Below, in pieces: positions 1-64,000 of a DNA stretch of 64,000 bases. The position numbers and the translations under genes are program-made. The DNA is from Salinisphaera sp. LB1 (GTDB lineage Bacteria; Pseudomonadota; Gammaproteobacteria; Nevskiales; Salinisphaeraceae): positions 2,356,001 to 2,420,000 of the forward strand of contig NZ_CP029488.1 in the NCBI RefSeq assembly GCF_003177035.1, written 5' to 3'. Every line of letters starts with the position of its first letter. The first letter of the stretch is position 1. The notes under the pieces are model-generated. The model had not been told where the DNA came from and did no database searches. It worked only from the letters and a program-made list of their open reading frames with translations.

Positions 1-987
1 GGTAATTTCCGGCTCGATATCGATCAGCGCGAACATGCGCGCGGTGTCGGCCATCGCCTTCTTCAACTCGCGATAGACGAAGCCAAGCGCCGACAGCGGC
101 AGAAACAGCTGCAGCATGTAGGCATTGACCATGGTGAGATCGCCGAGCGTCATGCTGCCGGCGACCACGCGCCGACCGGCCAGAATCATGATCGCGGTCA
201 TCGCGAGCGCGATCACCAGCGCCTGCAACGTGTTGAGCACGCCGAGTGAGCGTCGAGCGCGTGCCATGGCATCGGCCCAGCGGCCGAGCTCCGCATCGTA
301 GCGATCGGCTTCGAAGGCTTCGTTGCCGAAATACTTCACGGTCTCGTAGTTGAGCAGGGTATCGACCGCGCGTGTATTGGCCGCGGTATCCAGCCGGTTG
401 GATTCGCGGACATGCCGGGTGCGCCATTCGGTGAGTGCGGCGGTGACCGCCACGTAAGCGACCACGCTCACCAGCACGATCAGGGTGAACCAGATCGAGT
501 AGTAATAGAACAGGATTGCCGCGACCAGGCCGATCTCGAACGCAGTCGGCAGGATATTGAACAGCATGAAGCGCAGCAGGAAACGAATGCCGCCGAGGCC
601 GCGCTCGATATCGCGCGACAGGCCGCCGGTACGTCGCGACAGATGGAACTCCAGATCCAGCCGATGCAGGTGCGAAAAGACGGCGAGCGCGACCTGATGC
701 ATGGTGCGCTCGGTCACCCGGCCGAACACCAGGTCACGGATCTGACCGAACAGGGTGGAGGCCAGACGCAGCGCGCCGTAGGCCAGCAACAGGCCGAGCG
801 GCAGCACCAGGGCGGCGCTATGCTCCGAGCGATCCAGGCTGTCGACGATATGCTTGAGCGCGATCGGCAGCAGCACGGAAGCGCCCTTGGCCGCCATCAG
901 AAAGGCCATGGCCAGCGCTACGCGCGGCGTATGCGCGCGCAGGTAGGGTGTTAGTGCCACCAGCCGTCGCCATTCGGCGCAGCGCAC
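1..987 (-). CDS. ATM1/ABCB7-type ABC exporter, membrane domain (cut by window start)
   Basis: The minus-strand frame is open from the window edge to about position 987 and encodes the N-terminal ~329 residues of a fused permease-ATPase half transporter. The translation has the six-helix membrane-domain pattern, starting near TPYLRAHTPRVALAMAF. The last visible residues, ADTARMFALIDIEPEIT, match the linker that in ATM1/MsbA-like exporters precedes the ATPase domain. Walker motifs therefore lie outside the window. ATM1-type proteins export glutathione-linked or sulfur compounds in Fe-S assembly or metal tolerance; that role is family knowledge, not shown here. The start is uncertain: I chose the GTG at 987, the GTG at 960 is an alternative, and no clear ribosome binding site decides. 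Confidence 0.8.
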   Translation of the reverse strand, partial: MRCAEWRRLVALTPYLRAHTPRVALAMAFLMAAKGASVLLPIALKHIVDSLDRSEHSAALVLPLGLLLAYGALRLASTLFGQIRDLVFGRVTERTMHQVALAVFSHLHRLDLEFHLSRRTGGLSRDIERGLGGIRFLLRFMLFNILPTAFEIGLVAAILFYYYSIWFTLIVLVSVVAYVAVTAALTEWRTRHVRESNRLDTAANTRAVDTLLNYETVKYFGNEAFEADRYDAELGRWADAMARARRSLGVLNTLQALVIALAMTAIMILAGRRVVAGSMTLGDLTMVNAYMLQLFLPLSALGFVYRELKKAMADTARMFALIDIEPEIT

Positions 988-1069
988 CGCGCGCTCGTCG
1001 GACCGGGCGTGGCGATTCAACAGATCACGGGGGGTTGTCGTCCCGCCGGTGGATGTCCGGTTAACGCGG

Positions 1070-1621
1070 TCACAGGTCGTGGCGTTCGGACAACGGCTGC
1101 TGCGGCACCTTTCTCAGTTTGCTGGTGTCGTAGCCTATGTTCTTCACGCGCTGCACCAATGCCTTGTAGCGTTTTTCACTAATGTGCGGCGTACGCGCCA
1201 TGATCCAGACATAGTCGCGCTTGCTGCGCGCGATGATGGTGCTGTCGTAGTTCGGGCTGACGTAGGAGATCACATACTGCAGGCGCAGGACATGGTAGAA
1301 ATGCATGGCCCAGACTGCGTTGCCGCTACCATCGATCACCGTGCCGGTGGGCGTCATGGTGTGTTTCTTGCCGTTGAAGCCGCCTTCGCGATAGGTGAAC
1401 TTCACGTGGATCGTGTTGCCCTGGCCGCGCGAATATCGCTCGATCTCGTTGTAGGCATTCTTGGTCTTGGACGGCGGGATGTGCGCGATCACATACCAGG
1501 GGCCCATGAAACGATTGAGATCGACATCGTGCTCGCGCGGGAAGCCCGGCTTGGGCATGACACTGCACGCCGACAACGACAGCAGGACAATGATCGGCAG
1601 CAGAAAACGAAGACGGGACAT
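1070..1621 (-). CDS. blc: Lipocalin family outer-membrane lipoprotein (Blc-like)
   Basis: A 183-residue protein with a type II signal peptide and lipobox LSACS, so it should be lipidated at Cys19 and anchored in an envelope membrane. The lipocalin signature GxWY appears as GPWYVIAHIP just after the mature N-terminus. The remaining eight-strand barrel length fits bacterial Blc proteins, including the VWIMARTP strand near the end. Blc binds lysophospholipids or fatty acids and is linked to membrane maintenance. It lies upstream of the ABC exporter on the same strand with an 82-bp gap, so co-transcription is possible but unproven. Confidence 0.9.
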   Translation of the reverse strand: MSRLRFLLPIIVLLSLSACSVMPKPGFPREHDVDLNRFMGPWYVIAHIPPSKTKNAYNEIERYSRGQGNTIHVKFTYREGGFNGKKHTMTPTGTVIDGSGNAVWAMHFYHVLRLQYVISYVSPNYDSTIIARSKRDYVWIMARTPHISEKRYKALVQRVKNIGYDTSKLRKVPQQPLSERHDL

Positions 1622-1741
1622 GACGGGCTCCGCGAGGCCGCCGACCGGCGCCGCACTCGCGGGCGCCAGTCGAGGCCAGGATGAATGGCATTATGTATCC
1701 GCGTACGCGATCGCGGTGCCATTGGATGCCTCCGGGGCTGA

Positions 1742-3202
1742 TCAGTCCCAGATACCGGGTTCGACCTGCTCCGGTTTCTCGAGCACCCGCTTGTTGAAGA
1801 CCGGATCGCCGGTGCCGGTGCGGCGCTGTTTTTCGTAGTCCCGCAGTACGCGCAGCGCGATCGGGAACAGCAGCAGGATCGCCACCAGATTGGTCGTGGC
1901 CATCAGCCCCATGGCGAAGTCCGCGAAATTCCAGACGAAGCTCAGCGTGGCCACCGAGCCGATGAAGACCATGGCCAGCAGAAAGGGCCGCAGCCAGGCG
2001 ATCATGGTGTCCCCGTACTTGCCGAACAGGTAGTCGACGTTGATCTCGGTGTAGGCGAAGTTTGCCAGGATCGAGCTGTAGGCGAAAAAGAAGATCGCCA
2101 GCGCGATGAACCATTCGCCGAAGGCGCCGAGGTGATACTGCATCGCATCCTGGGTGAGTTTGATGCCCTCCAGCGACTGGCCGGCCGCATGGGCCTGCAG
2201 GATATGGTCGTAAACACCCGAAAGCAGAATCACTACCGCCGTACAGCTGCAGATGATCAGCGTATCGATGACCACGCCGAATGCCTGCACCAGCCCCTGG
2301 GCTGCCGGGTGCTTGACCTCAGCGGTCGCGGCGGCGTTCGGGGTCGAGCCCATGCCGGCCTCGTTCGAGAACAGGCCGCGCTGCACACCGTTCTTGAGCG
2401 CGGCGGCCACCGCATAGCCGGCCGCACCCCCGGCGACCGGACCGTAGCCGAACGCCGATTTCACGATCAGTGCCAGCATGCTCGGTACCTGCGCGTAGTT
2501 CGCAACCAGGATATAGGCCGCGACCAGAAAGTACCCGACGGCCATGATCGGCACGATCTTCTCGGCGGTGCGCGCGATCGACTTGATACCGCCGTAGATG
2601 ACGACGGCGGTAAGGATCACCAGCACGATCGCGGTCACCCAGTTGGGCACCCCGAAGCCGCCCTCGATGCCTTGCGCGATGGTGTTCGCCTGGGCGCCGC
2701 AGAAGGCAAAGCCGTAGGCGATGATCAGAAACACGGCGAACACGATACTCATCCAGCGCTGGCCGAGCGCCCGCTCGATATAATAAGCGGGTCCGCCGCG
2801 ATAGATGCCGTCGCCGTGGTGCACCTTGTAGACCTGCGCGAGGGTGCACTCGATGAAGGTGGTGGCGATGCCCACCAGCGCGGTCATCCACATCCAGAAG
2901 ATGGCCCCCGGCCCGCCGGCGAACAACGCCAGGGCCACACCGGCCAGATTGCCGGTGCCCACGCGGGCGGCCAGCGAGGTCGCCAGCGCCTGGAACGAGC
3001 TCACGCCCTTGCCGCTGCCTTTCTCGGTGAACACCAGTGCCGCCATGTGTGCCAGCAACCGGAATTGCAGGCCGCGGGTGGCAATGGTGAACACCAGGCC
3101 GGCGCCCAGCAGCAAGTAGGTGAGGATGTAGTTCCAGATAAAACCACTGACTGGATTGATTACCGCATTCACGGCCTGTTCCAGCGTCTGGATGAGCGTC
3201 AT
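1742..3202 (-). CDS. Alanine/glycine:cation symporter (AgcS/AlsT family)
   Basis: A 486-residue integral membrane protein with about eleven hydrophobic segments. It carries family hallmarks: GTGNLAGVALA early in the protein, GGPAYYIERALG, and the NEAGMGSTPNAAATA segment in the middle, which belongs to Na+-coupled alanine/glycine/D-alanine carriers. I placed the start at the ATG at 3202 because GGGGAGA lies 5-11 bases upstream of it; a longer open frame upstream has no family character. A perfect 9-bp stem-loop sits just upstream of this ribosome binding site. Substrate preference within the family cannot be read from sequence. Confidence 0.93.
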   Translation of the reverse strand: MTLIQTLEQAVNAVINPVSGFIWNYILTYLLLGAGLVFTIATRGLQFRLLAHMAALVFTEKGSGKGVSSFQALATSLAARVGTGNLAGVALALFAGGPGAIFWMWMTALVGIATTFIECTLAQVYKVHHGDGIYRGGPAYYIERALGQRWMSIVFAVFLIIAYGFAFCGAQANTIAQGIEGGFGVPNWVTAIVLVILTAVVIYGGIKSIARTAEKIVPIMAVGYFLVAAYILVANYAQVPSMLALIVKSAFGYGPVAGGAAGYAVAAALKNGVQRGLFSNEAGMGSTPNAAATAEVKHPAAQGLVQAFGVVIDTLIICSCTAVVILLSGVYDHILQAHAAGQSLEGIKLTQDAMQYHLGAFGEWFIALAIFFFAYSSILANFAYTEINVDYLFGKYGDTMIAWLRPFLLAMVFIGSVATLSFVWNFADFAMGLMATTNLVAILLLFPIALRVLRDYEKQRRTGTGDPVFNKRVLEKPEQVEPGIWD

Positions 3203-3217
3203 CGATTTGTCTCCCCG

Positions 3218-3239
3218 GCGTGCCCGCTCTCGGGCACGC
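3218..3239 (-). promoter_or_regulatory. Stem-loop in the 5' leader of the AgcS symporter gene
   Basis: Nine perfectly paired bases (GCGTGCCCG with CGGGCACGC) close a CTCT loop about 15 bases upstream of the symporter start and directly 5' of its GGGGAGA ribosome binding site. There is no T-tract, so it is not a typical terminator. It could modulate translation or mRNA stability, but no known riboswitch class was recognised. Confidence 0.35.
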
Positions 3240-3785
3240 GATAAGTGGTAGCGCGACGTTTTACCCCCGGCCGCAGCCGGGTACAGGCGCTGCTGCAGCA
3301 TCACGGCCGGGCCCGGCGGAGAATATCGCCGCGGGCCGGATGCAAACCGCTGCTAGCAGATCGTCGCGAAAAACGAATTGTGTCTTCGGGAGACCGCTCG
3401 GATTGAGCCGCCCGGTGTGGTTGGCCATGCCCACGGCACGGCACGGATGCAATAGTCACGGCGCGAGTGATTGAGCCCCGGATTTTCGACCATCCACCCT
3501 CGCATGCGACCTGGATCTGTAACGACCGTGGCCCATGCTGTACTTGGCGCAAGCGTCTGCGATTTCCCGGCGGCGCCCTTTTTACCGTGCCGGAGGCGGT
3601 GAGGCAATTGCCCGGAAGCCGTAGGCGCTACCGCGGCAAGCGCTCGCGGCCTGTCGGGGCGCGCGACAAGCCTCCCGCGCTCGCGCCGTGCCGAGTGCCG
3701 TGTCAGTCCGTGGGGTCGTTCGCCAATGCGGCAGGCGCTCCTCCCGTGGTCGCCTGGCAAGCACCACTGTGGCAGGGGCGATCGA
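3240..3785. other. Non-coding gap between symporter and TRAP cassette
   Basis: About 545 bases between the symporter leader and the stop of the binding-protein gene. All short open frames here look random, with no homologous motif and no consistent codon bias. It probably holds the symporter promoter and the 3' end of the TRAP-like transcript. I see no convincing terminator, promoter or RNA gene. Confidence 0.4.
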
Positions 3786-4844
3786 TCAATTCACCGGGCC
3801 GCCTTCGCTGTCCAGGCTGCACTCGGCGAGACTCGGGTCGCTGGAGCAGCGAATCTTTTTCAACATATGCTGCATCTTGTGGCTGTACCAGCCTTCCTTC
3901 CACAGTCGCTCGCGGGTCTTGCGAAACATCTGGCGGTACTTCCGGGCTCGATCGCCCGAGATATGCACCCAGTACTTGTCCGGAATCTTGTTGTCGGACT
4001 GTTTTACCCGGCGCATGGTCGGCCCGTACATATTGTTGAATACCCAGGTGCGTGATTTCTGGCCGAAATCGGCCGGGAACCGGTTCTTGTGGAAGACGAG
4101 CTGGCCGGACAGCATGCCCAGCACGAAGTCGGCGATGCCGCCGTTGTTGCCCAGCCCCTTGTACAACTCCAGGGCGTCGTAGGCGAACGACGGCGCATAG
4201 GCCAGATCGACGCTGTGGTTGTTGAACATGGGGCCGAACGAGGCGATCGACGCGCCCACCGGCGAGGCCCCGGCCACGTTGGCGAGTGTCGAGGCCTGCT
4301 TGTCGTCAGACAGCACGGCGATCTTCTTGCCGGCGAGTTTTTTCAGTGAATCCAGATCGCTGCGATTGCGTGCGAACAGAAACGCCTTGCCCAGGGGCAC
4401 GACGCCGGCCACTTCATAGTCGCCCTGTTGCATGTATTTCGCGGCCTTGGGACTGGACATGACCCGGATCGCGGTCTTTTCCTGGGCATAGGTCTGCAGC
4501 CCGCCGGCCATGTCCAGGCTGCCGGCGAACTTGACGAAGTGGATGTCGCGCACGCCGGTTATTGCGGCCATGTCGCACTTGCCGGCCTTGAAGTCGTTGG
4601 CGGCGACGGCCTCGTCGGTGTAGGCCTTGGGCTTGAGCCGGATGCCCCAGGCCCGGGCCTGCACGATATAGTCCTGAAACGACTGATAGATAAAGCCGTT
4701 GGCGCCGATGGGATCGTAGATGCACAGGGTGCGGGTTTCGGTGGCCGCCGCCGGCTGCAATGCGCCGGCGGTCAGCACCAGGGCGCCGAGCGCCAGGCGC
4801 AGTACAGGACCGACGAGCCGACGAATGAGGGGATGGTGGTTCAT
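3786..4844 (-). CDS. Putative periplasmic solute-binding protein, AdeT/DUF6091-like
   Basis: A 352-residue protein with a cleavable signal peptide (hydrophobic VLRLALGALVLTAGAL, then AAATETRTL). The mature part begins with LCIYDPIGANG and reads as a two-lobed extracytoplasmic binding protein, with typical KKLAGKKIAVLSDDKQ and late basic helices ending in a Cys-containing tail. It resembles proteins annotated AdeT or putative solute-binding protein, which were once proposed as efflux components but are placed with TRAP genes. Here it is the last gene of a minus-strand unit, 33 bases downstream of a DctM-type permease. The arrangement supports a TRAP-like uptake role. The ligand is unknown. Confidence 0.75.
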   Translation of the reverse strand: MNHHPLIRRLVGPVLRLALGALVLTAGALQPAAATETRTLCIYDPIGANGFIYQSFQDYIVQARAWGIRLKPKAYTDEAVAANDFKAGKCDMAAITGVRDIHFVKFAGSLDMAGGLQTYAQEKTAIRVMSSPKAAKYMQQGDYEVAGVVPLGKAFLFARNRSDLDSLKKLAGKKIAVLSDDKQASTLANVAGASPVGASIASFGPMFNNHSVDLAYAPSFAYDALELYKGLGNNGGIADFVLGMLSGQLVFHKNRFPADFGQKSRTWVFNNMYGPTMRRVKQSDNKIPDKYWVHISGDRARKYRQMFRKTRERLWKEGWYSHKMQHMLKKIRCSSDPSLAECSLDSEGGPVN

Positions 4845-4877
4845 GGTTGCTCCTCCTTGGATGGCGTATCCGGATGC

Positions 4878-7007
4878 TCAGAACACGGCATTGAAGACCA
4901 GCGGCGCGAAGGCGACGAGCAGTAGCGATGAGGCCATCACGGCCATGGGCAGCAGCAGCGATTCATGGCGGCGCCAGAAACCCGGATCGTCGGCCGCTTC
5001 GGCATGGGCCGCGGCGTATTCGGCCTCGCCCACGACCTGGCGGGTGAGCAGCCGGTTGAGCGCGACCGGCGGGCTGAGATAACCCAGCTCGAAGGCCACT
5101 AGCACGATCATCCAGAAATGCACCGGGTTGATGCCGTTGTGATAGGCGATCGGCGCGATCGTCGCGCTGACCAGGATAATCGCGCCGTAGGGGTCCATGA
5201 TCATGCCGATGATCACGAGCATGCACACCAGAATCGCCGTGGCCTCCCAGACGTTGCCCAGATGAGCCGGGAACAGATTCATCACGCCCGAGCGCTCCAT
5301 GACGCCGCCGAACACGATCGACAACGTCATCAGCATGAGCAGTGCCCCGATCAGGGTCGAGGTTTCCGCGGTGGCCGCGCGCAGGGCGTTGGCGAAACCG
5401 GCCGGCGCGGGGCTCGGGGCGGCGGTTTCGCCGCGATCGGCGCCCGTGAGCGCATCCGCATGCAGGCGATGTGCCCGCCAGCGGTCGTAGGCGAGCAGGG
5501 CGATCAGCATCAGCGGCAGAATCACCGGCGCCGAGAATTCGTTGAAGCGCTGCCCCAGCAAGTGCGAATAAAGCAGTATCACCGCGGCGCCAATCAGCAG
5601 ATAGGGCAGCAGCGGCACAATGGCTCGCAGGGTCTGCGGCAGGGCGGCGTCCGGCTTGGCCAGATGCGGCCGGGACTTGCGGGTGAGATAGATGAAGCCG
5701 CAGAACAATAGCGCGCTGAGCGCAAAGACGTAGAGCCCCCAGCCATAGAGTTGATCGGTGGTCACCTGTCGGTTGAGTGCGGCGATGATCACCACCATCA
5801 GGCATGGATTGAGCACCACGCCCATGCTGCCTGACATGGCGGTCGAGGCGATCGCGAGCTGGCGATAGGTGCCGGCGATGCGCAGTTCCTGGTAGATGAC
5901 CGCGCCGATCGCCAGTACGAAGATGCCCGACGCGCCGGTATAGGCGGTCGGCCAGGCCGAGGCCAGGACCACGATGATGACGACGAACTCCGGGCGCATC
6001 TCCCAGGAGCGAAACAGGCCGAAGACCAACTCGGCGATGCGGGTGTGCTTGAGCATCATGCCCACCCAGACATACAGCCCGATGCTGGTATACAGATCGG
6101 CGAAGCGGATCATCTTGGTCAGCTGGATCACCGGGCCGGCCAGATAGCGCTCGACACAGAAGAAATACAGGATCGAGATCAGCGCGAGCCAGCAGTACAA
6201 CGGCACCGAAAGAGCGGCGTGAAACACCGATCGCTCGTTCGAGGCGTTGCCGGGCACGCGCAGGAGCCGCCAGGCCGCGACACCCGCCAGCACGGCGAAC
6301 CCACCCGCCCAGCCGCCATCGAGCAGCAGATCCCCGCCGCCGTCGAGCCGGGCCCAGGCCAGCGCGCTCACGGTCATCGCCAGATGGGTGGCCAGCTGCA
6401 TGCCCGCCGATACGCGATGATCGAGCCGGCTGGCGGGCGGGCGCAGGGCGATCTGTTCGGCCAGCGCCAGCGCGATGGCCCCGCCGAACAGGATCAGCAG
6501 CACCAGAATGTAGGGTTGCCAATTCTGGCCGATGCTGTTGATCCGGCCGACGCCGAGTTCAACGGCACGAAACGCCCTCAGCGTCGCGGTGGCGGTCATC
6601 TTCCGGTTGTAGCGATAAAACTGGAAGCTCTGCCGGCATTCCTGGCGCTGGGCGATCAGCGATTGCCGCAGCGCCTTCGGATGGGCCGGGCCGGCATCGA
6701 ACAGGCTGTCGCTGTCGGCCTTGCGCTGCTGTGCCTTTTTTACCCGGGCCGCGATATCCGGGTTCGGGTTGCAGTGGGGTTTGGGCATGTCGGCGCGCAG
6801 GACGTTGTAGTCCCGCCAGATATGCCCGCCCAGGCTCAGCAACTGGCCGTGAATGAAGGCGCTGGTGCCGAAGACGATCGCCAGCAACAGCAGGACTGCC
6901 GTCGGCAGCGTGATCAGCCAACTGCGCAGGCGGCTGTACTGGGTGGGGCGATCCCCGGCGTGGGGGTCGGACGGGGCCGGCCCGGTTTCGCTGTATGGCG
7001 TGGCCAT
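4878..7007 (-). CDS. TRAP transporter large permease (DctM-like) with long N-terminal extension
   Basis: A 709-residue polytopic membrane protein. The C-terminal ~450 residues carry the DctM signature, notably IMDPYGAIILVSATIAPIA followed by ELGYLSPPVALN, typical of TRAP large permeases. The N-terminal ~250 residues hold a first membrane helix, a ~100-residue soluble loop with two cysteines (positions near 78 and 123), then more helices that may replace the separate DctQ subunit. Ordinary DctM proteins are ~430 residues, so this is an enlarged, probably fused form. Its ATG shares one base with the stop of the upstream lipoprotein gene, so translation is likely coupled. Confidence 0.85.
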   Translation of the reverse strand: MATPYSETGPAPSDPHAGDRPTQYSRLRSWLITLPTAVLLLLAIVFGTSAFIHGQLLSLGGHIWRDYNVLRADMPKPHCNPNPDIAARVKKAQQRKADSDSLFDAGPAHPKALRQSLIAQRQECRQSFQFYRYNRKMTATATLRAFRAVELGVGRINSIGQNWQPYILVLLILFGGAIALALAEQIALRPPASRLDHRVSAGMQLATHLAMTVSALAWARLDGGGDLLLDGGWAGGFAVLAGVAAWRLLRVPGNASNERSVFHAALSVPLYCWLALISILYFFCVERYLAGPVIQLTKMIRFADLYTSIGLYVWVGMMLKHTRIAELVFGLFRSWEMRPEFVVIIVVLASAWPTAYTGASGIFVLAIGAVIYQELRIAGTYRQLAIASTAMSGSMGVVLNPCLMVVIIAALNRQVTTDQLYGWGLYVFALSALLFCGFIYLTRKSRPHLAKPDAALPQTLRAIVPLLPYLLIGAAVILLYSHLLGQRFNEFSAPVILPLMLIALLAYDRWRAHRLHADALTGADRGETAAPSPAPAGFANALRAATAETSTLIGALLMLMTLSIVFGGVMERSGVMNLFPAHLGNVWEATAILVCMLVIIGMIMDPYGAIILVSATIAPIAYHNGINPVHFWMIVLVAFELGYLSPPVALNRLLTRQVVGEAEYAAAHAEAADDPGFWRRHESLLLPMAVMASSLLLVAFAPLVFNAVF

Positions 7008-8026
7008 CAGTTCAGCAGACTATTCATGTCCACGTTGGACGACTTGTTTTTGTGGGCGTCGCCCGGGAAGGTGCCCAGACCGAGAAACGGCGTGCGCTTG
7101 CCGGTCTTCTGGGTCCAGATCTCGTCCGACAGGAACATCGCCTCCCGGTACGCAACCTGGGAAAAGATCTGGTAGTCCTTGGGCCCGTCTCCCGCGTTAT
7201 AGATCTTGGCGACCTGGCGGATGCCGGCCCGTTCGCGATCCGCGTCGGACTGACCATAGCCGGCCTGGGCGTAGAGCATGGCCGCCATGGGCATGCCCTT
7301 GGACGCTCCCAGATCGGCGGCGGCCTTGAGTTGTTGCCAGGGCTGGGCACCCGCGGGGGCGGTGCCTGGCACGCTCAGCCATACCACGGCCTGCAGCGCA
7401 TTCGGCACGCCCCACCACTTGTTGTTGTCGAGACAGTGGGTGGCGCGACCGGCGCGGGCAGCGATGTCTTGCGGTACGCCCACGCTGCTGCCGGCGCGGA
7501 TGTCCGACAACACCGCCTGCACCGATGTCAGCAGGCCCGACAGGTATTCCATCTGCTCGGTGTCGCTGCCGAGCGTCGGGCACTGGCCGTCACCGATCTT
7601 GCCGAAGGCATCGACCGTGTCGTGATAGACCTTGAGCCGGCGTTCGGCGGTGCGCTGGTAGAGCCGTTGTGCCCGGATGCGCGCATCGCGGGCCTCGGTG
7701 GTGCGGCCGGCGTGCAGGGCGCGATCGAAGTGCAGCTGGGCCTCCTGGGCGGCGGCTTCGGAGCACAGACCGCCCAGGGTATGGGTGTTGAGCAGGACCC
7801 GGCTCGGCGGCTGCATCACGCGGCCGAACGCGCCCAGAAGCTGGGTCTGGCCCAGGCCGGTGCCACAGGCCGACATGTCGAGATCGTGGCTGGCATACAC
7901 ATGCGGCACCACCTCGTCCTGGGCCAGATGGTTGAGCACGCTTCCGGTCGGCTTGTAGACCAGACCGCAGGCGCCGAGCGCGAATGTGACGAGCAGAATC
8001 AACGGCAGGCGTACGATCTTGGCCAT
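7007..8026 (-). CDS. Lipoprotein of the TRAP cassette, possibly TatT-like
   Basis: A 339-residue protein with lipobox ALGAC (lipidated at Cys20). The mature part looks largely helical, with Ala/Gln-rich repeats of the kind seen in TPR folds, such as AAAQEAQLHFDRALHAGR and MPMAAMLYAQAGYGQSDADR. It is the first gene of the cassette and overlaps the permease start by one base. In Treponema the TRAP binding protein partners a TPR lipoprotein called TatT. By position and architecture this protein could be the counterpart, but I cannot show homology by eye. It could equally be an unrelated lipoprotein. Confidence 0.6.
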   Translation of the reverse strand: MAKIVRLPLILLVTFALGACGLVYKPTGSVLNHLAQDEVVPHVYASHDLDMSACGTGLGQTQLLGAFGRVMQPPSRVLLNTHTLGGLCSEAAAQEAQLHFDRALHAGRTTEARDARIRAQRLYQRTAERRLKVYHDTVDAFGKIGDGQCPTLGSDTEQMEYLSGLLTSVQAVLSDIRAGSSVGVPQDIAARAGRATHCLDNNKWWGVPNALQAVVWLSVPGTAPAGAQPWQQLKAAADLGASKGMPMAAMLYAQAGYGQSDADRERAGIRQVAKIYNAGDGPKDYQIFSQVAYREAMFLSDEIWTQKTGKRTPFLGLGTFPGDAHKNKSSNVDMNSLLN

Positions 8027-8255
8027 GGCAGGTTCTCCGTCCTTCCGATATCGGGTTCCGTGTCGACGGCGACCGAAGGCGCGCCACCGTTACCCCAATG
8101 CGCCGACCGCGGTGCGATCGCCGCCGCGGTCGCTGCCCGGCGTTGGTTCGGATCGGCCGGGCACGCTATTTGGAAAAAGTATATTTTTAGAAACGGCACG
8201 CCAAGGTGCCAAAACGTCGTATGCGACAATTGCGCTTGGCCGACTCGCGATATCC

Positions 8256-9458
8256 ATGACCCAGACAATCGATACCGATGTGATCGTGCTCGGCGGCGGC
8301 GCGGCGGGGCTGATGTGTGCCGCGGTGGCCGGTGCGCGCGGGCGGCGCGTGCAGGTCCTGGAAAAGACGCGGCGCGTGGGCAAGAAGATCCTGATGTCGG
8401 GCGGCGGGCGCTGTAACTTCACCAATCTTTACAGCGGCCCGGCGAACTTCCTGTCGGCCAACCCGCACTACTGCAAATCGGCGCTGGCGCGCTATACCCC
8501 GGCCGACTTCATCGCGTTGGTGGAAGCCCACGGCATCGCCTATCACGAGAAGGAACGCGGCCAGCTGTTCTGCGACCACTCCTCCAAGCAGATCGTGCGA
8601 TTGTTGCTGGACGAATGCGAACGCGCGGGCGTGGCCGTGCATACGGAAGTCGATATCCGAAACGTCGCGCGCGCGGACAACGGTAACTTCCGGGTCGACA
8701 CCGGCGCCGGTGTCTGGACCGGCGCGGCCGTGGTGGTCGCCACCGGCGGGCTGTCGATTCCGAAAATGGGGGCCTCCGGCTTTGGCTTCGATCTGGCGCG
8801 ACGCTTCGGGTTGGCCGTGCGCGAACCGCGTCCGGCACTGGTGCCGTTCACGCTGGCGGGGCAGCAACGCGAATCGTTTGCCGAGCTGTCCGGGCTCGGG
8901 CTGGACGTCGAGGCCCATTGTCACGAGGCGAGCTTCGATGCCGGGATGCTGTTCACCCATCGCGGACTGAGCGGGCCCGCCATGCTGCAGGTTTCATCCT
9001 ACTGGCAGGCGGGCGATTCGGTCGGCGTGGATTTTCTGCCCGGTGTCGATGCCCGCGCCTGGCTGGCCGAGCGGCGCGAGGCGCGCCCCGATGCCCGCTT
9101 GTCCACCGTGCTGGCCGAACGGCTGCCCAAGCGCCTTGCGGTGTGTCTGTGTCGCGATGCCGGCGCGGCGCGGCTGGGCGATGCGCGGCTCAAATCCCTG
9201 TCGGAGGATGAACTCACGGCAGTCGCCGCTCGGCTCGCGGACTGGCGATTCCGGCCCGACGGCACCGAAGGCTATCGCACTGCGGAGGTCACGATCGGCG
9301 GCGTGGACACCGCGGCCCTGTCGTCGGCCACGATGGCGGCGCGCGACGTGCCCGGGCTGTATTTCATCGGCGAGGTGGTCGATGTGACCGGGCATCTCGG
9401 CGGGCACAATTTTCAATGGGCCTGGGCCTCTGCCAACGCGGCCGGTCAGGTAGTCTAG
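8256..9458 (+). CDS. BaiN/RdsA (HI0933/YhiN) family FAD-dependent oxidoreductase
   Basis: A 400-residue flavoprotein. The N-terminal Rossmann motif VLGGGAAGLMCA binds FAD, followed by the family-specific GKKILMSGGGRCNFTN and, near the C-terminus, GHLGGHNFQWAWASA. These three blocks define the HI0933/YhiN group, which includes flavin reductases of unclear natural substrate. I chose the ATG at 8256 because the protein aligns to the family from there; the upstream extension is non-homologous. It is divergent from the TRAP lipoprotein, and the 229-bp spacer contains an AT-rich tract near 8170-8195 that could hold a promoter. Confidence 0.92.
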   Translation: MTQTIDTDVIVLGGGAAGLMCAAVAGARGRRVQVLEKTRRVGKKILMSGGGRCNFTNLYSGPANFLSANPHYCKSALARYTPADFIALVEAHGIAYHEKERGQLFCDHSSKQIVRLLLDECERAGVAVHTEVDIRNVARADNGNFRVDTGAGVWTGAAVVVATGGLSIPKMGASGFGFDLARRFGLAVREPRPALVPFTLAGQQRESFAELSGLGLDVEAHCHEASFDAGMLFTHRGLSGPAMLQVSSYWQAGDSVGVDFLPGVDARAWLAERREARPDARLSTVLAERLPKRLAVCLCRDAGAARLGDARLKSLSEDELTAVAARLADWRFRPDGTEGYRTAEVTIGGVDTAALSSATMAARDVPGLYFIGEVVDVTGHLGGHNFQWAWASANAAGQVV

Positions 9459-9489
9459 GGCGCACGTTCACAAGCCCCCGTCTGCCGAC

Positions 9490-10821
9490 ATGCCATATCG
9501 ATGGGCCTTACGGGCCGCCGCGGCCCTGATCGTGGTCCTGGCCGGCTGCGCCACCCACGCCCCGGCCGACACGCCCGCGCCGGGCCCGAAGCAGTCGACG
9601 AGCGGGCGAACCCAGCCCGAACCTGCCCGATCGGCGAAGCGCTCGAACGACACCGGGCAGGGCGCACCGGCGGGTGTCGACGGGCGCGATGCCGCCGGTT
9701 TCGCACGCTGGGTGGCGGGCTTCGAGCGGCGTGCCCGGGCCAGGGGCGTCGATAGGACGACCCTGCACAGCGCCTTCGCCGATGCCGAGTTTCTGCCGCA
9801 CGTGATCGAGCTCGACCATCGCCAGCCGGAGTTCAACCGGGCGATCTGGGATTATCTGGATACGGCGGTCTCGGCCACGCGTATCGCCCACGGCTGCGAG
9901 AAACTGGCGACCTATCGGAACACGGCGGACCGGGTCGCGGCCCGTTATGGTGTGCCGGGCGCCGTGCTCGTTGCGATCTGGGGCATGGAAAGCAACTACG
10001 GGTCCAATTTCGGCCATTACGAGACGATCGACGCGCTCGCCACGCTGGGCTATGAGGGCCGGCGCGAATCATTCGCCGAGCATCAGCTTTATGCCGCGCT
10101 CAGGATTCTGGCCGACGGCGATATCAGCCGATCCGACATGCGCGGTTCCTGGGCTGGCGCGATGGGCAACACCCAGTTCCTGCCGACCAGCTTCCTGGCG
10201 TATGCGGTGGATGCCGACGGCGACGGCCGGCGTGATATATGGGACTCGATTCCCGACACCCTGGCCTCCACCGCCAACTATCTGGCCAAGAACGGCTGGC
10301 AGACGGGGCAGCCCTGGGGCCGCGAGGTCCGGCTCCCGGCGAACTTCAACTACGCGCAAGCGGATGGCGACGCCCATCGATCGACCGCGGCCTGGCGCGC
10401 CCAGGGCGTGCGCCCGGTCGATTCACGCGGCCTGCCGCAATTCGACTCGGCGGCGATTATCGCGCCGGCCGGGGCGTCGGGCCCGGCCTTCATGGTCGGG
10501 CCGAATTTCCGGGTGATCCTGCGTTACAACAATGCCACCAGCTATGCATTGGCGGTGGGCCTGTTGGCCGACCGGGTCCGGGGCGAACCCGGCGTGCAGC
10601 AATCCTGGCCGCGGGACGAAGCGAGCTTGTCGCGTGCGCAGGTCCTCACCCTGCAACGCGATCTGAATGCGCTCGGCTACGGCAGCGGCACGCCCGATGG
10701 CATCGTCGGCCCCAATACCCGAGCCGGGGTGCGCTCGTTCCAGCGCGACCAGGGTCTGACGGCGGACGGTTTCCCCACCCAGAGCCTGCTGCATCGGGTC
10801 GAGACTGCGGCCGGCGGCTAG
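9490..10821 (+). CDS. Lytic murein transglycosylase, MltB type with C-terminal peptidoglycan-binding domain
   Basis: A 443-residue lipoprotein with lipobox VLAGC at Cys20. A low-complexity Pro/Ser-rich spacer (residues ~25-65) precedes an SLT2/MltB catalytic domain whose glutamate is Glu167 in AIWGMESNYGSNFG. Supporting motifs include GSWAGAMGNTQFLPTSF and a Ca-binding-like DADGDGRRDIWDS. Residues ~385-440 form a PG_binding_1 domain (LQRDLNALGYG, then GIVGPNTRAGVRSFQ). It should cleave the glycan backbone to 1,6-anhydro products from the outer membrane. It lies 31 bases after the flavoprotein gene, so they may be co-transcribed. Confidence 0.95.
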   Translation: MPYRWALRAAAALIVVLAGCATHAPADTPAPGPKQSTSGRTQPEPARSAKRSNDTGQGAPAGVDGRDAAGFARWVAGFERRARARGVDRTTLHSAFADAEFLPHVIELDHRQPEFNRAIWDYLDTAVSATRIAHGCEKLATYRNTADRVAARYGVPGAVLVAIWGMESNYGSNFGHYETIDALATLGYEGRRESFAEHQLYAALRILADGDISRSDMRGSWAGAMGNTQFLPTSFLAYAVDADGDGRRDIWDSIPDTLASTANYLAKNGWQTGQPWGREVRLPANFNYAQADGDAHRSTAAWRAQGVRPVDSRGLPQFDSAAIIAPAGASGPAFMVGPNFRVILRYNNATSYALAVGLLADRVRGEPGVQQSWPRDEASLSRAQVLTLQRDLNALGYGSGTPDGIVGPNTRAGVRSFQRDQGLTADGFPTQSLLHRVETAAGG

Positions 10822-10911
10822 TGGCCGCGCACCACGACTCGTCGTACATTGCGGGTTTTTTGAGCCCACAGTGTGCGGGCGATACCGCGCCAGCAATCGG
10901 CGAACCCGCAT

Positions 10912-10938
10912 GAAAAAGGCCGCCCCGCAGAGGCGGCC
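10912..10938 (-). terminator. Rho-independent terminator of the aldo/keto reductase gene
   Basis: On the minus strand a perfect 7-bp stem (GGCCGCC paired with GGCGGCC, 7-nt loop) is followed by TTTTT. It lies about 28 bases after the stop of the minus-strand aldo/keto reductase. There is no T-run on the plus-strand side, so it should act in one direction. Confidence 0.85.
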
Positions 10939-10965
10939 CATGTCACGGGCAAATCGCGGGGCGGC

Positions 10966-11949
10966 CTATGCGAGGCCGGTGATCGCGTGTGGTACGTAAG
11001 GTGCTTCCAGTTGCGTCTTTTCGTCCTCGGTGAGGGTCAGGTCCATCGCCGCGATGGCATCGTCGAGATGGCGCTCCTTGCTTGCGCCGACGATCGGCGC
11101 GGTCACCTGCGGATGAGCCGCCACCCAGGCGAGGGCCACCTGCGCCATCGGCACGCCGCGAGCCTCGGCCACTTTGCGCAGGGCCTCGACCACCTGATCG
11201 TCGGACTCGGCGGCACCGAGCTGCCATTTCTCGGTCATCCGGTCGGTCTGGGCGCGCTTGGACTCGCTGCCGGCGCCTTGTTTCTTGCCGGCCAGCACGC
11301 CACGGGCGAGCGGGCTCCAGGGGATCACGCCCACGCCCTGGTCGGCGCACAACGGCAGCATCTCGCGTTCTTCCTCGCGATAGACCAGGTTGTACATCGG
11401 CTGCATGGTCACGAATTCGGTCCAACCGTTGGCCCGGGCGATTTCCTGACACTTGGCGAACTGCCAGGCATACATGCTCGATGCGCCGATGTAGCGGGCC
11501 TTGCCGGCCTTGACCACATCGTGCAGGGCTTCCATGAATTCCTCGACCGGCGTGTCGCAGTCGAAGCGATGGATCTGATACAGATCGATGTGATCGGTGC
11601 CGAGACGCGTCAATGATGCATCGATGGCGTGCATGATGTGTTTGCGCGACAGGCCACGGTTGTTCGGACCGTCGCCCATTGGGTTGTAGACCTTGGACGC
11701 CAGCACGAAATCCTCGCGGGCCGCGTAGTCCAATAGGGCCTTGCCGACGACCTTCTCGGATTCGCCCTTCGAGTACATGTCGGCGGTGTCGAAGAAATTG
11801 ATGCCGGCATCCAGTGCTTTCTTGATGAACGGCCGGCTGGCCTGCTCATCCAGCACCCAGTCGCGCCATTTCGGGCTGCCATAGGTCATGGTGCCGAGGC
11901 ACAACGGCGAAACGCGTGTCCCGGTCGATCCCAGTTGCTTGAATTGCAT
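10966..11949 (-). CDS. Aldo/keto reductase
   Basis: A 327-residue NADPH-dependent (beta/alpha)8 barrel enzyme. The catalytic tetrad is visible as Asp54 and Tyr59 (FFDTADMYSKG), Lys86 (LASKVYNP) and His127 (YQIHRFD). The C-terminal cofactor site reads APIVGASKERHLDDA. The ATG at 11949 gives the usual family N-terminus MQFKQLGSTGTRVSPLCLG; a longer open frame exists upstream without family match. Substrates of this subgroup are aldehydes and ketones, which cannot be narrowed here. The neighbouring AraC-regulated alcohol/aldehyde dehydrogenase pair makes a role in aldehyde handling plausible. A clear terminator follows. Confidence 0.93.
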   Translation of the reverse strand: MQFKQLGSTGTRVSPLCLGTMTYGSPKWRDWVLDEQASRPFIKKALDAGINFFDTADMYSKGESEKVVGKALLDYAAREDFVLASKVYNPMGDGPNNRGLSRKHIMHAIDASLTRLGTDHIDLYQIHRFDCDTPVEEFMEALHDVVKAGKARYIGASSMYAWQFAKCQEIARANGWTEFVTMQPMYNLVYREEEREMLPLCADQGVGVIPWSPLARGVLAGKKQGAGSESKRAQTDRMTEKWQLGAAESDDQVVEALRKVAEARGVPMAQVALAWVAAHPQVTAPIVGASKERHLDDAIAAMDLTLTEDEKTQLEAPYVPHAITGLA

Positions 11950-12045
11950 GAAAGTTGTCGTCGCGATATGTGTGTCATGCACGATAATCGGCCGTCCGCC
12001 GGCAGGCAACTGCGCGACATGCGGCCTGCGGCGTGCTGGTGCGTG

Positions 12046-13035
12046 TCATGGCTTGAATCGGGCCAAAGGTAAATCCGCGCGCGGCCGTGTCGGCGACTCG
12101 GGCGTGGGCGGCGTGTCGTTGTTTTGCCCGTGGTAATGCGCGCGATAACGGCTCGGCGGCAGTCCGCTGTACGCCTTGAAGCATCGAGTGAAATGGCTGA
12201 GGCTCTTGAAGCCGAGGTCGAAGCAGATCTCGGTGACCGATGCGGATTGCCGACGCAGCCGCTCGCGCGCCGATTCGAGCCGCAGGCGCTGCTGATATTC
12301 GCCCGGCGTACAGCCCAGTTCGTTTTTGAACTGTCGATATAAATGGGCGCGGCTCATACAGGCTTCGCGCGCCAGTTGCTCACAATCCAGCGGCACGGCC
12401 AGGTTGTTGCGGATCCAGCGGAGCGCGGCATCCAGTCCATGACGCGCCGGGCCGCCGTGGCTGTTTTCTTCGATCAGTATCTTGCGGCTTTGCGTGCGCA
12501 GCATGCGCATGACCAGTTCGTTGAGCGCCAGATCGATCAGTGCGTCTCGATCGGGATGATCGTCGCAGAACAGTCGCAGCAGGCGTTCCAGCAAACCCTG
12601 GGTTTCCTGGCCGTGACTGACGTGCAGCGCGCGCGGGGCATACTGCCAGTGTTCCAGCGCCGGATCGCGCGGCTCGTCGACATTGAGCCGGTCGCATACC
12701 TGCTGTACCAGTGATTTTCGAATTTCCACCGTCATGCACGTGGTCGGCGCGTCGGCGCGGGCATCGGGAAAATCGATATAGACCGGCTGGTCCGGCGCGA
12801 GAATGAAGGATTCGCCGCGGTGGAATTCGCAGGCCCCTTCCGTCGCCCCGTGCATGATCTTGCGTCCGGTGATCATGCAGCAGTGCAGTACGTGACTGGA
12901 CGACAGGGCGACCTGTCGGGCCGGGAAATACGTGTCGTAGATCGACAACTCGGCATTTTCACCCGCCACCGAGACCCGGTTTTCGATGAGTTTTTCCGGA
13001 TTTTCGCGTCTCTGAAAGACGATTTCTGCGGACAT
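12046..13035 (-). CDS. AraC-family transcriptional regulator of the adjacent aldehyde/alcohol dehydrogenase genes
   Basis: A 329-residue regulator from the ATG at 13035, chosen for GCGGAG nine bases upstream; starts at 13059 and 13104 (GTG) are also open. The N-terminal ~190 residues form a cupin-like sensing domain (HRGESFILAPDQPVYIDFP). The C-terminal ~100 residues carry two helix-turn-helix units: LDCEQLAREACMSRAHLYRQ and SVTEICFDLGFKSLSHFTRC, the latter followed by SGLPPSRYR. It is divergent from the aldehyde dehydrogenase and adhP genes, the standard layout for a local activator. The effector is probably an alcohol or aldehyde, by context only. Confidence 0.9.
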   Translation of the reverse strand: MSAEIVFQRRENPEKLIENRVSVAGENAELSIYDTYFPARQVALSSSHVLHCCMITGRKIMHGATEGACEFHRGESFILAPDQPVYIDFPDARADAPTTCMTVEIRKSLVQQVCDRLNVDEPRDPALEHWQYAPRALHVSHGQETQGLLERLLRLFCDDHPDRDALIDLALNELVMRMLRTQSRKILIEENSHGGPARHGLDAALRWIRNNLAVPLDCEQLAREACMSRAHLYRQFKNELGCTPGEYQQRLRLESARERLRRQSASVTEICFDLGFKSLSHFTRCFKAYSGLPPSRYRAHYHGQNNDTPPTPESPTRPRADLPLARFKP

Positions 13036-13184
13036 ACCGACGAACTCCGCGCGTTTCATGAGAATGGCACGCAAGCGATTGCGACTGCGGGGCAAGTCGC
13101 GCACGGCAAGCGGCGCTAGTTTGAAGTCACGGGCACCAGACCGTGTGCTTCTTGTAGAACATGAAACCGCGAGAGAACTCCATC

Positions 13185-14705
13185 ATGCTTTATGCTAATC
13201 CCGGCCGGCCCGACGCGCTGATCGCCTTCGACACGCGCTACGGCAACTTCATCGACGGCGCGTGGCACAAACCCGTTGCCGGGCGCTACATGAGTGCCGT
13301 CACCCCGGTCACCGGTGCCGAATTCTGCGAAGTGCCGCGCTCGGATGCCGAGGATGTGGACCGTGCCGTGGCCGCGGCAAAACGCGCCGCGCCGGGCTGG
13401 GCGGCCACCTCGACCACGCAGCGATCAAGGGCGCTGCTCAGGATCGCCGATCGCATCGAGGCCAATCTCGAAGCGCTGGCCGTGGCCGAAACCTGGGATA
13501 ACGGCAAGCCGGTGCGCGAGACGCTGGCTGCGGATCTGCCGTTGCTGGTCGACCATTTTCGCTACTTTGCCGGCTGTATCCGGGCGCAGGAAGGCTCGGT
13601 CGCCGAGATCGACGCCCACACGGTCGCCTACCATACGCACGAGCCCTACGGTGTGGTCGGCCAGATCATTCCCTGGAACTTCCCGCTGCTGATGGCGGGT
13701 TGGAAGATTGCGCCGGCGCTCGCCGCGGGCAACTGCACGGTCCTGAAGCCGGCCGAGCAAACTCCGGTATCCATCTGCAAGCTGCTGGAACTGATACAGG
13801 ACCTGCTGCCACCGGGTGTTCTGAACGTGGTCAACGGGCTCGGGGCCGAGGCCGGTGCGGCCCTGGCGCAGCATCCGGACATCGCGAAAATGGCGTTCAC
13901 CGGGTCGACGCCGGTGGGCAGCCGGATCATGGGCGATGCGGCCAAACGCATCATTCCGGTGACGCTGGAACTGGGCGGAAAATCGCCAAACATATTTTTT
14001 GCCGACGTTATGGACCAGGGCGATGCCTTCGTGGACAAGTGCGTCGAAGGCCTGATGATGACCTTCCTCAATCAGGGCGAAGTCTGTACCTGCCCTTCGC
14101 GGGCCCTGATCCACGAGGATATCTACGAGCCCCTGATCGAACGGGCCATCGAGCGGGCGCGTGGCCTGCGTCAGGGCAATCCGCTGGATACCGATACCCA
14201 GATCGGAGCCCAGGCGTCGCGCGAGCAATTCGAAAAGATCATGTCGTACATGGAGGTCGGGCGCCAGGAAGGCGCCGAATTGCTGTTGGGCGGCGGCCAG
14301 GCCGAGCTTGAAGGCGAGCTGGCCGGCGGCTTCTACGTACAGCCCACCATGTTCAAGGGCGATAACAGCATGCGTATTTTCCAGGAAGAGATCTTCGGCC
14401 CGACCCAGGCGGTCACCACGTTCGCCAGCGACGAACAGGCAATTGCGATCGCCAACGATACCGAGTTCGGGCTGGGCGCCGGTATCTGGACCCGCGACAT
14501 GAACCGGCTGCATCACGTAGGCGGTCGGATCCAGGCCGGGCGCATCTGGGTCAATTGCTATCACCAGTACCCCGCCCATGCCGCCTTCGGCGGCTACAAG
14601 CGCTCGGGCATCGGCCGCGAGACGCACAAGCAGGCGCTTGAACATTACCAGCAGACCAAGTGCCAGCTGGTGTCCTACGACCCGAATCCTGTCGGGCTGT
14701 TCTGA
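13185..14705 (+). CDS. NAD-dependent aldehyde dehydrogenase (AldB/ExaC-like)
   Basis: A 506-residue aldehyde dehydrogenase. The active-site Glu262 is in [12 protein letters not shown] and nucleophile Cys301 in [11 protein letters not shown]. The cofactor and structural motifs [19 protein letters not shown] and [10 protein letters not shown] all occur in order. It is closest in pattern to the AldB/ExaC group that oxidises acetaldehyde and related short aldehydes to acids. The ATG at 13185 is preceded by GAGAGA at an 8-base spacing and removes an eight-residue extension beginning at 13161. It is followed after 53 bases by the adhP-like gene, so alcohol to acid conversion is likely encoded as one unit. 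Confidence 0.93.
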
Positions 14706-14758
14706 AAGCGCGCAGCCACACCGCGGCGCGTGCCATGTAAACCAAGGAGGAGTGGATC

Positions 14759-15781
14759 ATGAAGACCATGAAAGCTGCAGTGGTGCCGGGTTTCGGTGAA
14801 CCGCTGGATATTCGTGAAGTGCCGGTGCCGGAAGTCGGGCCCGGCCAGGTGCTGATGCGGGTGCAGGCCTCGGGCGTCTGCCATACGGATCTGCACGCGG
14901 TCGAGGGCGATTGGCCGGTCAAACCCAACCCGCCGTTCATTCCGGGGCACGAAGGCGTGGGCTTCGTCGATGCGGTCGGCCCGGGCGTTACACACATCAA
15001 GGAAGGCGATCGTATCGGCGTGCCGTGGCTCTACAGTGCCTGCGGGCATTGTGAGCATTGCCTGGGCGGCTGGGAAACACTCTGCGAGTCGCAGGAGAAT
15101 GCCGGTTACAGCGTGGATGGCGGTTATGCCGACTATGTACTGGCCGACGCCGATTTCGTGGGCCATCTGCCGGCACAATCCGATTTCCTGGAGATCGCGC
15201 CGATCCTCTGCGCCGGGGTGACGGTCTACAAGGGCCTGAAGATGAGTGAGGTCAAGCCCGGTCAGTGGGTATCGATCTCCGGTATCGGCGGGCTCGGACA
15301 CCTGGCCGTCCAGTACGCACGGGCCATGGGTATGCATGTCGTGGCGATCGATGTCGCCGACGACAAGCTGCGGCTGGCCGAGCGTCTGGGCGCGGAGTTG
15401 ACCATCAACGCCCGGGAGCAGGATCCGGGCAAAGCGGTCAAGCAGGCGATCGGCGGTGCGCACGGCGCACTCGTGACCGCCGTGTCGGAGATTGCCTTCA
15501 GCCAGGCACTGGAAGTCGTGCGGCGCGGCGGCACGATCGCGCTCAACGGCCTGCCACCGGGGAAATTCGACCTGTCGATCTTCAACATGGTGCTCAACGG
15601 CATCACCGTGCGCGGGTCGATCGTCGGCACGCGGCTGGATCTTCAGGAATCCCTGGACTTCGCCGGCGAGGGCCAGGTACGCGCCACGGTCACTGGCGAC
15701 CGGATCGAGAACATCAACGAAATTTTCGATCGCATGCGCGCGGGCCAAATCGAAGGGCGCGTGGTGCTCGATATGCAGTAG
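14759..15781 (+). CDS. adhP: Zinc-dependent alcohol dehydrogenase (AdhP-like)
   Basis: A 340-residue medium-chain dehydrogenase. Catalytic zinc ligands are Cys41 (GVCHTDLH) and His64/Glu65 (GHEGVGF). The structural zinc site is Cys95, Cys98, Cys101 and Cys109 in [16 protein letters not shown]. The NAD-binding loop is [17 protein letters not shown]. These and the length match AdhP-type ethanol/propanol dehydrogenases. An ideal AAGGAGG lies eight bases before the ATG at 14759. With the upstream aldehyde dehydrogenase it should oxidise primary alcohols in two steps, or run in reverse in fermentation-like conditions. Confidence 0.95.
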
Positions 15782-15794
15782 CTCGGACTACGCC

Positions 15795-15825
15795 GCGGGG
15801 CGGCCTCGCGGTCGCCCCGCTTGTT
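15795..15825 (+). terminator. Probable terminator after adhP
   Basis: A perfect 8-bp GC stem (GCGGGGCG with CGCCCCGC, 10-nt loop) begins 14 bases after the adhP stop and is followed by TTGTT. The T-tract is weak, so termination may be partial. Confidence 0.5.
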
Positions 15826-15966
15826 CGCAGTCCCGGGCGCCGGACTGTTTGCCCTGTTTTGGCACGGCGGCAGCGATGGCGCTGCATGCCATGCAAGGGA
15901 GGCCGCGGTTGCGTGATAATCTCGAACCCATCGCGGCGCGTGATGCCGCCTGTTTGGAGACGCGTG

Positions 15967-16596
15967 ATGACGATTCGCCGAGGCGCCTGCGACTTTTCCG
16001 TGCTGCTGGCCCTGACCGCTGCGGGTGTCACGATCGCCCAGGCAGCGCCCGGGCTCGAGCCTGGGCGCTACAAGATCGATACCACCCACACCTATGCGCA
16101 TTTCGCGATCGACCACATGGGGTTATCGACCCTGCGCGGCCGGATGGACGTGCGCAAGGGCACGATCCGGATCGGCGACGATCCGTCGCACAGCGTGATC
16201 GACGTCACGTTCGACCCGGCCAGCGTGGATACCGGCGACGACGCGCGCGATCAGCACCTGCGCGACATGGAAGGGTTCTTCAACGTCAAGAAATATCCAT
16301 CGCTCACATTCAAGTCGACAAGTGTGCGTTTCGACGATGCGGATGGCGACAGCGAAGCGACCGTGCAGGGCCGTCTCACGCTACACGGCGTGACGCGACC
16401 GGTTACGCTGCAGGTGGACGATATCGCCTGCAAGGTGAATCCGCTGGAAAAGACCCGCTACACCTGTGGTTTCGACGCCGCGACCGAAATCAAACGCAGC
16501 GATTTCGGCATGGATGCCTTCCCGAAGCTGGTCGGCGACAAGGTCGAGCTGTCGTTCGAGGTCGAGGCGAACAAGCCTGTGAACGCGAAGGACTGA
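15967..16596 (+). CDS. YceI family periplasmic protein
   Basis: A 209-residue protein with a cleavable signal peptide ending near IAQA. The mature region is one YceI lipocalin-like domain: YKIDTTHTYAHFAIDHMG at the start, GFFNVKKYPSLTF in the middle and SDFGMDAFPKLVGDKVELS at the end. YceI proteins bind isoprenoid or other long hydrophobic molecules in the periplasm and are induced by base or osmotic stress in E. coli. The ATG at 15967 has GGAGA seven bases upstream. A 9-bp stem-loop (16591-16611) overlaps the stop codon but has no T-tract. It stands alone between the adh unit and a repeat-rich spacer. Confidence 0.92.
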   Translation: MTIRRGACDFSVLLALTAAGVTIAQAAPGLEPGRYKIDTTHTYAHFAIDHMGLSTLRGRMDVRKGTIRIGDDPSHSVIDVTFDPASVDTGDDARDQHLRDMEGFFNVKKYPSLTFKSTSVRFDDADGDSEATVQGRLTLHGVTRPVTLQVDDIACKVNPLEKTRYTCGFDAATEIKRSDFGMDAFPKLVGDKVELSFEVEANKPVNAKD

Positions 16597-16609
16597 CTTG
16601 AAAAGTCGG

Positions 16610-16840
16610 TCCGCCAATGCACGCGCATGAGCGCAAATGAAAAACCGGAATGACGACTGGGCGCGCCAGAGCGTGCCGAGTTTTCGAGTCGGACCGCGCC
16701 AAGACGGGCCGCCTGGTTTCATTCGCGTTTTGATTATGTACAACGTTCAGTCAAAGGCTTGACGACGCGATTGCGCGCACCCGAAGCAGCAATGCCTTGA
16801 TCCTGCTTCTTATTTGCGCTCATTCGCGTGCATTCGCGGA
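16610..16840. repeat. Large imperfect inverted repeat in the YceI downstream spacer
   Basis: The 31 bases at 16610-16640 are the reverse complement of 16810-16840 at 28 of 31 positions, leaving 169 bases between the arms. Both arms consist of short units around AATGnACGCG. Further copies of the core ATTCGCGT occur at about 16723-16730, 16892-16899 and 16902-16909. The 346-bp spacer (16597-16942) has no gene. This is a repeat-bearing intergenic region rather than random sequence. Confidence 0.75.
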
Positions 16841-16942
16841 CAACAGGCCCGCGCTTATTCAGCCCGTTGCCTGTCGTACATAATCAGGATTCGCGTTCCA
16901 TTCGCGTCCACGGCCGGGCTCGTTCTCGACTGAAAAGATCGA

Positions 16943-17527
16943 TCAGTTCGAACGCAGGTTATCGGATGTCACGATCTCGCTGATGCGCGACAGCTGGCGG
17001 ATCGAGGCCTTGTGATCCTCGATGTCGTCGGTCGCACAGGCATCTTCGATCACCCGAATTCGGTAATCGCGATCGTGGCCGTCGCGGGCCGCTGATTGCA
17101 CCGCCCAACTGGTCGAGACGCCGCACAGATACAGGGTGTCGACCGCGTTGGCGCGCAGCAGCGCCTCCAGCGGCGTGGCGTAGAAGGCGTTTACGCGCGG
17201 CTTTTCCACCACGAATTCGCGCTCGGGATTGGCGGGAGTGGCGTCCAGCGCTTCGTGGAATTCCGTGCCCCAGGTGCCGAGCTGCAATACGCCGTTTTCC
17301 TTGGCCGCGCCGAACAGCGGCGAATGCTTCGGGCATTCGGCGTAGCCCGGGCCGAAGCCGACCTTGACCAGCACCACGAGCCATTCGTTGGCGCGGGCAT
17401 GCGCCAGGGACGTGTTGGCATGCTCGATCACGCCGCGCTCGGCGATCTGCGGCGCCGCGCCGGCCATCGGGCTGTCGGGATGCACGATGTCGTTGATGAA
17501 ATCCAGGGCGATCAGGGCAGTGGTCAT
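16943..17527 (-). CDS. Isochorismatase-fold hydrolase lacking the usual nucleophilic cysteine
   Basis: A 194-residue protein of the isochorismatase/cysteine-hydrolase superfamily. The catalytic Asp9 (LIALDFIND) and Lys109 (VVEKPRVNAF) are in place, as is the conserved loop before the last helix. In cysteine hydrolases that loop reads GVxTxxC. Here it is GVSTSWA (residues 136-142), so the nucleophile position is Ala142. True isochorismatases such as PhzD also lack the cysteine, so a vinyl-ether hydrolysis or a non-catalytic role is possible. Amidase activity (nicotinamidase-like) is unlikely. It is transcribed in the same direction as uup, which lies upstream. Confidence 0.82.
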   Translation of the reverse strand: MTTALIALDFINDIVHPDSPMAGAAPQIAERGVIEHANTSLAHARANEWLVVLVKVGFGPGYAECPKHSPLFGAAKENGVLQLGTWGTEFHEALDATPANPEREFVVEKPRVNAFYATPLEALLRANAVDTLYLCGVSTSWAVQSAARDGHDRDYRIRVIEDACATDDIEDHKASIRQLSRISEIVTSDNLRSN

Positions 17528-17624
17528 GGCGACTCCGGTGTCGGTTCGAGAACCGCACCTTAGCAGCTGTACCCGCCGGCCCGGTCAACCGGCCCGGCGA
17601 CCGTGGATGTCGCGCGGTGTCGCG

Positions 17625-19502
17625 TCAGCCCTGTCGGGCCTCGAGCGTCTCCCAGCGTTTCAATGCTTTTTCCAGTTCGGTTTCGACCCGGGCGAAGGCA
17701 TCGGTGGCTTTCTTGATCTCGGCCTCGTTGCGGTCGTAGAAACCGGGCTCGGCGAAAACCGCTTCGCGTTCCGCCAGATCCTTCTCGAGTCTTTCGATCC
17801 GGCTGGGCAGGTCGCGCAATTCCTTGCGCTCGGCGGTGGACAGCGCCGATTCGGTCTTCGGTTTCGCTTGCGGCGTCGCGGCGGGTTTGCCCGCCGCGGG
17901 CGCCGGTGCCCGATCGGCCGGGCGCTGGCGCAGATAATCCGAATAGCCGCCGACGTAATCACCGACGCGGCCGTCGCCTTCCATCACCAGCGAACTGGTC
18001 ACCACATTGTCGAGAAAATCACGGTCGTGCGAGACCAACAGCAGGGTGCCGTCGAAGTTGGTCAGCCGCTCCTCGAGCAGCTCCAGCGTTTCCACGTCGA
18101 GGTCGTTGGTCGGCTCGTCCATCACCAGCAGGTTGGCCGGGCGGGTGAACAGCTTGGCCAGCAGCAGACGGTTGCGCTCGCCGCCGGACAGCACATGCGT
18201 CGGGCTGCGCGCCCGCTTGGGCGAGAACAGGAAATCGCCCATGTAACTCATGATGTGGCGGTCCTGGCCGTTGATCGTCACCGACGAGCGTCCGCCGGCG
18301 ACGTTGTCGAGCACGCTGATGTTGTCGTCCAGCGCGGCCCGGTGCTGGTCGAAGTGGGCGATATCGAGATTGGTGCCGAGCTTGATGGTGCCGGCATCCG
18401 GCTCGAGCTGGCCGAGCAGCAGGCGGATCAGCGTGGTCTTGCCGGCCCCGTTCGGGCCGATGATGCCGACCTTGTCGCCGCGCTGGATGGTGGTGGTCAG
18501 GTTGGTCACGATCGGCTTGTCGCCCCAGGCATAGGCGACTTTTTCCGCCACGATCACGTTCTTGCCGGAACGGGCGGCGTCCTGGGTCACGATATTGGCC
18601 GTGCCGGCGCGCTCGCGCCGCTGGGCCCGTTCGGCGCGCATGGCTTTCAGCGCGCGCACACGGCCTTCGTTGCGGGTCCGGCGGGCCTTGATGCCCTGGC
18701 GAATCCAGGTTTCCTCCTGGGCCAGGCGCTTGTCGAACTCGGCGTTGGCTTTTTCTTCGTCGGCGAGTGCCTTGTCCTTGCCTTCCAGGAACTTGTCGTA
18801 GTCGCCGGGCCATGACGTCAGCCGGCCGCGATCGAGATCGATGATGCGCGTGGCCAGATTGCGCAGGAAGGCGCGGTCATGGGTGATGAACAACAGCGCG
18901 CCGGACCACGACATCAGGATCTCTTCGAGCTGCGCGATGGCGGCGATGTCGAGATGGTTGGTCGGCTCGTCGAGCAGCAGCAGGTCGGGCTCGGAGACCA
19001 GCGCGCGCGCCAGCAGCACGCGGCGCTTCTGGCCGCCGGACAGGGCCGTGAAGTCGGCATCCGGATCGAGCTGCAGGCGGCTCAGGGTGGCTTCGACCTG
19101 TTGCGCCAGCGTCCAGCCGTCGTGGGCCTCGACATCACTCTGGGCGCGGGAGAACGCATCCATCACGTCTTCCCCGGCCGACAGGCGCGCGGCCAGGTCG
19201 TGAAAACGCGCGACCGCCTCGCCGGCGGCGCCGAGCCCGGCGGCGGTCACCTCGTAGACGCTGCCGTGGGTCGCGGCCGGCACTTCCTGTTCCAGCCGCG
19301 AAATCTTCAGCCCCGGCTTGCTTTCGCGCTTGACCTGATCCGGCTCGAGCTCACCGGCGACGATACGCATGAGCGTGGACTTGCCGGTGCCGTTGCGCCC
19401 GACCAGCGCGACGCGCTCGCCGGCGGCGATGGACAGTTCGGCGCGATCGAGCAGGACTTCGACGCCGTAGGACAGCGACAGTTCGCGGAGTTGCAGCAGC
19501 AT
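17625..19502 (-). CDS. uup: ABC-F family ATPase Uup
   Basis: A 625-residue soluble protein with two ATPase domains. Domain 1 has GRNGTGKST and LSGGQKRRVLLARAL, domain 2 has GPNGAGKTT and LSGGERNRLLLAKLF, and both have DEPTNxLD motifs. The ~80-residue inter-domain linker is rich in Arg/Lys. The C-terminus is a coiled coil (LPSRIERLEKDLAEREAVF...) typical of Uup, which binds branched DNA or ribosomes and affects transposon excision and replication. I chose the ATG at 19502 because the ABC domain begins immediately (MLLQLRELSLSYG); no clear ribosome binding site is seen there. Confidence 0.95.
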   Translation of the reverse strand: MLLQLRELSLSYGVEVLLDRAELSIAAGERVALVGRNGTGKSTLMRIVAGELEPDQVKRESKPGLKISRLEQEVPAATHGSVYEVTAAGLGAAGEAVARFHDLAARLSAGEDVMDAFSRAQSDVEAHDGWTLAQQVEATLSRLQLDPDADFTALSGGQKRRVLLARALVSEPDLLLLDEPTNHLDIAAIAQLEEILMSWSGALLFITHDRAFLRNLATRIIDLDRGRLTSWPGDYDKFLEGKDKALADEEKANAEFDKRLAQEETWIRQGIKARRTRNEGRVRALKAMRAERAQRRERAGTANIVTQDAARSGKNVIVAEKVAYAWGDKPIVTNLTTTIQRGDKVGIIGPNGAGKTTLIRLLLGQLEPDAGTIKLGTNLDIAHFDQHRAALDDNISVLDNVAGGRSSVTINGQDRHIMSYMGDFLFSPKRARSPTHVLSGGERNRLLLAKLFTRPANLLVMDEPTNDLDVETLELLEERLTNFDGTLLLVSHDRDFLDNVVTSSLVMEGDGRVGDYVGGYSDYLRQRPADRAPAPAAGKPAATPQAKPKTESALSTAERKELRDLPSRIERLEKDLAEREAVFAEPGFYDRNEAEIKKATDAFARVETELEKALKRWETLEARQG

Positions 19503-19857
19503 GGAGGTATTAGCGGGACAGAATAAATCGAGCGTTATTGTACGCGTCCTGCTGTCGTTACATGCTCCGCGCAGTAACGACGATTTATCCGCAGATGAAC
19601 GCAGAACTACGCAGATCGAAGACGGACGATTCAAGGGCGTGCGTATCGTGCCGCGATGGCTCAGGCCAACGTGGGCTGCTTCCTCGCCTGTTTATGCTCT
19701 GCTTCGTCCTTTCCCGTCGGGGCGCTTCGGACCGCTACCGGCGGCCCGTTCAAACGGAATCGGCCTCAACTTCGGGGAAGTCCCGCGGCATCGCAGTCTG
19801 GCGATCGCGCGGTTTAGAATCGACCGATTATCCAAGATCGAATGGCGTGGAAATCAC
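19503..19857. other. Divergent uup/rmuC spacer with intergenic repeat motif
   Basis: A 355-bp spacer that should hold both promoters. It contains an 8-bp inverted repeat (GTCGTTAC at 19554-19561, GTAACGAC at 19574-19581) and a short degenerate tandem of CGCAGAT/CGCAGAA units at about 19589-19618. Such units are a recurrent type of intergenic repeat in gammaproteobacteria. No coding potential was found. Confidence 0.5.
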
Positions 19858-21252
19858 ATGACCGATGGCGCCTGGCTTACGCTGACGATTGCTTTTCTGG
19901 TTGGCGCCGCACTTGGCGGGCTGATAGCCCTGCTGGCGGCACGCGCAAACCGTGCGGGGCTGGCTTCGAAGTTCGAGGCGCTCGAACGCGATTATGCGGC
20001 ACGCGGCGCCTCGCTGGAAAAAGCCCATGCCGAACTGGCGAGTGCGCGTAGCGAGAATGCGCGTCTCGCCGAACGGATCGAGGCCGAGCAGCGTCACGCC
20101 AAGGACAAGCTGGCCACACTGACCGAAGCGCGCGAGCAGATGGCGCACCAGTTCAAAACACTCTCGCAGGAGATCCTCGACGAAAAGGCCAAGGCCTTCA
20201 ACGAATCCAGCAAGGCCAGCCTGGAGCCGTTGATCAATCCGCTGCGCGAGCACATCGGTCGCTTCGAGAAACAGGTGAAGGAAGCCTATGACGTCGAGAA
20301 CCGGCAGCGTTCCGCGCTCGCGCAGCAGATCAGGATGCTGGAAGAGTCGAACAAGGCGATCGCCGAGGATGCGACCAATCTGACCAAGGCGCTGCGCGGC
20401 GAGTCCAAGACCCAGGGCAATTGGGGCGAGATGATCCTGGAAACCGTGCTGGAGCGCTCCGGGCTGGAAAAAGGTGTGCAGTACGAGACGCAGTTTCATA
20501 GCACCACCGAAGAGGGCAAACGCCAGTTGCCGGATGCGGTGGTGCATCTGCCGGAGTCGCGCTCGCTCGTGATCGACTCCAAGGTCTCGCTCACGGCCTA
20601 TCTTCGGGTGCAGGAAGCCGAGGATGAAAACGCGCGCCGGACCGCACTGGCCGAGCATATCGCCTCCGTGCGGCGCCATCTCAAGCAGTTGTCGGAAAAA
20701 AAGTATCAAGGCATCGACGCGATTCGGACACTGGATTACGTGTTCATGTTCGTGCCGTCGGAGGCGGCCTATGTCGAGGCGCTGCGCGGCGATTTCGGTC
20801 TCCAGCGCGAAGCGCTCGATGCCAACATCGCACTGGTGTCGCCGACCACGCTCATGCCGATGCTGCGCGCGGTGGAAAATCTGTGGCGGCTGGACAAGCA
20901 GGAGAAGAACGCCGAGGCCATTGCCGATCGCGCGGGCGCGCTGTACGACAAGTTCGTCGGTTTCATCGGCGATCTGGACAAGGTCTCGCGCAATCTGGAG
21001 ACGGTGAACAAGTCGTTTGCCGATGCCCGCAACAAGCTCACCGACGGGCGCGGCAACCTCGTTCGCCAGGCGGAGATGCTGCGGGCGATGGGCGCCAACA
21101 CCTCGAAACAGGCGCCCAAGGCCTGGCGCGAAGCCGGCCAGCTCGGCGCCGACCGGGCGGCCGCGGAGGCGGACGATCCCGATGCCGCGCTGGATCGGCT
21201 CGAGGCGGATGAGGCGATCAGCGACGACGAAACCACGGGAGCCAAGTCATGA
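19858..21252 (+). CDS. rmuC: DNA recombination protein RmuC
   Basis: A 464-residue protein. It has an N-terminal membrane anchor (AWLTLTIAFLVGAALGGLIALL), a long coiled coil to about residue 170, and the RmuC nuclease-like domain with GNWGEMILETVLERSGL, VVHLPESRSLVIDSKVSL and DYVFMFVPSEAAYVEAL. RmuC limits inversion between short inverted repeats and is thought to be a nuclease of the restriction-endonuclease fold. The ATG at 19858 gives the standard N-terminus, and an upstream extension is non-homologous. Its stop overlaps the next gene start by four bases (ATGA). Confidence 0.95.
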   Translation: MTDGAWLTLTIAFLVGAALGGLIALLAARANRAGLASKFEALERDYAARGASLEKAHAELASARSENARLAERIEAEQRHAKDKLATLTEAREQMAHQFKTLSQEILDEKAKAFNESSKASLEPLINPLREHIGRFEKQVKEAYDVENRQRSALAQQIRMLEESNKAIAEDATNLTKALRGESKTQGNWGEMILETVLERSGLEKGVQYETQFHSTTEEGKRQLPDAVVHLPESRSLVIDSKVSLTAYLRVQEAEDENARRTALAEHIASVRRHLKQLSEKKYQGIDAIRTLDYVFMFVPSEAAYVEALRGDFGLQREALDANIALVSPTTLMPMLRAVENLWRLDKQEKNAEAIADRAGALYDKFVGFIGDLDKVSRNLETVNKSFADARNKLTDGRGNLVRQAEMLRAMGANTSKQAPKAWREAGQLGADRAAAEADDPDAALDRLEADEAISDDETTGAKS

Positions 21253-22355
21253 GTCCATCCATCCGCGAACGACTCGCCGCCCTGCGCGAATCCATGCCGC
21301 CGATCGACCCGGGCGAGGCCGATCGTCTGCGTGCGGCCGGCGCCTGGCTGGTCGATATTCGCGAAGCCGATGAGATCGCGCAGGGCACGCCGGTGGGCGC
21401 CAGGCCGCTCGGGCGTGGTTTTCTGGAAATGCGGCTGGAATCCGAGGGCGCGGCGGCCGACGACACGATCCTGTTGCTGTGCGCTTCCGGCTCGCGTTCG
21501 TTGCTGGCCGCCGAGCAACTGCGTCAGCTCGGTTATACCGACGTGCGCTCGGTGGCGGGCGGCTTCGATGCCTGGAAGGATGCCGGCTTGGCCTTCGAGA
21601 CGCCGGCCATGCTCGATGCCGGCGATCGCGCGCGTTACGCACGCCAGCTCACCTTGCCCGAGGTCGGCGAGGCCGGGCAGTCGAAGCTGCGCGATGCCCG
21701 GGTGCTGGTGATCGGCGCTGGCGGGCTGGGCAGCCCGGCCGCGTTGTATCTGGCCGCGGCCGGGGTGGGGCATCTGGCGATCGTCGATCACGACACGGTC
21801 GATCGCTCCAACCTGCATCGCCAGACCTTGCATCGGGATGCCAGCGTCGGCCAGCCCAAGGTGCGTTCGGCGCATGCCACGCTCACCGCGCTCAATCCGG
21901 CGATCGAGATCGCGCCCGTTCAGGCACGGGTTTCGGCCGATAACGCGGCGGAACTGGTGGCGGGCTATGATCTGGTGATCGACGGCTCGGACAATTTCGC
22001 CGCGCGCTATGCGATCAACGACGCCTGCGTGGCCGCGGGCATCGCGCTGGTCTACGGCGCGGTCGAGCGCTTCAATGGTCAGGTCGGGGTGTTCCCGGCC
22101 GGTGGACGCCCCTGTTATCGCTGCCTGTTCGCCGAGGCACCCCCGGCCGGCAGCGCGCCGACCTGTGCCGAGGCCGGCGTGATCGGCGCGGTGCCCGGCC
22201 TCGTGGGCACGCTGCAGGCACTGGAAGCGATCAAGTTATTGGTCGGCATGGCCGATACGCTGTCCGGCAAGCTGCTGTCGCTGGATGTGCGAACACAGCG
22301 TTGGCGCACGATGTCGCTGCCGGCCAATCCCCGCTGCCCGGTTTGTGCGGGCTGA
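21249..22355 (+). CDS. Rhodanese-MoeB/ThiF fusion, molybdopterin-synthase sulfurylase-type enzyme
   Basis: A 368-residue two-domain protein. Residues ~10-115 are a rhodanese with active Cys78 (LLLCASGSRS) and the terminal GGFDAWKDAGL. Residues ~125-368 are an adenylyltransferase with nucleotide loop GAGGLGSPAALYL, catalytic TCAEAGV (Cys306) and a zinc site formed by Cys289/Cys292 and Cys363/Cys366. It should adenylate the C-terminal glycine of a sulfur carrier (MoaD- or ThiS-like) and could supply sulfur by its own rhodanese. In eukaryotic MOCS3 the rhodanese is C-terminal, so the order here is reversed. No MoaD or ThiS gene lies nearby. Confidence 0.92.
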   Translation: MSPSIRERLAALRESMPPIDPGEADRLRAAGAWLVDIREADEIAQGTPVGARPLGRGFLEMRLESEGAAADDTILLLCASGSRSLLAAEQLRQLGYTDVRSVAGGFDAWKDAGLAFETPAMLDAGDRARYARQLTLPEVGEAGQSKLRDARVLVIGAGGLGSPAALYLAAAGVGHLAIVDHDTVDRSNLHRQTLHRDASVGQPKVRSAHATLTALNPAIEIAPVQARVSADNAAELVAGYDLVIDGSDNFAARYAINDACVAAGIALVYGAVERFNGQVGVFPAGGRPCYRCLFAEAPPAGSAPTCAEAGVIGAVPGLVGTLQALEAIKLLVGMADTLSGKLLSLDVRTQRWRTMSLPANPRCPVCAG

Positions 22356-22459
22356 AAACAGCCGGCTACGACATAAGTCGAATGTCAGTGCGTAGGTAGC
22401 GATCGTTACCATTATTGTATTCCGTTGTATCCATTGTTTCGGCCGTCGGGGGACCGCGC

Positions 22460-24169
22460 ATGCCGGCTTTCTATTTGATCGTGATAACGCTGGGGGCCTT
22501 TTACCTGGGCTACCGGTTCTACTCCCGCTATCTGGCCGAGCGCGTCTATGCGCTCGACCCGAACTTCAAGACCCCGTCGCACGAGTTTTCGGACGGGGTC
22601 GATTTCGTACCGACCAACAAACACATCCTGCTGGGCCACCACTTCACGGCGGTGGCCGGGGCGGCCCCGATCGTCGGGCCGGCGATTGCGGTCTACTGGG
22701 GCTGGCTGCCGGCGATCGCCTGGGTGATTCTGGGCACGATATTCGGCGCCGGCGTGCACGATTTCGGCGCCATCGTTACTTCCGCGCGCAACCGCGGCCA
22801 GAATATCGGCACATTGTCCGGCAAGGTCATCAGCGCGCGCGCCAGCACGCTGTTCCTGCTGATCATCTTCTTCCTGCTGACGCTGGTGAACGCGGTGTTC
22901 GGCGTGGTCATGGCGATCCTGTTCGAAGCACACCCGGGCTCGGTGATCCCGGCCGTGATCGTGATCCCGATCGCGATGTGCATCGGCCAGTGGGTGTATC
23001 GCATGAAGGGCGCGGTGCTCATTCCGTCGATTATCGGGCTAATTCTGTTGTATGCGGCGATCCCGATCGGCCAGATGTACCCGATTCATGTCGACGGCCT
23101 GGCTCACCTGGTGGGGCTGTCGGTGCGCACGACCTGGGTAATCCTGATTTTCGCCTACACCTGGTTCGCCTCGCGCCTGCCGGTGTGGTTGCTGCTGCAG
23201 CCGCGCGACTACATCAACGGTCAGCAGCTGCTGGTCGCGCTCGCGGTGATCTTCGCCGGCGTGATCGTCGGTTGGGACCAGATCACGGCGCCGGCGGTGA
23301 ACCACGTGGCCGAGGGCACCAGGCAGTGGTTCCCGTATCTGTTCATCACCATCGCCTGCGGGGCGATCTCGGGCTTCCATAGTCTGGTGGCCTCCGGCAC
23401 CACGTCCAAACAGATCGACAAGGAAACCGATGCCCGCTACATCGGCTACTGCGGGGCGCTGGGCGAGGGTTCGCTGGCACTGGCCGCGATCCTGGCCTGC
23501 ACCGCCGGGCTGGGTTCGGCGGCAGACTGGAACACGGCCTATTCCAGCTTCGGTGCGGCGTCAGGCGGGGCGCTCGGGCATTTCGTCAACGGTGTGGGTC
23601 ATTTTCTGGCCAATCTCGGCATCGATGCCCAGCTGGGCGCTTCGTTTGCCGTGGTCGTGGTGGTGACCTTCGCCGGTACGACCATGGATACCGGCGTGCG
23701 CCTGCAGCGCTACATTCTGGAAGAGATCGCCGAACTGGCCGGCTTTCGGGCCCTGGTTGGCAAGACCACCATCCTGACCACGCTGGCCGTGCTGATTCCG
23801 TTGGCGCTGGCCCTGGTGCCGGGAGGCAACGGTGCCGGCGGTAAGGGCTTTGCCTTCGGCCAGCTCTGGACACTGTTCGGCACCACCAACCAGCTCACGG
23901 CGGGGCTGGCCCTGTCGGTAATCAGCGTCTGGGTGATGTCGCGCAATCGCAATCCGCTGGCTGCGATCGTGCCGCTGACCTTCCTGCTGTTCATGACCAG
24001 CTGGGCGCTGGTGCTCAACCTCGTGTCCTTTCTCAAGGAAGGCAGCTGGATGTTGTTGATCATGGATGCCGGGATCGCGGTACTCACCGCCTGGCTCATC
24101 GTGGAAGCGGTCACCGCGCTCAATCGCCAGCGTGGCGAGCGTCGTGCCGAGGTGCCCAGCGAGGCATGA
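22460..24169 (+). CDS. cstA: Carbon starvation protein A family transporter (CstA)
   Basis: A 569-residue polytopic membrane protein. CstA hallmarks are FVPTNKHILLGHHFTAVAGAA near the N-terminus, GTIFGAGVHDFGAI, GFHSLVASGTTSKQI and FAGTTMDTGVRLQRYILEE, and late FGTTNQLTAGLAL. CstA proteins import pyruvate or peptides under carbon limitation. It is shorter than E. coli CstA (~700 residues), like the forms found in actinobacteria. The ATG at 22460 follows GGGGGACC, and an extra 15 codons upstream do not look conserved. It is the first gene of a four-gene operon whose other members are poorly understood; its stop overlaps the next start (ATGA). Confidence 0.93.
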   Translation: MPAFYLIVITLGAFYLGYRFYSRYLAERVYALDPNFKTPSHEFSDGVDFVPTNKHILLGHHFTAVAGAAPIVGPAIAVYWGWLPAIAWVILGTIFGAGVHDFGAIVTSARNRGQNIGTLSGKVISARASTLFLLIIFFLLTLVNAVFGVVMAILFEAHPGSVIPAVIVIPIAMCIGQWVYRMKGAVLIPSIIGLILLYAAIPIGQMYPIHVDGLAHLVGLSVRTTWVILIFAYTWFASRLPVWLLLQPRDYINGQQLLVALAVIFAGVIVGWDQITAPAVNHVAEGTRQWFPYLFITIACGAISGFHSLVASGTTSKQIDKETDARYIGYCGALGEGSLALAAILACTAGLGSAADWNTAYSSFGAASGGALGHFVNGVGHFLANLGIDAQLGASFAVVVVVTFAGTTMDTGVRLQRYILEEIAELAGFRALVGKTTILTTLAVLIPLALALVPGGNGAGGKGFAFGQLWTLFGTTNQLTAGLALSVISVWVMSRNRNPLAAIVPLTFLLFMTSWALVLNLVSFLKEGSWMLLIMDAGIAVLTAWLIVEAVTALNRQRGERRAEVPSEA

Positions 24170-24591
24170 GCATCGGTACCGGACATCGCTTGATCCTCGT
24201 TCGCGAGCAGGACGCCCAGCACAGCGGCTCGGGCTGCTGCGGGCGGCTCGGTGAGGCGCATACCGATCTCGGCGGCGCGGCCGACTACGCGCACAGCCGG
24301 GCGGTGATGGAATCGGTCGGCATGGTCTACCGGCGCCTGCGCGACGCGGCGCCGGGATTGGTCATCGACGTGGTCGACCCACGCAATACGATCTGGTTGT
24401 ATCCGGCGGTCTGGCGCGCGTCGCGCCGGGCCGGACGCGGTGTCGGCGCCTCGCTGAAAAGCCTGTCGCGCGCGGGCGCGGCGGCCGCCATCGTGCTCGA
24501 CGGTGAGGTTTTGTACTCGGGCGCATTACCGGCGCCCGAAACGATTGTCGCCGCGGTGATGGCACAGTTGCACGATTCCCGCGCGGCCTGA
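24166..24591 (+). CDS. Uncharacterised 141-residue protein with vicinal cysteines (GCCG)
   Basis: The function is not recognised. The start overlaps the cstA stop by four bases, so the two are translationally coupled. After a first predicted strand (HRLILVRE) comes SGSGCCGRLG, with adjacent Cys24 and Cys25 where a thioredoxin-like fold would carry its active site. The C-terminal stretch AAIVLDGEVLYSGALPAPET followed by a helix also resembles the last strands of thioredoxin-like proteins. I infer a thiol-based redox or metal-binding protein serving CstA. No other cysteine is present. Confidence 0.7.
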   Translation: MSIGTGHRLILVREQDAQHSGSGCCGRLGEAHTDLGGAADYAHSRAVMESVGMVYRRLRDAAPGLVIDVVDPRNTIWLYPAVWRASRRAGRGVGASLKSLSRAGAAAAIVLDGEVLYSGALPAPETIVAAVMAQLHDSRAA

Positions 24592-24635
24592 GGGTCGCTC
24601 GCGGTTCCATTCCCGAAAGATCCAGCGGAGGCCGC

Positions 24636-24899
24636 ATGGCGGACGACAAGAGTCTCTGGCGCCGCATCAACGATTATCACGACCAGCTGTTCGTAGCCCC
24701 CTGGCGGGCGAGCATCGCGCGCGAGGCGCGCAAGGAAGAAGACGTGCTCGTGGCGCTGTTGTTCCTGGAAGCGCTGGGTATTCCCGGCCCTGCCGACTAC
24801 TTCGCGCTGGAGCTGTACCCGGATCTGATCGAGGCGTTTCATCGCTGGCACCAGCGTATGGGCATGGAGACATTCCCCGAAGCCGGGGTCTGCTGCTGA
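24636..24899 (+). CDS. CC-star protein (small protein ending in Cys-Cys)
   Basis: An 87-residue protein ending exactly in ...EAGVCC before the stop codon. It is mostly helical (LWRRINDYHDQLFVAPWRAS, then ALLFLEALGIPGPADYF) and acidic in the second half, with no signal peptide. Small proteins with this Cys-Cys terminus next to cstA and an ArsA-like ATPase match what databases call cory-CC-star protein, known mainly from corynebacteria and relatives. The role is unknown. A good GCGGAGG ribosome binding site precedes the ATG, and the stop shares a base with the ATPase start (TGATG), so stoichiometric production with the ATPase is likely. Confidence 0.8.
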   Translation: MADDKSLWRRINDYHDQLFVAPWRASIAREARKEEDVLVALLFLEALGIPGPADYFALELYPDLIEAFHRWHQRMGMETFPEAGVCC

Positions 24900-25864
24900 T
24901 GGCGCACAGTCACGCGCACGACGAACCCACGCGCTTCTTTCTGTTCGGCGGCAAGGGCGGGGTCGGCAAGACCACGTTGGCGGCAGCGCATGCGCTGCGC
25001 CTGGCTGCGGCCGGCGAGCGCACACTGCTGGTCTCCACCGATCCGGCCCATTCGGTGTCGGATCTGCTGGGCACGAAGCTGGGCGACGCGCCCACGGTTG
25101 CTGGCGACCATCTCTGGGCCATGGAGATCGACCCGACCGCCGACGCCGAGCGCTATGTGGATTCGATTCGCGAGGACGCGCGTGAGGCGGTCTCCAAAGC
25201 CGTGCTGCCGGCTCTGGATCGCCATCTCAAGCTCGCGGTGCAGGCACCGGGTACTGCGGAGTCGGCACTGTTCGATCGCTTCACTCGCCTGATGGATGCC
25301 GCGCCCGGCGATTACGACCGCATCGTGTTCGATACCGCGCCCACCGGGCACACGCTGCGGCTGCTCACCCTGCCGTCCATGCTGGGCGCCTGGGTCGAAG
25401 GGCTGGCCGGTCAGCGGGCCAAGGTGAACCGGCTGCAGGGCATGTGGCGGTCGATGGCCGGTGTGTCGGAGCCGGATCGCGACGATCGCGTGCTGTCGCG
25501 CCTGCGCCAGCGCGCCGAGCGGTTCGCGCGGGCACGCCAGCGTCTACATCGCGAGGCCGTGTTTCATCCCGTGTTACTGGCCGAGCGTCTGCCGATCGAG
25601 GAAACCGTGCGCCTCATCGCCCAGCTCGAAGAGTCGGACATTCCGGTCGGCGAACTGTTCGTCAATCGACTCTGGCCGGCGGGTACCGACAGCGCCTTCG
25701 TCGCCGAACGGGTGGCGCAGCAGAACGAATACCTGGACGAGATCCGCGAACGTTTCGCCTCGTACGCCTTGATCGAAGTAGCCCAGAGCGCTCGCGATAT
25801 CGTGGGCCGGGAACAGCTGGAACAACTGGCGGGCCAGCTGCCGGGGCCGAACATCGCGCCGTGA
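24899..25864 (+). CDS. ArsA/Get3-like ATPase without cysteines
   Basis: A 321-residue SIMIBI ATPase. The deviant P-loop is GGKGGVGKTT (signature Lys19), switch I is STDPAHSVSD (Asp48) and switch II is FDTAPTGHTLRLL (Asp145). This is the ArsA/Get3 single-domain layout. The protein has no cysteine at all, so it lacks the arsenite-binding cysteines of ArsA and the CxxC of Get3. The N-terminus is His-rich (HSHAHDE). It is coupled to the CC-star gene by a one-base overlap. Membrane-protein targeting for CstA, or delivery of a cofactor held by its Cys-Cys partners, are the two roles I consider; neither is demonstrated. Confidence 0.88.
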   Translation: MAHSHAHDEPTRFFLFGGKGGVGKTTLAAAHALRLAAAGERTLLVSTDPAHSVSDLLGTKLGDAPTVAGDHLWAMEIDPTADAERYVDSIREDAREAVSKAVLPALDRHLKLAVQAPGTAESALFDRFTRLMDAAPGDYDRIVFDTAPTGHTLRLLTLPSMLGAWVEGLAGQRAKVNRLQGMWRSMAGVSEPDRDDRVLSRLRQRAERFARARQRLHREAVFHPVLLAERLPIEETVRLIAQLEESDIPVGELFVNRLWPAGTDSAFVAERVAQQNEYLDEIRERFASYALIEVAQSARDIVGREQLEQLAGQLPGPNIAP

Positions 25865-25924
25865 CCGGCGCGAAAATCGCGCGGCGCGCTGGCGAACAGG
25901 CTGCGTTGCCGCTAGCCTTGCGCG

Positions 25925-26491
25925 ATGAACCGAGTCGCTAGCCCCGTGTCCTTGTCCCGATTGACTTGGCGAGTCCGCCTGCCGATCCTCGCCATCGCGG
26001 TGGCGTGGTCGCTGGCCGGCTGCGCCGCCGGCCTGCCCACGCAGGCATTCATGTCGCCAAGTGCCGCCCACACCCATTACGACGGTTTCCTGGCCTATGC
26101 CGCCTTCAGCGACCTCGCGGTCGAGGGGGCCTACGAAAAAGCCCTGTGCCGTCAGTTGCTGTCGGCGGGGCATGCCTGCGACACCATGCTCCAGGCCGCG
26201 CCGCCGACCCGGCCACAGAACGGCGATAGCCGCCATTGGGCGGCCTTGAACAGCGGCGCACAGGCGATTGTGGTGATCGAGCTGGCGGATCCGAAAGCGG
26301 CATCGCGCCGTATTCTCGATAATGGCCGAATCGGCTACCGCGTGAGTTTGATCGACGTGAACACCCAGAAGGTGATGGCGCGATTCGCCATCGACGATGG
26401 CCGCTCGCGGCATCTGTCGAGCCGGGCCGATGCGCTGGCCGCGGCTGTCGTGCACGCGCTCAAGCAACGGCAACTGCTCACCCGGCGATAG
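25925..26491 (+). CDS. Hypothetical lipoprotein
   Basis: A 188-residue protein with a long basic N-region, a hydrophobic helix (ILAIAVAWSL) and lipobox LAGC (Cys33). The mature part has mixed alpha/beta character with IVVIELADPK and VSLIDVNTQKVMARFAIDDG, a pattern common in periplasmic lipoproteins that form sandwich folds. I do not recognise a specific family. It begins 60 bases after the ArsA-like gene with no visible terminator between them, so it could be a distal member of that operon. Two further cysteines (residues ~75 and 84) may form a disulfide. Confidence 0.7.
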   Translation: MNRVASPVSLSRLTWRVRLPILAIAVAWSLAGCAAGLPTQAFMSPSAAHTHYDGFLAYAAFSDLAVEGAYEKALCRQLLSAGHACDTMLQAAPPTRPQNGDSRHWAALNSGAQAIVVIELADPKAASRRILDNGRIGYRVSLIDVNTQKVMARFAIDDGRSRHLSSRADALAAAVVHALKQRQLLTRR

Positions 26492-26517
26492 ATGGACGGG
26501 TCGGCCAAGGCATTGAA

Positions 26518-26593
26518 TGGAGCGGCGGACGAGATTCGAACTCGCGACCTCGACCGTGGGAGGGTCGCGCTCTACCAACTGAGCTACCGCCGC
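26518..26593 (-). tRNA. tRNA-Gly (anticodon CCC)
   Basis: Read on the minus strand the 76 bases fold as a full cloverleaf. The acceptor GCGGCGG pairs with CCGCCGC, the D arm is GCUC...GAGC, the anticodon stem CGACC/GGUCG encloses loop CUCCCAC with anticodon CCC, and the T arm GCGAG/CUCGU holds UUCGAAU. Discriminator U and an encoded CCA follow. It decodes GGG. It stands alone, with no tRNA neighbours. Confidence 0.97.
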
Positions 26594-26690
26594 ACGCTTG
26601 TCATTAGACCCGCGTTGGGCGGCACAATGCAAGCGGATTCTCATGATCCGGAACGTCGGCGCGAGCAGCGCCCGTCAGGAGCAGCGACGC

Positions 26691-27587
26691 ATGAACAACG
26701 TACTCATCACCGGCGGCACCGGCTTCATCGGCCGGCACCTGGTTACTGATCTTCTGGCCGACGGCTGGACGGTGGAAGTGTTGACGCGCGATGCGGCCAA
26801 AGCACGACGCGTGCTGCCCGCCAGCGTCGTGCCGGTCGAATCGCTGGCGCAGGCGAGCGAGCCGCGCGCGGTGATCAACCTCGCCGGTGAGAATCTGGCC
26901 GCAGGGCGCTGGACCGAGGCGCGCAAGCGCAAGATGCGCGAAAGCCGGCTTTCAGTGACGCGGGATATCGTGGATTTCATCGGCCGATGCCACACAAAGC
27001 CCGATGTGCTGATCAGCGGCTCCGCGGTCGGGTTTTACGGTGCGCGTGGCGATGACGTGCTGGACGAAAGCGATCCGGCGGGCAACGAGTTCCAGTCTCA
27101 ACTCTGTGCTGACTGGGAAGCCGCAGCCGCGCGGGCGCGCGATCAATACGGCGTACGCGTCTGCTTCGTCCGTACCGGGATCGTGCTTGGGAAGAACGAG
27201 GGCGCGCTGGCGCAGATGATCACGCCGTTCAAGTTCGGCCTGGGCGGGCATTTCGGCAGCGGCCGCCAGTACATGCCCTGGATTCACGTCCGCGACGAGG
27301 TCGGCGCGATTCGCTTTCTGATGCGCGAGACGAGCTGCCAGGGCGCCTACAATCTGACGGCGCCGAACCCGGTGACCAATCGCGTTTTCACGCGGACGTT
27401 GGCGCGTGTTCTGCACCGGCCCTCGTTTGCCTGGGTGCCGGGCCCGGCGTTGAAAGCGATGGTCGGCGAAATGGCGCATCTGCTGCTGACCGGCCAGCGG
27501 GCGGTGCCGCGCGCGTTGGAATCCGCCGGCTACGTGTTCGAGTATCGCGAACTCGAGGCGGCCTTGAATGATCTCGTGGGGCGCTGA
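26691..27587 (+). CDS. TIGR01777 family epimerase-like protein (SDR39U1/YfcH type)
   Basis: A 298-residue extended short-chain dehydrogenase-fold protein. The nucleotide motif is ITGGTGFIGRHLV at the N-terminus. The family-typical NLAGENLAAGRWTEARKRKM and SGSAVGFYG follow, and a C-terminal domain contains AYNLTAPNPVTN. Members replace the usual catalytic Tyr-Lys arrangement, and their substrate is unknown. The ATG at 26691 has AGGAG about ten bases upstream; the longer frame running back over the tRNA is not real. It lies 3 bases before the next flavoprotein gene, so they are likely one transcript. Confidence 0.92.
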   Translation: MNNVLITGGTGFIGRHLVTDLLADGWTVEVLTRDAAKARRVLPASVVPVESLAQASEPRAVINLAGENLAAGRWTEARKRKMRESRLSVTRDIVDFIGRCHTKPDVLISGSAVGFYGARGDDVLDESDPAGNEFQSQLCADWEAAAARARDQYGVRVCFVRTGIVLGKNEGALAQMITPFKFGLGGHFGSGRQYMPWIHVRDEVGAIRFLMRETSCQGAYNLTAPNPVTNRVFTRTLARVLHRPSFAWVPGPALKAMVGEMAHLLLTGQRAVPRALESAGYVFEYRELEAALNDLVGR

Positions 27588-27590
27588 CCG

Positions 27591-29006
27591 ATGCGTGAAA
27601 CATTGATCTCGGCGCTGGCCGAGGTGGTCGGCGCCGAGCAGGTCATCGTTGAAGAGGAGGCCGCCGCGCGCTATCTCACCGAATGGCGCGGCGCGTTCGA
27701 GCCGCAGGCTGCGGCGATCGTGCGCCCGGCCGATGTCGACGAAGTGGCGCGCATCGTGACCGTGGCCGCGCGCTTCGACGCCGCGATTGTGCCGCAGTCC
27801 GGCAATACCGGCACGGTCGGCGGATCCGCGGCGGACGATCCGCGACGGCAGGTGATTCTCAGCCTCGAGCGTCTGGATCGTATTCGCGATATCGATGCCG
27901 ACAACGCGACGATGACGGTCGAAGCGGGTTGCACGCTGGCGGATGCGCAGCGTGCCGCGGAGGCCGCCGGCTTCTATCTGCCGATTCAACTCGCGTCGAG
28001 CGAGCGCTGTCGTATCGGTGGCAATCTCGCGACCAACGCCGGCGGGCTCAATGTCGTGCACTACGGCAACACGCGCGATCGCGTGCTGGGGCTGGAAGTC
28101 GTGCTGGCGGACGGGCGCGTCTGGGACAATCTCACCGGGCTGCGCAAGGACAACAGCGGTTATGATCTGAACGACGTGTTCGTCGGCTCCGAAGGCACGC
28201 TCGGCATCATGACAGCCGCCGTGCTGGAACTGGCGGACCCGCCGCGGCAACGTGCCGTTGCCTTCTGCGCGCTGGCGGATGTGGCCGCGGGCGTGCGTCT
28301 GGCCGCTCGCCTGCGTCGCGATACCGGCCAGCATGTCGTCGGCTGCGAGCTGATCTCGGCCCAGGCGCTCGATCTGGCCTGTGATTATTCGGCCGATTGC
28401 CGTGTGCCGTTTGCCACACGCGCCGACTGGTATCTGCTGGTCGAGGTCGCTATCTCGGCTGCTGGCGACTGGCTCGCTGCGACCTGTGAAGACGCGCTGC
28501 GACAGGCCACGGCGGCAGGGGATATCGTCGATCATGTAGTCGGCGAGACGCCCGGGGCGATGGCGGATCTATGGCGCTTGCGTACGTCGATTCCGCCGGC
28601 CCAGACCGCGGCCGGGGCCTCGATCAAGCATGATATTTCGCTGCCGGTGTCGCAATTGCCGGCGTTCATTGCCGACATGACACCGCGACTGCATGCCGCG
28701 GTACCGGATATCCGGCCCTGCATCTTCGGCCATGTGGGCGACGGCAATCTGCACTTCAATCTGACGCGGCCGCTGGCGATGGACGACGCCGAGTTCCGGC
28801 GCTATGAAGCCGACCTGCATGGCCTGGTTCACGATCGGGTGGCCGCCATGCGGGGCTCCATCGCCGCCGAGCACGGGGTGGGGCGGTTGAAGGTCGACGA
28901 GATCGTGCGTCTCAAGCCGGCGGTCGAAATCGACATGCTGCGCGCGCTCAAGACCGCGCTCGACCCACACAATCGGCTCAACCCGGGGGCGGTCGTTCGA
29001 ATCTGA
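27591..29006 (+). CDS. FAD-linked 2-hydroxyacid dehydrogenase (GlcD/D2HGDH type)
   Basis: A 471-residue oxidoreductase with an N-terminal PCMH-type FAD domain (PQSGNTGTVGGSAADD, then GGNLATNAGGLNVVHYGN) and a C-terminal FAD-oxidase_C domain. The metal and substrate motif is HVGDGNLHFNL, followed by EHGVGRLK near the end. The composition fits D-2-hydroxyglutarate or D-lactate type dehydrogenases passing electrons to a quinone or ETF. The exact acid cannot be assigned. It follows the TIGR01777 gene after 3 bases and ends at a strong bidirectional terminator shared with nuoN. Confidence 0.92.
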   Translation: MRETLISALAEVVGAEQVIVEEEAAARYLTEWRGAFEPQAAAIVRPADVDEVARIVTVAARFDAAIVPQSGNTGTVGGSAADDPRRQVILSLERLDRIRDIDADNATMTVEAGCTLADAQRAAEAAGFYLPIQLASSERCRIGGNLATNAGGLNVVHYGNTRDRVLGLEVVLADGRVWDNLTGLRKDNSGYDLNDVFVGSEGTLGIMTAAVLELADPPRQRAVAFCALADVAAGVRLAARLRRDTGQHVVGCELISAQALDLACDYSADCRVPFATRADWYLLVEVAISAAGDWLAATCEDALRQATAAGDIVDHVVGETPGAMADLWRLRTSIPPAQTAAGASIKHDISLPVSQLPAFIADMTPRLHAAVPDIRPCIFGHVGDGNLHFNLTRPLAMDDAEFRRYEADLHGLVHDRVAAMRGSIAAEHGVGRLKVDEIVRLKPAVEIDMLRALKTALDPHNRLNPGAVVRI

Positions 29007-29031
29007 TCGGTTGGTGCCTGCTGAAGAGCGC

Positions 29032-29067
29032 GCATGAAAAAGCCCGCGTTCGCGGGCTTTTTCATGC
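29032..29067. terminator. Bidirectional terminator between the 2-hydroxyacid dehydrogenase gene and nuoN
   Basis: A near-perfect 36-base palindrome with GCCCGC...GCGGGC at its core, flanked by AAAAA on the left and TTTTT on the right. It sits between two convergent genes (stops at 29006 and 29087) and has a T-run in both directions, so it should end both the flavoprotein transcript and the 14.7-kb nuo transcript. Confidence 0.92.
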
Positions 29068-29086
29068 GTATCGATGCGCTCGCGTA

Positions 29087-30547
29087 TCAGCCGATGCCGG
29101 CGATACTCGAAGCGCCGACCAGATCGATCAGCCAGGTCGGGTAGATGCCGACGATGATCGTCACCGCCGCCAGCAGCCAGATCACCACAGTGCCGGCCGT
29201 CTGGCCCATGCCGCCGATGGCGGCCGGCTCGCGGGCGTCGGCCGGGCGTTCCATGAACAGCAGCGCCATCACGCGCAGGTAGTAGAACAGGCCGATGCCG
29301 CTGCCGATGATGATGCCGGCCACCAGCCACCACAGACCGGCCGCGACCGCCACCGACAGAATATAGAACTTACCGATGAAGCCCATGGTCAACGGGATAC
29401 CGGCCAGCGACAGCATCATGATCGCCATTGATACCGCCAGGATCGGACGCTTCCAGTACAGGCCGCGATAATGGTCGAGGTGCGCCGCGTCGCGCCCGGC
29501 GAACGGGCTGGAGACGAGCGAGACCACACCGAAAGCGCCCAGCGTGGTGCCGACGTAGGTCGCCAGATACACGCCGGTGGCCTCGATCGACAGCGGGATG
29601 CCGGCGACGATCACGGTCAGCAGATAACCGATGTGGGCGATCGACGAGTAACCCAGAATGCGCTTGATATTGGTCTGGCGCAGGGCCAGCAGATTACCCG
29701 CGAACATCGACAGGAAGGCGATGACGCCCACCAGTGTCAATAGCCAGGGGTCGTGGGCCACCGGCGCAAGGAAGAAGAAGCGCATCAGCAGGGCGAACAC
29801 CGCCGTCTTGCTGACTGTCGCGAGGAAGGTCGACACCGGCGCGGGCGCGCCTTCGTAGACATCCGGTGTCCAGACGTGGAAGGGCACGAGCGACAACTTG
29901 AAGGTGAGCGCGACCAGGATCATGCCTACGCCCATCAGCACCCAGGCGTGGCCGGAAGCGCCCGACTGCAAGGCGACAGCCAGGCCTTCGTAGTCGAGAT
30001 GGCCCGAGGCTGCGTACAGCAGCGCCATGCCGAACAGCAGGAACGAGGAGGCGGCGCCGGAGAGCACCATGTACTTGAAGCCGGCTTCCAGCGACTGCCG
30101 CTCGCGGTAGGTGTAGGCGATCATGCCGTACAGCGGCACGGACAGCAGTTCCAGGCCGATGAACAGCGAGGCGAAGTGACGGCTGGCGACCAGCGCCATG
30201 CCGCCGAGCACCGACGATGCGACGAGGATATAGAACTCCTCGCGATTGTCGTCGAGCCCCTCGAAGTACGAGCCGGCAAAGGTACAGGTGGCGAGCGCGG
30301 CGACCAGAATCACCGCCCAGAAGAACACCGCGTAATCGTCGACGACGAACAGTGGCGTGACTTCGATCGGAGTGACCGCGATCACCGCCAGCAGTGAGAC
30401 CAGCGCCAGATTCAGCCCCACCACCGTGATGGCGACGGCCGAGCCGTGGTTGCGCTTGCAGGCGATGGCTGCCATCACGCCGATCACGGCGAGGCAGGTG
30501 AAAATCGGCGGCAGCACCGCGACCAGTTGGTTCCAGGTGTCGTTCAT
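29087..30547 (-). CDS. nuoN: NADH-quinone oxidoreductase subunit N
   Basis: A 486-residue membrane subunit, one of the three antiporter-like proton-pumping modules of complex I. It has about fourteen helices. The half-channel lysine region is LTFKLSLVPFHVWTPDVYEG, and the glutamate-bearing segment FIGLELLSVPLYGM pairs with it. A further conserved QTNIKRILGYSSIAHIGY follows. It is the last gene of the operon, 12 bases after nuoM, and is followed by the shared terminator. Confidence 0.97.
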   Translation of the reverse strand: MNDTWNQLVAVLPPIFTCLAVIGVMAAIACKRNHGSAVAITVVGLNLALVSLLAVIAVTPIEVTPLFVVDDYAVFFWAVILVAALATCTFAGSYFEGLDDNREEFYILVASSVLGGMALVASRHFASLFIGLELLSVPLYGMIAYTYRERQSLEAGFKYMVLSGAASSFLLFGMALLYAASGHLDYEGLAVALQSGASGHAWVLMGVGMILVALTFKLSLVPFHVWTPDVYEGAPAPVSTFLATVSKTAVFALLMRFFFLAPVAHDPWLLTLVGVIAFLSMFAGNLLALRQTNIKRILGYSSIAHIGYLLTVIVAGIPLSIEATGVYLATYVGTTLGAFGVVSLVSSPFAGRDAAHLDHYRGLYWKRPILAVSMAIMMLSLAGIPLTMGFIGKFYILSVAVAAGLWWLVAGIIIGSGIGLFYYLRVMALLFMERPADAREPAAIGGMGQTAGTVVIWLLAAVTIIVGIYPTWLIDLVGASSIAGIG

Positions 30548-30559
30548 GTCAGCTATCGC

Positions 30560-32092
30560 TTAACTTGCCGAGGAGGCGGCCAGCCCCGTGGCGAACCAGT
30601 GGGAGACTTCGGTCATGGTGGTCTGCGAGACCGACAGTATGGTCTGCGGAAACAGACCGACGATCAGCGTGACCACGACCAGGGTCATCATGATGGTGTA
30701 CTCGCGGGCACTCATGCGCGCGATGGTGTCCTCGCCGGACGGCGTGCCCCAGTACACCCGATGCATCAGATACAGCGCATACACGGCCGCGAGAATCATG
30801 CCGCCGGATGCGACGACCACTATCCACGGCCAGGCGGCGAACGCCCCGAACAGGATCAGGAATTCGCCGATGAAGTTGGCGGTCGCCGGCATGCCAAGCG
30901 AGGCCACAACGAAGATCAGCGCGAAGCCGGGCAGCGCGCCAAGGCGTCCGAACAAGCCGCCGAGCTGGCGCATGTCGCGGGTGCCCATGCGCTCGTAGAG
31001 CTGGCCGGCGAGAATGAACAGCGCGGCGGTCGATACGGCCGAGGCCACGACCTGAATCATCACGCCCTGCAGTGACAGCAGCGTGCCGGCATACAGGCCG
31101 ACCAGGATGAAGCCCATGTGCGAGATGCTCGAATACGAGATCAGGCGCTTCATGTCGGTCTGGGCGAAGGCCATGACCGCGCCGTAGTAGATGCTGATCA
31201 CGCCCAGCGTCATCGCGATCGGGGCGAAGGCCGCGGAGGACTCCGGGAACAGGGGCAGCGCCAGGCGCAGAAAGCCGTAGGCGGCGGTCTTGACCAGGAT
31301 GCCCGACAGGTCGACCGCGCCCGAGGAGGGCGAGTTGGCCTGCGCGTCGGCGAGCCAGCCATGGAAGGGCACCGCCGGCAGCTTCACCGCGAAGGCGATG
31401 AAGAAGCCAAGCATCAGCACCATGCCGAGGCCGTCGCCGAGCTGGGTGTGGAGCAGGGCGTTGTAGTTGAAGGTCAGATCACCGGTCTGGGCGTAGTGCA
31501 CGAACACCACGCCGAGAATCGATGCCAGCATCAACAGGCCACTGGCCTGGGTGTAGATGAAGAACTTCACTGCGGCGCGAACATGGGAGGCACGGTCGAA
31601 CTCGCCGTGACCCCAGAGCGCGATCAGGAAGTACATCGGGATCAGCATCAGTTCCCAGAAGAAGAAGTACAGGAACAGATCGATCGCCAGGAAGATGCCG
31701 ATCACGCCGCCGAGCGTCCACATGAGATTCATGTGGAAGGCGCCCACGCGTTCGCGCACCTGGCTCCAGGAGCAGGCTACGGCCAGCATGCCGAGCAGGC
31801 TGGCCAGCAGCACCATGATCAACGACAGCCCGTCGATCGCCAGGTGGAAATCGATGCCGAAGGCCGGAATCCACGGCACGCTGAGCTCGCGTTGCCAGTG
31901 CGGCGCGTTGCCGCCGAGCCCGGCCAGGGAGAAGTCGCCGGTGACCCACAGCCACAGCGCCGGAATGAACACCAGCGCCATGGACGCGAAAGCGATCCAG
32001 CGCGGTGCGGCGCCTTCGGAATTGCCACGGCCGACGAGCCAGCACAGCGCGCCGCCGATGAAGGGGATGAATAATAGCCAGCAAAGGAGCAT
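30560..32092 (-). CDS. nuoM: NADH-quinone oxidoreductase subunit M
   Basis: A 510-residue antiporter-like subunit. The key glutamate is in YFFFWELMLIPMYFLIALWG, the half-channel lysine in FAVKLPAVPFHGWLADAQA, and the central lysine/histidine region in QTDMKRLISYSSISHMGF. Length and order agree with NuoM of other gammaproteobacteria. It lies 12 bases after nuoL and begins MLLCWLLFIPFIGG after an AAGGAG-like ribosome binding site (GCAAAGGAGC). Confidence 0.97.
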   Translation of the reverse strand: MLLCWLLFIPFIGGALCWLVGRGNSEGAAPRWIAFASMALVFIPALWLWVTGDFSLAGLGGNAPHWQRELSVPWIPAFGIDFHLAIDGLSLIMVLLASLLGMLAVACSWSQVRERVGAFHMNLMWTLGGVIGIFLAIDLFLYFFFWELMLIPMYFLIALWGHGEFDRASHVRAAVKFFIYTQASGLLMLASILGVVFVHYAQTGDLTFNYNALLHTQLGDGLGMVLMLGFFIAFAVKLPAVPFHGWLADAQANSPSSGAVDLSGILVKTAAYGFLRLALPLFPESSAAFAPIAMTLGVISIYYGAVMAFAQTDMKRLISYSSISHMGFILVGLYAGTLLSLQGVMIQVVASAVSTAALFILAGQLYERMGTRDMRQLGGLFGRLGALPGFALIFVVASLGMPATANFIGEFLILFGAFAAWPWIVVVASGGMILAAVYALYLMHRVYWGTPSGEDTIARMSAREYTIMMTLVVVTLIVGLFPQTILSVSQTTMTEVSHWFATGLAASSAS

Positions 32093-32104
32093 CGAATCGC
32101 CTTC

Positions 32105-33955
32105 TTATCCGAACATCAAGACGGCCAGCAGCACGGCCGCACCGGCAAACATGACCATTGCGTACCAACGCAGTCGGCCCGACTGGACCGCCGACAAGCC
32201 TGAGTTGCCGACTGACGCCGCGCCCGGAACCACGTTCACGATCGCTTCGATCCAATCGCGACGATGGCCGCGTTCCATGAACAGGAAGGGCTGGACGAAG
32301 ACCTTGTCGTACAGCCAGTCGAAGCCGAGCGCGCTGTGGAAGAACAGCCAGGTCTTGCGGCCCGGGCCGTCCTGGGTGGCCTGCGCGATCAGCTGGCGCT
32401 TGCCGAGGAACAGCGCCGCGGCCACGCCAAGACCGACCAGGGCGACCACACTCGAGATGACCTCGAACACGATCTCGACCCACGGATGGCCTTCCACCGC
32501 GCCCGAGGGGAGCACGCCGTCGAGCGGCTGGTTGATCAGCGCGCCGACGAAGGTCGACAGCACGGCCAGGATGATCAGCGGCACGTGATGCGGGATACCG
32601 TGGCCGGGGTGGGCATGGATCTTCTCCTCACCGTGGAAGACGATGAAGATCATCCGGAAGGTGTAGATCGAGGTGATGAACGCGCCGATCAGACCGAACA
32701 GCCAGAGCCAGAAATGGCCGTTAGCGACCGCATCCCACAGGATCGCGTCCTTCGAGTAGAAGCCGGCAGTCACCAGCGGCAGCGCGGACAGCGCCGAACC
32801 ACCGATGATCATCAGCCAGTAGTCCAGTTTCAGTGTCTTGCGCAGACCGCCCATCTTGAAGATGTTTTGCTCGTGGTGGCAGGCGATGATCACCGAACCG
32901 GCGGTCAAAAACAGCAGCGACTTGAAGAACGCATGGATCATCAGATGGAAGATGGCGGCCTGCCATGCGCCCACGCCGAGCGCCAGGAACATGTAGCCGA
33001 TCTGGCTCATGGTCGAATAGGCGATCACGCGTTTGATGTCGGTTTGCGCGGTGGCCGCCAGGCCGGCGATGAGCAGGGTGACGCCGCCGATCACGCCGAC
33101 CAGCTCCTGGATCGCCGGCGCCATGGCGAAGATGCCGTGCATGCGCGCGATCAGGTACACACCTGCGGTCACCATGGTGGCCGCGTGGATCAACGCGGAG
33201 ACCGGCGTCGGGCCGGCCATGGCATCCGCCAGCCAGGTCTGCAGCGGCAGCTGGGCGGACTTGCCGCAGGCGCCCAGCAGAATCAACAGTGCGGCGATGT
33301 TGGCGGTGGCATCGCCCTGGCTCCAGACCTGCGGCGCGTTATGCAGCAGCGTCTGGATGTTGAGCGTGCCGAACACCGTATATAGCAGGAACAGGCCGAT
33401 GGCGAGGAACACATCGCCGATACGGGTGATGATGAAGGCCTTGAAGGCGGCCCAGGCATTGGCCGGGGTCTGGTAGTAGTAGCCGATCAGCAGATAGCTG
33501 CACAGGCCCACGCCTTCCCAGCCGAGGTACAACAGCAGCAGGTTATCGCCGAGTACGAGCAGCAGCATCGCCACGATGAACAGGTTCATGTAGGCGAAGA
33601 ACCGCGCCATGCCCGGCGAGCCTTCCAGGTCGTGGACCATGTACCAGGCCGCGAACCAGTGAATCAGAAAGCCCACGCCGGTGATCACGCCCATCATGGT
33701 GATGGACAGGCCGTCGAGGTACAGACTGAAGTTCATCTGGAAGTCGCCCACGGCGATCCACTGCCACAACGTCTGGACGTACGGATAACCGCCGTTCGCG
33801 CCCCAGAACACCATCACCAGGGCGGTGACCAGCGCGGCCAGGCCGACCGAGGCGGCGCCGATGGTGCGGGCCGCATTGTCGGCCATGCGCGGGAACAGGG
33901 AGAGCGCAATAGCGCCGGCCAGGGGAAAGACTAGGGTCAGAACTAGAAGATTCAT
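32105..33955 (-). CDS. nuoL: NADH-quinone oxidoreductase subunit L
   Basis: A 616-residue distal proton-pumping subunit. The glutamate segment is [19 protein letters not shown], the channel lysine is in [20 protein letters not shown], and the discontinuous helix region is [19 protein letters not shown]. The C-terminal ~120 residues should form the lateral helix that braces subunits M and N, ending in a last membrane helix ([20 protein letters not shown]). The start overlaps the nuoK stop by four bases. Confidence 0.97.
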
Positions 33956-34260
33956 CCGTGCATCTCACTGGCTGCGTCGATGTCGATCGTGCGGAAACGC
34001 TTGTACAGCTGGAGCAGCAGGCCCAGACCAATGGAGGCCTCGGCGCCGGCCAGTGCAATGATCAGAATGAACATCGCGTTGCCGTCGGCGGCCTGCCAGT
34101 GGGCGCCGGCGACGATGAACGCCAGTCCCGTGGCGTTCAGCATGATTTCCAGGCTCATGAGGATGAACAGCGTGTTACGCCGCACCACCAGTCCGGTCAG
34201 GCCGGCAACGAACAGCAGCGCGGCCAGCCCCATGCCGTATTGTATGGGTAGTCCCGTCAT
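33952..34260 (-). CDS. nuoK: NADH-quinone oxidoreductase subunit K
   Basis: A 102-residue three-helix membrane subunit. The two buried glutamates of the central hydrophilic axis are visible in [18 protein letters not shown] and [19 protein letters not shown]. It overlaps nuoL by four bases (ATGA), and its ATG shares one base with the nuoJ stop (TAATG), so J-K-L are probably translated in a coupled fashion. Confidence 0.97.
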
Positions 34261-34814
34261 TATCGTTCCCCTGCCTCGTTGGTCTCGCGATCACCATGCT
34301 CGGCTTTCCAGCGGGCCTCGTTGCGCTCGTCACGGCCGATGTGGATGGCAACGACCAGGGCGGCGAGCAACAGGAAGGCGGCCAGCTCGACCACCAGCAC
34401 GTACGGGCCGAACAGGGTCGAACCGACGGCGTTGGCCGAAAGCGGTGTGCCGTTGATGCCGCCGATCGCGCTGCCGACGGTTATCGACCAGACCATGGCA
34501 ATGAGCAGGATGGCGGCGAACACCGACGGGCCGACCCAGAGTTTGGGCCGCAGCCAGTGACGTTCGCGCTCGACCGTCTCCTGGTTGAGATTGAGCATCA
34601 TGACCACGAACACGAACAGCACCATCACGGCGCCGGCGTAGACGACCACCTCGAGCGTGGCCGCGAACGCGGCACCCAGGGCATAGAAGTCGATCGCGAC
34701 GGCCAGCAGCGACGTGATCAGATAGAGCAGGGCATGCACGGGGTTCGCACAGGTGATGGTGCGAAGGGTCGTGGCGAGGGCCACGATGCCGGCGATGAAG
34801 AATGTGATTTCCAC
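34260..34814 (-). CDS. nuoJ: NADH-quinone oxidoreductase subunit J
   Basis: A 184-residue membrane subunit with five helices. The conserved third helix, whose rotation gates proton transfer, is in [20 protein letters not shown]. The start is GTG at 34814, unlike the ATG starts of its neighbours. The C-terminal tail is hydrophilic and charged. It lies 15 bases after the nuoI stop. Confidence 0.96.
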
Positions 34815-34829
34815 GACGATCCCCTTGGC

Positions 34830-35378
34830 TTACGGCAGCAGCGTCTTGATGTCGACCGGCGCGGCCTCGTTCTCGGCCTCGCCCTTGTCCTTGCCGCCGA
34901 CCGACATGCCGGCCACCCGGTAGAAGTTGTAGCCGGGGCGCTTGCCGACGCCCGAGATCAGCAGATCGGACTTCTCGTAGACCATGTTCTGACGATCGAA
35001 CTCGCCCATCTCGAAATCCGGGGTGAGCTGGATGGCGTAGGTCGGGCAGGCCTCCTCGCAGTAGCCGCAATAGATGCAGCGCGAGAAGTTGATCCGGAAG
35101 GTTTCCGGATACCAGCGGCCGGCTTCGTCCTCGGTCTTGACCACGCTGATGCAGTCGACCGGACAGGCCACCGAGCACAGATTACAGGCGACACAACGCT
35201 CGGCGCCGTCCGGATCGCGGGTGAGTACGATGCGGCCGCGATAGCGCGGCGGCAGATACGGCTTTTCCTCCGGGTACAGGATGGTGTCCCGCTTGCGGAA
35301 GGAATGCATGAACGTCATGCCGATCGTGCGGAGCACGCTCGACGTGGCGGAGAAGGCGTTCTGTGCGGCGTTTTTCAT
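34830..35378 (-). CDS. nuoI: NADH-quinone oxidoreductase subunit I (two 4Fe-4S)
   Basis: A 182-residue peripheral arm subunit. Two ferredoxin motifs ligate clusters N6a and N6b: [15 protein letters not shown] and [15 protein letters not shown]. They relay electrons toward subunit B. I chose the ATG at 35378 because the protein then matches the E. coli length (180); 33 extra codons are open upstream but are not family-like. The ribosome binding site is weak. The 58-bp gap to nuoH is the longest inside the operon. Confidence 0.97.
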
Positions 35379-35436
35379 AAACGACTCGTTGCAAACACGT
35401 TGTACGACCGGCACCGCGGGCGGCGCCGGTGTCTCA

Positions 35437-36417
35437 CTAGCTCTGGGCGACGACGATCGCGCCGGTGATCGCCACATTGAGCAGGGCGATCGGCAGCAGC
35501 ACCTTCCAACCGAAGGCCATGAGCTGGTCGTACCGCGGGCGGATGGTGGCCGCGCGCAACAGGACGAAGAAGCACATGAACAAGAAGGCCTTCAGGAAGA
35601 ACCAGACGAAACCGGGCAGCCACGGGCCGAGCCAGCCGCCGAAGAACAGCGTGGTGACCAGGCACGAGATCAAGACGATGCCCAGATACTCGCCCACGAA
35701 GAACATGCCGAACTTCATGCCGGAGTATTCGGTGTGATAACCGGCAGTCAGCTCCTGCTCGGCTTCCGGCAGGTCGAACGGCGCACGATGGATTTCCGCG
35801 CAGCCGGCGATGAAGAAGACCACGAACGCCGGGAACTGCGGAATCACGTTCCATAGGCCGCGCTGCGATTCGACGATGTCGCCGAGATTGAAACTGCCGG
35901 CCAGCAGCACCACGCCCAACAGCGACAAACCCATGAAGACTTCGTAGGAAATCATCTGAGCTGCTGTGCGCATGGCGCCCAGCAGGGCGTATTTGTTGTC
36001 GGAAGACCAGCCGGCGAAGATCACCGAGTACACGCCCAGCGAGCTCATTGCCAGCAGGAACAGCAGGCCGACGTTGAGGTTGGCGATGGTCCAGGATTCG
36101 GTGAACGGGACGACGGCGAACGCCATGATGGTGGTGAACATGATGATCGCCGGCGCGATCACGAACACCGCCTTGTCGGCGAATGGCGGGATCCAGTCTT
36201 CCTTGAAGAAGATCTTGATCATGTCCGCCACGACCTGAAGCGAGCCGAACGGGCCGACGCGGTTGGGGCCGTAGCGGTCCTGCCACAGGCCCAGCAGCCG
36301 GCGCTCGATCGGGATCATCAGGGCCGCCATGATGACCGCCCCCATGAGAGTGACGATCGTCAGGATCGCGGTGACGACGGCCGACAGGATTTCGTGCTCG
36401 GAGATACCGAAGATCAT
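35437..36417 (-). CDS. nuoH: NADH-quinone oxidoreductase subunit H
   Basis: A 326-residue eight-helix membrane subunit that forms much of the quinone chamber. The conserved loops [19 protein letters not shown] and [17 protein letters not shown] are intact, the latter with the acidic residues thought to couple quinone chemistry to proton movement. The start overlaps the nuoG stop (ATGA). Length matches the family. Confidence 0.97.
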
Positions 36418-39098
36418 GGTTTCACTTCCACGGGCAGACGCAGGCCACAGACCCCGTGCATGCCCACGGGCACGCCGATGGTCCGGTCGGGCAGGCTGGG
36501 GTCGATGGCCAGCGGGAAGGCATGGGTTTCGCCGTCCACGGCCAGTTCGAGCGAATCACCGGGGGCGATGCCGAGCGCCTTGGCGGCCTCGGCGTTGACG
36601 CGGTATTCCGGGGCCGGCATGCGTTCGGCGATGGCCGGCGCGCGCGCCGACTGCGATTCGCTGCCGAAGATGTGATGCATCGGCACGGCCTGCCAGCCGT
36701 CGACCGCCGTCACCTCGGCGGCAGAGAATTCGCCCGCCCCGGAAGCTGTGGCAAATAGTCGGATGCCGGGGTCGCCGCCTTTCATATGGCCACCCACTTC
36801 GTCCTGGAAACGGGTGATGGCCGCCTGGTTGGAATCCCAGCCGGGGCTCCAGGCGTAGGCGAGCGTCGACGGCGGTTGATCCACGCCGTAATAGCCTTCC
36901 ATCGAGTAAGCCAGCGGCGAATCCGGATCGACCTCGGGCCGACGTTCGCGCACATCCACGTTGGCGTACATCGCGGTACGACCGGAGAAGCGGTGCGGGC
37001 TGCGCGGGAAGCGCATGCCGAACTTGCGGAAGCTCTGGCTGGGGGCGGCGTCCTCGATGCCGGCGAACTGCGGGCATGCCGCGACGATGGCCTGGATCAG
37101 ATCGTCCATGCCGAGCCAGTCGGGCTTGTGGCCCGCGACTTCGGCCAGGTCGGCTGCCCAGCGCCAGCCTTCCTGCATCGGCGCGTCGGGGATGAAGACC
37201 TGGAAGAAGCGCTGGGCGCGCCCTTCGTTGTTGACCAGTGTGCCGTCGGACTCCGCGAAACTGCCGGCCGGCAGCACGTGCGTGGCCTCGCCCACCGTGC
37301 GCGTCATGCTGTGGTCCATGACCACGACGTGCGCGGCCTTCCGGATCGCGGCATCCACGCGTGCCTTGGGGGCGCGCTCGTACAGGCAGTTCTGCATCAC
37401 CACCAGGGTGTCGGCCGAGCCGTCCTCGATCGCGGTGAGCGCGTGATCGACGTTGCGCTGTTCCAGCATCGCCATGCCGAGCGAGTTGGCCTCGGACAGG
37501 GTGACGAACAGGCGGGCGGCGTCATTGGCGGCGGCGAGGGCCTGGGTCACGTTGGCCGCGGCCTTGAGGATGGCCGGATCGCCGAGACTGGTGCCGGCGA
37601 CGATCAGCGGTTTCTTCGCGCTCTTGAGCGTTGCCGCGATGGCATCGACCAGCGCCTGGGTCTCGTCGTCGAGCGGGCTGGCCTCGGGGGCGGTGTTGTC
37701 GAGCGCGTGGGCCACAGCGAAGCCGAGTTCGGCAATCCCGGCCGGGCGCAGGCGCTGCGGCGACATCACGATGTCATCCAGGCGCGTGGCGTGGGCGGTC
37801 GCCGAGAAGATGGGGCTGTTGTTGTGCTGGCCGATGTCGCGCACCGCACGGGCATGCCACTTCGGGATCTTGTTGGCGGCCGCGTGCTCCAGATGCTTGT
37901 TGCGGCGGGACTGGCGCAACGACAGCGCCAGCCGCGGCGCGGTCTGGGTCACGTCCTCGCCGAGAATCAGCACGGCGTCGCAGGATTCGACTTCGCGCAG
38001 CGTGGCCAGGCGATCGGCATGGGCCGAGACCGTGTCACGCGCAGCCAGGCTGGCATCCGAATCGGCCGGGCTCATGCCGTTGCTGAAGTGCTCAGCACCC
38101 ACCAGATGGCGCAGCGCGAAGTTGTCTTCCAGCGAGGCCCGCGGCGAGCCGACGCCGACCACGCCCTTGGCCTTGGCGAACACGTCTTCCATGACGTCGC
38201 GCATGACGTCCATCTCGCGCGGCTCGAGGAGGCCGTCGGCGTTGCGTACCAGCGGCTGGCGCGGGCGGTCGTCGCGATTGACGAAGCCGGCGCCGAAGCG
38301 GCCGCGGTCGCACAGGAAATAGTGGTTGATCTCGCCGTGATAACGGTTCTGGATGCGCTTGAGCACGCCCTGGCGCGAACCGGGGCTGGTGTTGCAGCCC
38401 AGCGAGCAGTGGGTACAGATGCCGGGGGCGTTCTGCATGTCCCACTTGCGGTTGTAGTGGGCGCCGAGCGTCTTGTCGGTGAATACGCCGGTCGGGCAGA
38501 CCTCCACCAGGTTGCCCGAGAACTCGTTGTCGAACGCGCCGTCGGATTCGCGGCCGAAGTAGACGTTGTTGTGCGAGCCCAGCGCGCGCAGATCGTCGCC
38601 GTCGGCATAGTCGCGGTAGTAGCGCACGCAGCGATAGCAGGCGATGCAGCGGTTCATCTCATGGTTGATGAACGGACCGAGATCCTGGTTCTTGTGGGTG
38701 CGCTTGGGCCCGCGATAGCGGCGCTGCGTATGGCCGGCCATCAGCGTCATGTCCTGCAGATGACACTCGCCGCCTTCCTCGCACACCGGGCAGTCGTGCG
38801 GGTGGTTGATCATCAGCCATTCGATGACCTGGCGGCGCATCTCGGCGGCCTGCTCGTCGTCGATCTCGAAGCGACCGCCGTCGGAACAGGGCGTCATGCA
38901 GGCCATGACGATCATGCCCTGTTCGTCTTCGTCGTTGCGATAGGACTTGACCGCGCACTGACGGCAGGCGCCGACGCTGTGCAGCTCCGGATGCCAGCAG
39001 AAATAGGGCAGATCGAAGCCCTTCGACAGGGCGACGGCCAGCAGGTTTTCGGTGTCGTCGACATCGAATTCCTTACCGTCGATCGTAATCGTTGCCAT
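36414..39098 (-). CDS. nuoG: NADH-quinone oxidoreductase subunit G
   Basis: An 894-residue iron-sulfur subunit. The 2Fe-2S (N1b) ligands lie in [18 protein letters not shown], and the His/Cys set of N5 in [14 protein letters not shown]. The N4 ligands are [14 protein letters not shown] plus a distal Cys, and a further four-cysteine site [12 protein letters not shown] supplies the extra cluster (N7) found in a subset of bacteria including E. coli. The remainder is a molybdopterin-oxidoreductase-like fold without cofactor, and the C-terminus has a beta-barrel-like domain. It is 18 bases after nuoF. Confidence 0.97.
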
Positions 39099-39116
39099 GA
39101 CTTAACCGTGCGCTAA

Positions 39117-40436
39117 TTAAAGAGGATTCGCGTTCGCTGCTTCGGTCCGCGACAGATTGGATGCATCGTCGGGGATGAGCGCTGCGAGTTCGTCGCGGTA
39201 GTACTTGAGGCCGGCCTCGAGCGGGCCCATCGCGCCGGGCGCGTGGGCACAGAAGGTCTTGCCCGGGCCGAGCAGCTTGACATGCAGGTCGAGCAGTTCG
39301 AGATCGCCCGGCTGGCCTTTTCCGGCTTCCAGGTTGATCAGCATCTTCTCCACCCAGGGCAGGCCGTCACGGCAGGGCGTGCACCAGCCGCAGGATTCCT
39401 GGGCGTAGAAATGTTCGAGATTCTTCAGCACGCCGACGATGGGTGTCTGGTCGTCAAACACGACCATGGTGGCCGTGCCCAGACGCGAGCCGGCCGCGCC
39501 AACCCCGTCGTAGTCCATCGGCGTGTCGAGATGCTCGGGTGTGAGAAACGGCGTGGAGCCGCCGCCCGGCAACAGGCCCTTGAGCTTGCGTCCGTGGCGG
39601 ATGCCGCCGAAGTGTTCCAGCACATCGCCGAGCTTCACGCCCAGCGGGAACTCGGCCAGGCCGGGCTTCGCCACATGGCCGGAGGCACCGAACAGCTTGG
39701 TGCCGCCGTCCTTGTTGAGCCCCAGGCTCTTGTACCAGTCGGCACCGTTTTTCACGATGTGCGGCACATTGCAGATGGTCTCGACGTTGTTGACCGTCGT
39801 CGGCTGGCCGAACAGGCCGGATGCGGCCGGAAACGGCGGCTTGTGACGCGGTACCGCGCGTCGGCCCTCGAGCGCGGACAACAGCGCCGATTCCTCGCCA
39901 CAGATATAGCGGCCGGCGCTCATGTGCAGATGCAGGTTGAGCGAAAACCCCGAATCCAGAATGTTCTCGCCGAGAAAGCCCTTGGCGTGGGCTTCGTCGA
40001 TCGCCTGCTGCAGGCGCCGGCGGCATTCGGTGTACTCGCCGCGCAGGAAAACGTAGGCCGTATCCGCGCCGATGGCGTAGGCGGCGATGATCATGCCCTC
40101 GATCAGCTGATGCGGATCGCCTTCCATGATCAGCCGGTCCTTGAATGTGCCGGGCTCCATCTCGTCGGCGTTGACCACGAGATAGACATGCGCCGGACGT
40201 TCGTCGGGGCGATCTTCGAAGCGGGGCATGAATGACCATTTCACGCCGGTGGGAAAGCCCGCGCCGCCGCGTCCGCGCAGGCCGGCTTCCTTGATCAGCG
40301 GGCCGACCTCGGCCGGGCCGTAGTCGGCGAGCGTGGTCTTGAGTGCCTCGTAGCCGCCCAGATCCATGTAGTCGTCGATCCAGACCGCCGAACGGTCGGG
40401 ACGAATGCGCTGGGTCAGTACCTTCGTCTCTTCCAT
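39117..40436 (-). CDS. nuoF: NADH-quinone oxidoreductase subunit F (FMN and NADH binding)
   Basis: A 439-residue subunit where NADH is oxidised. FMN and NADH loops are GLRGRGGAGFPTGVKW and FLRGEYTECRRRLQQA. The N3 4Fe-4S ligands are in ESCGWCTPCRDG plus a distal cysteine in KTFCAHAPG. The ATG at 40436 shares one base with the nuoE stop (TAATG). A frame open 76 codons further upstream runs through nuoE and is not part of the protein. Confidence 0.97.
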   Translation of the reverse strand: MEETKVLTQRIRPDRSAVWIDDYMDLGGYEALKTTLADYGPAEVGPLIKEAGLRGRGGAGFPTGVKWSFMPRFEDRPDERPAHVYLVVNADEMEPGTFKDRLIMEGDPHQLIEGMIIAAYAIGADTAYVFLRGEYTECRRRLQQAIDEAHAKGFLGENILDSGFSLNLHLHMSAGRYICGEESALLSALEGRRAVPRHKPPFPAASGLFGQPTTVNNVETICNVPHIVKNGADWYKSLGLNKDGGTKLFGASGHVAKPGLAEFPLGVKLGDVLEHFGGIRHGRKLKGLLPGGGSTPFLTPEHLDTPMDYDGVGAAGSRLGTATMVVFDDQTPIVGVLKNLEHFYAQESCGWCTPCRDGLPWVEKMLINLEAGKGQPGDLELLDLHVKLLGPGKTFCAHAPGAMGPLEAGLKYYRDELAALIPDDASNLSRTEAANANPL

Positions 40437-40906
40437 TACTTGTACTCCGCCAGAATCTCGTCGACCCGCTCGGGCGTGAGCCGGTTGTGATAGACCTCGC
40501 CCACCCGCATCGACGGTCCCATGTCGCAGTCGCCGAGACAGCAGATCGGAAGCAGGGTGAAACGGCCGTCGGCGGTGGTCTGGCCGAAATCGATGCCGAG
40601 CGTCGACTTCAGATGATCGCGGACTTCCTCGTACCCGGTGAGATAGCACGAGATCGAATCGCACAGCATGATCACGTGCCGACCCACGGGCTGGCGGAAG
40701 ATCAGGTTGTAGAACGTGGCGACCGCTTCCATCTGGGTCGGCGTCACGCCCACCACCTGGGCCGCGGCCGCCATGGCCTCGTCGGACACCCAGCCGCGAT
40801 GTTCCTGCACGATCTTGAGGGCCTCGATGGTCGCGGCCCCCGGATCCTCGTAGAGCGACATCTCGTGCTTGATGCCCTCGATTTCGGCTTCGCTGAGTTC
40901 AATCAT
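40436..40906 (-). CDS. nuoE: NADH-quinone oxidoreductase subunit E (2Fe-2S)
   Basis: A 156-residue thioredoxin-like ferredoxin subunit. The N1a cluster ligands are in [10 protein letters not shown] and [11 protein letters not shown]. Its N-terminal helical part ([26 protein letters not shown]) matches NuoE. It overlaps nuoCD by four bases (ATGA) and nuoF by one. The E. coli protein is slightly longer (166). Confidence 0.97.
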
Positions 40907-42651
40907 CGGTCGACGTCCGCCATAACGAAATCGATAGAACCGATGATCGCGACCAGGTCCGCGACCAGGCCGCCCTGCGAGATCAACGGGATCTGCTGCA
41001 GATGGGCGAAGCTCGGCGTACGGATACGCGTGCGATAACTCATCGTGTTCTTGTCGGAAATGGAGTAATAGCTGTTCAGGCCCTTGGTCGCCTCGATCAT
41101 GGTCGAGGACTCCATGGCCGGCACCACCGGACCCCAGCTCACCGTGAGGAAGTGGGCGATGAGCGTCTCGATGTCGTGCATCGTGCGCTCCTTGGTCGGC
41201 GGCGTGGCCAGCGGGTGGTCGGCCTTGTACGGGCCTTCCGGCATGTTCTTCATGCACTGCTCGATGATGCGGCAGCTCTGGAACATTTCCTCGATGCGCA
41301 CGTCCAGCCGGTCCAGGCAGTCGCCGTTGGCGCCGAGCGGCACCTCGAAGTCGAAGTTCTCGTAACCGGAATAGGGCCGGTCGCGACGCAGGTCGAAATC
41401 AAAACCGGTGGCGCGCAGGCCCGGGCCGGTGATGCCCCAGTCGATGGCCTCGTCCTGGGAGTAGGCACCGATGTGCTTGGAACGCTCGACCAGCATGCTG
41501 TTGCGCGCCATGGCCTTCTTGTATTCGGTCAGGCGTTTCGGGAACCAGTCGAGGAATTCCTTGACCAGGCGATCCCAGCCTTTCGGCAGATCCATGGCCA
41601 GGCCGCCGATACGGAAGAACGCCGGGTGCATGCGAAAGCCGGTGATCGCCTCGATCACGTCGTAGGCCTTCTGGCGGTCCGAGAACATCCAGAAGATCGG
41701 GCTCATCGCGCCGATGTCCTGAACGTAGGTGCCGAAGAACATGAGGTGGCTGGTGATGCGGAAGAACTCCGACAGCATCACGCGGGCGACCCTGACCCGC
41801 TCGGGCACCTCGATGCCCAGCACCTTCTCGATGTTCATCACATAGGGCAGCTCGTTCATGACGCCGCCCAGGTAGTCGATCCGGTCCGTGTACGGGATGT
41901 AGGTGTGCCAGGACTGGCGCTCGGCCATCTTCTCGGCGCCGCGGTGGTGGTAGCCGATATCCGGCACCGCGCCGACGATCTCCTCGCCGTCGAGCTGCAG
42001 CACGATACGGAACACGCCGTGCACCGACGGATGGTTCGGGCCCATGTTGAGGAACATGAACTCGTTGTCTTCCGACTCGCGCTGCATGCCCCAGTCCTCG
42101 GGCTTGAACTGCAGCGCATCCTCCTCTATGTCCTGACGCTTCGGGTCCAGATGCAGTGGCTCGAATTCCGTCGCACGCGCGGAATGATCCTTGCGCAGCG
42201 GATGACCCTGCCAGGTCGGCGGCATGATGATGCGGCGCAGGTTCGGGTGGCCGTCGAAGGTGATCCCGAACATGTCCCAGACTTCGCGCTCGTACCAGTT
42301 GGCATTCGGCCAGATGCCGGTCGCGCTCGGGATCGTCGTATCGGCTTCCGACAGCGCTACCTTGATCCGGATCTCGGCGACCGGCGACAGGCAGAGCAGG
42401 TGATAGACGACCGTGAAATCGGAAGCTGGCTGGCCCTGACGGAAATGCCGCGCGCGCTCGTCGATCGCAGTCAGATCGTAGAGCATGCGATAAGCTGGGG
42501 CGGAATCCTGGCGCAGGTATTTCAGGACTTCGAGCACGCGATCGCGGCCGACCCAGAACGTGGGTGTGCCGTCCGCGGTGATCTGCGGGATGAGCGTATT
42601 CTCGCCGAATCGCTCGGTCAGCTGACGCTGAATGTCTACGGTATCAAGCAT
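40903..42651 (-). CDS. nuoC: NADH-quinone oxidoreductase subunit C/D (fused)
   Basis: A 582-residue fusion of the 30-kDa (NuoC, residues ~1-190) and 49-kDa (NuoD, ~195-582) subunits. The C part has [20 protein letters not shown] and [20 protein letters not shown]. The D part has [20 protein letters not shown], whose His and a distal Tyr line the quinone site, then [16 protein letters not shown]. Fusion of C and D is common in gammaproteobacteria and rare elsewhere, which supports the taxonomic reading. It lies 11 bases after nuoB. Confidence 0.97.
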
Positions 42652-42662
42652 CCGTTAGGCCC

Positions 42663-43316
42663 TTAGACTTCGTCGGGGGTGCGCAGCGTGGTCGCCGACA
42701 GGCGGTCCGCGCGCTTGCTGTCACGCTGGGAGAGCTTCGGCGCCTGGGTGACGCCCTGCGGCCCGATCATCCACGACAGCGGCCGTTTCTCGACGGTGAT
42801 CGAGTCCTGCAGCAGCAGCAGGCCTTCCAGGAAGGCTTCCGGGCGAGGCGGGCAGCCCGAGACATACACATCCACCGGCAGGAACTTGTCGACGCCCTGG
42901 ACCACCGAGTAAATGTCGTACATGCCGCCGGAATTGGCGCAGGAGCCCATTGAGATGACCCAGCGTGGCTCCATCATCTGTTCATACAAACGCTGGATCA
43001 CCGGCGCCATCTTGAGAAAGCAGGTGCCGGCGATAATCATGACGTCAGATTGACGGGGTGTAGCGCGGATGACCTCGGAGCCGAAACGGGCCATGTCGTG
43101 TGGCGCCGTCAGCGCCGTGGCCATTTCCACATAGCAACAGGACAGGCCGAAGTTGAAGGGCCAGAGCGAGTTCTTGCGGCCCCAGGCCACCAGGTCGTCC
43201 AGTTTGGCGGTGACGACATTGCGAGCCATCGCGTCCTCGATGGTGCCGCCGTGGTCGCCGGGGGTGCCGGAACCGGGAGTCGGGTTGCTATCAGCGCTGG
43301 TGAGAGACCAAGACAT
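42663..43316 (-). CDS. nuoB: NADH-quinone oxidoreductase subunit B (cluster N2)
   Basis: A 217-residue subunit carrying terminal 4Fe-4S cluster N2, next to the quinone. The ligands include tandem cysteines in GLSCCYVEM and cysteines in [11 protein letters not shown] and GCPPRPEAF. The N-terminal ~28 residues are Ser/Gly/Pro-rich and probably disordered. The C-terminal ~35 residues are basic and variable. It follows nuoA after 46 bases. Confidence 0.97.
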
Positions 43317-43362
43317 GGCTCGTTACCGTTTGAGTCAAATTGGGGCCAGCCGGAACGGCTGC

Positions 43363-43827
43363 CTAGCTTTGTTCGCTCGGCAGATTACGGCGTTGATTGC
43401 TTTCGATCGCGTGCAGTCGGAACTGGCGCGGCGCCTTGGGCGCCCAGTCGAGTGCGCCGATCCGCCAGGCATAGGCCAGACCGAGCGTCAGGTCGAACAG
43501 GAAGCTCATGAACGCCTCATAGCCGCTCCAGCCGAGTTTGGGCGCGGCGATGGCCCAGGAAAAGATGAACACCACTTCCAGATCGAACAGCACGAAGATG
43601 ATCGCGACCAGGTAAAACTTGGACGAAAACCGCATCCGCGCGCCGCCGGTGGGCTTGATGCCCGACTCGTAGGGCTGGTTGCCCAACCGCTCGTCGTGGC
43701 GCCCGCCCAGCATGTAGGACATGCCCAGCATGAGCCCGATCAGGCCGATGGCGGCCGCCGCGAACAGGATTAGCGGCCAGATGACGACGGCATGTTGCGC
43801 TGCAGGGTCCATATAGCTCGTATCCAT
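43363..43827 (-). CDS. nuoA: NADH-quinone oxidoreductase subunit A
   Basis: A 154-residue three-helix membrane subunit and first gene of the operon. The second helix carries the conserved acidic pair in FVLFDLEVVFIFSWAI, and the loop before it has QPYESGIKPTGGARMRF, which contacts the quinone chamber. An internal ATG five codons in is an alternative start. The upstream 299-bp spacer must contain the nuo promoter facing left. A TTGACG at about 43942-43947 on the minus strand is a possible -35 element, but I see no good -10 at the right distance. Confidence 0.96.
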   Translation of the reverse strand: MDTSYMDPAAQHAVVIWPLILFAAAAIGLIGLMLGMSYMLGGRHDERLGNQPYESGIKPTGGARMRFSSKFYLVAIIFVLFDLEVVFIFSWAIAAPKLGWSGYEAFMSFLFDLTLGLAYAWRIGALDWAPKAPRQFRLHAIESNQRRNLPSEQS

Positions 43828-44010
43828 CCTACGCCAGAGCCGGGCATCGCGATGCGGAATCGGCCGGGCATTTCGATGTAGTTTACAGGGAAATCGGCCG
43901 AGCGATGCGCCGCCGCCGAATCCCCGTGCCTCGATTGAGTGGCGTCAAAATAGACCAAAAGTCACGTGCATGGCGAGGGCTTCGGCCGAAAGCCGCATAA
44001 AACCGTTGTG

Positions 44011-44029
44011 CGTAATAAGAATCATTATC
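44011..44029. promoter_or_regulatory. Fur-box-like operator between nuoA and aconitase
   Basis: The 19 bases CGTAATAAGAATCATTATC match the Fur consensus GATAATGATAATCATTATC at 15 of 19 positions, including the whole right half. It lies 98 bases before the aconitase start and about 185 bases from nuoA, in the only AT-rich part of the divergent spacer. Fur binding here would tie expression of Fe-S rich enzymes to iron supply. The site is predicted by eye only. Confidence 0.6.
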
Positions 44030-44126
44030 GATTGGCGCGAAATCAATGGGTTCGTTCCCACCCGGCGGCTTGGTCCGGAGCCATTTGCAGCGCTAGAGTG
44101 GGGACAACGCACTTATGGAGGCCGAC

Positions 44127-46058
44127 ATGGCACAGAACGTTGCCCAAAAACTGATCGATGCGCATCTGGTGGACGGCCGGATGAGTCCAGGTTCGGAGAT
44201 TGCGCTCAAGATTGATCAGACGTTGACCCAGGATGCGACCGGCACGCTGGTGATGCTCGAGCTCGAAGCCATGCAGCTGGATCGGGTCAAGACCGAGGTG
44301 TCGGCGCAATACGTCGACCACAACCTGATCCAGGAAGACAACAAGAACCCGGACGATCACTTGTTCCTGCAGTCGGCGTGCGAGCGCTTCGGGGCCTACT
44401 TCTCGCGTCCGGGCAACGGGATTTCGCATGCCGTGCACATGGAGCGTTTCGATCGCCCCGGGAAGACCCTTTTGGGCTCGGACAGCCATACGCCGGCTGC
44501 CGGCTCGATGGGCATGCTCGCGATCGGTGCGGGCGGTCTCGAGGTCGCCATGGCGATGGCGGGCGAGCCGTTCTATACCAAGATGCCGAAGGTGTTCGGG
44601 ATCAAACTCACCGGTAAGTTGCCGGACTGGGTCTCGGCCAAGGACGTGATTCTGGAGATGCTGCGCCGGCACGGCGTATCCGGCGGGGTCGGCAAGATCA
44701 TCGAATACTACGGGCCGGGCCTGGACAATCTCGAGGCCATGGACCGGCACGTGATCGCCAACATGGGCGCCGAGCTCGGCGCGACCACCACCGTGTTCCC
44801 GGCCGACGACGAGATCCGGCGGTTCATGAAATCGCAGGGCCGCGAAGATGCGTACGAGCAACTCCTGGCCGACGAGGGCTGCGAATACGACGAGCACGAC
44901 GAGATCGATTTGTCCGAACTCGTGCCGCTGATTGCCAAGCCGCAATCGCCGGGTAATGTCGTGCCGGTGTCGGAGATCGCGGGCGACGCGCTATACCAAG
45001 CGTATATCGGCTCCTCCGCCAACCCCGGCTACCGCGATTTTGCCGTCGCTGCCGAGATGGTGCGCGGTCGGACCGTATCCAAGGAGGTCTCATTCGATGT
45101 GAACCCCTCCTCGCGCGCGATGTTGCAGACACTGGCGCGCGATGACCGCCTGGGGCAGTTGATCGCCTCGGGCGCACGCATCCACCAGGCCGGCTGCAAC
45201 GGCTGCATCGGCATGGGGCAGGCCCCGGCCTACGGGCGCAACAGCCTGCGCACCACTCCGCGCAATTTCCCGGGCCGCTCCGGCACGCCCGAGGATTCGG
45301 TGTTCCTGTGTTCGCCGGAAACGGCGGTCGCCAGTGCGTTGATGGGCCGGATCACCGATCCGCGCACGCTCGACTTCGAGTACCCGAAGGTCAGCAACCC
45401 CGATGACCCGGTGGTCAACGATCACATGCTCGAAAATCCGCTGCCGCACGAGCAGGCGCGCAAGGTCGAGCTGGTCAAAGGGCCGAACATCCAGTCGCTG
45501 CCCGACTTCGACGGTATTCCCGACGCGTTCGAACTGCCGATCCTGCTCAAGGTGGGCGACGACATCTCCACCGATGAAATCATGCGCGCCGGCGCCGAGG
45601 TGTTGCCGTTTCGATCGAATATTCCCGAGATCGCGAACTTCGTCTATGACGTGGTCGACGAGGAATATCCGGATCGGGCCAAGGAAACCGGCGATCACGC
45701 GATCATCGGCGGCCAGAACTATGGCCAGGGCAGCTCCCGCGAGCACGCGGCGATCGCGCCGCGATATCTGGGTCTGCGCGCGGTCATTGCCAAGGATTAT
45801 GCCCGTATTCACTGGTCGAACCTGGTCAACTTCGGCGTGCTGCCGCTCACGTTCGCCAACGGCGACGACCTGGACAAGCTCGAGCAGGGCGGGACGCTCA
45901 AGATCAGCGGGCTGCACGAAGCGCTCGCCTCGGGCGATACGGTGTCGGTCGAAACCGCGAACGGCGATACCATCGAGTGCAAGCATGCGCTTTCCGAACG
46001 CCAGGTCGAGATTCTGCGCGCTGGCGGGCTGATCAACTGGAAGCGCGATCAGGGCTAG
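44127..46058 (+). CDS. Aconitate hydratase (short, Aquifex-type)
   Basis: A 643-residue aconitase of the shorter bacterial type rather than the ~890-residue AcnA. The 4Fe-4S ligands are in AGCNGCIGMGQAP plus an upstream Cys. Substrate motifs include LLGSDSHTPAAGSMGML, and the swivelling domain carries GGQNYGQGSSREHAAIAPR. It interconverts citrate and isocitrate in the TCA cycle. Of two in-frame ATGs, I chose 44127 because GGAGG lies five bases upstream and overlaps the other (44115). The Fur-like site lies in its promoter region, and a clear terminator follows its stop. Confidence 0.94.
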   Translation: MAQNVAQKLIDAHLVDGRMSPGSEIALKIDQTLTQDATGTLVMLELEAMQLDRVKTEVSAQYVDHNLIQEDNKNPDDHLFLQSACERFGAYFSRPGNGISHAVHMERFDRPGKTLLGSDSHTPAAGSMGMLAIGAGGLEVAMAMAGEPFYTKMPKVFGIKLTGKLPDWVSAKDVILEMLRRHGVSGGVGKIIEYYGPGLDNLEAMDRHVIANMGAELGATTTVFPADDEIRRFMKSQGREDAYEQLLADEGCEYDEHDEIDLSELVPLIAKPQSPGNVVPVSEIAGDALYQAYIGSSANPGYRDFAVAAEMVRGRTVSKEVSFDVNPSSRAMLQTLARDDRLGQLIASGARIHQAGCNGCIGMGQAPAYGRNSLRTTPRNFPGRSGTPEDSVFLCSPETAVASALMGRITDPRTLDFEYPKVSNPDDPVVNDHMLENPLPHEQARKVELVKGPNIQSLPDFDGIPDAFELPILLKVGDDISTDEIMRAGAEVLPFRSNIPEIANFVYDVVDEEYPDRAKETGDHAIIGGQNYGQGSSREHAAIAPRYLGLRAVIAKDYARIHWSNLVNFGVLPLTFANGDDLDKLEQGGTLKISGLHEALASGDTVSVETANGDTIECKHALSERQVEILRAGGLINWKRDQG

Positions 46059-46112
46059 ACCGAACGCCGGGTGATTGTCAGCGCCCGCGCCGTATGGTCA
46101 TGGTGCGGGCCG

Positions 46113-46140
46113 GCCCGTCGCTGCGCGGCGGGTCTTTTTT
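46113..46140 (+). terminator. Rho-independent terminator after aconitase
   Basis: A 9-bp stem (GCCCGTCGC with GCGGCGGGT, two G-U pairs, TGC loop) followed by C and six T residues, 55 bases after the aconitase stop. Confidence 0.8.
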
Positions 46141-46216
46141 GTATCCGTCGGCAGATCGGCGTATTCTCCTCGCGCTTTCGATCATCCTCGTCAAGCAACC
46201 CGAGTCATACCACGCC

Positions 46217-46825
46217 ATGGATGAACGTTCCGTCGTTACCGCCTACCGCCGTCTGTCCAGTACGTACGACCGATTCTTCGGTCCCGTGTTCGAGCAGGGA
46301 CGGCAGGTCGCGGTTCACAAGATGGATTGCCAGGCCGGCGATCGCGTACTGGAAGTCGGCGTCGGCACCGGATTGTCGCTCGCGCATTACCCCGAGGGCG
46401 TGGAAGTGGTCGGCATCGATGTCTCGCCCGACATGCTCGAGCACGCGCGCCAGCGTGTGAACGGCAATGCCGATCGCATCACCCTGCAGGTGATGGACGG
46501 CCAGGCCACCGAGTATCCCGACGATAGCTTCGACAAGGTCGTGGCGATGTACGTGGTATCCGTCGCCCCCGATCCGCACAAACTGGTCGAGGAGATGAAG
46601 CGGGTCTGCAAGCCGGGCGGCGAGATCTTTATCGTCAATCACTTCAGCCACAAGGGCCCGATGGCCAAGCTGGAGCGGCTGGCGTCGCCGTTGTCCAAGC
46701 TGGTGGGGTTCCGGCCGTCGTTCCCGATCGACGAATTTCTCGCCATGGCCGATCTCGACGTGATCGAGTCCGTGCCGGTCAACGCCTTCGGTTACTGGAC
46801 CTTCATCCACGCGCGCAACCGCTGA
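46217..46825 (+). CDS. SAM-dependent methyltransferase, phospholipid N-methyltransferase (PmtA)-like
   Basis: A 202-residue class I methyltransferase. The SAM-binding motif is VLEVGVGTGLSLAHYP, the acidic ribose contact is VVGIDVSPDML, and the MDGQATEYPDDSFDKVV motif matches the adenine pocket. The C-terminal part (IFIVNHFSHKGPMAKLERL, then LVGFRPSFPIDEF) resembles Rhodobacter-type PmtA, which methylates phosphatidylethanolamine to phosphatidylcholine. The ubiquinone/menaquinone UbiE group is a weaker alternative. The ATG at 46217 gives a complete N-terminus. The gene stands alone between two terminators. Confidence 0.85.
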   Translation: MDERSVVTAYRRLSSTYDRFFGPVFEQGRQVAVHKMDCQAGDRVLEVGVGTGLSLAHYPEGVEVVGIDVSPDMLEHARQRVNGNADRITLQVMDGQATEYPDDSFDKVVAMYVVSVAPDPHKLVEEMKRVCKPGGEIFIVNHFSHKGPMAKLERLASPLSKLVGFRPSFPIDEFLAMADLDVIESVPVNAFGYWTFIHARNR

Positions 46826-46854
46826 CAGCCCACCGGGCAGCAGGTCCATGAATG

Positions 46855-46885
46855 AAAAAAGCCGGCAACGATGCCGGCTTTTTTT
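46855..46885. terminator. Bidirectional terminator after the methyltransferase gene
   Basis: A perfect 6-bp GCCGGC stem with a six-base loop, flanked by AAAAAA on the left and TTTTTTT on the right. It lies between the plus-strand methyltransferase and the minus-strand tautomerase remnant. Confidence 0.9.
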
Positions 46886-46900
46886 GGCGTGCGCCACGCG

Positions 46901-47263
46901 TCAGTCTTCGATGAAGCTGGCCTTGCTATCCGCGAAGGACCAGTCGATATCGTTGTTCTCGGTCATGGTGAGCATGACGTTGTGCGGGTCGATGCCGGGG
47001 CGGGCCGACAGATTGTCGGTCACCCGGCGATAGAAGGCGTTTTTCTGGCTGTCGGTCTTGCCCGAGCGCAACACCAGATGAAGCGTCACGCGATCCGCGA
47101 TCCGCGATCCGCGATCCGTGCTGACGCTGGAGGGCGTGCGTTGCGAATTCGCGGATCAGCTGATAGCAATCGTCGGCCGGGAAATCGAGCGCGGTGCGAG
47201 CCGCTTCGTTGACTGAATCGGCCACCGCTTCGGCGCAGGCAAGCGATCACGCACAAGCGGCTC
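46901..47263 (-). pseudogene. Tautomerase family pseudogene (frameshifted)
   Basis: Pieces of one tautomerase-family protein lie in two frames. The C-terminal 62 residues (LHLVLRSGKTDSQKNAFYRR ... NDIDWSFADSKASFIED) are open in one frame. The middle part (EAVADSVNEAARTALDFPAD then DCYQLIREF) is in another frame, and the first residues (PLVR) fall back in the first frame. The frame change in the middle coincides with four tandem 7-bp repeats; three copies would restore reading. A second shift of one base lies near 47236, and the expected initiator position is GAG. At least three lesions therefore inactivate it. The intact family tautomerises small keto acids. Confidence 0.8.
47091..47118. repeat. 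Four perfect tandem copies of a 7-bp unit (CGATCCG)
   Basis: Four head-to-tail CGATCCG units lie inside the tautomerase remnant. Because seven is not a multiple of three, gain or loss of a unit changes the reading frame. Removing one unit would join the N- and C-terminal tautomerase segments in frame. Confidence 0.95.
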
Positions 47264-47350
47264 CGCTGGCAACCGGCACGAAATGCCCCCTGTCGGGGCG
47301 CACGGCAGGTGTCTACAATCAGGCCTCGTTTTTCGACCGACGGCTGCGTC

Positions 47351-47653
47351 ATGTTCATTGCCATGAATCGTTTCCGGATCAAGCCTGGCTGCGAGGACGA
47401 ATTCCTCGCGATCTGGCGCCAGCGCGAAACCCATCTCGACGAGGTGCCCGGTTTTCGCCGCTTCAACCTGCTGCAAGGGCCCAGTACGGACGAGCACACG
47501 CTGTTCGCCTCGCATTCGGAGTGGGATTCGCGCGAGGCTTTCGAGGCCTGGACGCGAAGCGAGGCATTTCGCAAGGCCCACGAGAACGCGGGCGGACGCC
47601 GCGATATCTATCTCGGGCCGCCCGAGTTCGAAGGCTTCGACGTCAAACTCTGA
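47351..47653 (+). CDS. IsdG/HmoB-like antibiotic-biosynthesis-monooxygenase domain protein
   Basis: A 100-residue ferredoxin-like ABM-domain protein. Asn6, Trp67 and His77 occupy the positions of the IsdG heme-degrading triad (Asn7, Trp67, His77), in AMNRFRIKPG, EAFEAWTRSEAF and RKAHENAGG. This suggests a dimeric heme-degrading monooxygenase that frees iron. The wider ABM family also includes small-molecule quinol oxygenases, so the heme role is an inference. The ATG at 47351 starts the family-typical MFIAMNRF. It is convergent with the ligase gene, with only 6 bases between the stops. Confidence 0.85.
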   Translation: MFIAMNRFRIKPGCEDEFLAIWRQRETHLDEVPGFRRFNLLQGPSTDEHTLFASHSEWDSREAFEAWTRSEAFRKAHENAGGRRDIYLGPPEFEGFDVKL

Positions 47654-47659
47654 GGACGT

Positions 47660-48580
47660 TTACGCGTCGTCGTCGGCCTCGATGCCTTCGGCTTCCGGCG
47701 CGGCGGCATGGCCGTCCGCGGTAATCTCCGGCGGCGGCCCGCCGGTGCGCCGGCGCAGAAAACGGGCGAAGCGGGGCAGGCCGGTGGCGGTCGTGCCCTG
47801 ATAGCGGAACGTGATCCATGAACCCACCGGGGGCGGGTCGGCGCGCTGCTCGTCGGTGAAGCCGGTGCCGATCGCGAACTGGCGGCCGTCGGGCATACGC
47901 ACTTCGAGTGAGCCCATCATCCCGTGCAAACGACCGTGGCCGGGGTTAATGCCGACGACGCGCGCCTCGGCATCGCGATAGGGCTTGACCTTGAGCAGGC
48001 CGGCATGTCGGCCCGGCGTGTAGTCGCGGCTGCCGCGATGCAGGACCAGCCCTTCGCCGCCCCTGGCGAGGACGTTCTCGAGCGCAGCCTGCAATGTGTC
48101 CTTGTCGGCGACGTGAAACTGGCGCACGGCGACAACCCATGGATCGTCGATGCGCGCGACGGTGCGGCGAATCGCCGGCACGCGGTCGTCGAAATCGTCG
48201 TTGCGGCCGGGAAGGTCGAATACCCGATAGCTGATCGCGTGCCAGCCTGGATCCTTAGGGCCGGCGGTTCTCACCAGGGTCGAGGCGGTCGAGAACCGGC
48301 CGTAGCCGGCCCAGAGTTCGCCGTCCATGGGCGTGGTCGGGAAATGCGCGGTGAACCAGGCCGGCAGATCCACAACCGAGCCACCGCGCGTGCGCATTTG
48401 CTGGCCGTCCCAGTAGCCGCGTACGCCGTCATACTTTTCCGATACCCAGTAGTTCGTGACATCCACTTTTCCGTGGTATACGTCGACCAGTTCCACCGGC
48501 GGCGGTTGCCCCGCCCAGGCGACGCTGATCGTGGCTATCGTGGCGAGCAGCGCGCAGGCTGCGACGACGGTTGTCTTCAT
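47660..48580 (-). CDS. Exported minimal ATP-dependent DNA ligase (LigE-like)
   Basis: A 306-residue protein with an N-terminal signal peptide (VVAACALLATIATISVAWAG), so it should act in the periplasm. The ligase motifs are complete: motif I SEKYDGVRG with adenylated Lys49, motif III MDGELW (Glu88), motif IV GGEGLVLH and motif V LLKVKPY. The OB domain follows (PPVGSWITFRYQG). The C-terminal ~30 residues are acidic and Ala-rich, an extra tail. LigE proteins seal nicks in extracellular or incoming DNA and are linked to competence and biofilm in Neisseria. No competence gene is adjacent. Confidence 0.92.
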   Translation of the reverse strand: MKTTVVAACALLATIATISVAWAGQPPPVELVDVYHGKVDVTNYWVSEKYDGVRGYWDGQQMRTRGGSVVDLPAWFTAHFPTTPMDGELWAGYGRFSTASTLVRTAGPKDPGWHAISYRVFDLPGRNDDFDDRVPAIRRTVARIDDPWVVAVRQFHVADKDTLQAALENVLARGGEGLVLHRGSRDYTPGRHAGLLKVKPYRDAEARVVGINPGHGRLHGMMGSLEVRMPDGRQFAIGTGFTDEQRADPPPVGSWITFRYQGTTATGLPRFARFLRRRTGGPPPEITADGHAAAPEAEGIEADDDA

Positions 48581-48805
48581 GTCGACCCCTCCCTGCGGGT
48601 CAACTTTGCCGGTTTCGTGTCTTTTATGTACGAAAACGGGCCGCGCGCTGTCAATTGTCTTCAGTTACGGGGCACAGCACCCGGTCGCACGCGCTGGTGG
48701 AAATCATGACCACTCTGGGTCCGGGACGGGCGCACAGTCGCTATCCGCAGCCCTTCGCGCCCAGTGCCTCGGGGCGGCGGGATATCTGGATTGCCATCCG
48801 GTTCT

Positions 48806-49102
48806 AGGGCCTGTTGCCGTTTCGTGCGAGTCCGCGCCAAGCGCTGTTGTGCGGCAAGACGAGGCGTAGTGCGCGCCGTGCAGTCACTCTGCACAAGCGG
48901 GCTACAACGCTGGATTGCCGTCGTGTCGTCAATCGTTGGGCGCTTGTCCCGAAGGGTTGGGCCGCCCATAAAAAAATTACTAGGGGCGCCCTGCGGCGTT
49001 GCAAGTCTGGGTCGTGGCACGCCCAGAGCCGGCGACTCGCGCCTTGCCGGACACGATTTGCGGTCTCCAACGCGGCGCTCGCACGAAACGGCAACAGGCC
49101 CT
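48806..49102. mobile_element. MITE-like element with perfect 25-bp terminal inverted repeats
   Basis: The 25 bases at 48806-48830 (AGGGCCTGTTGCCGTTTCGT plus GCGAG) are the exact reverse complement of 49078-49102. The 297-bp unit has no coding content and carries an A-tract near 48970-48976. A related end is found at 58432-58460. I see no clear target-site duplication. It fills most of the 571-bp space between the ligase and the PAS kinase genes; the rest (48581-48800) has no supported gene. Confidence 0.75.
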
Positions 49103-49151
49103 GGTGCAGACTACAGCGCCATAACGCGCTGCTGTGTTTCAGGGTGATTCG

Positions 49152-50261
49152 ATGCCGGATGGGCCTGTGGGGGATCGGCGGCTGCATCTGTTGGCGGATA
49201 GTCTGCCGCTGGCCGTGGCTTATCTCGACGACGCCGGGCATTTTCGCTTCACGAACCGCGCCTTCCAGCGTCGCTTCGGCGCGCCCGCGGCCGATAGCCG
49301 GCCGTCGCAGTTCTTTTCGGGCCTCTGTTCGCCGGATATCGAGGAGTTCCTGAACCGCGCCTTTGCCGAGGGCAAGTCGTTCACCGGCCTGGTTTACTTT
49401 AGCCGCGCCGATGAGCCGACCGAGCGCCTGCGTGTTCAGATCGTGCCGGACGCCGAGGGTGATCGGCTGTGGGGCGCGTTCATGATCTTCCGCCGGATCG
49501 AGGATCGTGCCCCGATGCCGGCCGCGACGGGCGATGACCGGCTCGTGCAGCTGCAACGCATGGCCAGGCTCGGCGAGATCGCGGCCGGCATGGCGCACGA
49601 GGTGCGTCAGCCGCTGTCGGCGATCCGAAATTACGCCGATGTGCTGCCCCGAATGCTGGCGGCCGACGAGCCCGCGAGCCGGATCGGTACGCTGGTGCGG
49701 GCGATCCAGACACAGGCCAAGCGTGCGAGCGACATCATCACCCAGGCGCGCGAGTTGGTGGGCGGGGGTACGGACACATTCGGCGAATGCGATGTCCTGC
49801 AGGTGATCTACAGCAGCATCGAAATCACCGAGCGATCGGCCCGCGCGGCCGGCGTGGAAGTGCGTTGCGCCGCCCAGTCGGCGTTGCCGCCCTGTCGCGG
49901 GCATGCGGGCCAGCTCGAGCAGATTCTGGTCAATCTGATCGGCAACGCGATCGCGGCGGTCGCGAACAGCGACATCCGCGTGATACGTATTGACGCCGAA
50001 GCACGCGATGATCGGGCTATCCGTATTCGTGTCGCCGACACTGGCCCCGGCGTGCCGGCCGATGATCTGGACGTGATATTTCAGGCCTTTCGTTCCGGCG
50101 GCGATGGCATGGGCATGGGCTTGTCGGTCAGTCGCCAACTCGCCGAGCATCACGGCGGACAGCTCTGGGCCGAGCCGGATCGCGAACGCGGCGCGTGTTT
50201 CGTGCTCGATCTGCCCGTGGATGCGGCCGCGCGCGACTCGGAAAGTGGAACCGCCAGCTGA
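49152..50261 (+). CDS. Soluble PAS-domain sensor histidine kinase
   Basis: A 369-residue kinase without membrane helices. Residues ~10-115 form a PAS domain (ADSLPLAVAYLDDAGHFRFT, NRAFQRRFG). The phospho-acceptor His149 is in AGMAHEVRQPLSAIRNYADV, an HE-R-P type box. The ATPase domain has ILVNLIGNAIAAV (N box), VADTGPGVPADDLD (G1) and GMGMGLSVSRQLAEHHGG (G2). The architecture is FixL/DctB-kinase like, with signals sensed in the cytoplasm. No response regulator gene is adjacent on the same strand, so it is an orphan. The ATG at 49152 is preceded by AGGGTGA; another in-frame ATG at 49134 is possible. Confidence 0.9.
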   Translation: MPDGPVGDRRLHLLADSLPLAVAYLDDAGHFRFTNRAFQRRFGAPAADSRPSQFFSGLCSPDIEEFLNRAFAEGKSFTGLVYFSRADEPTERLRVQIVPDAEGDRLWGAFMIFRRIEDRAPMPAATGDDRLVQLQRMARLGEIAAGMAHEVRQPLSAIRNYADVLPRMLAADEPASRIGTLVRAIQTQAKRASDIITQARELVGGGTDTFGECDVLQVIYSSIEITERSARAAGVEVRCAAQSALPPCRGHAGQLEQILVNLIGNAIAAVANSDIRVIRIDAEARDDRAIRIRVADTGPGVPADDLDVIFQAFRSGGDGMGMGLSVSRQLAEHHGGQLWAEPDRERGACFVLDLPVDAAARDSESGTAS

Positions 50262-50403
50262 GCGGCCCGCTTGAACGCAACCGGGGTTGAGGTTGCAGAT
50301 TGGCGTGGCCGGCCATTTTCGTTCCCGCCCGTGCTCAGCCATGGTCAAATCGCCCAGGCGCCGTCCCGAGCCGGGCCGGTCATCGAACCCGTCCTGTCTT
50401 CGG

Positions 50404-50730
50404 TTACGCCGGTTGCCGCGCTGCGGGCTCGATGTCGTAGGGGGGGGTGCGCCGTGCATCGCCGAGTGCCCGGGCCCACCCATCCATGCGCAGGGCGAGC
50501 GTATCGAGTGCGCGTCCCTGTTCGGGGCGAGAGGCGAACCGGGATGCGGCATCGACATGCGGGTCTACCTGCGCAATGCGCACCGTATTCGGTGACCGTC
50601 ACCGCGTGCCGTTCGGCAAACACCAGGCGCCATTGCTCGATCGCTCGCCGAATCGCGCGACCGCTTCATCGATGCCTTCGGCAGCGGTCGGTGGGCTGGC
50701 AGGGGGGCCTGGATCGCATCCACAAGCCAA
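50404..50730 (-). pseudogene. Frame-broken gene remnant of unknown family
   Basis: Codon-like sequence runs on the minus strand through a 474-bp spacer but shifts frame twice. A first part (AEGIDEAVARFGE) and a last part (VRIAQVDPHVDAASRFASRP then EQGRALDTLALRMDGWARAL) share one frame and end at a TAA at 50404. The middle part (RAIEQWRLVFAERHAVTVTE) is one frame away. Together they read as one plausible ~110-residue helical protein, with the two shifts cancelling. I do not recognise it. An eight-base G run lies near 50442-50449. This could be decay of a real gene or chance. Confidence 0.4.
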
Positions 50731-50735
50731 GTGGT

Positions 50736-52196
50736 CTAGGCGAGGGGCAACTCGAAGGCGGCGACGGTGCCGTGGCTGTCGCTTGTCAGTTCCAGTCGCG
50801 TGCCGTGCCGCGCACAGACTTCGGCCACGATTGCGAGCCCGAGACCGCTGCCGGCATGCCGGCTACGGGCCTCGCGGGTGCGGTAGAAGCGCTGCACGAC
50901 CAGTCCGATTTCGTCGGCCGGTATGCCGATGCCGGTATCGGTCACCGCAATGCGGACACGTTCGCCGCTTACGGCGGCCGAACAGGTCACCTGGCCGCCG
51001 GGATCGGTTGCGCGCAGGGCATTGTCGACCAGATTGGTCAGTGCCCGGTCGATGAGTTCCAGATCGGCGGCGACCGGCAGCGGCTCGACGCAGTCGACCG
51101 TCAGCACGATACCTGCGGCCTCGGCCTCGGGACGGAATTTGCCCGCGATGTCGTGGATCAGTTCGGCCGCCGGAAAAGTCTCGACGTGCAGGGCGCGTTC
51201 ATCGATATCGATGCAGGCCAGCAGCGAGAGTTGCTCGGCCAGACGGGTCAGGCGCGCCACGTTGGCGAGCAGGGCATCGATCCCGGGCCGGTTGTGCTCG
51301 GGGACGTCGGCCTGGAGTTTCTCGGCATAGCCGCGCAGCGCGGTCAGCGGCGTGCGGAAATCGTGCGAGAGGCTGGCGACCAGGTCGCGGCGCTGGCGGT
51401 CGCTCTCGCGCAGCGCCGACACCTGGGCTTCGATGGTGGCGGCCATGTCGTTGAAAGCCCGTGCCGCACGGCCGACTTCGTCGTCGGTCTGCATGGAAAG
51501 ACGCTGGCTGTGGTCGCCTTCGGCGAAGCGTTGCATGGCGCGCGTGAGCCGCGAGAAGCGCCGGGTCAGCAACCCGAACAGCAGCAGGCCGAGGGCGGCG
51601 GATACCAGCAGGGCACCCACGCCGGCCACCACGAGCGAGCGCGAGATACTGCTGGTCTGCCACATGCGCGCCACCGACATATTGGTATCCGCTTCGAGGA
51701 CGACGAACAGATAGCCGCGATGCCGTTGCGGTCCGTAATGGATGTTGGCCACCGAGAATACGTTGCGGCCGTCATCGCACGGCAGATCGGCGTAGACCGG
51801 CAGCATCGGCAGATGCGATTGCAGGCGCCGGATCGGGGCGATCGCAATACGGCCGCCCAGCGCGCAGCGGTCGTCTGCCCACGCGCCGACCACCTCGCCC
51901 GACCGGTTGAGTACATAAATCGACAGCGCCGGGTTGATGCTCTTGATGTGCTGCACGGCCCGGCGCGCGGGCCGGCTGGTCAGCCCTGCGGCCAACGGCC
52001 TGGCCAGCCGAGCGGCCAGATGCGAGGCCAGATGAAGCTGATTGCGTTGCAGCCATTCCCGGCCGAGCAGATCGAACTGGCCGACGGCGATCCAGGCGGT
52101 GGCCAGCGACATCACCAGCAGGCTTGCCAGATAAGCCAGCGCCAGGCGGGCGTACAGGCCGCGCGACAGACGGCGCAGCGCGCGCAGCACGCTCAC
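50736..52196 (-). CDS. Membrane sensor histidine kinase with HAMP domain
   Basis: A 486-residue two-helix kinase: helix 1 at ~17-39, a ~145-residue periplasmic sensor, and helix 2 at ~187-210. A HAMP linker follows (RFAEGDHSQRLSMQTDDEVG). The phospho-acceptor His278 is in SLSHDFRTPLTALRGY. ATPase boxes are LTNLVDNALRA, VTDTGIGIPADE and GSGLGLAIVAEVC. The periplasmic domain has a pair of cysteines (Cys111, Cys140). It overlaps the upstream response regulator by four bases (ATGA). The signal is unknown. A divergent Lys/His-rich exported peptide may be a target, as in acid- or metal-responsive systems. Confidence 0.93.
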   Translation of the reverse strand: MSVLRALRRLSRGLYARLALAYLASLLVMSLATAWIAVGQFDLLGREWLQRNQLHLASHLAARLARPLAAGLTSRPARRAVQHIKSINPALSIYVLNRSGEVVGAWADDRCALGGRIAIAPIRRLQSHLPMLPVYADLPCDDGRNVFSVANIHYGPQRHRGYLFVVLEADTNMSVARMWQTSSISRSLVVAGVGALLVSAALGLLLFGLLTRRFSRLTRAMQRFAEGDHSQRLSMQTDDEVGRAARAFNDMAATIEAQVSALRESDRQRRDLVASLSHDFRTPLTALRGYAEKLQADVPEHNRPGIDALLANVARLTRLAEQLSLLACIDIDERALHVETFPAAELIHDIAGKFRPEAEAAGIVLTVDCVEPLPVAADLELIDRALTNLVDNALRATDPGGQVTCSAAVSGERVRIAVTDTGIGIPADEIGLVVQRFYRTREARSRHAGSGLGLAIVAEVCARHGTRLELTSDSHGTVAAFELPLA

Positions 52197-52906
52197 GGAG
52201 ACGGCTGCCGGGTCGTGTCGGTGAAGCGATAACCCACGCCCCAGACGGTGAGGATATAACGCGGGGCGGACAGGTCATCCTCGATCTTGCTGCGCAGGCG
52301 GTTGATGTGCGTGTTCACGGTATGGTCGAAACCGTCGAACTCCGGGCCCCAGACCGCGTCCAGCAGATCGGCGCGCGAGAAGCCGCGGCCCGGGTGGCGC
52401 GCGAACAAGGACAGCAACGCGAACTCCTTGGCGGTCAAGGACAGCGCCTTGCCGCGCAGGCTGGCGTAGTGGGCATCGATATCGATAACCAGATCGTGCG
52501 CCGTGATCGGCGTTCGCCCGCCCATCGGTTCGCCGCCGCCCGTGCGGGCGTAGCGACGCAGCAGCGCGGCCACCCGCGCGAGCAGGATCGCGCCGTCGAA
52601 CGGTTTGGTGATGTAGTCATCGGCGCCGATCTCCAGCCCATGCACGACCTCGCGCGTATCGGCCCGGGCGGTCAGCATGATCAGCGGCAGGGCCGCGTCC
52701 GCGGTCCGAATCTCGCGGCAGACCGCCAGCCCGTCGATGCCCGGCAGCATGAGGTCGAGAATCACCAGCGACGCTTCGCGCCAGCGCGTTAATGCCTTTT
52801 CGCCGTCGTCGACCCAGATCGCCGGGTAGCCGGCATCGCCCAGTAATGCGATCAGCAAGTGCCCGATATCGGGATCGTCTTCGACGCAGAGAATAGGGCG
52901 GGTCAC
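52193..52906 (-). CDS. OmpR-family response regulator
   Basis: A 237-residue regulator. The receiver phospho-acceptor is Asp51 (LVILDLMLPGIDG), with acidic pair Asp10/Asp11 (CVEDDPDIG) and Lys102 (DDYITKPFD). The C-terminal winged helix is typical: LTAKEFALLSLFARHPGRGF, NTHINRLRSKIE and ILTVWGVGYRF. It is the first gene of a kinase-regulator pair and is divergent from a small exported peptide. The 175-bp spacer between them should contain both promoters. Confidence 0.95.
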   Translation of the reverse strand: MTRPILCVEDDPDIGHLLIALLGDAGYPAIWVDDGEKALTRWREASLVILDLMLPGIDGLAVCREIRTADAALPLIMLTARADTREVVHGLEIGADDYITKPFDGAILLARVAALLRRYARTGGGEPMGGRTPITAHDLVIDIDAHYASLRGKALSLTAKEFALLSLFARHPGRGFSRADLLDAVWGPEFDGFDHTVNTHINRLRSKIEDDLSAPRYILTVWGVGYRFTDTTRQPSP

Positions 52907-53081
52907 GACGTACTCCGTTACACGATGTATCCACGCTAGCCCAGGGGGCAGCTCGCATCATCACGAAAGCTTCACGATCGATGTTATCGATTCGTGATGA
53001 TTGCCCGGGGCGGGGCGCCTAATCTCAATGCCACGACCCGATACCCGGGCCGGGATTCGAACAATTACAAAGGAATCGACC

Positions 53082-53303
53082 ATGAACGTTCGCAAGCATG
53101 CCGTGATTACCGCACTTATTCTGGCCCTGTCGACCGTGGGCGTTGCCGCCACGGCGAGTGCCGCCGAGAGCGCGACGTCGGCGCACAAGACCATGACCCA
53201 TAAAAAGGCCACCAAGCACCACAGTGCGATGGCCCACAAGAAGAAGACCAGCCACACCCACAAAAAGCACAAGGCCGCCACCAAGGCCAGCAAGACCAAG
53301 TAA
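53082..53303 (+). CDS. Small exported Lys/His-rich protein (acid-shock-like)
   Basis: A 73-residue protein with a signal peptide (ITALILALSTVGVAATASA) and a mature part almost entirely of Lys, His, Thr, Ala and Ser: KTMTHKKATKHHSAMAHKKK is typical. It has no cysteine or aromatic residue. In composition and size it resembles Asr-type acid-shock proteins, which buffer or bind in the periplasm, and the His clusters could also bind metal. The ATG at 53082 follows AAGGAATCGACC. It is divergent from the two-component pair, which probably controls it. A strong hairpin follows 18 bases after the stop. Confidence 0.75.
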   Translation: MNVRKHAVITALILALSTVGVAATASAAESATSAHKTMTHKKATKHHSAMAHKKKTSHTHKKHKAATKASKTK

Positions 53304-53320
53304 CACGGCCAGTCTTGATC

Positions 53321-53342
53321 GGCCGGCGGGTTGCCGCCGGCC
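53321..53342 (+). terminator. Probable terminator hairpin after the Lys/His-rich peptide gene
   Basis: A perfect 9-bp stem (GGCCGGCGG with CCGCCGGCC) with a GTTG tetraloop. It is very stable but followed by only a short T-poor tail (ATCTTGCCT), so efficiency is uncertain. The rest of the spacer to 53647 shows no gene or other clear element. Confidence 0.55.
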
Positions 53343-53647
53343 ATCTTGCCTGACTCGTGGGCCGAACTCATGGCCGGGGCTGTTCGGCGCGCCGGGAAGG
53401 CGGCCTGTTATTGATCGCGCGGGGGGCCAGAGTGGGCCGGAGCCCGACTGCCGTCAGCGCCAGACCGGCAGGGCGTGCCGCAGCGGCCGGGGCAACGCCG
53501 CATCAGCTGCCGGCCTTGCGGCGTATATTCAATGGCGCAGTCGCTGGCGCGCCGAGTATACCGCCGACAAGCACGCGAGCGAGTGCCGCGTCCATGTTGG
53601 GCACCCCGATGGCGCGGGCCCCCTGAAGCGATCTGCGGGAGAGCGAA

Positions 53648-54250
53648 ATGAACCAGCGCATCAACAATCCAAGGCGTCGTTTTCTGATCGGGGCTTCGAC
53701 CGTGTTCGGCGCCGGTCTGCTGGTGGGGCTGACGCGTTGGTTGCCCGCCAGCGCCGCGGGTGACAGCCAGGCCGGCACCGAGGCGACCGGGCCGGTGACC
53801 ATCGTGGCCTTCGACGATCACGGCAAGCGGCTGGGCAGGCGCACGGTGCCACGCGTGGTCAAGACGCCGGCCCAGTGGCGGGCCGAACTCACGCCGGCCC
53901 AATACCATATCCTGCGCGAGCACGGGACAGAGCGACCGTTCACGGGGCGCTACTACAACCCGCCCGAACAGCAGGGCATCTATCGCTGCCAGGGCTGTGG
54001 TAACGCGCTGTACGATTCGGCGACGCAGTTCCACTCCGGCACGGGCTGGCCGAGCTTCTACCAGCCGATTGCGGCCGAGAACGTCACCGAACACACGGAC
54101 CACAGCTTCGGCATGACCCGCACGGAGATCGCGTGTACGGAGTGCGCGGGCCATCTCGGCCACAAATTCCACGATGGGCCGAAGCCCACCGGTCTGCGCT
54201 ACTGCATGGATTCGGTCGCCCTGCGTTTCATACCCACGGGCGCGGCCTGA
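53648..54250 (+). CDS. msrB: Exported (Tat) peptide-methionine (R)-S-oxide reductase MsrB
   Basis: A 200-residue protein with a twin-arginine signal (PRRRFLIGAS) and membrane-spanning h-region. The MsrB domain has zinc ligands Cys114/Cys117 (YRCQGCG) and Cys163/Cys166 (ACTECAG) and catalytic Cys186 (LRYCMDS). The usual resolving cysteine is absent: the loop reads SGTGWPSF with Thr where many MsrBs have Cys. It should repair oxidised methionines in periplasmic proteins, probably recycled by an external reductant. It is followed after 33 bases by an exported MsrA. Confidence 0.93.
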   Translation: MNQRINNPRRRFLIGASTVFGAGLLVGLTRWLPASAAGDSQAGTEATGPVTIVAFDDHGKRLGRRTVPRVVKTPAQWRAELTPAQYHILREHGTERPFTGRYYNPPEQQGIYRCQGCGNALYDSATQFHSGTGWPSFYQPIAAENVTEHTDHSFGMTRTEIACTECAGHLGHKFHDGPKPTGLRYCMDSVALRFIPTGAA

Positions 54251-54283
54251 CCGCGCGCGGGCACGACATCAACGGAGGTTGAT

Positions 54284-55021
54284 ATGCACGCTCGATTGCC
54301 ACGATCCACGATTTTGGCCGCCCTCGGCGCGGCGGTCGTCATGGTGATGGGTGCGGTCATGTACGACACGCCGGCCCGGTCGGCCGATTCGGTCTATGGC
54401 ACCAATATCCCGGCCGCCAGCGCGCATCTGTCACAGGCCGGCAGCCAAAGTGCGACTGCCGTGCTCGCAGGCGGCTGCTTCTGGGGTATGGAAGAAGTGT
54501 TTTCGCATGTGAAAGGTGTGACGAACGTGGTCTCCGGCTATGCCGGCGGCGACAAGGCGCACGCGAACTACGAGGATTCCAGCAGCGGCCGCTACGGCGA
54601 TGCCGAGGCGGTGCGCATCACCTACGATCCGGCCCGGATCAGCTACGCGGATCTGTTGCGAATCTATTTCTCGGTGGCCCATGATCCGACCCAGGTAAAT
54701 CGTCAGGGTCCTGACCGCGGCCCGCAGTATCGCTCGGAGGTCTTTGCCGCGAATGCCGATCAGGCACGGGTCGCCCGGGCCTACATCCAGCAGCTCGATC
54801 GCGCGCATGTCTTCCACCGACCGATCGCGACCCGGGTCAGCGTGGGCCAGAAGTTCTTCCCGGCGGAGTCGTATCACCAGAACTATGCGCTCAAGCATCC
54901 GGGTAGCTACTACCTGCGGGTCAACGACGAGCCCAAGGTCGCGGCGTTGAAAACGCGTTTCCCGACGCGCTACAGCCCGCAGTTCGCCAAGGGCGGCGGG
55001 CAGGCGAACGCCGGCGGCTGA
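54284..55021 (+). CDS. msrA: Exported peptide-methionine (S)-S-oxide reductase MsrA
   Basis: A 245-residue protein with an N-terminal signal or anchor (ILAALGAAVVMVMGAVM). The MsrA active site is GGCFWGMEE with Cys65. Supporting motifs are SGYAGGDKAHANYEDSSSGR, RIYFSVAHDPTQVNRQGPD and GQKFFPAESYHQNYALKHP. The spacer between signal and domain (residues ~30-57) is Ala/Ser-rich. It forms an exported repair pair with the upstream MsrB, one enzyme for each sulfoxide stereoisomer. A ribosome binding site (CGGAGGTTGAT) precedes the ATG. Confidence 0.94.
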   Translation: MHARLPRSTILAALGAAVVMVMGAVMYDTPARSADSVYGTNIPAASAHLSQAGSQSATAVLAGGCFWGMEEVFSHVKGVTNVVSGYAGGDKAHANYEDSSSGRYGDAEAVRITYDPARISYADLLRIYFSVAHDPTQVNRQGPDRGPQYRSEVFAANADQARVARAYIQQLDRAHVFHRPIATRVSVGQKFFPAESYHQNYALKHPGSYYLRVNDEPKVAALKTRFPTRYSPQFAKGGGQANAGG

Positions 55022-55101
55022 TTACCGATGATCGAGGTGGCCCTTCCTTGTTGTCCGGCATGAGCGCCGCACAGCGCCAAGCCGCCGGCGACGCAATTAA
55101 T

Positions 55102-55608
55102 TCAGGCGCTCTTGCGGCGCGGCAAAACCCAGTTCGGCCGAGGGAAATGACAGGTATAGCCGTTCGGGAATTTCTCGAGATAATCCTGATGCTCGGGCTC
55201 GGCTTCCCAGAATTCGCCGGCCGGCTTGACCTCGGTCACGACACGGCCCGGCCACAGCCCCGAGGCTTCCACGTCGGCGATCGTATCCTCGGCGATCGCG
55301 CGTTGTTCGTCGTTCAGATAATAAATGCCCGAACGGTAGGATTCGCCGATATCGTTACCCTGGCGGTTGCGGGTGGTCGGGTCGTGAATCTGGAAGAAGA
55401 ATTCCAGCAACTCGCGGAAGCTGATGCGTTCGTCGTCGAACACGACTTCAATCGCTTCCGCATGATGGCCATGATTGCGATAGGTCGGATTCGCCATCTC
55501 ACCGCCGGAATAACCGACCCGCGTTGTCTGCACGCCGTCCTTCTGGCGAATCAGATCCTGCATGCCCCAGAAACAGCCGCCGGCCAGGATTGCACGTTGT
55601 TCGCTCAT
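55102..55608 (-). CDS. msrA: Cytosolic peptide-methionine (S)-S-oxide reductase MsrA
   Basis: A 168-residue MsrA without signal peptide. The active site is [10 protein letters not shown] (Cys12), with [34 protein letters not shown] and [14 protein letters not shown] following. The overlap with the upstream msrB stop (ATGA) shows a coupled pair. It is convergent with the exported MsrA gene (80-bp gap), so the two systems face each other. Low sequence similarity between the two MsrAs argues against a recent duplication. Confidence 0.95.
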
Positions 55609-56054
55609 CCGATGTCCTCCACCTGATCGATGTATTCGCCGTAGCCCGCGGCTTCCATTTCATCCTTCGGGATGAATTTCAGCGCCGCGGAGTTGATGCA
55701 GTAACGCAGCCCGCCGCGATCGGGTGGGCCGTCGGGAAAAACGTGCCCGAGATGGCTGTCCCCGTGCGCCGAGCGGACTTCGGTGCGACGCATGCCCAGC
55801 GAATTGTCGGTCAGCTCACTGACATGGGCGGTCTCGATCGGCTTGGTGAAACTCGGCCAGCCACAGCCCGACTCATACTTGTCCGAGGAGGCGAACAGGG
55901 GCTCGCCGGATACTACGTCGACGTAGATACCCGGTTGCTTGTTGTGCAGGTATTCCCCGGTGCCGGGGCGTTCGGTGCCGTTTTCCTGGGTGACGCGATA
56001 TTGCTCCGGCGTGAGCCGGGATACTGCGTCTTCGTTCCTGCTGTATTCCGCCAT
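55605..56054 (-). CDS. msrB: Cytosolic peptide-methionine (R)-S-oxide reductase MsrB
   Basis: A 149-residue MsrB of the zinc-free type: the positions of the four zinc cysteines are VDVVSG and RSAHGD. Catalytic Cys119 is in [12 protein letters not shown], and the resolving Cys64 is present in ESGCGWPSF. It is therefore the mirror image of the exported MsrB at 53648, which has zinc but no resolving Cys. Upstream spacer 56055-56147 holds the promoter region. It heads the msrB-msrA pair. Confidence 0.95.
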
Positions 56055-56147
56055 GTCTGTTCCCGATTGACCGCCTATCCAGCCAAGAAAATGATGGCGC
56101 GGGTATCAAAATCAAGCCGGGCGCGCCGCGCCGGCTGCGGAATCGCC

Positions 56148-57185
56148 TCAAGCGCGTGTCTCGACCACGTGGTTGAGCGTGAGATGCTCGATCATCGGGT
56201 CGTCGGCGTTGGCTATGATTTCCGATTCGGCTATGACGTGGGCCCGGCCGGTGATCGTGTTACGCACCACATCATGCCCCTCGGCATGGTCGCGGGCCAC
56301 GAATTCGCCCACAAACCGCGTGTTGCGCAACGACACCGTTTCCAGACGGTCGCCCGGCTCGATTTCGCCGCGGTGGTTCATCAGCGCCAGACGCGCGGAG
56401 GTACCCGTGCCGGTCGTACTGCGGCAGATCACGCCCGGGTGCACGTAGGTTGCCGAACGCGAGCGGTAGAAGCCCCGGGCGGGATTGTCGACCGGGCCCA
56501 TGAAATGCAGGAACGGCAACGGCCCGACGTCGCCCAGGCTGTAGTGCGAGAACACGCGATCCGTGCGGATTGCCTCGACGATGGTATGCGCGGCCTCGGC
56601 CAGCCGGCGTTCCTCCGGCGCGACCAGCTCGAAGCCGAGTTCGGTCGCATCGACCAGCGCATAGAAGCCGCCGCTGTAGACCACGTGATAGGTGATTTCG
56701 CCGATGCCCGGCACATCGATGCGGGCGTCGTAGGTATCGATGTAGCTCGGCAGCCCCTGACAGGTGATCGCTTCCACCACGCCATCTTTCACCCGGGCCT
56801 CGATCTCCACCAGCCCGGCCGGCGCTTCCAGCGTGAAGTGTTGAATGCCCTCGACCTTTTCCACGATGCCGGATTCGAGTACCGCGGTGGCCGTGCAGAT
56901 GGTGTTGGAGCCCGAATAGATGGGATAACCCATCACTTCCATGATGATGTAGCCGGCGACCGCCCTGGAGTCGCTCGGCGGCACCAGCAGATCCACCGAC
57001 ATCTCCGGAATGCCGTAGGGCTCTTCCAGCAACAGGCGGCGCAGGTCGTCGGCTTCGTCGCGCAGATACACCATCTGGGCGCGCACGGTGTCGCCGGGCA
57101 GGTCGGGCACGCCGCCCGTGACGATGCGCGAGACATCGCCGCCGGCATGGGTATCCATCAGGCGAAGGGCGTATTGTCGGGACAT
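56148..57185 (-). CDS. Proline racemase/hydroxyproline epimerase family protein with altered active site
   Basis: A 345-residue protein of the proline racemase superfamily (DTHAGGDVSRIVTGG at the N-terminus, then the family ladder IYSGSNTICTATAVLESG). The first catalytic position is Ser91 in SGSNT, as in a known subgroup. The second catalytic Cys, which family members carry in PCGTGTS or PTGTGCS, is absent: the loop is RSTTGTGTSAR (residues 255-265) with Thr at both possible positions. Racemisation by two thiols is thus excluded. A dehydratase or another lyase reaction is possible. Its ATG overlaps the stop of the upstream quinone oxidoreductase-like gene by one base, so the two probably act together. 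Confidence 0.85.
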   Translation of the reverse strand: MSRQYALRLMDTHAGGDVSRIVTGGVPDLPGDTVRAQMVYLRDEADDLRRLLLEEPYGIPEMSVDLLVPPSDSRAVAGYIIMEVMGYPIYSGSNTICTATAVLESGIVEKVEGIQHFTLEAPAGLVEIEARVKDGVVEAITCQGLPSYIDTYDARIDVPGIGEITYHVVYSGGFYALVDATELGFELVAPEERRLAEAAHTIVEAIRTDRVFSHYSLGDVGPLPFLHFMGPVDNPARGFYRSRSATYVHPGVICRSTTGTGTSARLALMNHRGEIEPGDRLETVSLRNTRFVGEFVARDHAEGHDVVRNTITGRAHVIAESEIIANADDPMIEHLTLNHVVETRA

Positions 57186-58342
57186 CAGCTGTTCTCCAGG
57201 GCGTAGGGGGCGCCGTGCTCGGCCCACTGGGCATCGGGTACCACCACGATCTTGCCCAGGTAGTTCGAGCCGCGATGGGTGAAATAGCGTTCGCATTCGC
57301 GCAGCTGCGAGAGCTTGAATGCGGCATGCAGCACCGGTTTGAGTTCGCCGGCACGGATCCATTCGATCAGTTGCTCGGCTTCTTCGCGGGTACCGTGCGA
57401 TACGCCGAAGATATGCACCTGATAAAGATAGATCACGGTCCACATGATTTCGGTGACGTTGGACGCACTCGCGCCCGCGATCGACAGCCGTGGATAGGTC
57501 GAGCGCGCGTTCATGTCGAAGGTCATGGCCTCGATGAAACGCATGGTCGCCTCGCCGCCGACCAGATCCATGACGGCGTCGAACGGCACGCCGCCCGTGG
57601 CCTGGCGAACCTGGTCCGGGAAATCGTCCATGGCGCGCCGGTCGAAGACGTGTTCGGCGCCGAGTTCGAGCAGCGCATCCGCCTTTTCCGGCGTGGACAG
57701 GGCATAGGGAATGGCGCCGACGACGCGACACAGCTGAATCAGCGCCGTGCCCACGCCGCCGCTGGCACCGGTGACGAGTATGTGCTCGCCGGCCGATACG
57801 CTCGCGGCCGTCATCATGTGATAGGCCGTCTGATAGGAACACATGCCCATCGACGCCAGTTCGGCGTCGGACAGGTCAGCGTTGTCGACGGTGTGGAACT
57901 GGTCGGACGGCACGGCCACGTATTCGGCGAAGCCGCCGTCGGCGCCGTGGCCGTAATAGTCGGGCGTGAGATTGATATCGCGTCGGTCGTTGCCATAGAT
58001 ATTGAAATCGAGCAGCCCGCGCTCGCCCACGCGCGACGCGTCCACGCCTTCGCCCACTGCGGCGACCCGGCCGGCGATGTCCGCGCCCTGGATGCGCGGG
58101 AAAGTCAGCGTGGGCGCACCGCCGATGGCGAACGACGTCACGTCGCCCTTGTCCTTGGTCGGGTACAGCCCCTCGCGGGCCTTGCGGTCGGTATTGTTCT
58201 TGGCGGTGGCGGTCACCCGGACGAGCACCTCGCCCGGGCCCGGCTCAGGCACCGGCGTCTGTTTGTTGTACACGAGCTGATCGACGTCGCCGTGGCCAAC
58301 CAGCTGCATTGCAGCCATCTGGGTCGGAATCGATTCGGACAT
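57185..58342 (-). CDS. Zinc-free quinone oxidoreductase-like (medium-chain) dehydrogenase
   Basis: A 385-residue MDR protein. The NADPH loop is VTGASGGVGTALIQLCRVVG, and GADIAGRVAAVGEGV and DGGFAEYVAVPSDQFHTV mark the MDR fold. The catalytic and structural zinc cysteines of alcohol dehydrogenases are missing, which fits quinone oxidoreductase or enoyl reductase types. The N-terminal QLVGHGDVDQLVYNKQTPVP is typical. It is coupled (TGATG) to the proline-racemase-like gene, so it may oxidise or reduce the product of that enzyme. The substrate is unknown. Confidence 0.88.
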   Translation of the reverse strand: MSESIPTQMAAMQLVGHGDVDQLVYNKQTPVPEPGPGEVLVRVTATAKNNTDRKAREGLYPTKDKGDVTSFAIGGAPTLTFPRIQGADIAGRVAAVGEGVDASRVGERGLLDFNIYGNDRRDINLTPDYYGHGADGGFAEYVAVPSDQFHTVDNADLSDAELASMGMCSYQTAYHMMTAASVSAGEHILVTGASGGVGTALIQLCRVVGAIPYALSTPEKADALLELGAEHVFDRRAMDDFPDQVRQATGGVPFDAVMDLVGGEATMRFIEAMTFDMNARSTYPRLSIAGASASNVTEIMWTVIYLYQVHIFGVSHGTREEAEQLIEWIRAGELKPVLHAAFKLSQLRECERYFTHRGSNYLGKIVVVPDAQWAEHGAPYALENS

Positions 58343-58431
58343 GAGCGGGCTCCGGAGTCACAGTTGCGGCGCGCTGCCGCCATACGCCACCGCTTGCGAT
58401 GGTCTGTGGCAACAGCGCAGCCATGGAATGG

Positions 58432-58460
58432 TAGGGGCTGTTGCCATTTCATACGAGTCC
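58432..58460 (+). repeat. Diverged single end of the MITE-like repeat
   Basis: Twenty-nine bases starting TAGGGGCTGTTGCCATTTCA match the left end of the element at 48805-48833 in 25 of 29 positions. A nearby inverted GGCAACAGC at 58408-58416 pairs with its GCTGTTGCC. The second full end is not visible, so this is a partial or decayed copy. The remaining spacer (58343-58646) has no supported gene. Confidence 0.55.
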
Positions 58461-58646
58461 CCCGTTGCCGTCGCAAGACATGCCGGGCCAGCCGAGGCGC
58501 GCCGCATGGCATGATCTTGCCGGGCAAGCCATCGGCCCGGCAGCGCACCGCCTGCTTTCGCAGCGCCTCGGCGCGGGGTCCGAGGTCCGCGGGCACGCGT
58601 CGCAGCGTCGGCAGCCCCGGTCTGTCATGTAAGGGGAGTGGACGTC

Positions 58647-59216
58647 ATGAACTCATCGCATGCCGACTCAGCGCGTTGCGCCTGGGCGCGCAGTCATCCG
58701 CTGCTGGCGGCCTACCACGACGCCGAGTGGGGTGTACCCGAAACCGATCCGCGCGCCCTGTGGGAGAAGCTCATGCTGGACGGCTTCCAGGCCGGCCTGT
58801 CCTGGTTGACCATCTTGCGAAAACGGCAGGCGTTCCGACAGGCGTTCGCGGAATTCGATCCCGAGCGCGTCGCGCGCTTCGAATCGGCCGACATCGACCG
58901 GCTCATGGCCAACCCCGGCATCGTGCGTTCGCGGGCGAAAATCGAGGCCGTGATCGGCAATGCCCGCGCCTATCTTGCGATGCAGGCGGCCGGAGAAGAC
59001 TTCGCCGCGTTCGTATGGTCGTTCGTCGACCACCGGGTGCGGGTCGGCGACGGTCGCCACGTGCCCACCGAGACCGAGCGCTCGCGTGCACTGACCGCGG
59101 CGCTGAAAAAACGCGGCTTCAAGTATGTCGGGCCGACCATCGTCTATGCCTGGATGCAGGCGACGGGACTGGTCAACGATCACGCCCTCAGCTGTTTCAG
59201 GCGCGATCAGGTCTGA
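58647..59216 (+). CDS. tag: DNA-3-methyladenine glycosylase I (Tag)
   Basis: A 189-residue glycosylase. The zinc snap ligands Cys11 (RCAWA), His24 (YHDAEWG), His179 and Cys183 (NDHALSCF) keep the exact E. coli spacing (13 and 4). The 3mA pocket is in EKLMLDGFQAGLSWLTILRK. It removes 3-methyladenine from alkylated DNA. The ATG at 58647 is preferred over the GTG at 58638 because AAGGGGAG lies nine bases upstream of the former but would touch the latter. Confidence 0.96.
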   Translation: MNSSHADSARCAWARSHPLLAAYHDAEWGVPETDPRALWEKLMLDGFQAGLSWLTILRKRQAFRQAFAEFDPERVARFESADIDRLMANPGIVRSRAKIEAVIGNARAYLAMQAAGEDFAAFVWSFVDHRVRVGDGRHVPTETERSRALTAALKKRGFKYVGPTIVYAWMQATGLVNDHALSCFRRDQV

Positions 59217-59561
59217 GAACCTGGCCCGTCGAGCAGAACCGTCGAGGTGCGCGAGCGCGGCTTCATCGGCGCAAATAGCCCGGCTACGGACGACGTTCCG
59301 GGTCTGCGGCGCGAATCTTTTTGAGCCGGCTGTGGCGCATGCGGCGCCGAAAACCGGCAGGGAAGAGGACCGGGCCGCTTCGGCAAATAGCTGTATTATC
59401 AAGCTATTAAATGGTAGCGCCTATCGTAGACCCGGTTGGAATGAATTCAAGCTATCGAAGACATTAAACTTTAGTCGCAGAAAACACCTTGCAAACGACG
59501 GTTTCGGCTGCAGACTGTCCTCCGTACGACGAAAGTCTTAGTCGATAACGAGGTCAAAATC
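59217..59561. other. AT-richer spacer upstream of the small exported repeat protein
   Basis: A 345-bp gap with no gene. Its 3' half is clearly AT-richer than the surroundings and contains a perfect 7-bp inverted repeat (AATAGCT at 59386-59392 and AGCTATT at 59402-59408), a candidate operator. The promoter of the downstream gene should be here. I see no RNA gene. Confidence 0.45.
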
Positions 59562-59885
59562 ATGACGCATCGAAACCTGTTTAGCAGCATCGCCCTCACC
59601 GCCAGCGCGGTCGTGATCGGTCTGGCCAGCGCCAATGCAGACGCTCACGCCGTTGCCGGCAATTATCAGGATCATAAGCTGCCTAGCGCCACTCGGCACA
59701 CGGCCAACGTTCACCACGACCGTACACATGCCCACTATGCACGTGTCGCCCAAGCGAACCGACATGTCGAAGCGGGCAACTATCAGGATCACGTGGTCTC
59801 GCATGCCACGCGCCGCAACATCGAGCAGGTCAAGAGCCGCAATGGCATGACCAAACACGAAGTCGCGATGTCGGACGACCGCTGA
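59562..59885 (+). CDS. Small exported protein with GNYQDH repeats
   Basis: A 107-residue protein with a signal peptide (IALTASAVVIGLASANADA). The mature part contains two copies of a ~15-residue unit, AGNYQDHKLPSATRH and AGNYQDHVVSHATRR, about 40 residues apart and separated by a His-rich stretch (VHHDRTHAHYARVAQ). No cysteine is present. I do not recognise a family. The many His residues suggest metal binding or pH response. It is followed by a strong terminator, so it is monocistronic. Confidence 0.75.
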   Translation: MTHRNLFSSIALTASAVVIGLASANADAHAVAGNYQDHKLPSATRHTANVHHDRTHAHYARVAQANRHVEAGNYQDHVVSHATRRNIEQVKSRNGMTKHEVAMSDDR

Positions 59886-59926
59886 TCGTTCAATCAAAAT
59901 CGACGATGAGTCCATGAATCATCAGG

Positions 59927-59956
59927 AGCCCGGCCGCTAGCGGTCGGGCTTTTTTT
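59927..59956 (+). terminator. Rho-independent terminator after the GNYQDH protein gene
   Basis: A stem of about ten pairs (AGCCCGGCCG with CGGTCGGGCT, one G-U pair) and a small CTAG-like loop, followed by seven T residues. It lies 42 bases after the stop. Confidence 0.92.
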
Positions 59957-60159
59957 GTCGCCGACGACCGCCGGTGCCGTGTGTGCAGAGTATTCGGGGA
60001 AACGAACGGCGGCCCCACGGTTGTTTGCGCGCCGCGGGCCCCGCACTCTTCGCCCGCGTTGTTCGCCAAACGGCGCATTGAATGCGTTGCGTGGGCGTGC
60101 GAATTTCCAGTGAGGTCCGCGCGGGCAGCCGCTGGCGCTGTCCGGGAAAGGAGCAGGCG

Positions 60160-60384
60160 ATGCAGGGATTCAATGACCGGCCGGAGTTGCAGTCGCTGCG
60201 GCGTGTGGCTGCTCCCGACGCATCGCTGACGCGCGAGACTGCGGTCAGGACGGCGCGGCTGATGCATGTCGCGCGGCCGCGGGTGGTGGGAATCGGTGGC
60301 GACATCCGGCCGCCGGGCGCACGTCGCTGGGTGTCGGGCCTGGCCGATGGCGGCGATGCGTTCGATGCCATTGGTTCGCAATGA
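60160..60384 (+). CDS. Possible small ORF (74 codons) before the phosphotransferase gene
   Basis: Within an otherwise empty 408-bp spacer (59957-60364) an ATG at 60160 is preceded by AAAGGAG at six bases, a good ribosome binding site. The frame runs to 60384 and overlaps the next gene by 20 bases. The product (MQGFNDRPELQSLRRVAAPD...) is Arg-rich with no domain I recognise. It could be a leader or coupling ORF, or chance. Confidence 0.25.
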   Translation: MQGFNDRPELQSLRRVAAPDASLTRETAVRTARLMHVARPRVVGIGGDIRPPGARRWVSGLADGGDAFDAIGSQ

Positions 60385-61465
60385 AAACCGGGGTGGGCCA
60401 CGGCCGGAGCTGATCGAAGTCGGCGCCGGTCGAGGTTTCGATGTCGATGCCCTTGCACGTTATCTCGCCGCTTGCGGTCTGGATTACGGCGAGCTGGTGG
60501 TGCGACAGTTCTCGTGTGCGCAATCCAACCCGACCTTCGTGGTCGATTCCGGTTACGGGGCGCGGGCTGCACGATTCGTATTACGCAAGAGCACGGCGGT
60601 GCAGGCGCCGGTCGCGGCGTATGGGCTGGCGCGTGAGTATCGCGTGATGCAGGCGCTGGCCGGCGTGGCGGCGGTGCCGGTGCCCGCAGTGCATGCGTTC
60701 TGTGCCGACGAGTCGGTGCTCGGCACGCCGTTCTACATCATGGATTATGTGGCCGGCCGGGCGCCTGCCGATCCCCGGCTCGAGAACCTGGCGCGTGCCG
60801 AGCGCGGCGCCGTATACACGGGCATGATCGATGCGCTGGCGGCATTGCATAATGTCGATGTCCACGCCGTGGGCCTGTCGGCGTTCGGTTGTGCCCGCGG
60901 CTATCTGGCACGCCGGGTCGCCGCGTGGCGACGACAGTACGCGCAGACGGCGGCCGATCCGGATCCGGCCATGGCCGCGCTTGCGGACTGGCTGGAGCAC
61001 AACCTGCCCGTGGACGCCGTGCCCACGATCACGCACGGCGACTATCGCCTGGCGAATCTGATGCTGGCCGAGGAGGGCGCCGAGCTGGTCGCCATACTGG
61101 ATTGGGAGTCGGCCACGCTGGGGCATCCTGTCGCCGATCTGGCCTATGCCTGTCTGCCGTATTACCTGCCGGCGGACATCGATGTCCTGCCCGGCATCTC
61201 GGGGCTCGATCTGGTGGCGTGGGGCATCCCCGATGAATCGGAGCTACTGCGGCGTTATCGTGGTGCGCGCGCATTGGCAGCGATCGAACAATGGCCGGCG
61301 TTCATCGCCTTTGCCTTGTTCGGCATCGCGGCCTTCGCGCAGGCCGGGCAGGCCCGCGCGCCGGGCGGTCCCCATGGCGACCAGGCCGCGCGTGTGGCCC
61401 GTCAGGTCGGTGAACTGGCCGAGCTCGGCTGGCAGATGGCCCGTTATCACGACACCGCCTGCTGA
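60365..61465 (+). CDS. Phosphotransferase family protein (aminoglycoside phosphotransferase fold, ACAD10/11-like)
   Basis: A 366-residue kinase-fold protein. The N-lobe (FVLRKSTAVQAP, then AREYRVMQAL) carries the nucleotide-contact lysine. The catalytic loop is THGDYRLANLML and the metal-binding Asp is in AILDWESATLGHPVADLAY. Members of this group phosphorylate hydroxyacyl-CoA in ACAD10/11-like beta-oxidation variants. True aminoglycoside resistance is unlikely. No acyl-CoA dehydrogenase gene is nearby, which leaves the substrate open. The ATG at 60365 gives the usual length. Confidence 0.88.
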   Translation: MPLVRNENRGGPRPELIEVGAGRGFDVDALARYLAACGLDYGELVVRQFSCAQSNPTFVVDSGYGARAARFVLRKSTAVQAPVAAYGLAREYRVMQALAGVAAVPVPAVHAFCADESVLGTPFYIMDYVAGRAPADPRLENLARAERGAVYTGMIDALAALHNVDVHAVGLSAFGCARGYLARRVAAWRRQYAQTAADPDPAMAALADWLEHNLPVDAVPTITHGDYRLANLMLAEEGAELVAILDWESATLGHPVADLAYACLPYYLPADIDVLPGISGLDLVAWGIPDESELLRRYRGARALAAIEQWPAFIAFALFGIAAFAQAGQARAPGGPHGDQAARVARQVGELAELGWQMARYHDTAC

Positions 61466-61598
61466 CCGCCGCGCGCGTTTGGCCGCAGGGGGCTGACGCG
61501 GGTGCGGTGCATCGTGCGAAACGGCCATACTGCGCCGCGGCTTGCCAGGCACGAAGGATTACTCGAAATGCCGGGCGCCGGGTTGTGCTAACTGGTAT

Positions 61599-63017
61599 CT
61601 AGCCCGAAGGCTGGGTAAAGCGATCGTTGAGGCGTCGCACCATGGCTTCCTGCTTGTCGCGAATCCTGGCCACGCGGCGCCGGGCGAAGAGGTGCCAGCC
61701 CTTGGGTTGCAGGCTGAAAAGGCCGCGCCACCAGCGGGTATTGCGCCGGAAGGCGCGCCGCAGGTCGAGGCTGAAGGCCTGTTGCGAGGCCGGATCGATC
61801 CGGCGCGCGATCTGCTTCGCCGCCAGTGAGCGGCTGGCGAAATGCAGTGCACCGAGCAGCACCGCAACGGCCGCCACGATCAGCCAGCCGCTGATGGTGT
61901 TGCCGAATACGCGATCGACCACGCCCATGGCCACGCCATGCGCCCAGATCAAGGCGGCGACGCAGGCCAGCACGATCGGCAACAGCAACAGGCTGTCGTA
62001 GAGCAGCGCGCGCTGGCGCCAGTGCCGCAGATAGCCTTTGAGCCGGCCGACGCCGGCCTCTCCGGCCAGTGTATCGGCCGCGCCGGTCATTAGTTCCACC
62101 ACGCGATAGGCGCGGTCGACTTCGACGCCTTTCATGCGCCGATGAATCTCGGCGATGTCGGCATCCTTTTTGGCTTTAAAGCGAGCCGCGAGCGATTCGT
62201 CCGGGATGGCCTCGGCCGCGTCCTCGTCGTAGATACGCAGGAATCGTCCGGCGGTAAGCCCCGCCGACGCCAGCGCCCGCTGCCAGGCGGCGACCACGTC
62301 TTCGGGGTTGTCTTCGCTGGCGGTGGTATCGATCTGGTTCAGCACGAACAGGAACTTGCTCGCGTCGTCGCGGTTGATGGTGTCCGAGACCAGATGCTGC
62401 AAGGTATCGCGCATGGCACCGGGCTCGGGATGGCGCGCGTCGAAGAACACCAGCACCAGGTCCGACAGGTCGATGATGCGATCGGTGATCTGCAGCGTCG
62501 CCGAGCGTTGGCTGTCGGCGTCGAAACCGGGCGAATCGAGCAGGATCTTGCCGCGGATCTGCTCGGAATTGCAGGTCTTGAGCTGTAGATAATTGTTGAT
62601 GCGCCGTCCTTCGCCGGCCGCGACATCCTCGATGTCGCCGCTGATCCGGTAGAAGGGAAAGCGCAGATCCGCATCCAGCGCCGAGCCGGGCAGGGTGCGC
62701 GGCTCTTTGTCCTCGCTGTAGCAGATTACCGAGAAACGATCGTCGACCGCCTGGTTGCCGGTGCGTTGCAGGGTGGTGCCGAGATAACTGTTGATGAAGC
62801 TCGACTTGCCGGCCGAGAAGGTGCCCAGCAGTGAAACCACGGGCCACCACGGCACGCGCCGGGTGAAACTCTCGCTCGGCGCCAGCAGCCCCATGCGATG
62901 CGCGATGCGATCGAGCCGGCGGAACTCCGCCAGCGGCTCGAGCAAAAGCGGGTTCTCGCGTTTGAGATGGGTTTCGAGCGAATCGGTACGCGTGGCGTGT
63001 TTCGAGGATTGACTCAT
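61599..63017 (-). CDS. Dynamin-like membrane GTPase
   Basis: A 472-residue protein with a large GTPase domain. G1 is LLGTFSAGKSSFIN (Lys71, Ser72), G3 is LLDSPGFDADSQ (Asp161) and G4 is LNQID (Asn227-Asp230). A helical region follows, then two membrane helices close together (LLLLPIVLACVAALIWAHG, ISGWLIVAAVAVLLGALHF) and a basic, Trp-rich tail. The paddle-like two-helix insertion recalls bacterial dynamins that remodel or protect membranes. I chose the ATG at 63017 (AGGGGGC upstream). It stands alone on its strand with no dynamin partner gene. Confidence 0.85.
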   Translation of the reverse strand: MSQSSKHATRTDSLETHLKRENPLLLEPLAEFRRLDRIAHRMGLLAPSESFTRRVPWWPVVSLLGTFSAGKSSFINSYLGTTLQRTGNQAVDDRFSVICYSEDKEPRTLPGSALDADLRFPFYRISGDIEDVAAGEGRRINNYLQLKTCNSEQIRGKILLDSPGFDADSQRSATLQITDRIIDLSDLVLVFFDARHPEPGAMRDTLQHLVSDTINRDDASKFLFVLNQIDTTASEDNPEDVVAAWQRALASAGLTAGRFLRIYDEDAAEAIPDESLAARFKAKKDADIAEIHRRMKGVEVDRAYRVVELMTGAADTLAGEAGVGRLKGYLRHWRQRALLYDSLLLLPIVLACVAALIWAHGVAMGVVDRVFGNTISGWLIVAAVAVLLGALHFASRSLAAKQIARRIDPASQQAFSLDLRRAFRRNTRWWRGLFSLQPKGWHLFARRRVARIRDKQEAMVRRLNDRFTQPSG

Positions 63018-63235
63018 AAGCCCCCTGAGGCTGACATGCACCGGCGCAGCGCGCCGCGACTTTCATCATAGTATGCCAGCGGCCGCGTCTGTTTCGCGGT
63101 GGCGCCGGCCGCTTGCCTCCCAGGCAAGCCAAGGCTCATGCACGATCAAGCGCCCGGCCGTGGACGGCCTGGGGCGCAACGCCTGATGACGCGAATCTGC
63201 GCCGAAATATGCGATCAGTTTTCTTCAGTCGGGGT

Positions 63236-63517
63236 CTAGCGCGTCGATGTGCCGTCGCCGGCGTTATCGTTGTCGTTGCCAGGGCGCGGCGATGTCGCGC
63301 TGTCGTGTTCCGGATGCTTGACCACAGGGGACTGCCCCTTGTAGCCGCCGGCGGAATCCTTTTTCACCGGTGACTGCACGTCATAGCCGTGCTTCTTGGC
63401 CTCGTAGCCGCCCGCTGCACCTGCCGCGGCGCCGGCTGCCAGAACACAGCCCTGGAGCGAGGCGCCGAGCATGACAATGGCGGCGGCCAGGGCGGAGGAA
63501 TGCAGTACTCGTTTCAT
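63236..63517 (-). CDS. Small lipoprotein with glycine zipper and QSPV repeats
   Basis: A 93-residue protein with lipobox SLQGC (Cys24). The first mature residues AAGAAAGAAGGYEA form a short Gly/Ala zipper. Two QSPV units follow (VQSPVKKD, GQSPVVKHP), then a hydrophilic Asp/Asn/Thr-rich tail (GNDNDNAGDGTSTR). Such proteins are common, uncharacterised envelope lipoproteins. The ATG at 63517 starts the typical MKRVLHSSALAAA. The spacer between it and the dynamin gene (63018-63235) holds no recognised element. Confidence 0.8.
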   Translation of the reverse strand: MKRVLHSSALAAAIVMLGASLQGCVLAAGAAAGAAGGYEAKKHGYDVQSPVKKDSAGGYKGQSPVVKHPEHDSATSPRPGNDNDNAGDGTSTR

Positions 63518-63746
63518 GACAATCGACCGGTTCGGCTTGTGGCAACGAGTATAGGCGGCGCGGATGAATATCGGCAGAACCAAGTGTAGCTCGGCCACGG
63601 GCCACGGGTCAGATACGCGGCGCGGTGTGGAACGGCAATGCGACCCGAGGCAGTCCGATTTCGGTAATCCGAAACGACGCGCCCGGATGATCCGGGGGGC
63701 CTGGCAGTAGTACACTGCCCGCCTTTGCATTCTGCAGCGATTTATC

Positions 63747-64000
63747 ATGAGCGATTCCACCGAGTACACACCCCCGAAGGTCTGGACCTGGGAAAAGGAA
63801 AGCGGCGGCCAGTTCGCCAGCATCAACCGGCCCTATGCCGGGCCCCGCTACGAGGCTGAGCTGCCCGTCGGCAAACATCGCTACCAACTGTATTCGTTGG
63901 CGACGCCGAATGGCGTAAAAGTCACCACCCTGTTCGAGGAATTGCTCGAAGCAGGCCACAGTGAGGCCGAATACGACGCCTGGCCGATCCGTATCGGTGA
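63747..64000 (+). CDS. yghU: Glutathione transferase family disulfide-bond reductase (YghU-like), 5' part
   Basis: The first ~84 codons of a YghU-type protein are visible; the gene runs past the window end. The signature is clear: PPKVWTWEKESGGQFASINR, then LPVGKHRYQLYSLATPNGVK, VTTLFEELLEAGHSEAEYD and WPIRIG, all in the order and spacing of E. coli YghU. YghU reduces disulfides using two glutathione molecules and lacks a catalytic cysteine. The ATG at 63747 gives the family N-terminus. Confidence 0.93.
   Translation, partial: MSDSTEYTPPKVWTWEKESGGQFASINRPYAGPRYEAELPVGKHRYQLYSLATPNGVKVTTLFEELLEAGHSEAEYDAWPIRIG

Follow-up and report, generated by a model that had tools for sequence, protein, structure and literature searches.

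The locus examined here raises the question of what a CstA-family membrane transporter has to do with the ArsA/Get3-type ATPase and the two small proteins with paired cysteines that are encoded downstream of it. CstA carriers in bacteria import pyruvate and peptides. The window, i.e., the whole stretch of 64,000 nucleotides analysed from the salt-loving bacterium Salinisphaera sp. LB1, carries four plus-strand ORFs (Table 1) in just the layout claimed by an earlier sequence-only reading: cstA overlaps the gene for the GCCG protein by 4 bases (ATGA), a 44-base gap with a ribosome-binding-like site precedes the gene for cory-CC-star (hereinafter CC-star), and the latter overlaps the ATPase gene by 1 base. 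The cysteines of the GCCG protein are at positions 24-25 and those of CC-star at 86-87; CstA has four and the ATPase none. Our preferred reading, held tentatively and with a shade less than even confidence, is that CC-star is a small subunit of CstA, that the ArsA-type ATPase acts via CC-star, and that the GCCG protein, where present, assists as a thiol/selenol helper. The operon product would be a CstA-type uptake system with CstA as the membrane transporter and, by analogy with E. coli, pyruvate or peptides as the putative substrate.

Table 1. Features of the locus, in positions of the window
Feature	Position	Strand	Basis
cstA, 569-aa CstA-family transporter, CC-star-linked subfamily	22460..24169	+	PF02554, 447 bits (gathering score 27); position in tree
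GCCG protein, 141 aa, optional fourth member	24166..24591	+	ORF; predicted thioredoxin-like fold, ArsD-like topology
Adjacent Cys24-Cys25 codons of the GCCG motif	24235..24240	+	Sequence
GGAGG, ribosome-binding-like site of CC-star, 4 bases 5′ of ATG	24627..24631	+	Sequence
CC-star (CstX), 87 aa, C-terminus Cys-Cys	24636..24899	+	NF041419, 108.7 bits (cut-off 80)
Cys86-Cys87 codons, CC-star terminus	24891..24896	+	Sequence
Single-domain ArsA/Get3-type ATPase, 321 aa, without cysteine	24899..25864	+	TIGR00345 (TRC40/GET3/ArsA), 255 bits (cut-off 135); also PF02374

The cstA, CC-star and ArsA genes form a recurrent unit

We gathered loci via CC-star (one listing behind the set comprised 80 of 566 rows) and retained 128 distinct ones after removal of ten repeats; L070 and L071 come from two strains with DNA identical over 230 bases. 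In this set, whose sampling favours adjacency, the ArsA gene adjoins CC-star in 125/128 loci, is further off in two and was not found in one; a Salinisphaera contig (L011) has CC-star with no ArsA gene in the 1993 bases examined. The cstA gene is immediately upstream of CC-star in 117 loci and not nearby in ten. The three-gene order recurs in at least six phyla (by record title), which argues against a chance arrangement, and is also seen in two Bacillota loci outside the 128 (L235 and L236; in the former the ArsA gene is in two pieces). A real, conserved transporter-linked unit, as surmised from the sequence, is thereby upheld, with cstA, CC-star and ArsA adjoining in most loci. The expectation that all four families adjoin elsewhere holds for these three; the GCCG gene is present in only 16 of the 128, and a four-gene operon is accordingly not the general unit.

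Nor is the system undescribed, as had been supposed: CC-star is already an NCBIfam family, and operons of CstA, "CstX" and ArsA were reported, with a proposal of ATP-energised transport, in 2010 (Castillo and Saier, 2010; PMC2963123). In cluster 18 of that paper Idiomarina loihiensis, Pseudomonas stutzeri, and Psychrobacter are named, and in our loci from I. loihiensis (L073), Stutzerimonas stutzeri (L070), and Psychrobacter (L027 and L076) the gene flanked by cstA and arsA is CC-star; CstX, as placed in the paper's operon descriptions, is CC-star, the two being equated by position and not by the paper's sequence. The window locus fits the published description (cstA, a cstX of ~90 aa, a single-domain arsA), and the same three genes with a single-domain ArsA of ~330 aa are common to both accounts. 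However, the operon descriptions of 2010 make no mention of a GCCG gene, present CstX as a single-TMS protein, whereas no stretch of transmembrane grade is seen in 138 CC-star ORFs (highest 19-residue mean hydropathy 1.56), and have CstX always in an operon with cstA, whereas ten of our 128 loci are unlinked (PMC2963123). A literature search recovered no paper pairing "carbon starvation protein" with "arsenical pump-driving ATPase", and one on CC-star was unproductive. New here are CC-star in the place of YbdD, the retention of CstA after unlinking, and the predicted fold of the GCCG family and its TGA in Bacillota.

The unlinked cases bear on whether CC-star and ArsA might be a general transporter module serving other carriers, such as an SNF-type sodium symporter. 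We regard this as very improbable, although the order SNF symporter-ratA-rnfH-CC-star-ArsA occurs on one strand in 10/128 loci and, in one order sample, the seven CC-star-linked symporters are those closest to the query, itself linked. Against it, the symporter adjoins ratA divergently in 6/15 other symporter loci without CC-star beside it, so the neighbourhood there is probably older than CC-star. Furthermore, in 8/9 tested SNF-type genomes whose CC-star and ArsA are away from cstA (those of all unlinked loci but L037) a CstA of the linked clade is present. In a tree built by a fast search, in which long branches were flagged (two short CstAs dropped; 59 of 115 linked rows kept after thinning), the CstAs of these genomes form one clade nested among the CC-star-linked CstAs. 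The divergent symporter-ratA pairs and the CstA kept in trans likewise weaken the case for the symporter as a true CstA replacement.

CC-star and YbdD go with different CstA subfamilies

All 138 CC-star ORFs (repeats kept) end in Cys-Cys, with no selenocysteine-ended version seen, and the terminal pair, H69 and H72 are invariant in a 65-row alignment. A single-chain model reached a pTM of 0.41, and a fold search with it returned four matches (best E 5.3). The E. coli CstA-YbdD pair offers a parallel in that there, too, a small gene with a Cys-Cys end follows cstA. In the uptake assays of the E. coli study YbdD is needed for CstA-dependent pyruvate uptake: a ybdD mutant takes up pyruvate at 20% of wild-type (PMC5847655). 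Speaking against our reading, this mutant is less protected from fluoropyruvate than a cstA mutant (0.61 vs 0.96; PMC5847655), and a term search of the main text of a subsequent paper on E. coli CstA found no YbdD (PMC7730263). The YbdD family, DUF466 or KCU-star (PF04328), ends in CC or, in some species, Cys-Sec, according to its published description and the sequences examined here (PMC4607533). In contrast to the window locus, E. coli cstA-ybdD has no adjoining ArsA gene and its CstA is of another subfamily. We reject CC-star as a DUF466 homologue: hhalign gave a probability of 1.1 against PF04328, with only the RCC end aligned, and CC-star has no Pfam match. In the absence of detectable kinship, a shared function would be analogy.

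The subfamily distinction is seen on the CstA side as well. The window protein matches the CstA profile in two pieces (residues 2-352 and 406-560) and groups with CC-star-linked CstAs in the tree, in which DUF466-linked CstAs form a clade of their own. It fails NF011590, the equivalog of the E. coli pyruvate symporter (234 bits vs a cut-off of 1188); this and its position in the tree place it in a subfamily other than that of E. coli CstA. A PDB sequence search with it gave no match at E up to 1. Among 274 Gammaproteobacteria genomes, CstA is present in 42, DUF466 in 22, and CC-star in 6. Both partners are confined to the 42 CstA genomes and never co-occur (0/274; chance 0.007, relatedness ignored). 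DUF466 adjoins cstA in 20/22 loci, with CstA elsewhere in the other two. Conversely, only 3/86 distinct CC-star genomes have DUF466 (0/40 and 3/49 handles, three of the latter repeating a genome), each beside a separate E. coli-type cstA. Thus, CC-star occupies the place of YbdD, each going with a different CstA subfamily. The partners are not universal, since 14 of the 42 CstA genomes have neither; nine of these neighbourhoods were checked, G174, G200, and G251 lying outside the check and G013 and G070 being cut at contig ends. By analogy, CC-star may serve its CstA subfamily as the unrelated YbdD/DUF466 serves E. coli CstA.

Candidate roles of the ATPase

The window ATPase displays the P-loop GKGGVGKT and the motif DTAPTGHT, and GKGGVGK[TS] is kept in 132/132 locus ATPases (repeats kept). 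The arsenical pump ArsA comprises two ATPase halves with metalloid cysteines. The window protein, with one half and no cysteine, fails that family (TIGR04291; 148.5 bits vs a cut-off of 650); its nearest solved chains are an ATPase named ARSA1 (5zme), ArsA, and single-domain arsenical pump-driving ATPases (3zq6, 3ug6). The freedom from cysteine, which the sequence-only reading had taken as a special clue, turns out to be ordinary: no cysteine column exceeds 12% in the 132 ATPases, and the 2010 account finds the three ArsA cysteines all unconserved in single-domain ArsAs (PMC2963123). A role in arsenic resistance was set aside, as no arsB, acr3, or arsR is named around the operons in three annotated plasmid regions (3/6 plasmids examined).

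In the arsenical system ArsA energises ArsB, and ArsD passes arsenite to ArsA. The present operon shares with it the ATPase family and the carrier-plus-ATPase design, and the GCCG protein is like ArsD in predicted topology; unlike there, the ATPase is single-domain without cysteine, and the GCCG protein lies below all family cut-offs. By extension, the ArsA homologue could energise CstA through CC-star/CstX as a coupling link and so make a primary carrier of a secondary one, an idea that we find conceivable but doubtful. It gains from the universal P-loop, the adjacency of ArsA in nearly all loci, and the 26 CstA-ArsA operons with matching trees on which the 2010 proposal drew (PMC2963123). 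However, the description of pyruvate import by E. coli CstA and YbdD names no ATPase part (PMC5847655), and the ten loci in which CC-star and ArsA lie away from cstA are unlike what is expected of a fixed subunit, although assembly in trans is possible. Moreover, and in favour of our preferred reading, the best tracker of CstA is CC-star and not ArsA: over 52 loci, with no organism-tree control, the partial rho of divergence is highest for CC-star and CstA (0.53), against 0.33 for ArsA and CC-star and 0.27 for CstA and ArsA.

Get3 carries a CxxC zinc site. Like Get3/TRC40, the window protein is a single-domain ATPase with a P-loop and a DTAP motif, and most full-length single-domain matches in a PDB sequence search are named ATPase GET3 or ASNA1, which would suit a chaperone delivering CstA or CC-star to the membrane with no role in transport. 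We judge this improbable, as CxxC is found in 0/132 ATPases, the operon has no tail-anchored client, CC-star is devoid of a transmembrane-grade stretch, and, unlike in Get3/TRC40, the linked genes encode a carrier and a small soluble protein. Under our preferred reading of CC-star as the CstA subunit, the ATPase, probably a homodimer, would work on CstA via CC-star, its ATP cycle serving to load, activate, or couple CC-star to the transporter. Confirmation of such ATP use would add a further case of a carrier driven or regulated by an ArsA-type ATPase.

The GCCG protein and a candidate selenocysteine

The window GCCG protein matched nothing in Pfam or NCBIfam at E up to 0.01 and gave a best E of 0.63 in a PDB sequence search; a plasmid search with it was unproductive. 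Its model (pLDDT 80.2, pTM 0.74) has a topology fitting ArsD, thioredoxin-like with vicinal cysteines after strand 1, albeit with a pLDDT <50 for residues 19-37, which span the cysteine loop. Foldseek ranked a thioredoxin and two ArsDs first in the PDB (E 0.10, 0.11, and 0.24, none significant), and thioredoxins came first in a viral fold library (best E 0.039). ArsD is absent from the Pfam matches of 12 members at E up to 10, and the best ArsD-related NCBIfam match of the family scored 15 bits vs a cut-off of 90; two homologues showed sub-threshold matches to the ArsD-related VcpD (E 0.018) and an ArsE-type thioredoxin-like family (E 0.022).

Relatives in CC-star loci comprise 12 with Cys-Cys, the pair being invariant in the 12 aligned rows, and three with TGA-Cys. 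The latter, from Bacillota (L259, L262, L093), are not the cysteine-less proteins they might be taken for: in 3/3 an in-frame TGA, the sole in-frame stop in each, falls exactly at Cys24, with homology to GCCG on both sides of it, as expected of a selenoprotein. Judged from these sequences, the position is probably selenocysteine in the three homologues, which lends support to the earlier hunch that the cysteine pairs matter. A SECIS-like hairpin is expected 16-37 nt after the TGA with a G at the loop start. The post-TGA hairpins are modest (9, 7, and 7 pairs, against 5-6 in three Cys homologues) and were equalled in 61, 196, and 440 of 2000 shuffles, respectively (combined p=0.023). Rfam gave no SECIS match for the Bacillota homologues, no tRNA was found in six loci scanned, and the Cytobacillus plasmid was not among the matches listed (60 of 466) in a search of plasmids with E. 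coli SelB.

These features invite a carrier role, prefigured in the sequence-only reading by a thiol-bound cofactor on the small proteins: the GCCG protein and CC-star would bind a metal(loid), a persulfide, or some other cofactor through their thiols for ATPase-aided, ArsD-like transfer. The invariant CC of both proteins, H69 and H72 of CC-star, the TGA at Cys24, and the ArsD and ArsE-type hints are in line with this; yet all the GCCG fold and family matches are below significance or cut-off, 112/128 loci showed no GCCG gene, GCCG pairs with cstA in L316 with neither CC-star nor ArsA beside, and the ATPase has no conserved cysteine as ligand acceptor. Overall, we consider this carrier role unlikely. 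Under our preferred reading, the GCCG protein would be an optional helper with a thioredoxin fold, associated with cstA as such. Its first cysteine, or the putative selenocysteine of some Bacillota, would be reactive and may reduce or charge thiols of the complex.

Taken across the subfamilies, three cstA-linked small families not known to be related, DUF466, CC-star, and GCCG, have an adjacent Cys-Cys or Cys/Sec pair. The CC-ended partners of two CstA subfamilies and the apparent Cys-to-Sec swap in GCCG point to thiol chemistry at the carrier. A bolder version, in which vicinal thiol/selenol chemistry operates CstA carriers and makes them redox- or metal-gated, ATP-charged nutrient carriers, strikes us as conceivable but doubtful. 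If true, DUF466, CC-star, and GCCG/GUCG would each switch or charge their own CstA subfamily, the ArsA/Get3 ATPase would do the charging in the CC-star branch, and GCCG/GUCG would be a new selenoprotein family. Table 1 of a survey of prokaryotic selenoproteins, which lists 119 families, has no entry named for CstA and includes an unnamed family, NF049953, with the motif GUxG, to which the GCCG and TGA-Cys homologues gave no match at E up to 1; in the same table thioredoxin-like folds with Sec beside or near Cys are common (PMC13188914).

Composition of the operon and its published counterpart

Reading of the sequence bore out the four open reading frames that the sequence-only reading had described in the window, together with their junctions and cysteines. 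The transporter is a CstA by profile PF02554; the small Cys-Cys-ended protein matches the cory-CC-star family (NF041419; hereinafter CC-star) over its cut-off; the ATPase is of the single-domain TRC40/GET3/ArsA type (TIGR00345, over cut-off); and the GCCG protein, named for the motif around its Cys24-Cys25, had no match in Pfam or NCBIfam at E-values up to 0.01. The window is part of a 4.14-Mb single-contig genome, and its nearest named relatives, among the best 80 of at least 566, are mostly labelled Salinisphaera. The genes upstream of cstA (see the table of coordinates) are found 5′ of it in all ten of the collected loci L007-L016 and in none of the three loci L017-L019; the gene that follows arsA recurs in only 4 of the same ten loci, and the unit therefore seems to end at arsA. 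Two of these loci, L007 and L014, are labelled Endozoicomonas and Lysobacterales but resemble Salinisphaera by operon genes and neighbors.

The operon had also been proposed as an undescribed system; however, CstA-CstX-ArsA operons were published in 2010 (Castillo and Saier, 2010; PMC2963123). That paper reports 26 CstA-ArsA operons, 24 of them with a CstX of about 90 residues, and proposes that transport is coupled to ATP hydrolysis via CstX. Its cluster 18 includes Idiomarina loihiensis, P. stutzeri, and Psychrobacter; CC-star occupies the CstX place in each of these (L073, L070, and L027 and L076, respectively), and hence CstX, as placed in that cluster, is CC-star by position. Among the literature matches listed, mostly outside subscription journals, there was no further paper on the CstA/CC-star/ArsA system.

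Coordinates of the features discussed (L-numbers are collected loci)
Feature	Sequence	Positions
rmuC and rhodanese-MoeB fusion, upstream of cstA	window	19858-22355
cstA (+)	window	22460-24169
GCCG gene (+)	window	24166-24591
CC-star gene (+)	window	24636-24899
arsA-like ATPase gene (+)	window	24899-25864
GCCG homologue with TGA at first cysteine	L259	6173-6607
GCCG homologue with TGA at first cysteine	L262	4371-4784
GCCG homologue with TGA at first cysteine	L093	5600-5968
Unit with second cstA (this copy in two pieces)	L044	7965-11209
Unit with second cstA	L056	7965-11119
Unit with unrelated ORF after CC-star	L011	5062-8040
Unit with cstA last	L060	1-3099
Symporter-linked CC-star and ArsA	L077	5776-9232
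Second cstA with Cys-Cys GCCG gene	L316	5480-7651

Linkage of cstA, CC-star, and ArsA

Scanning GTDB contigs with an alignment of CC-star confirmed at least 566 relatives among 593 stretches, and the best 80 of 566 were kept. Further CC-star loci came from 6 of 274 genomes in the window's class, 7 of 398 in its phylum, 20 of 194 in the order to which the L064 genome (labelled Pseudomonadales) belongs, and 22 of 200 in the class that includes a Melghirimyces genome, where the 24 matches gave 20 added loci, 2 already in the set, and 2 left out. Three of the six plasmids with CC-star were included as well. Removal of 10 repeats from the 138 loci with a CC-star ORF left 128 distinct loci, a set that, being chosen by CC-star, shows the neighbors of CC-star and not how frequently CstA or ArsA has such neighbors. 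By record labels they span Pseudomonadota, Bacillota, Actinomycetota (Rubrobacter), Gemmatimonadota, Acidobacteriota, and Cyanobacteriota; Haloferax volcanii gave a match under the cut-off.

ArsA follows CC-star within 600 bases in 125 of the 128 loci, lies behind a second cstA in two (L044 of Geomicrobium halophilum and L056 of Natribacillus halophilus), and was not found in the 1993 bases examined in L011, a Salinisphaera contig with the same DNA as L006, where an unrelated 309-residue ORF stands at its expected place. Directly 5′ of CC-star is cstA in 117 loci; L060, a Gemmatimonadales contig with the order CC-star, ArsA, cstA, has no room upstream. The two left-out Melghirimyces-class loci have the same three genes. 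Thus, the proposed co-occurrence holds for three families, but not for GCCG as a regular fourth (16/128). Salinisphaera and Rubrobacter, although of different phyla, are near neighbors for CstA, ArsA, and CC-star alike, so that the unit has been transferred as a block.

In the remaining 10 loci the order is SNF symporter, ratA, rnfH, CC-star, and ArsA. Nine of these genomes were searched: CstA is encoded elsewhere in eight and was not found in the ninth, a 2.6-Mb assembly. The eight CstAs form one clade nested among CC-star-linked rows of the CstA tree (100% and 97% support). In six of 15 other symporter loci, all lacking an adjacent CC-star, the symporter adjoins ratA in opposite orientation; one of these genomes carries a CC-star linked to cstA at another place. 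The simplest interpretation is a joint relocation of CC-star and ArsA, which would still serve CstA in trans. One symporter locus, L077, lies on a metagenome-assembled contig labelled Klebsiella pneumoniae, probably wrongly; CstA was not found in its genome.

Cys-Cys-ended proteins linked to CstA, and the ATPase

In E. coli, cstA is followed by ybdD, whose product, of the DUF466 family (PF04328), ends in RCC. Pyruvate uptake in a ybdD mutant was 20% of wild-type, and the authors concluded, with a caveat on indirect effects, that CstA and YbdD form one system (PMC5847655); the term YbdD is absent from the main text of a 2020 CstA paper (PMC7730263). The DUF466 C-terminus is reported as Cys-Cys or Cys-Sec (PMC4607533); 21 of our 22 DUF466 sequences end in RCC and one (L146) in Cys-Pro-Cys in place of Cys-Cys. 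CC-star ends in CC in all 138 ORFs (repeats kept). The CC-star and DUF466 families show no kinship detectable by sequence comparison. Among the 274 genomes of the class, CstA occurs in 42, which include all 22 with DUF466 and all 6 with CC-star, and none has both (hypergeometric p=0.007, counting genomes as independent and ignoring kinship). DUF466 occurs in 3 of the 86 distinct CC-star genomes (40 plus 49 handles, three repeating a genome), and in each of the three it adjoins a separate cstA of the E. coli type. The CstA tree (100 rows) unites the DUF466-linked rows in a single clade (100% SH-aLRT), and CC-star-linked rows fall in another part together with five orphans. The two kinds meet in one genome, G856 (L301, L307, L312, L240), which encodes a long cstA together with DUF466, and a cstA of the CC-star clade whose CC-star/ArsA lie at a third place.

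The ATPase retains GKGGVGK[TS] in all 133 aligned rows and DTAP[TS]GHT in 129 (132 loci, repeats kept, window counted twice). Cysteine reaches at most 12% in any column, 49 of the 132 ATPases have none, and CxxC is absent from all 132; according to Castillo and Saier (2010; PMC2963123), the ArsA cysteines are missing from single-domain ArsAs. CC-star is most likely the subunit by which the ATPase acts on CstA, because CC-star and ArsA keep together where cstA is elsewhere, because the divergence of CC-star is closest to that of CstA (52 loci; a correlation without organism-tree control), and because E. coli CstA needs a CC-ended partner. The ATPase would then act on CstA through CC-star, and ATP use would drive transport or else load or activate CC-star.

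The GCCG protein and its putative selenocysteine form

The GCCG homologues comprise 11 Salinisphaera-like (window included), 2 Rubrobacter, and 3 Bacillota versions. The motif is present in all 13 of the former two groups; the L011 frame is broken near its end. In each Bacillota gene, the very codon that corresponds to Cys24 is an in-frame TGA, the only one in the gene; a Cys codon comes next, and homology continues on either side. The annotated Cytobacillus gene begins downstream of its TGA; a reading as shortened, cysteine-less proteins was rejected, as the upstream reading gives TGA-Cys with flanking homology. All three genes are unlikely to carry a stop at this single codon by chance, and the TGA therefore probably encodes selenocysteine, giving a putative selenoprotein form (GUCG). 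Hairpins of 9, 7, and 7 pairs (L259, L262, and L093) lie 20-24 nt past the TGA, with a G at one of the first two positions of the loop; when each was shuffled 2000 times, 61, 196, and 440 of the shuffled sequences did as well (combined p=0.023). Three Cys homologues have hairpins of 5-6 pairs without excess over shuffles. Rfam showed no SECIS at the TGA-carrying genes. None of the 119 selenoprotein families in Table 1 of PMC13188914 is named for CstA, and the one GUxG family there, NF049953, was rejected as the identity of these homologues as its profile gave no match; no title among the literature matches listed links a selenoprotein to CstA. Together, the probable selenocysteine in GCCG and that reported for DUF466 point to thiol or selenol chemistry as important for CstA carriers.

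The model of the window GCCG protein has the topology strand-helix-strand-helix-helix-strand-strand-helix (pLDDT 80, cysteine loop unreliable). Foldseek against PDB ranked thioredoxin, ArsD, and ArsD first (E=0.10, 0.11, and 0.24; none significant), and thioredoxins were again top in a viral fold library. Sub-threshold matches of the homologues to Thioredoxin_3 (E=0.16), an ArsE-type family (E=0.022), and the ArsD-related VcpD (E=0.018) point in the same direction. In Melghirimyces (L316), a second cstA is followed by a Cys-Cys GCCG gene, with CC-star and ArsA absent from the 16 kb examined; GCCG is thus associated with cstA and not with the ATPase.
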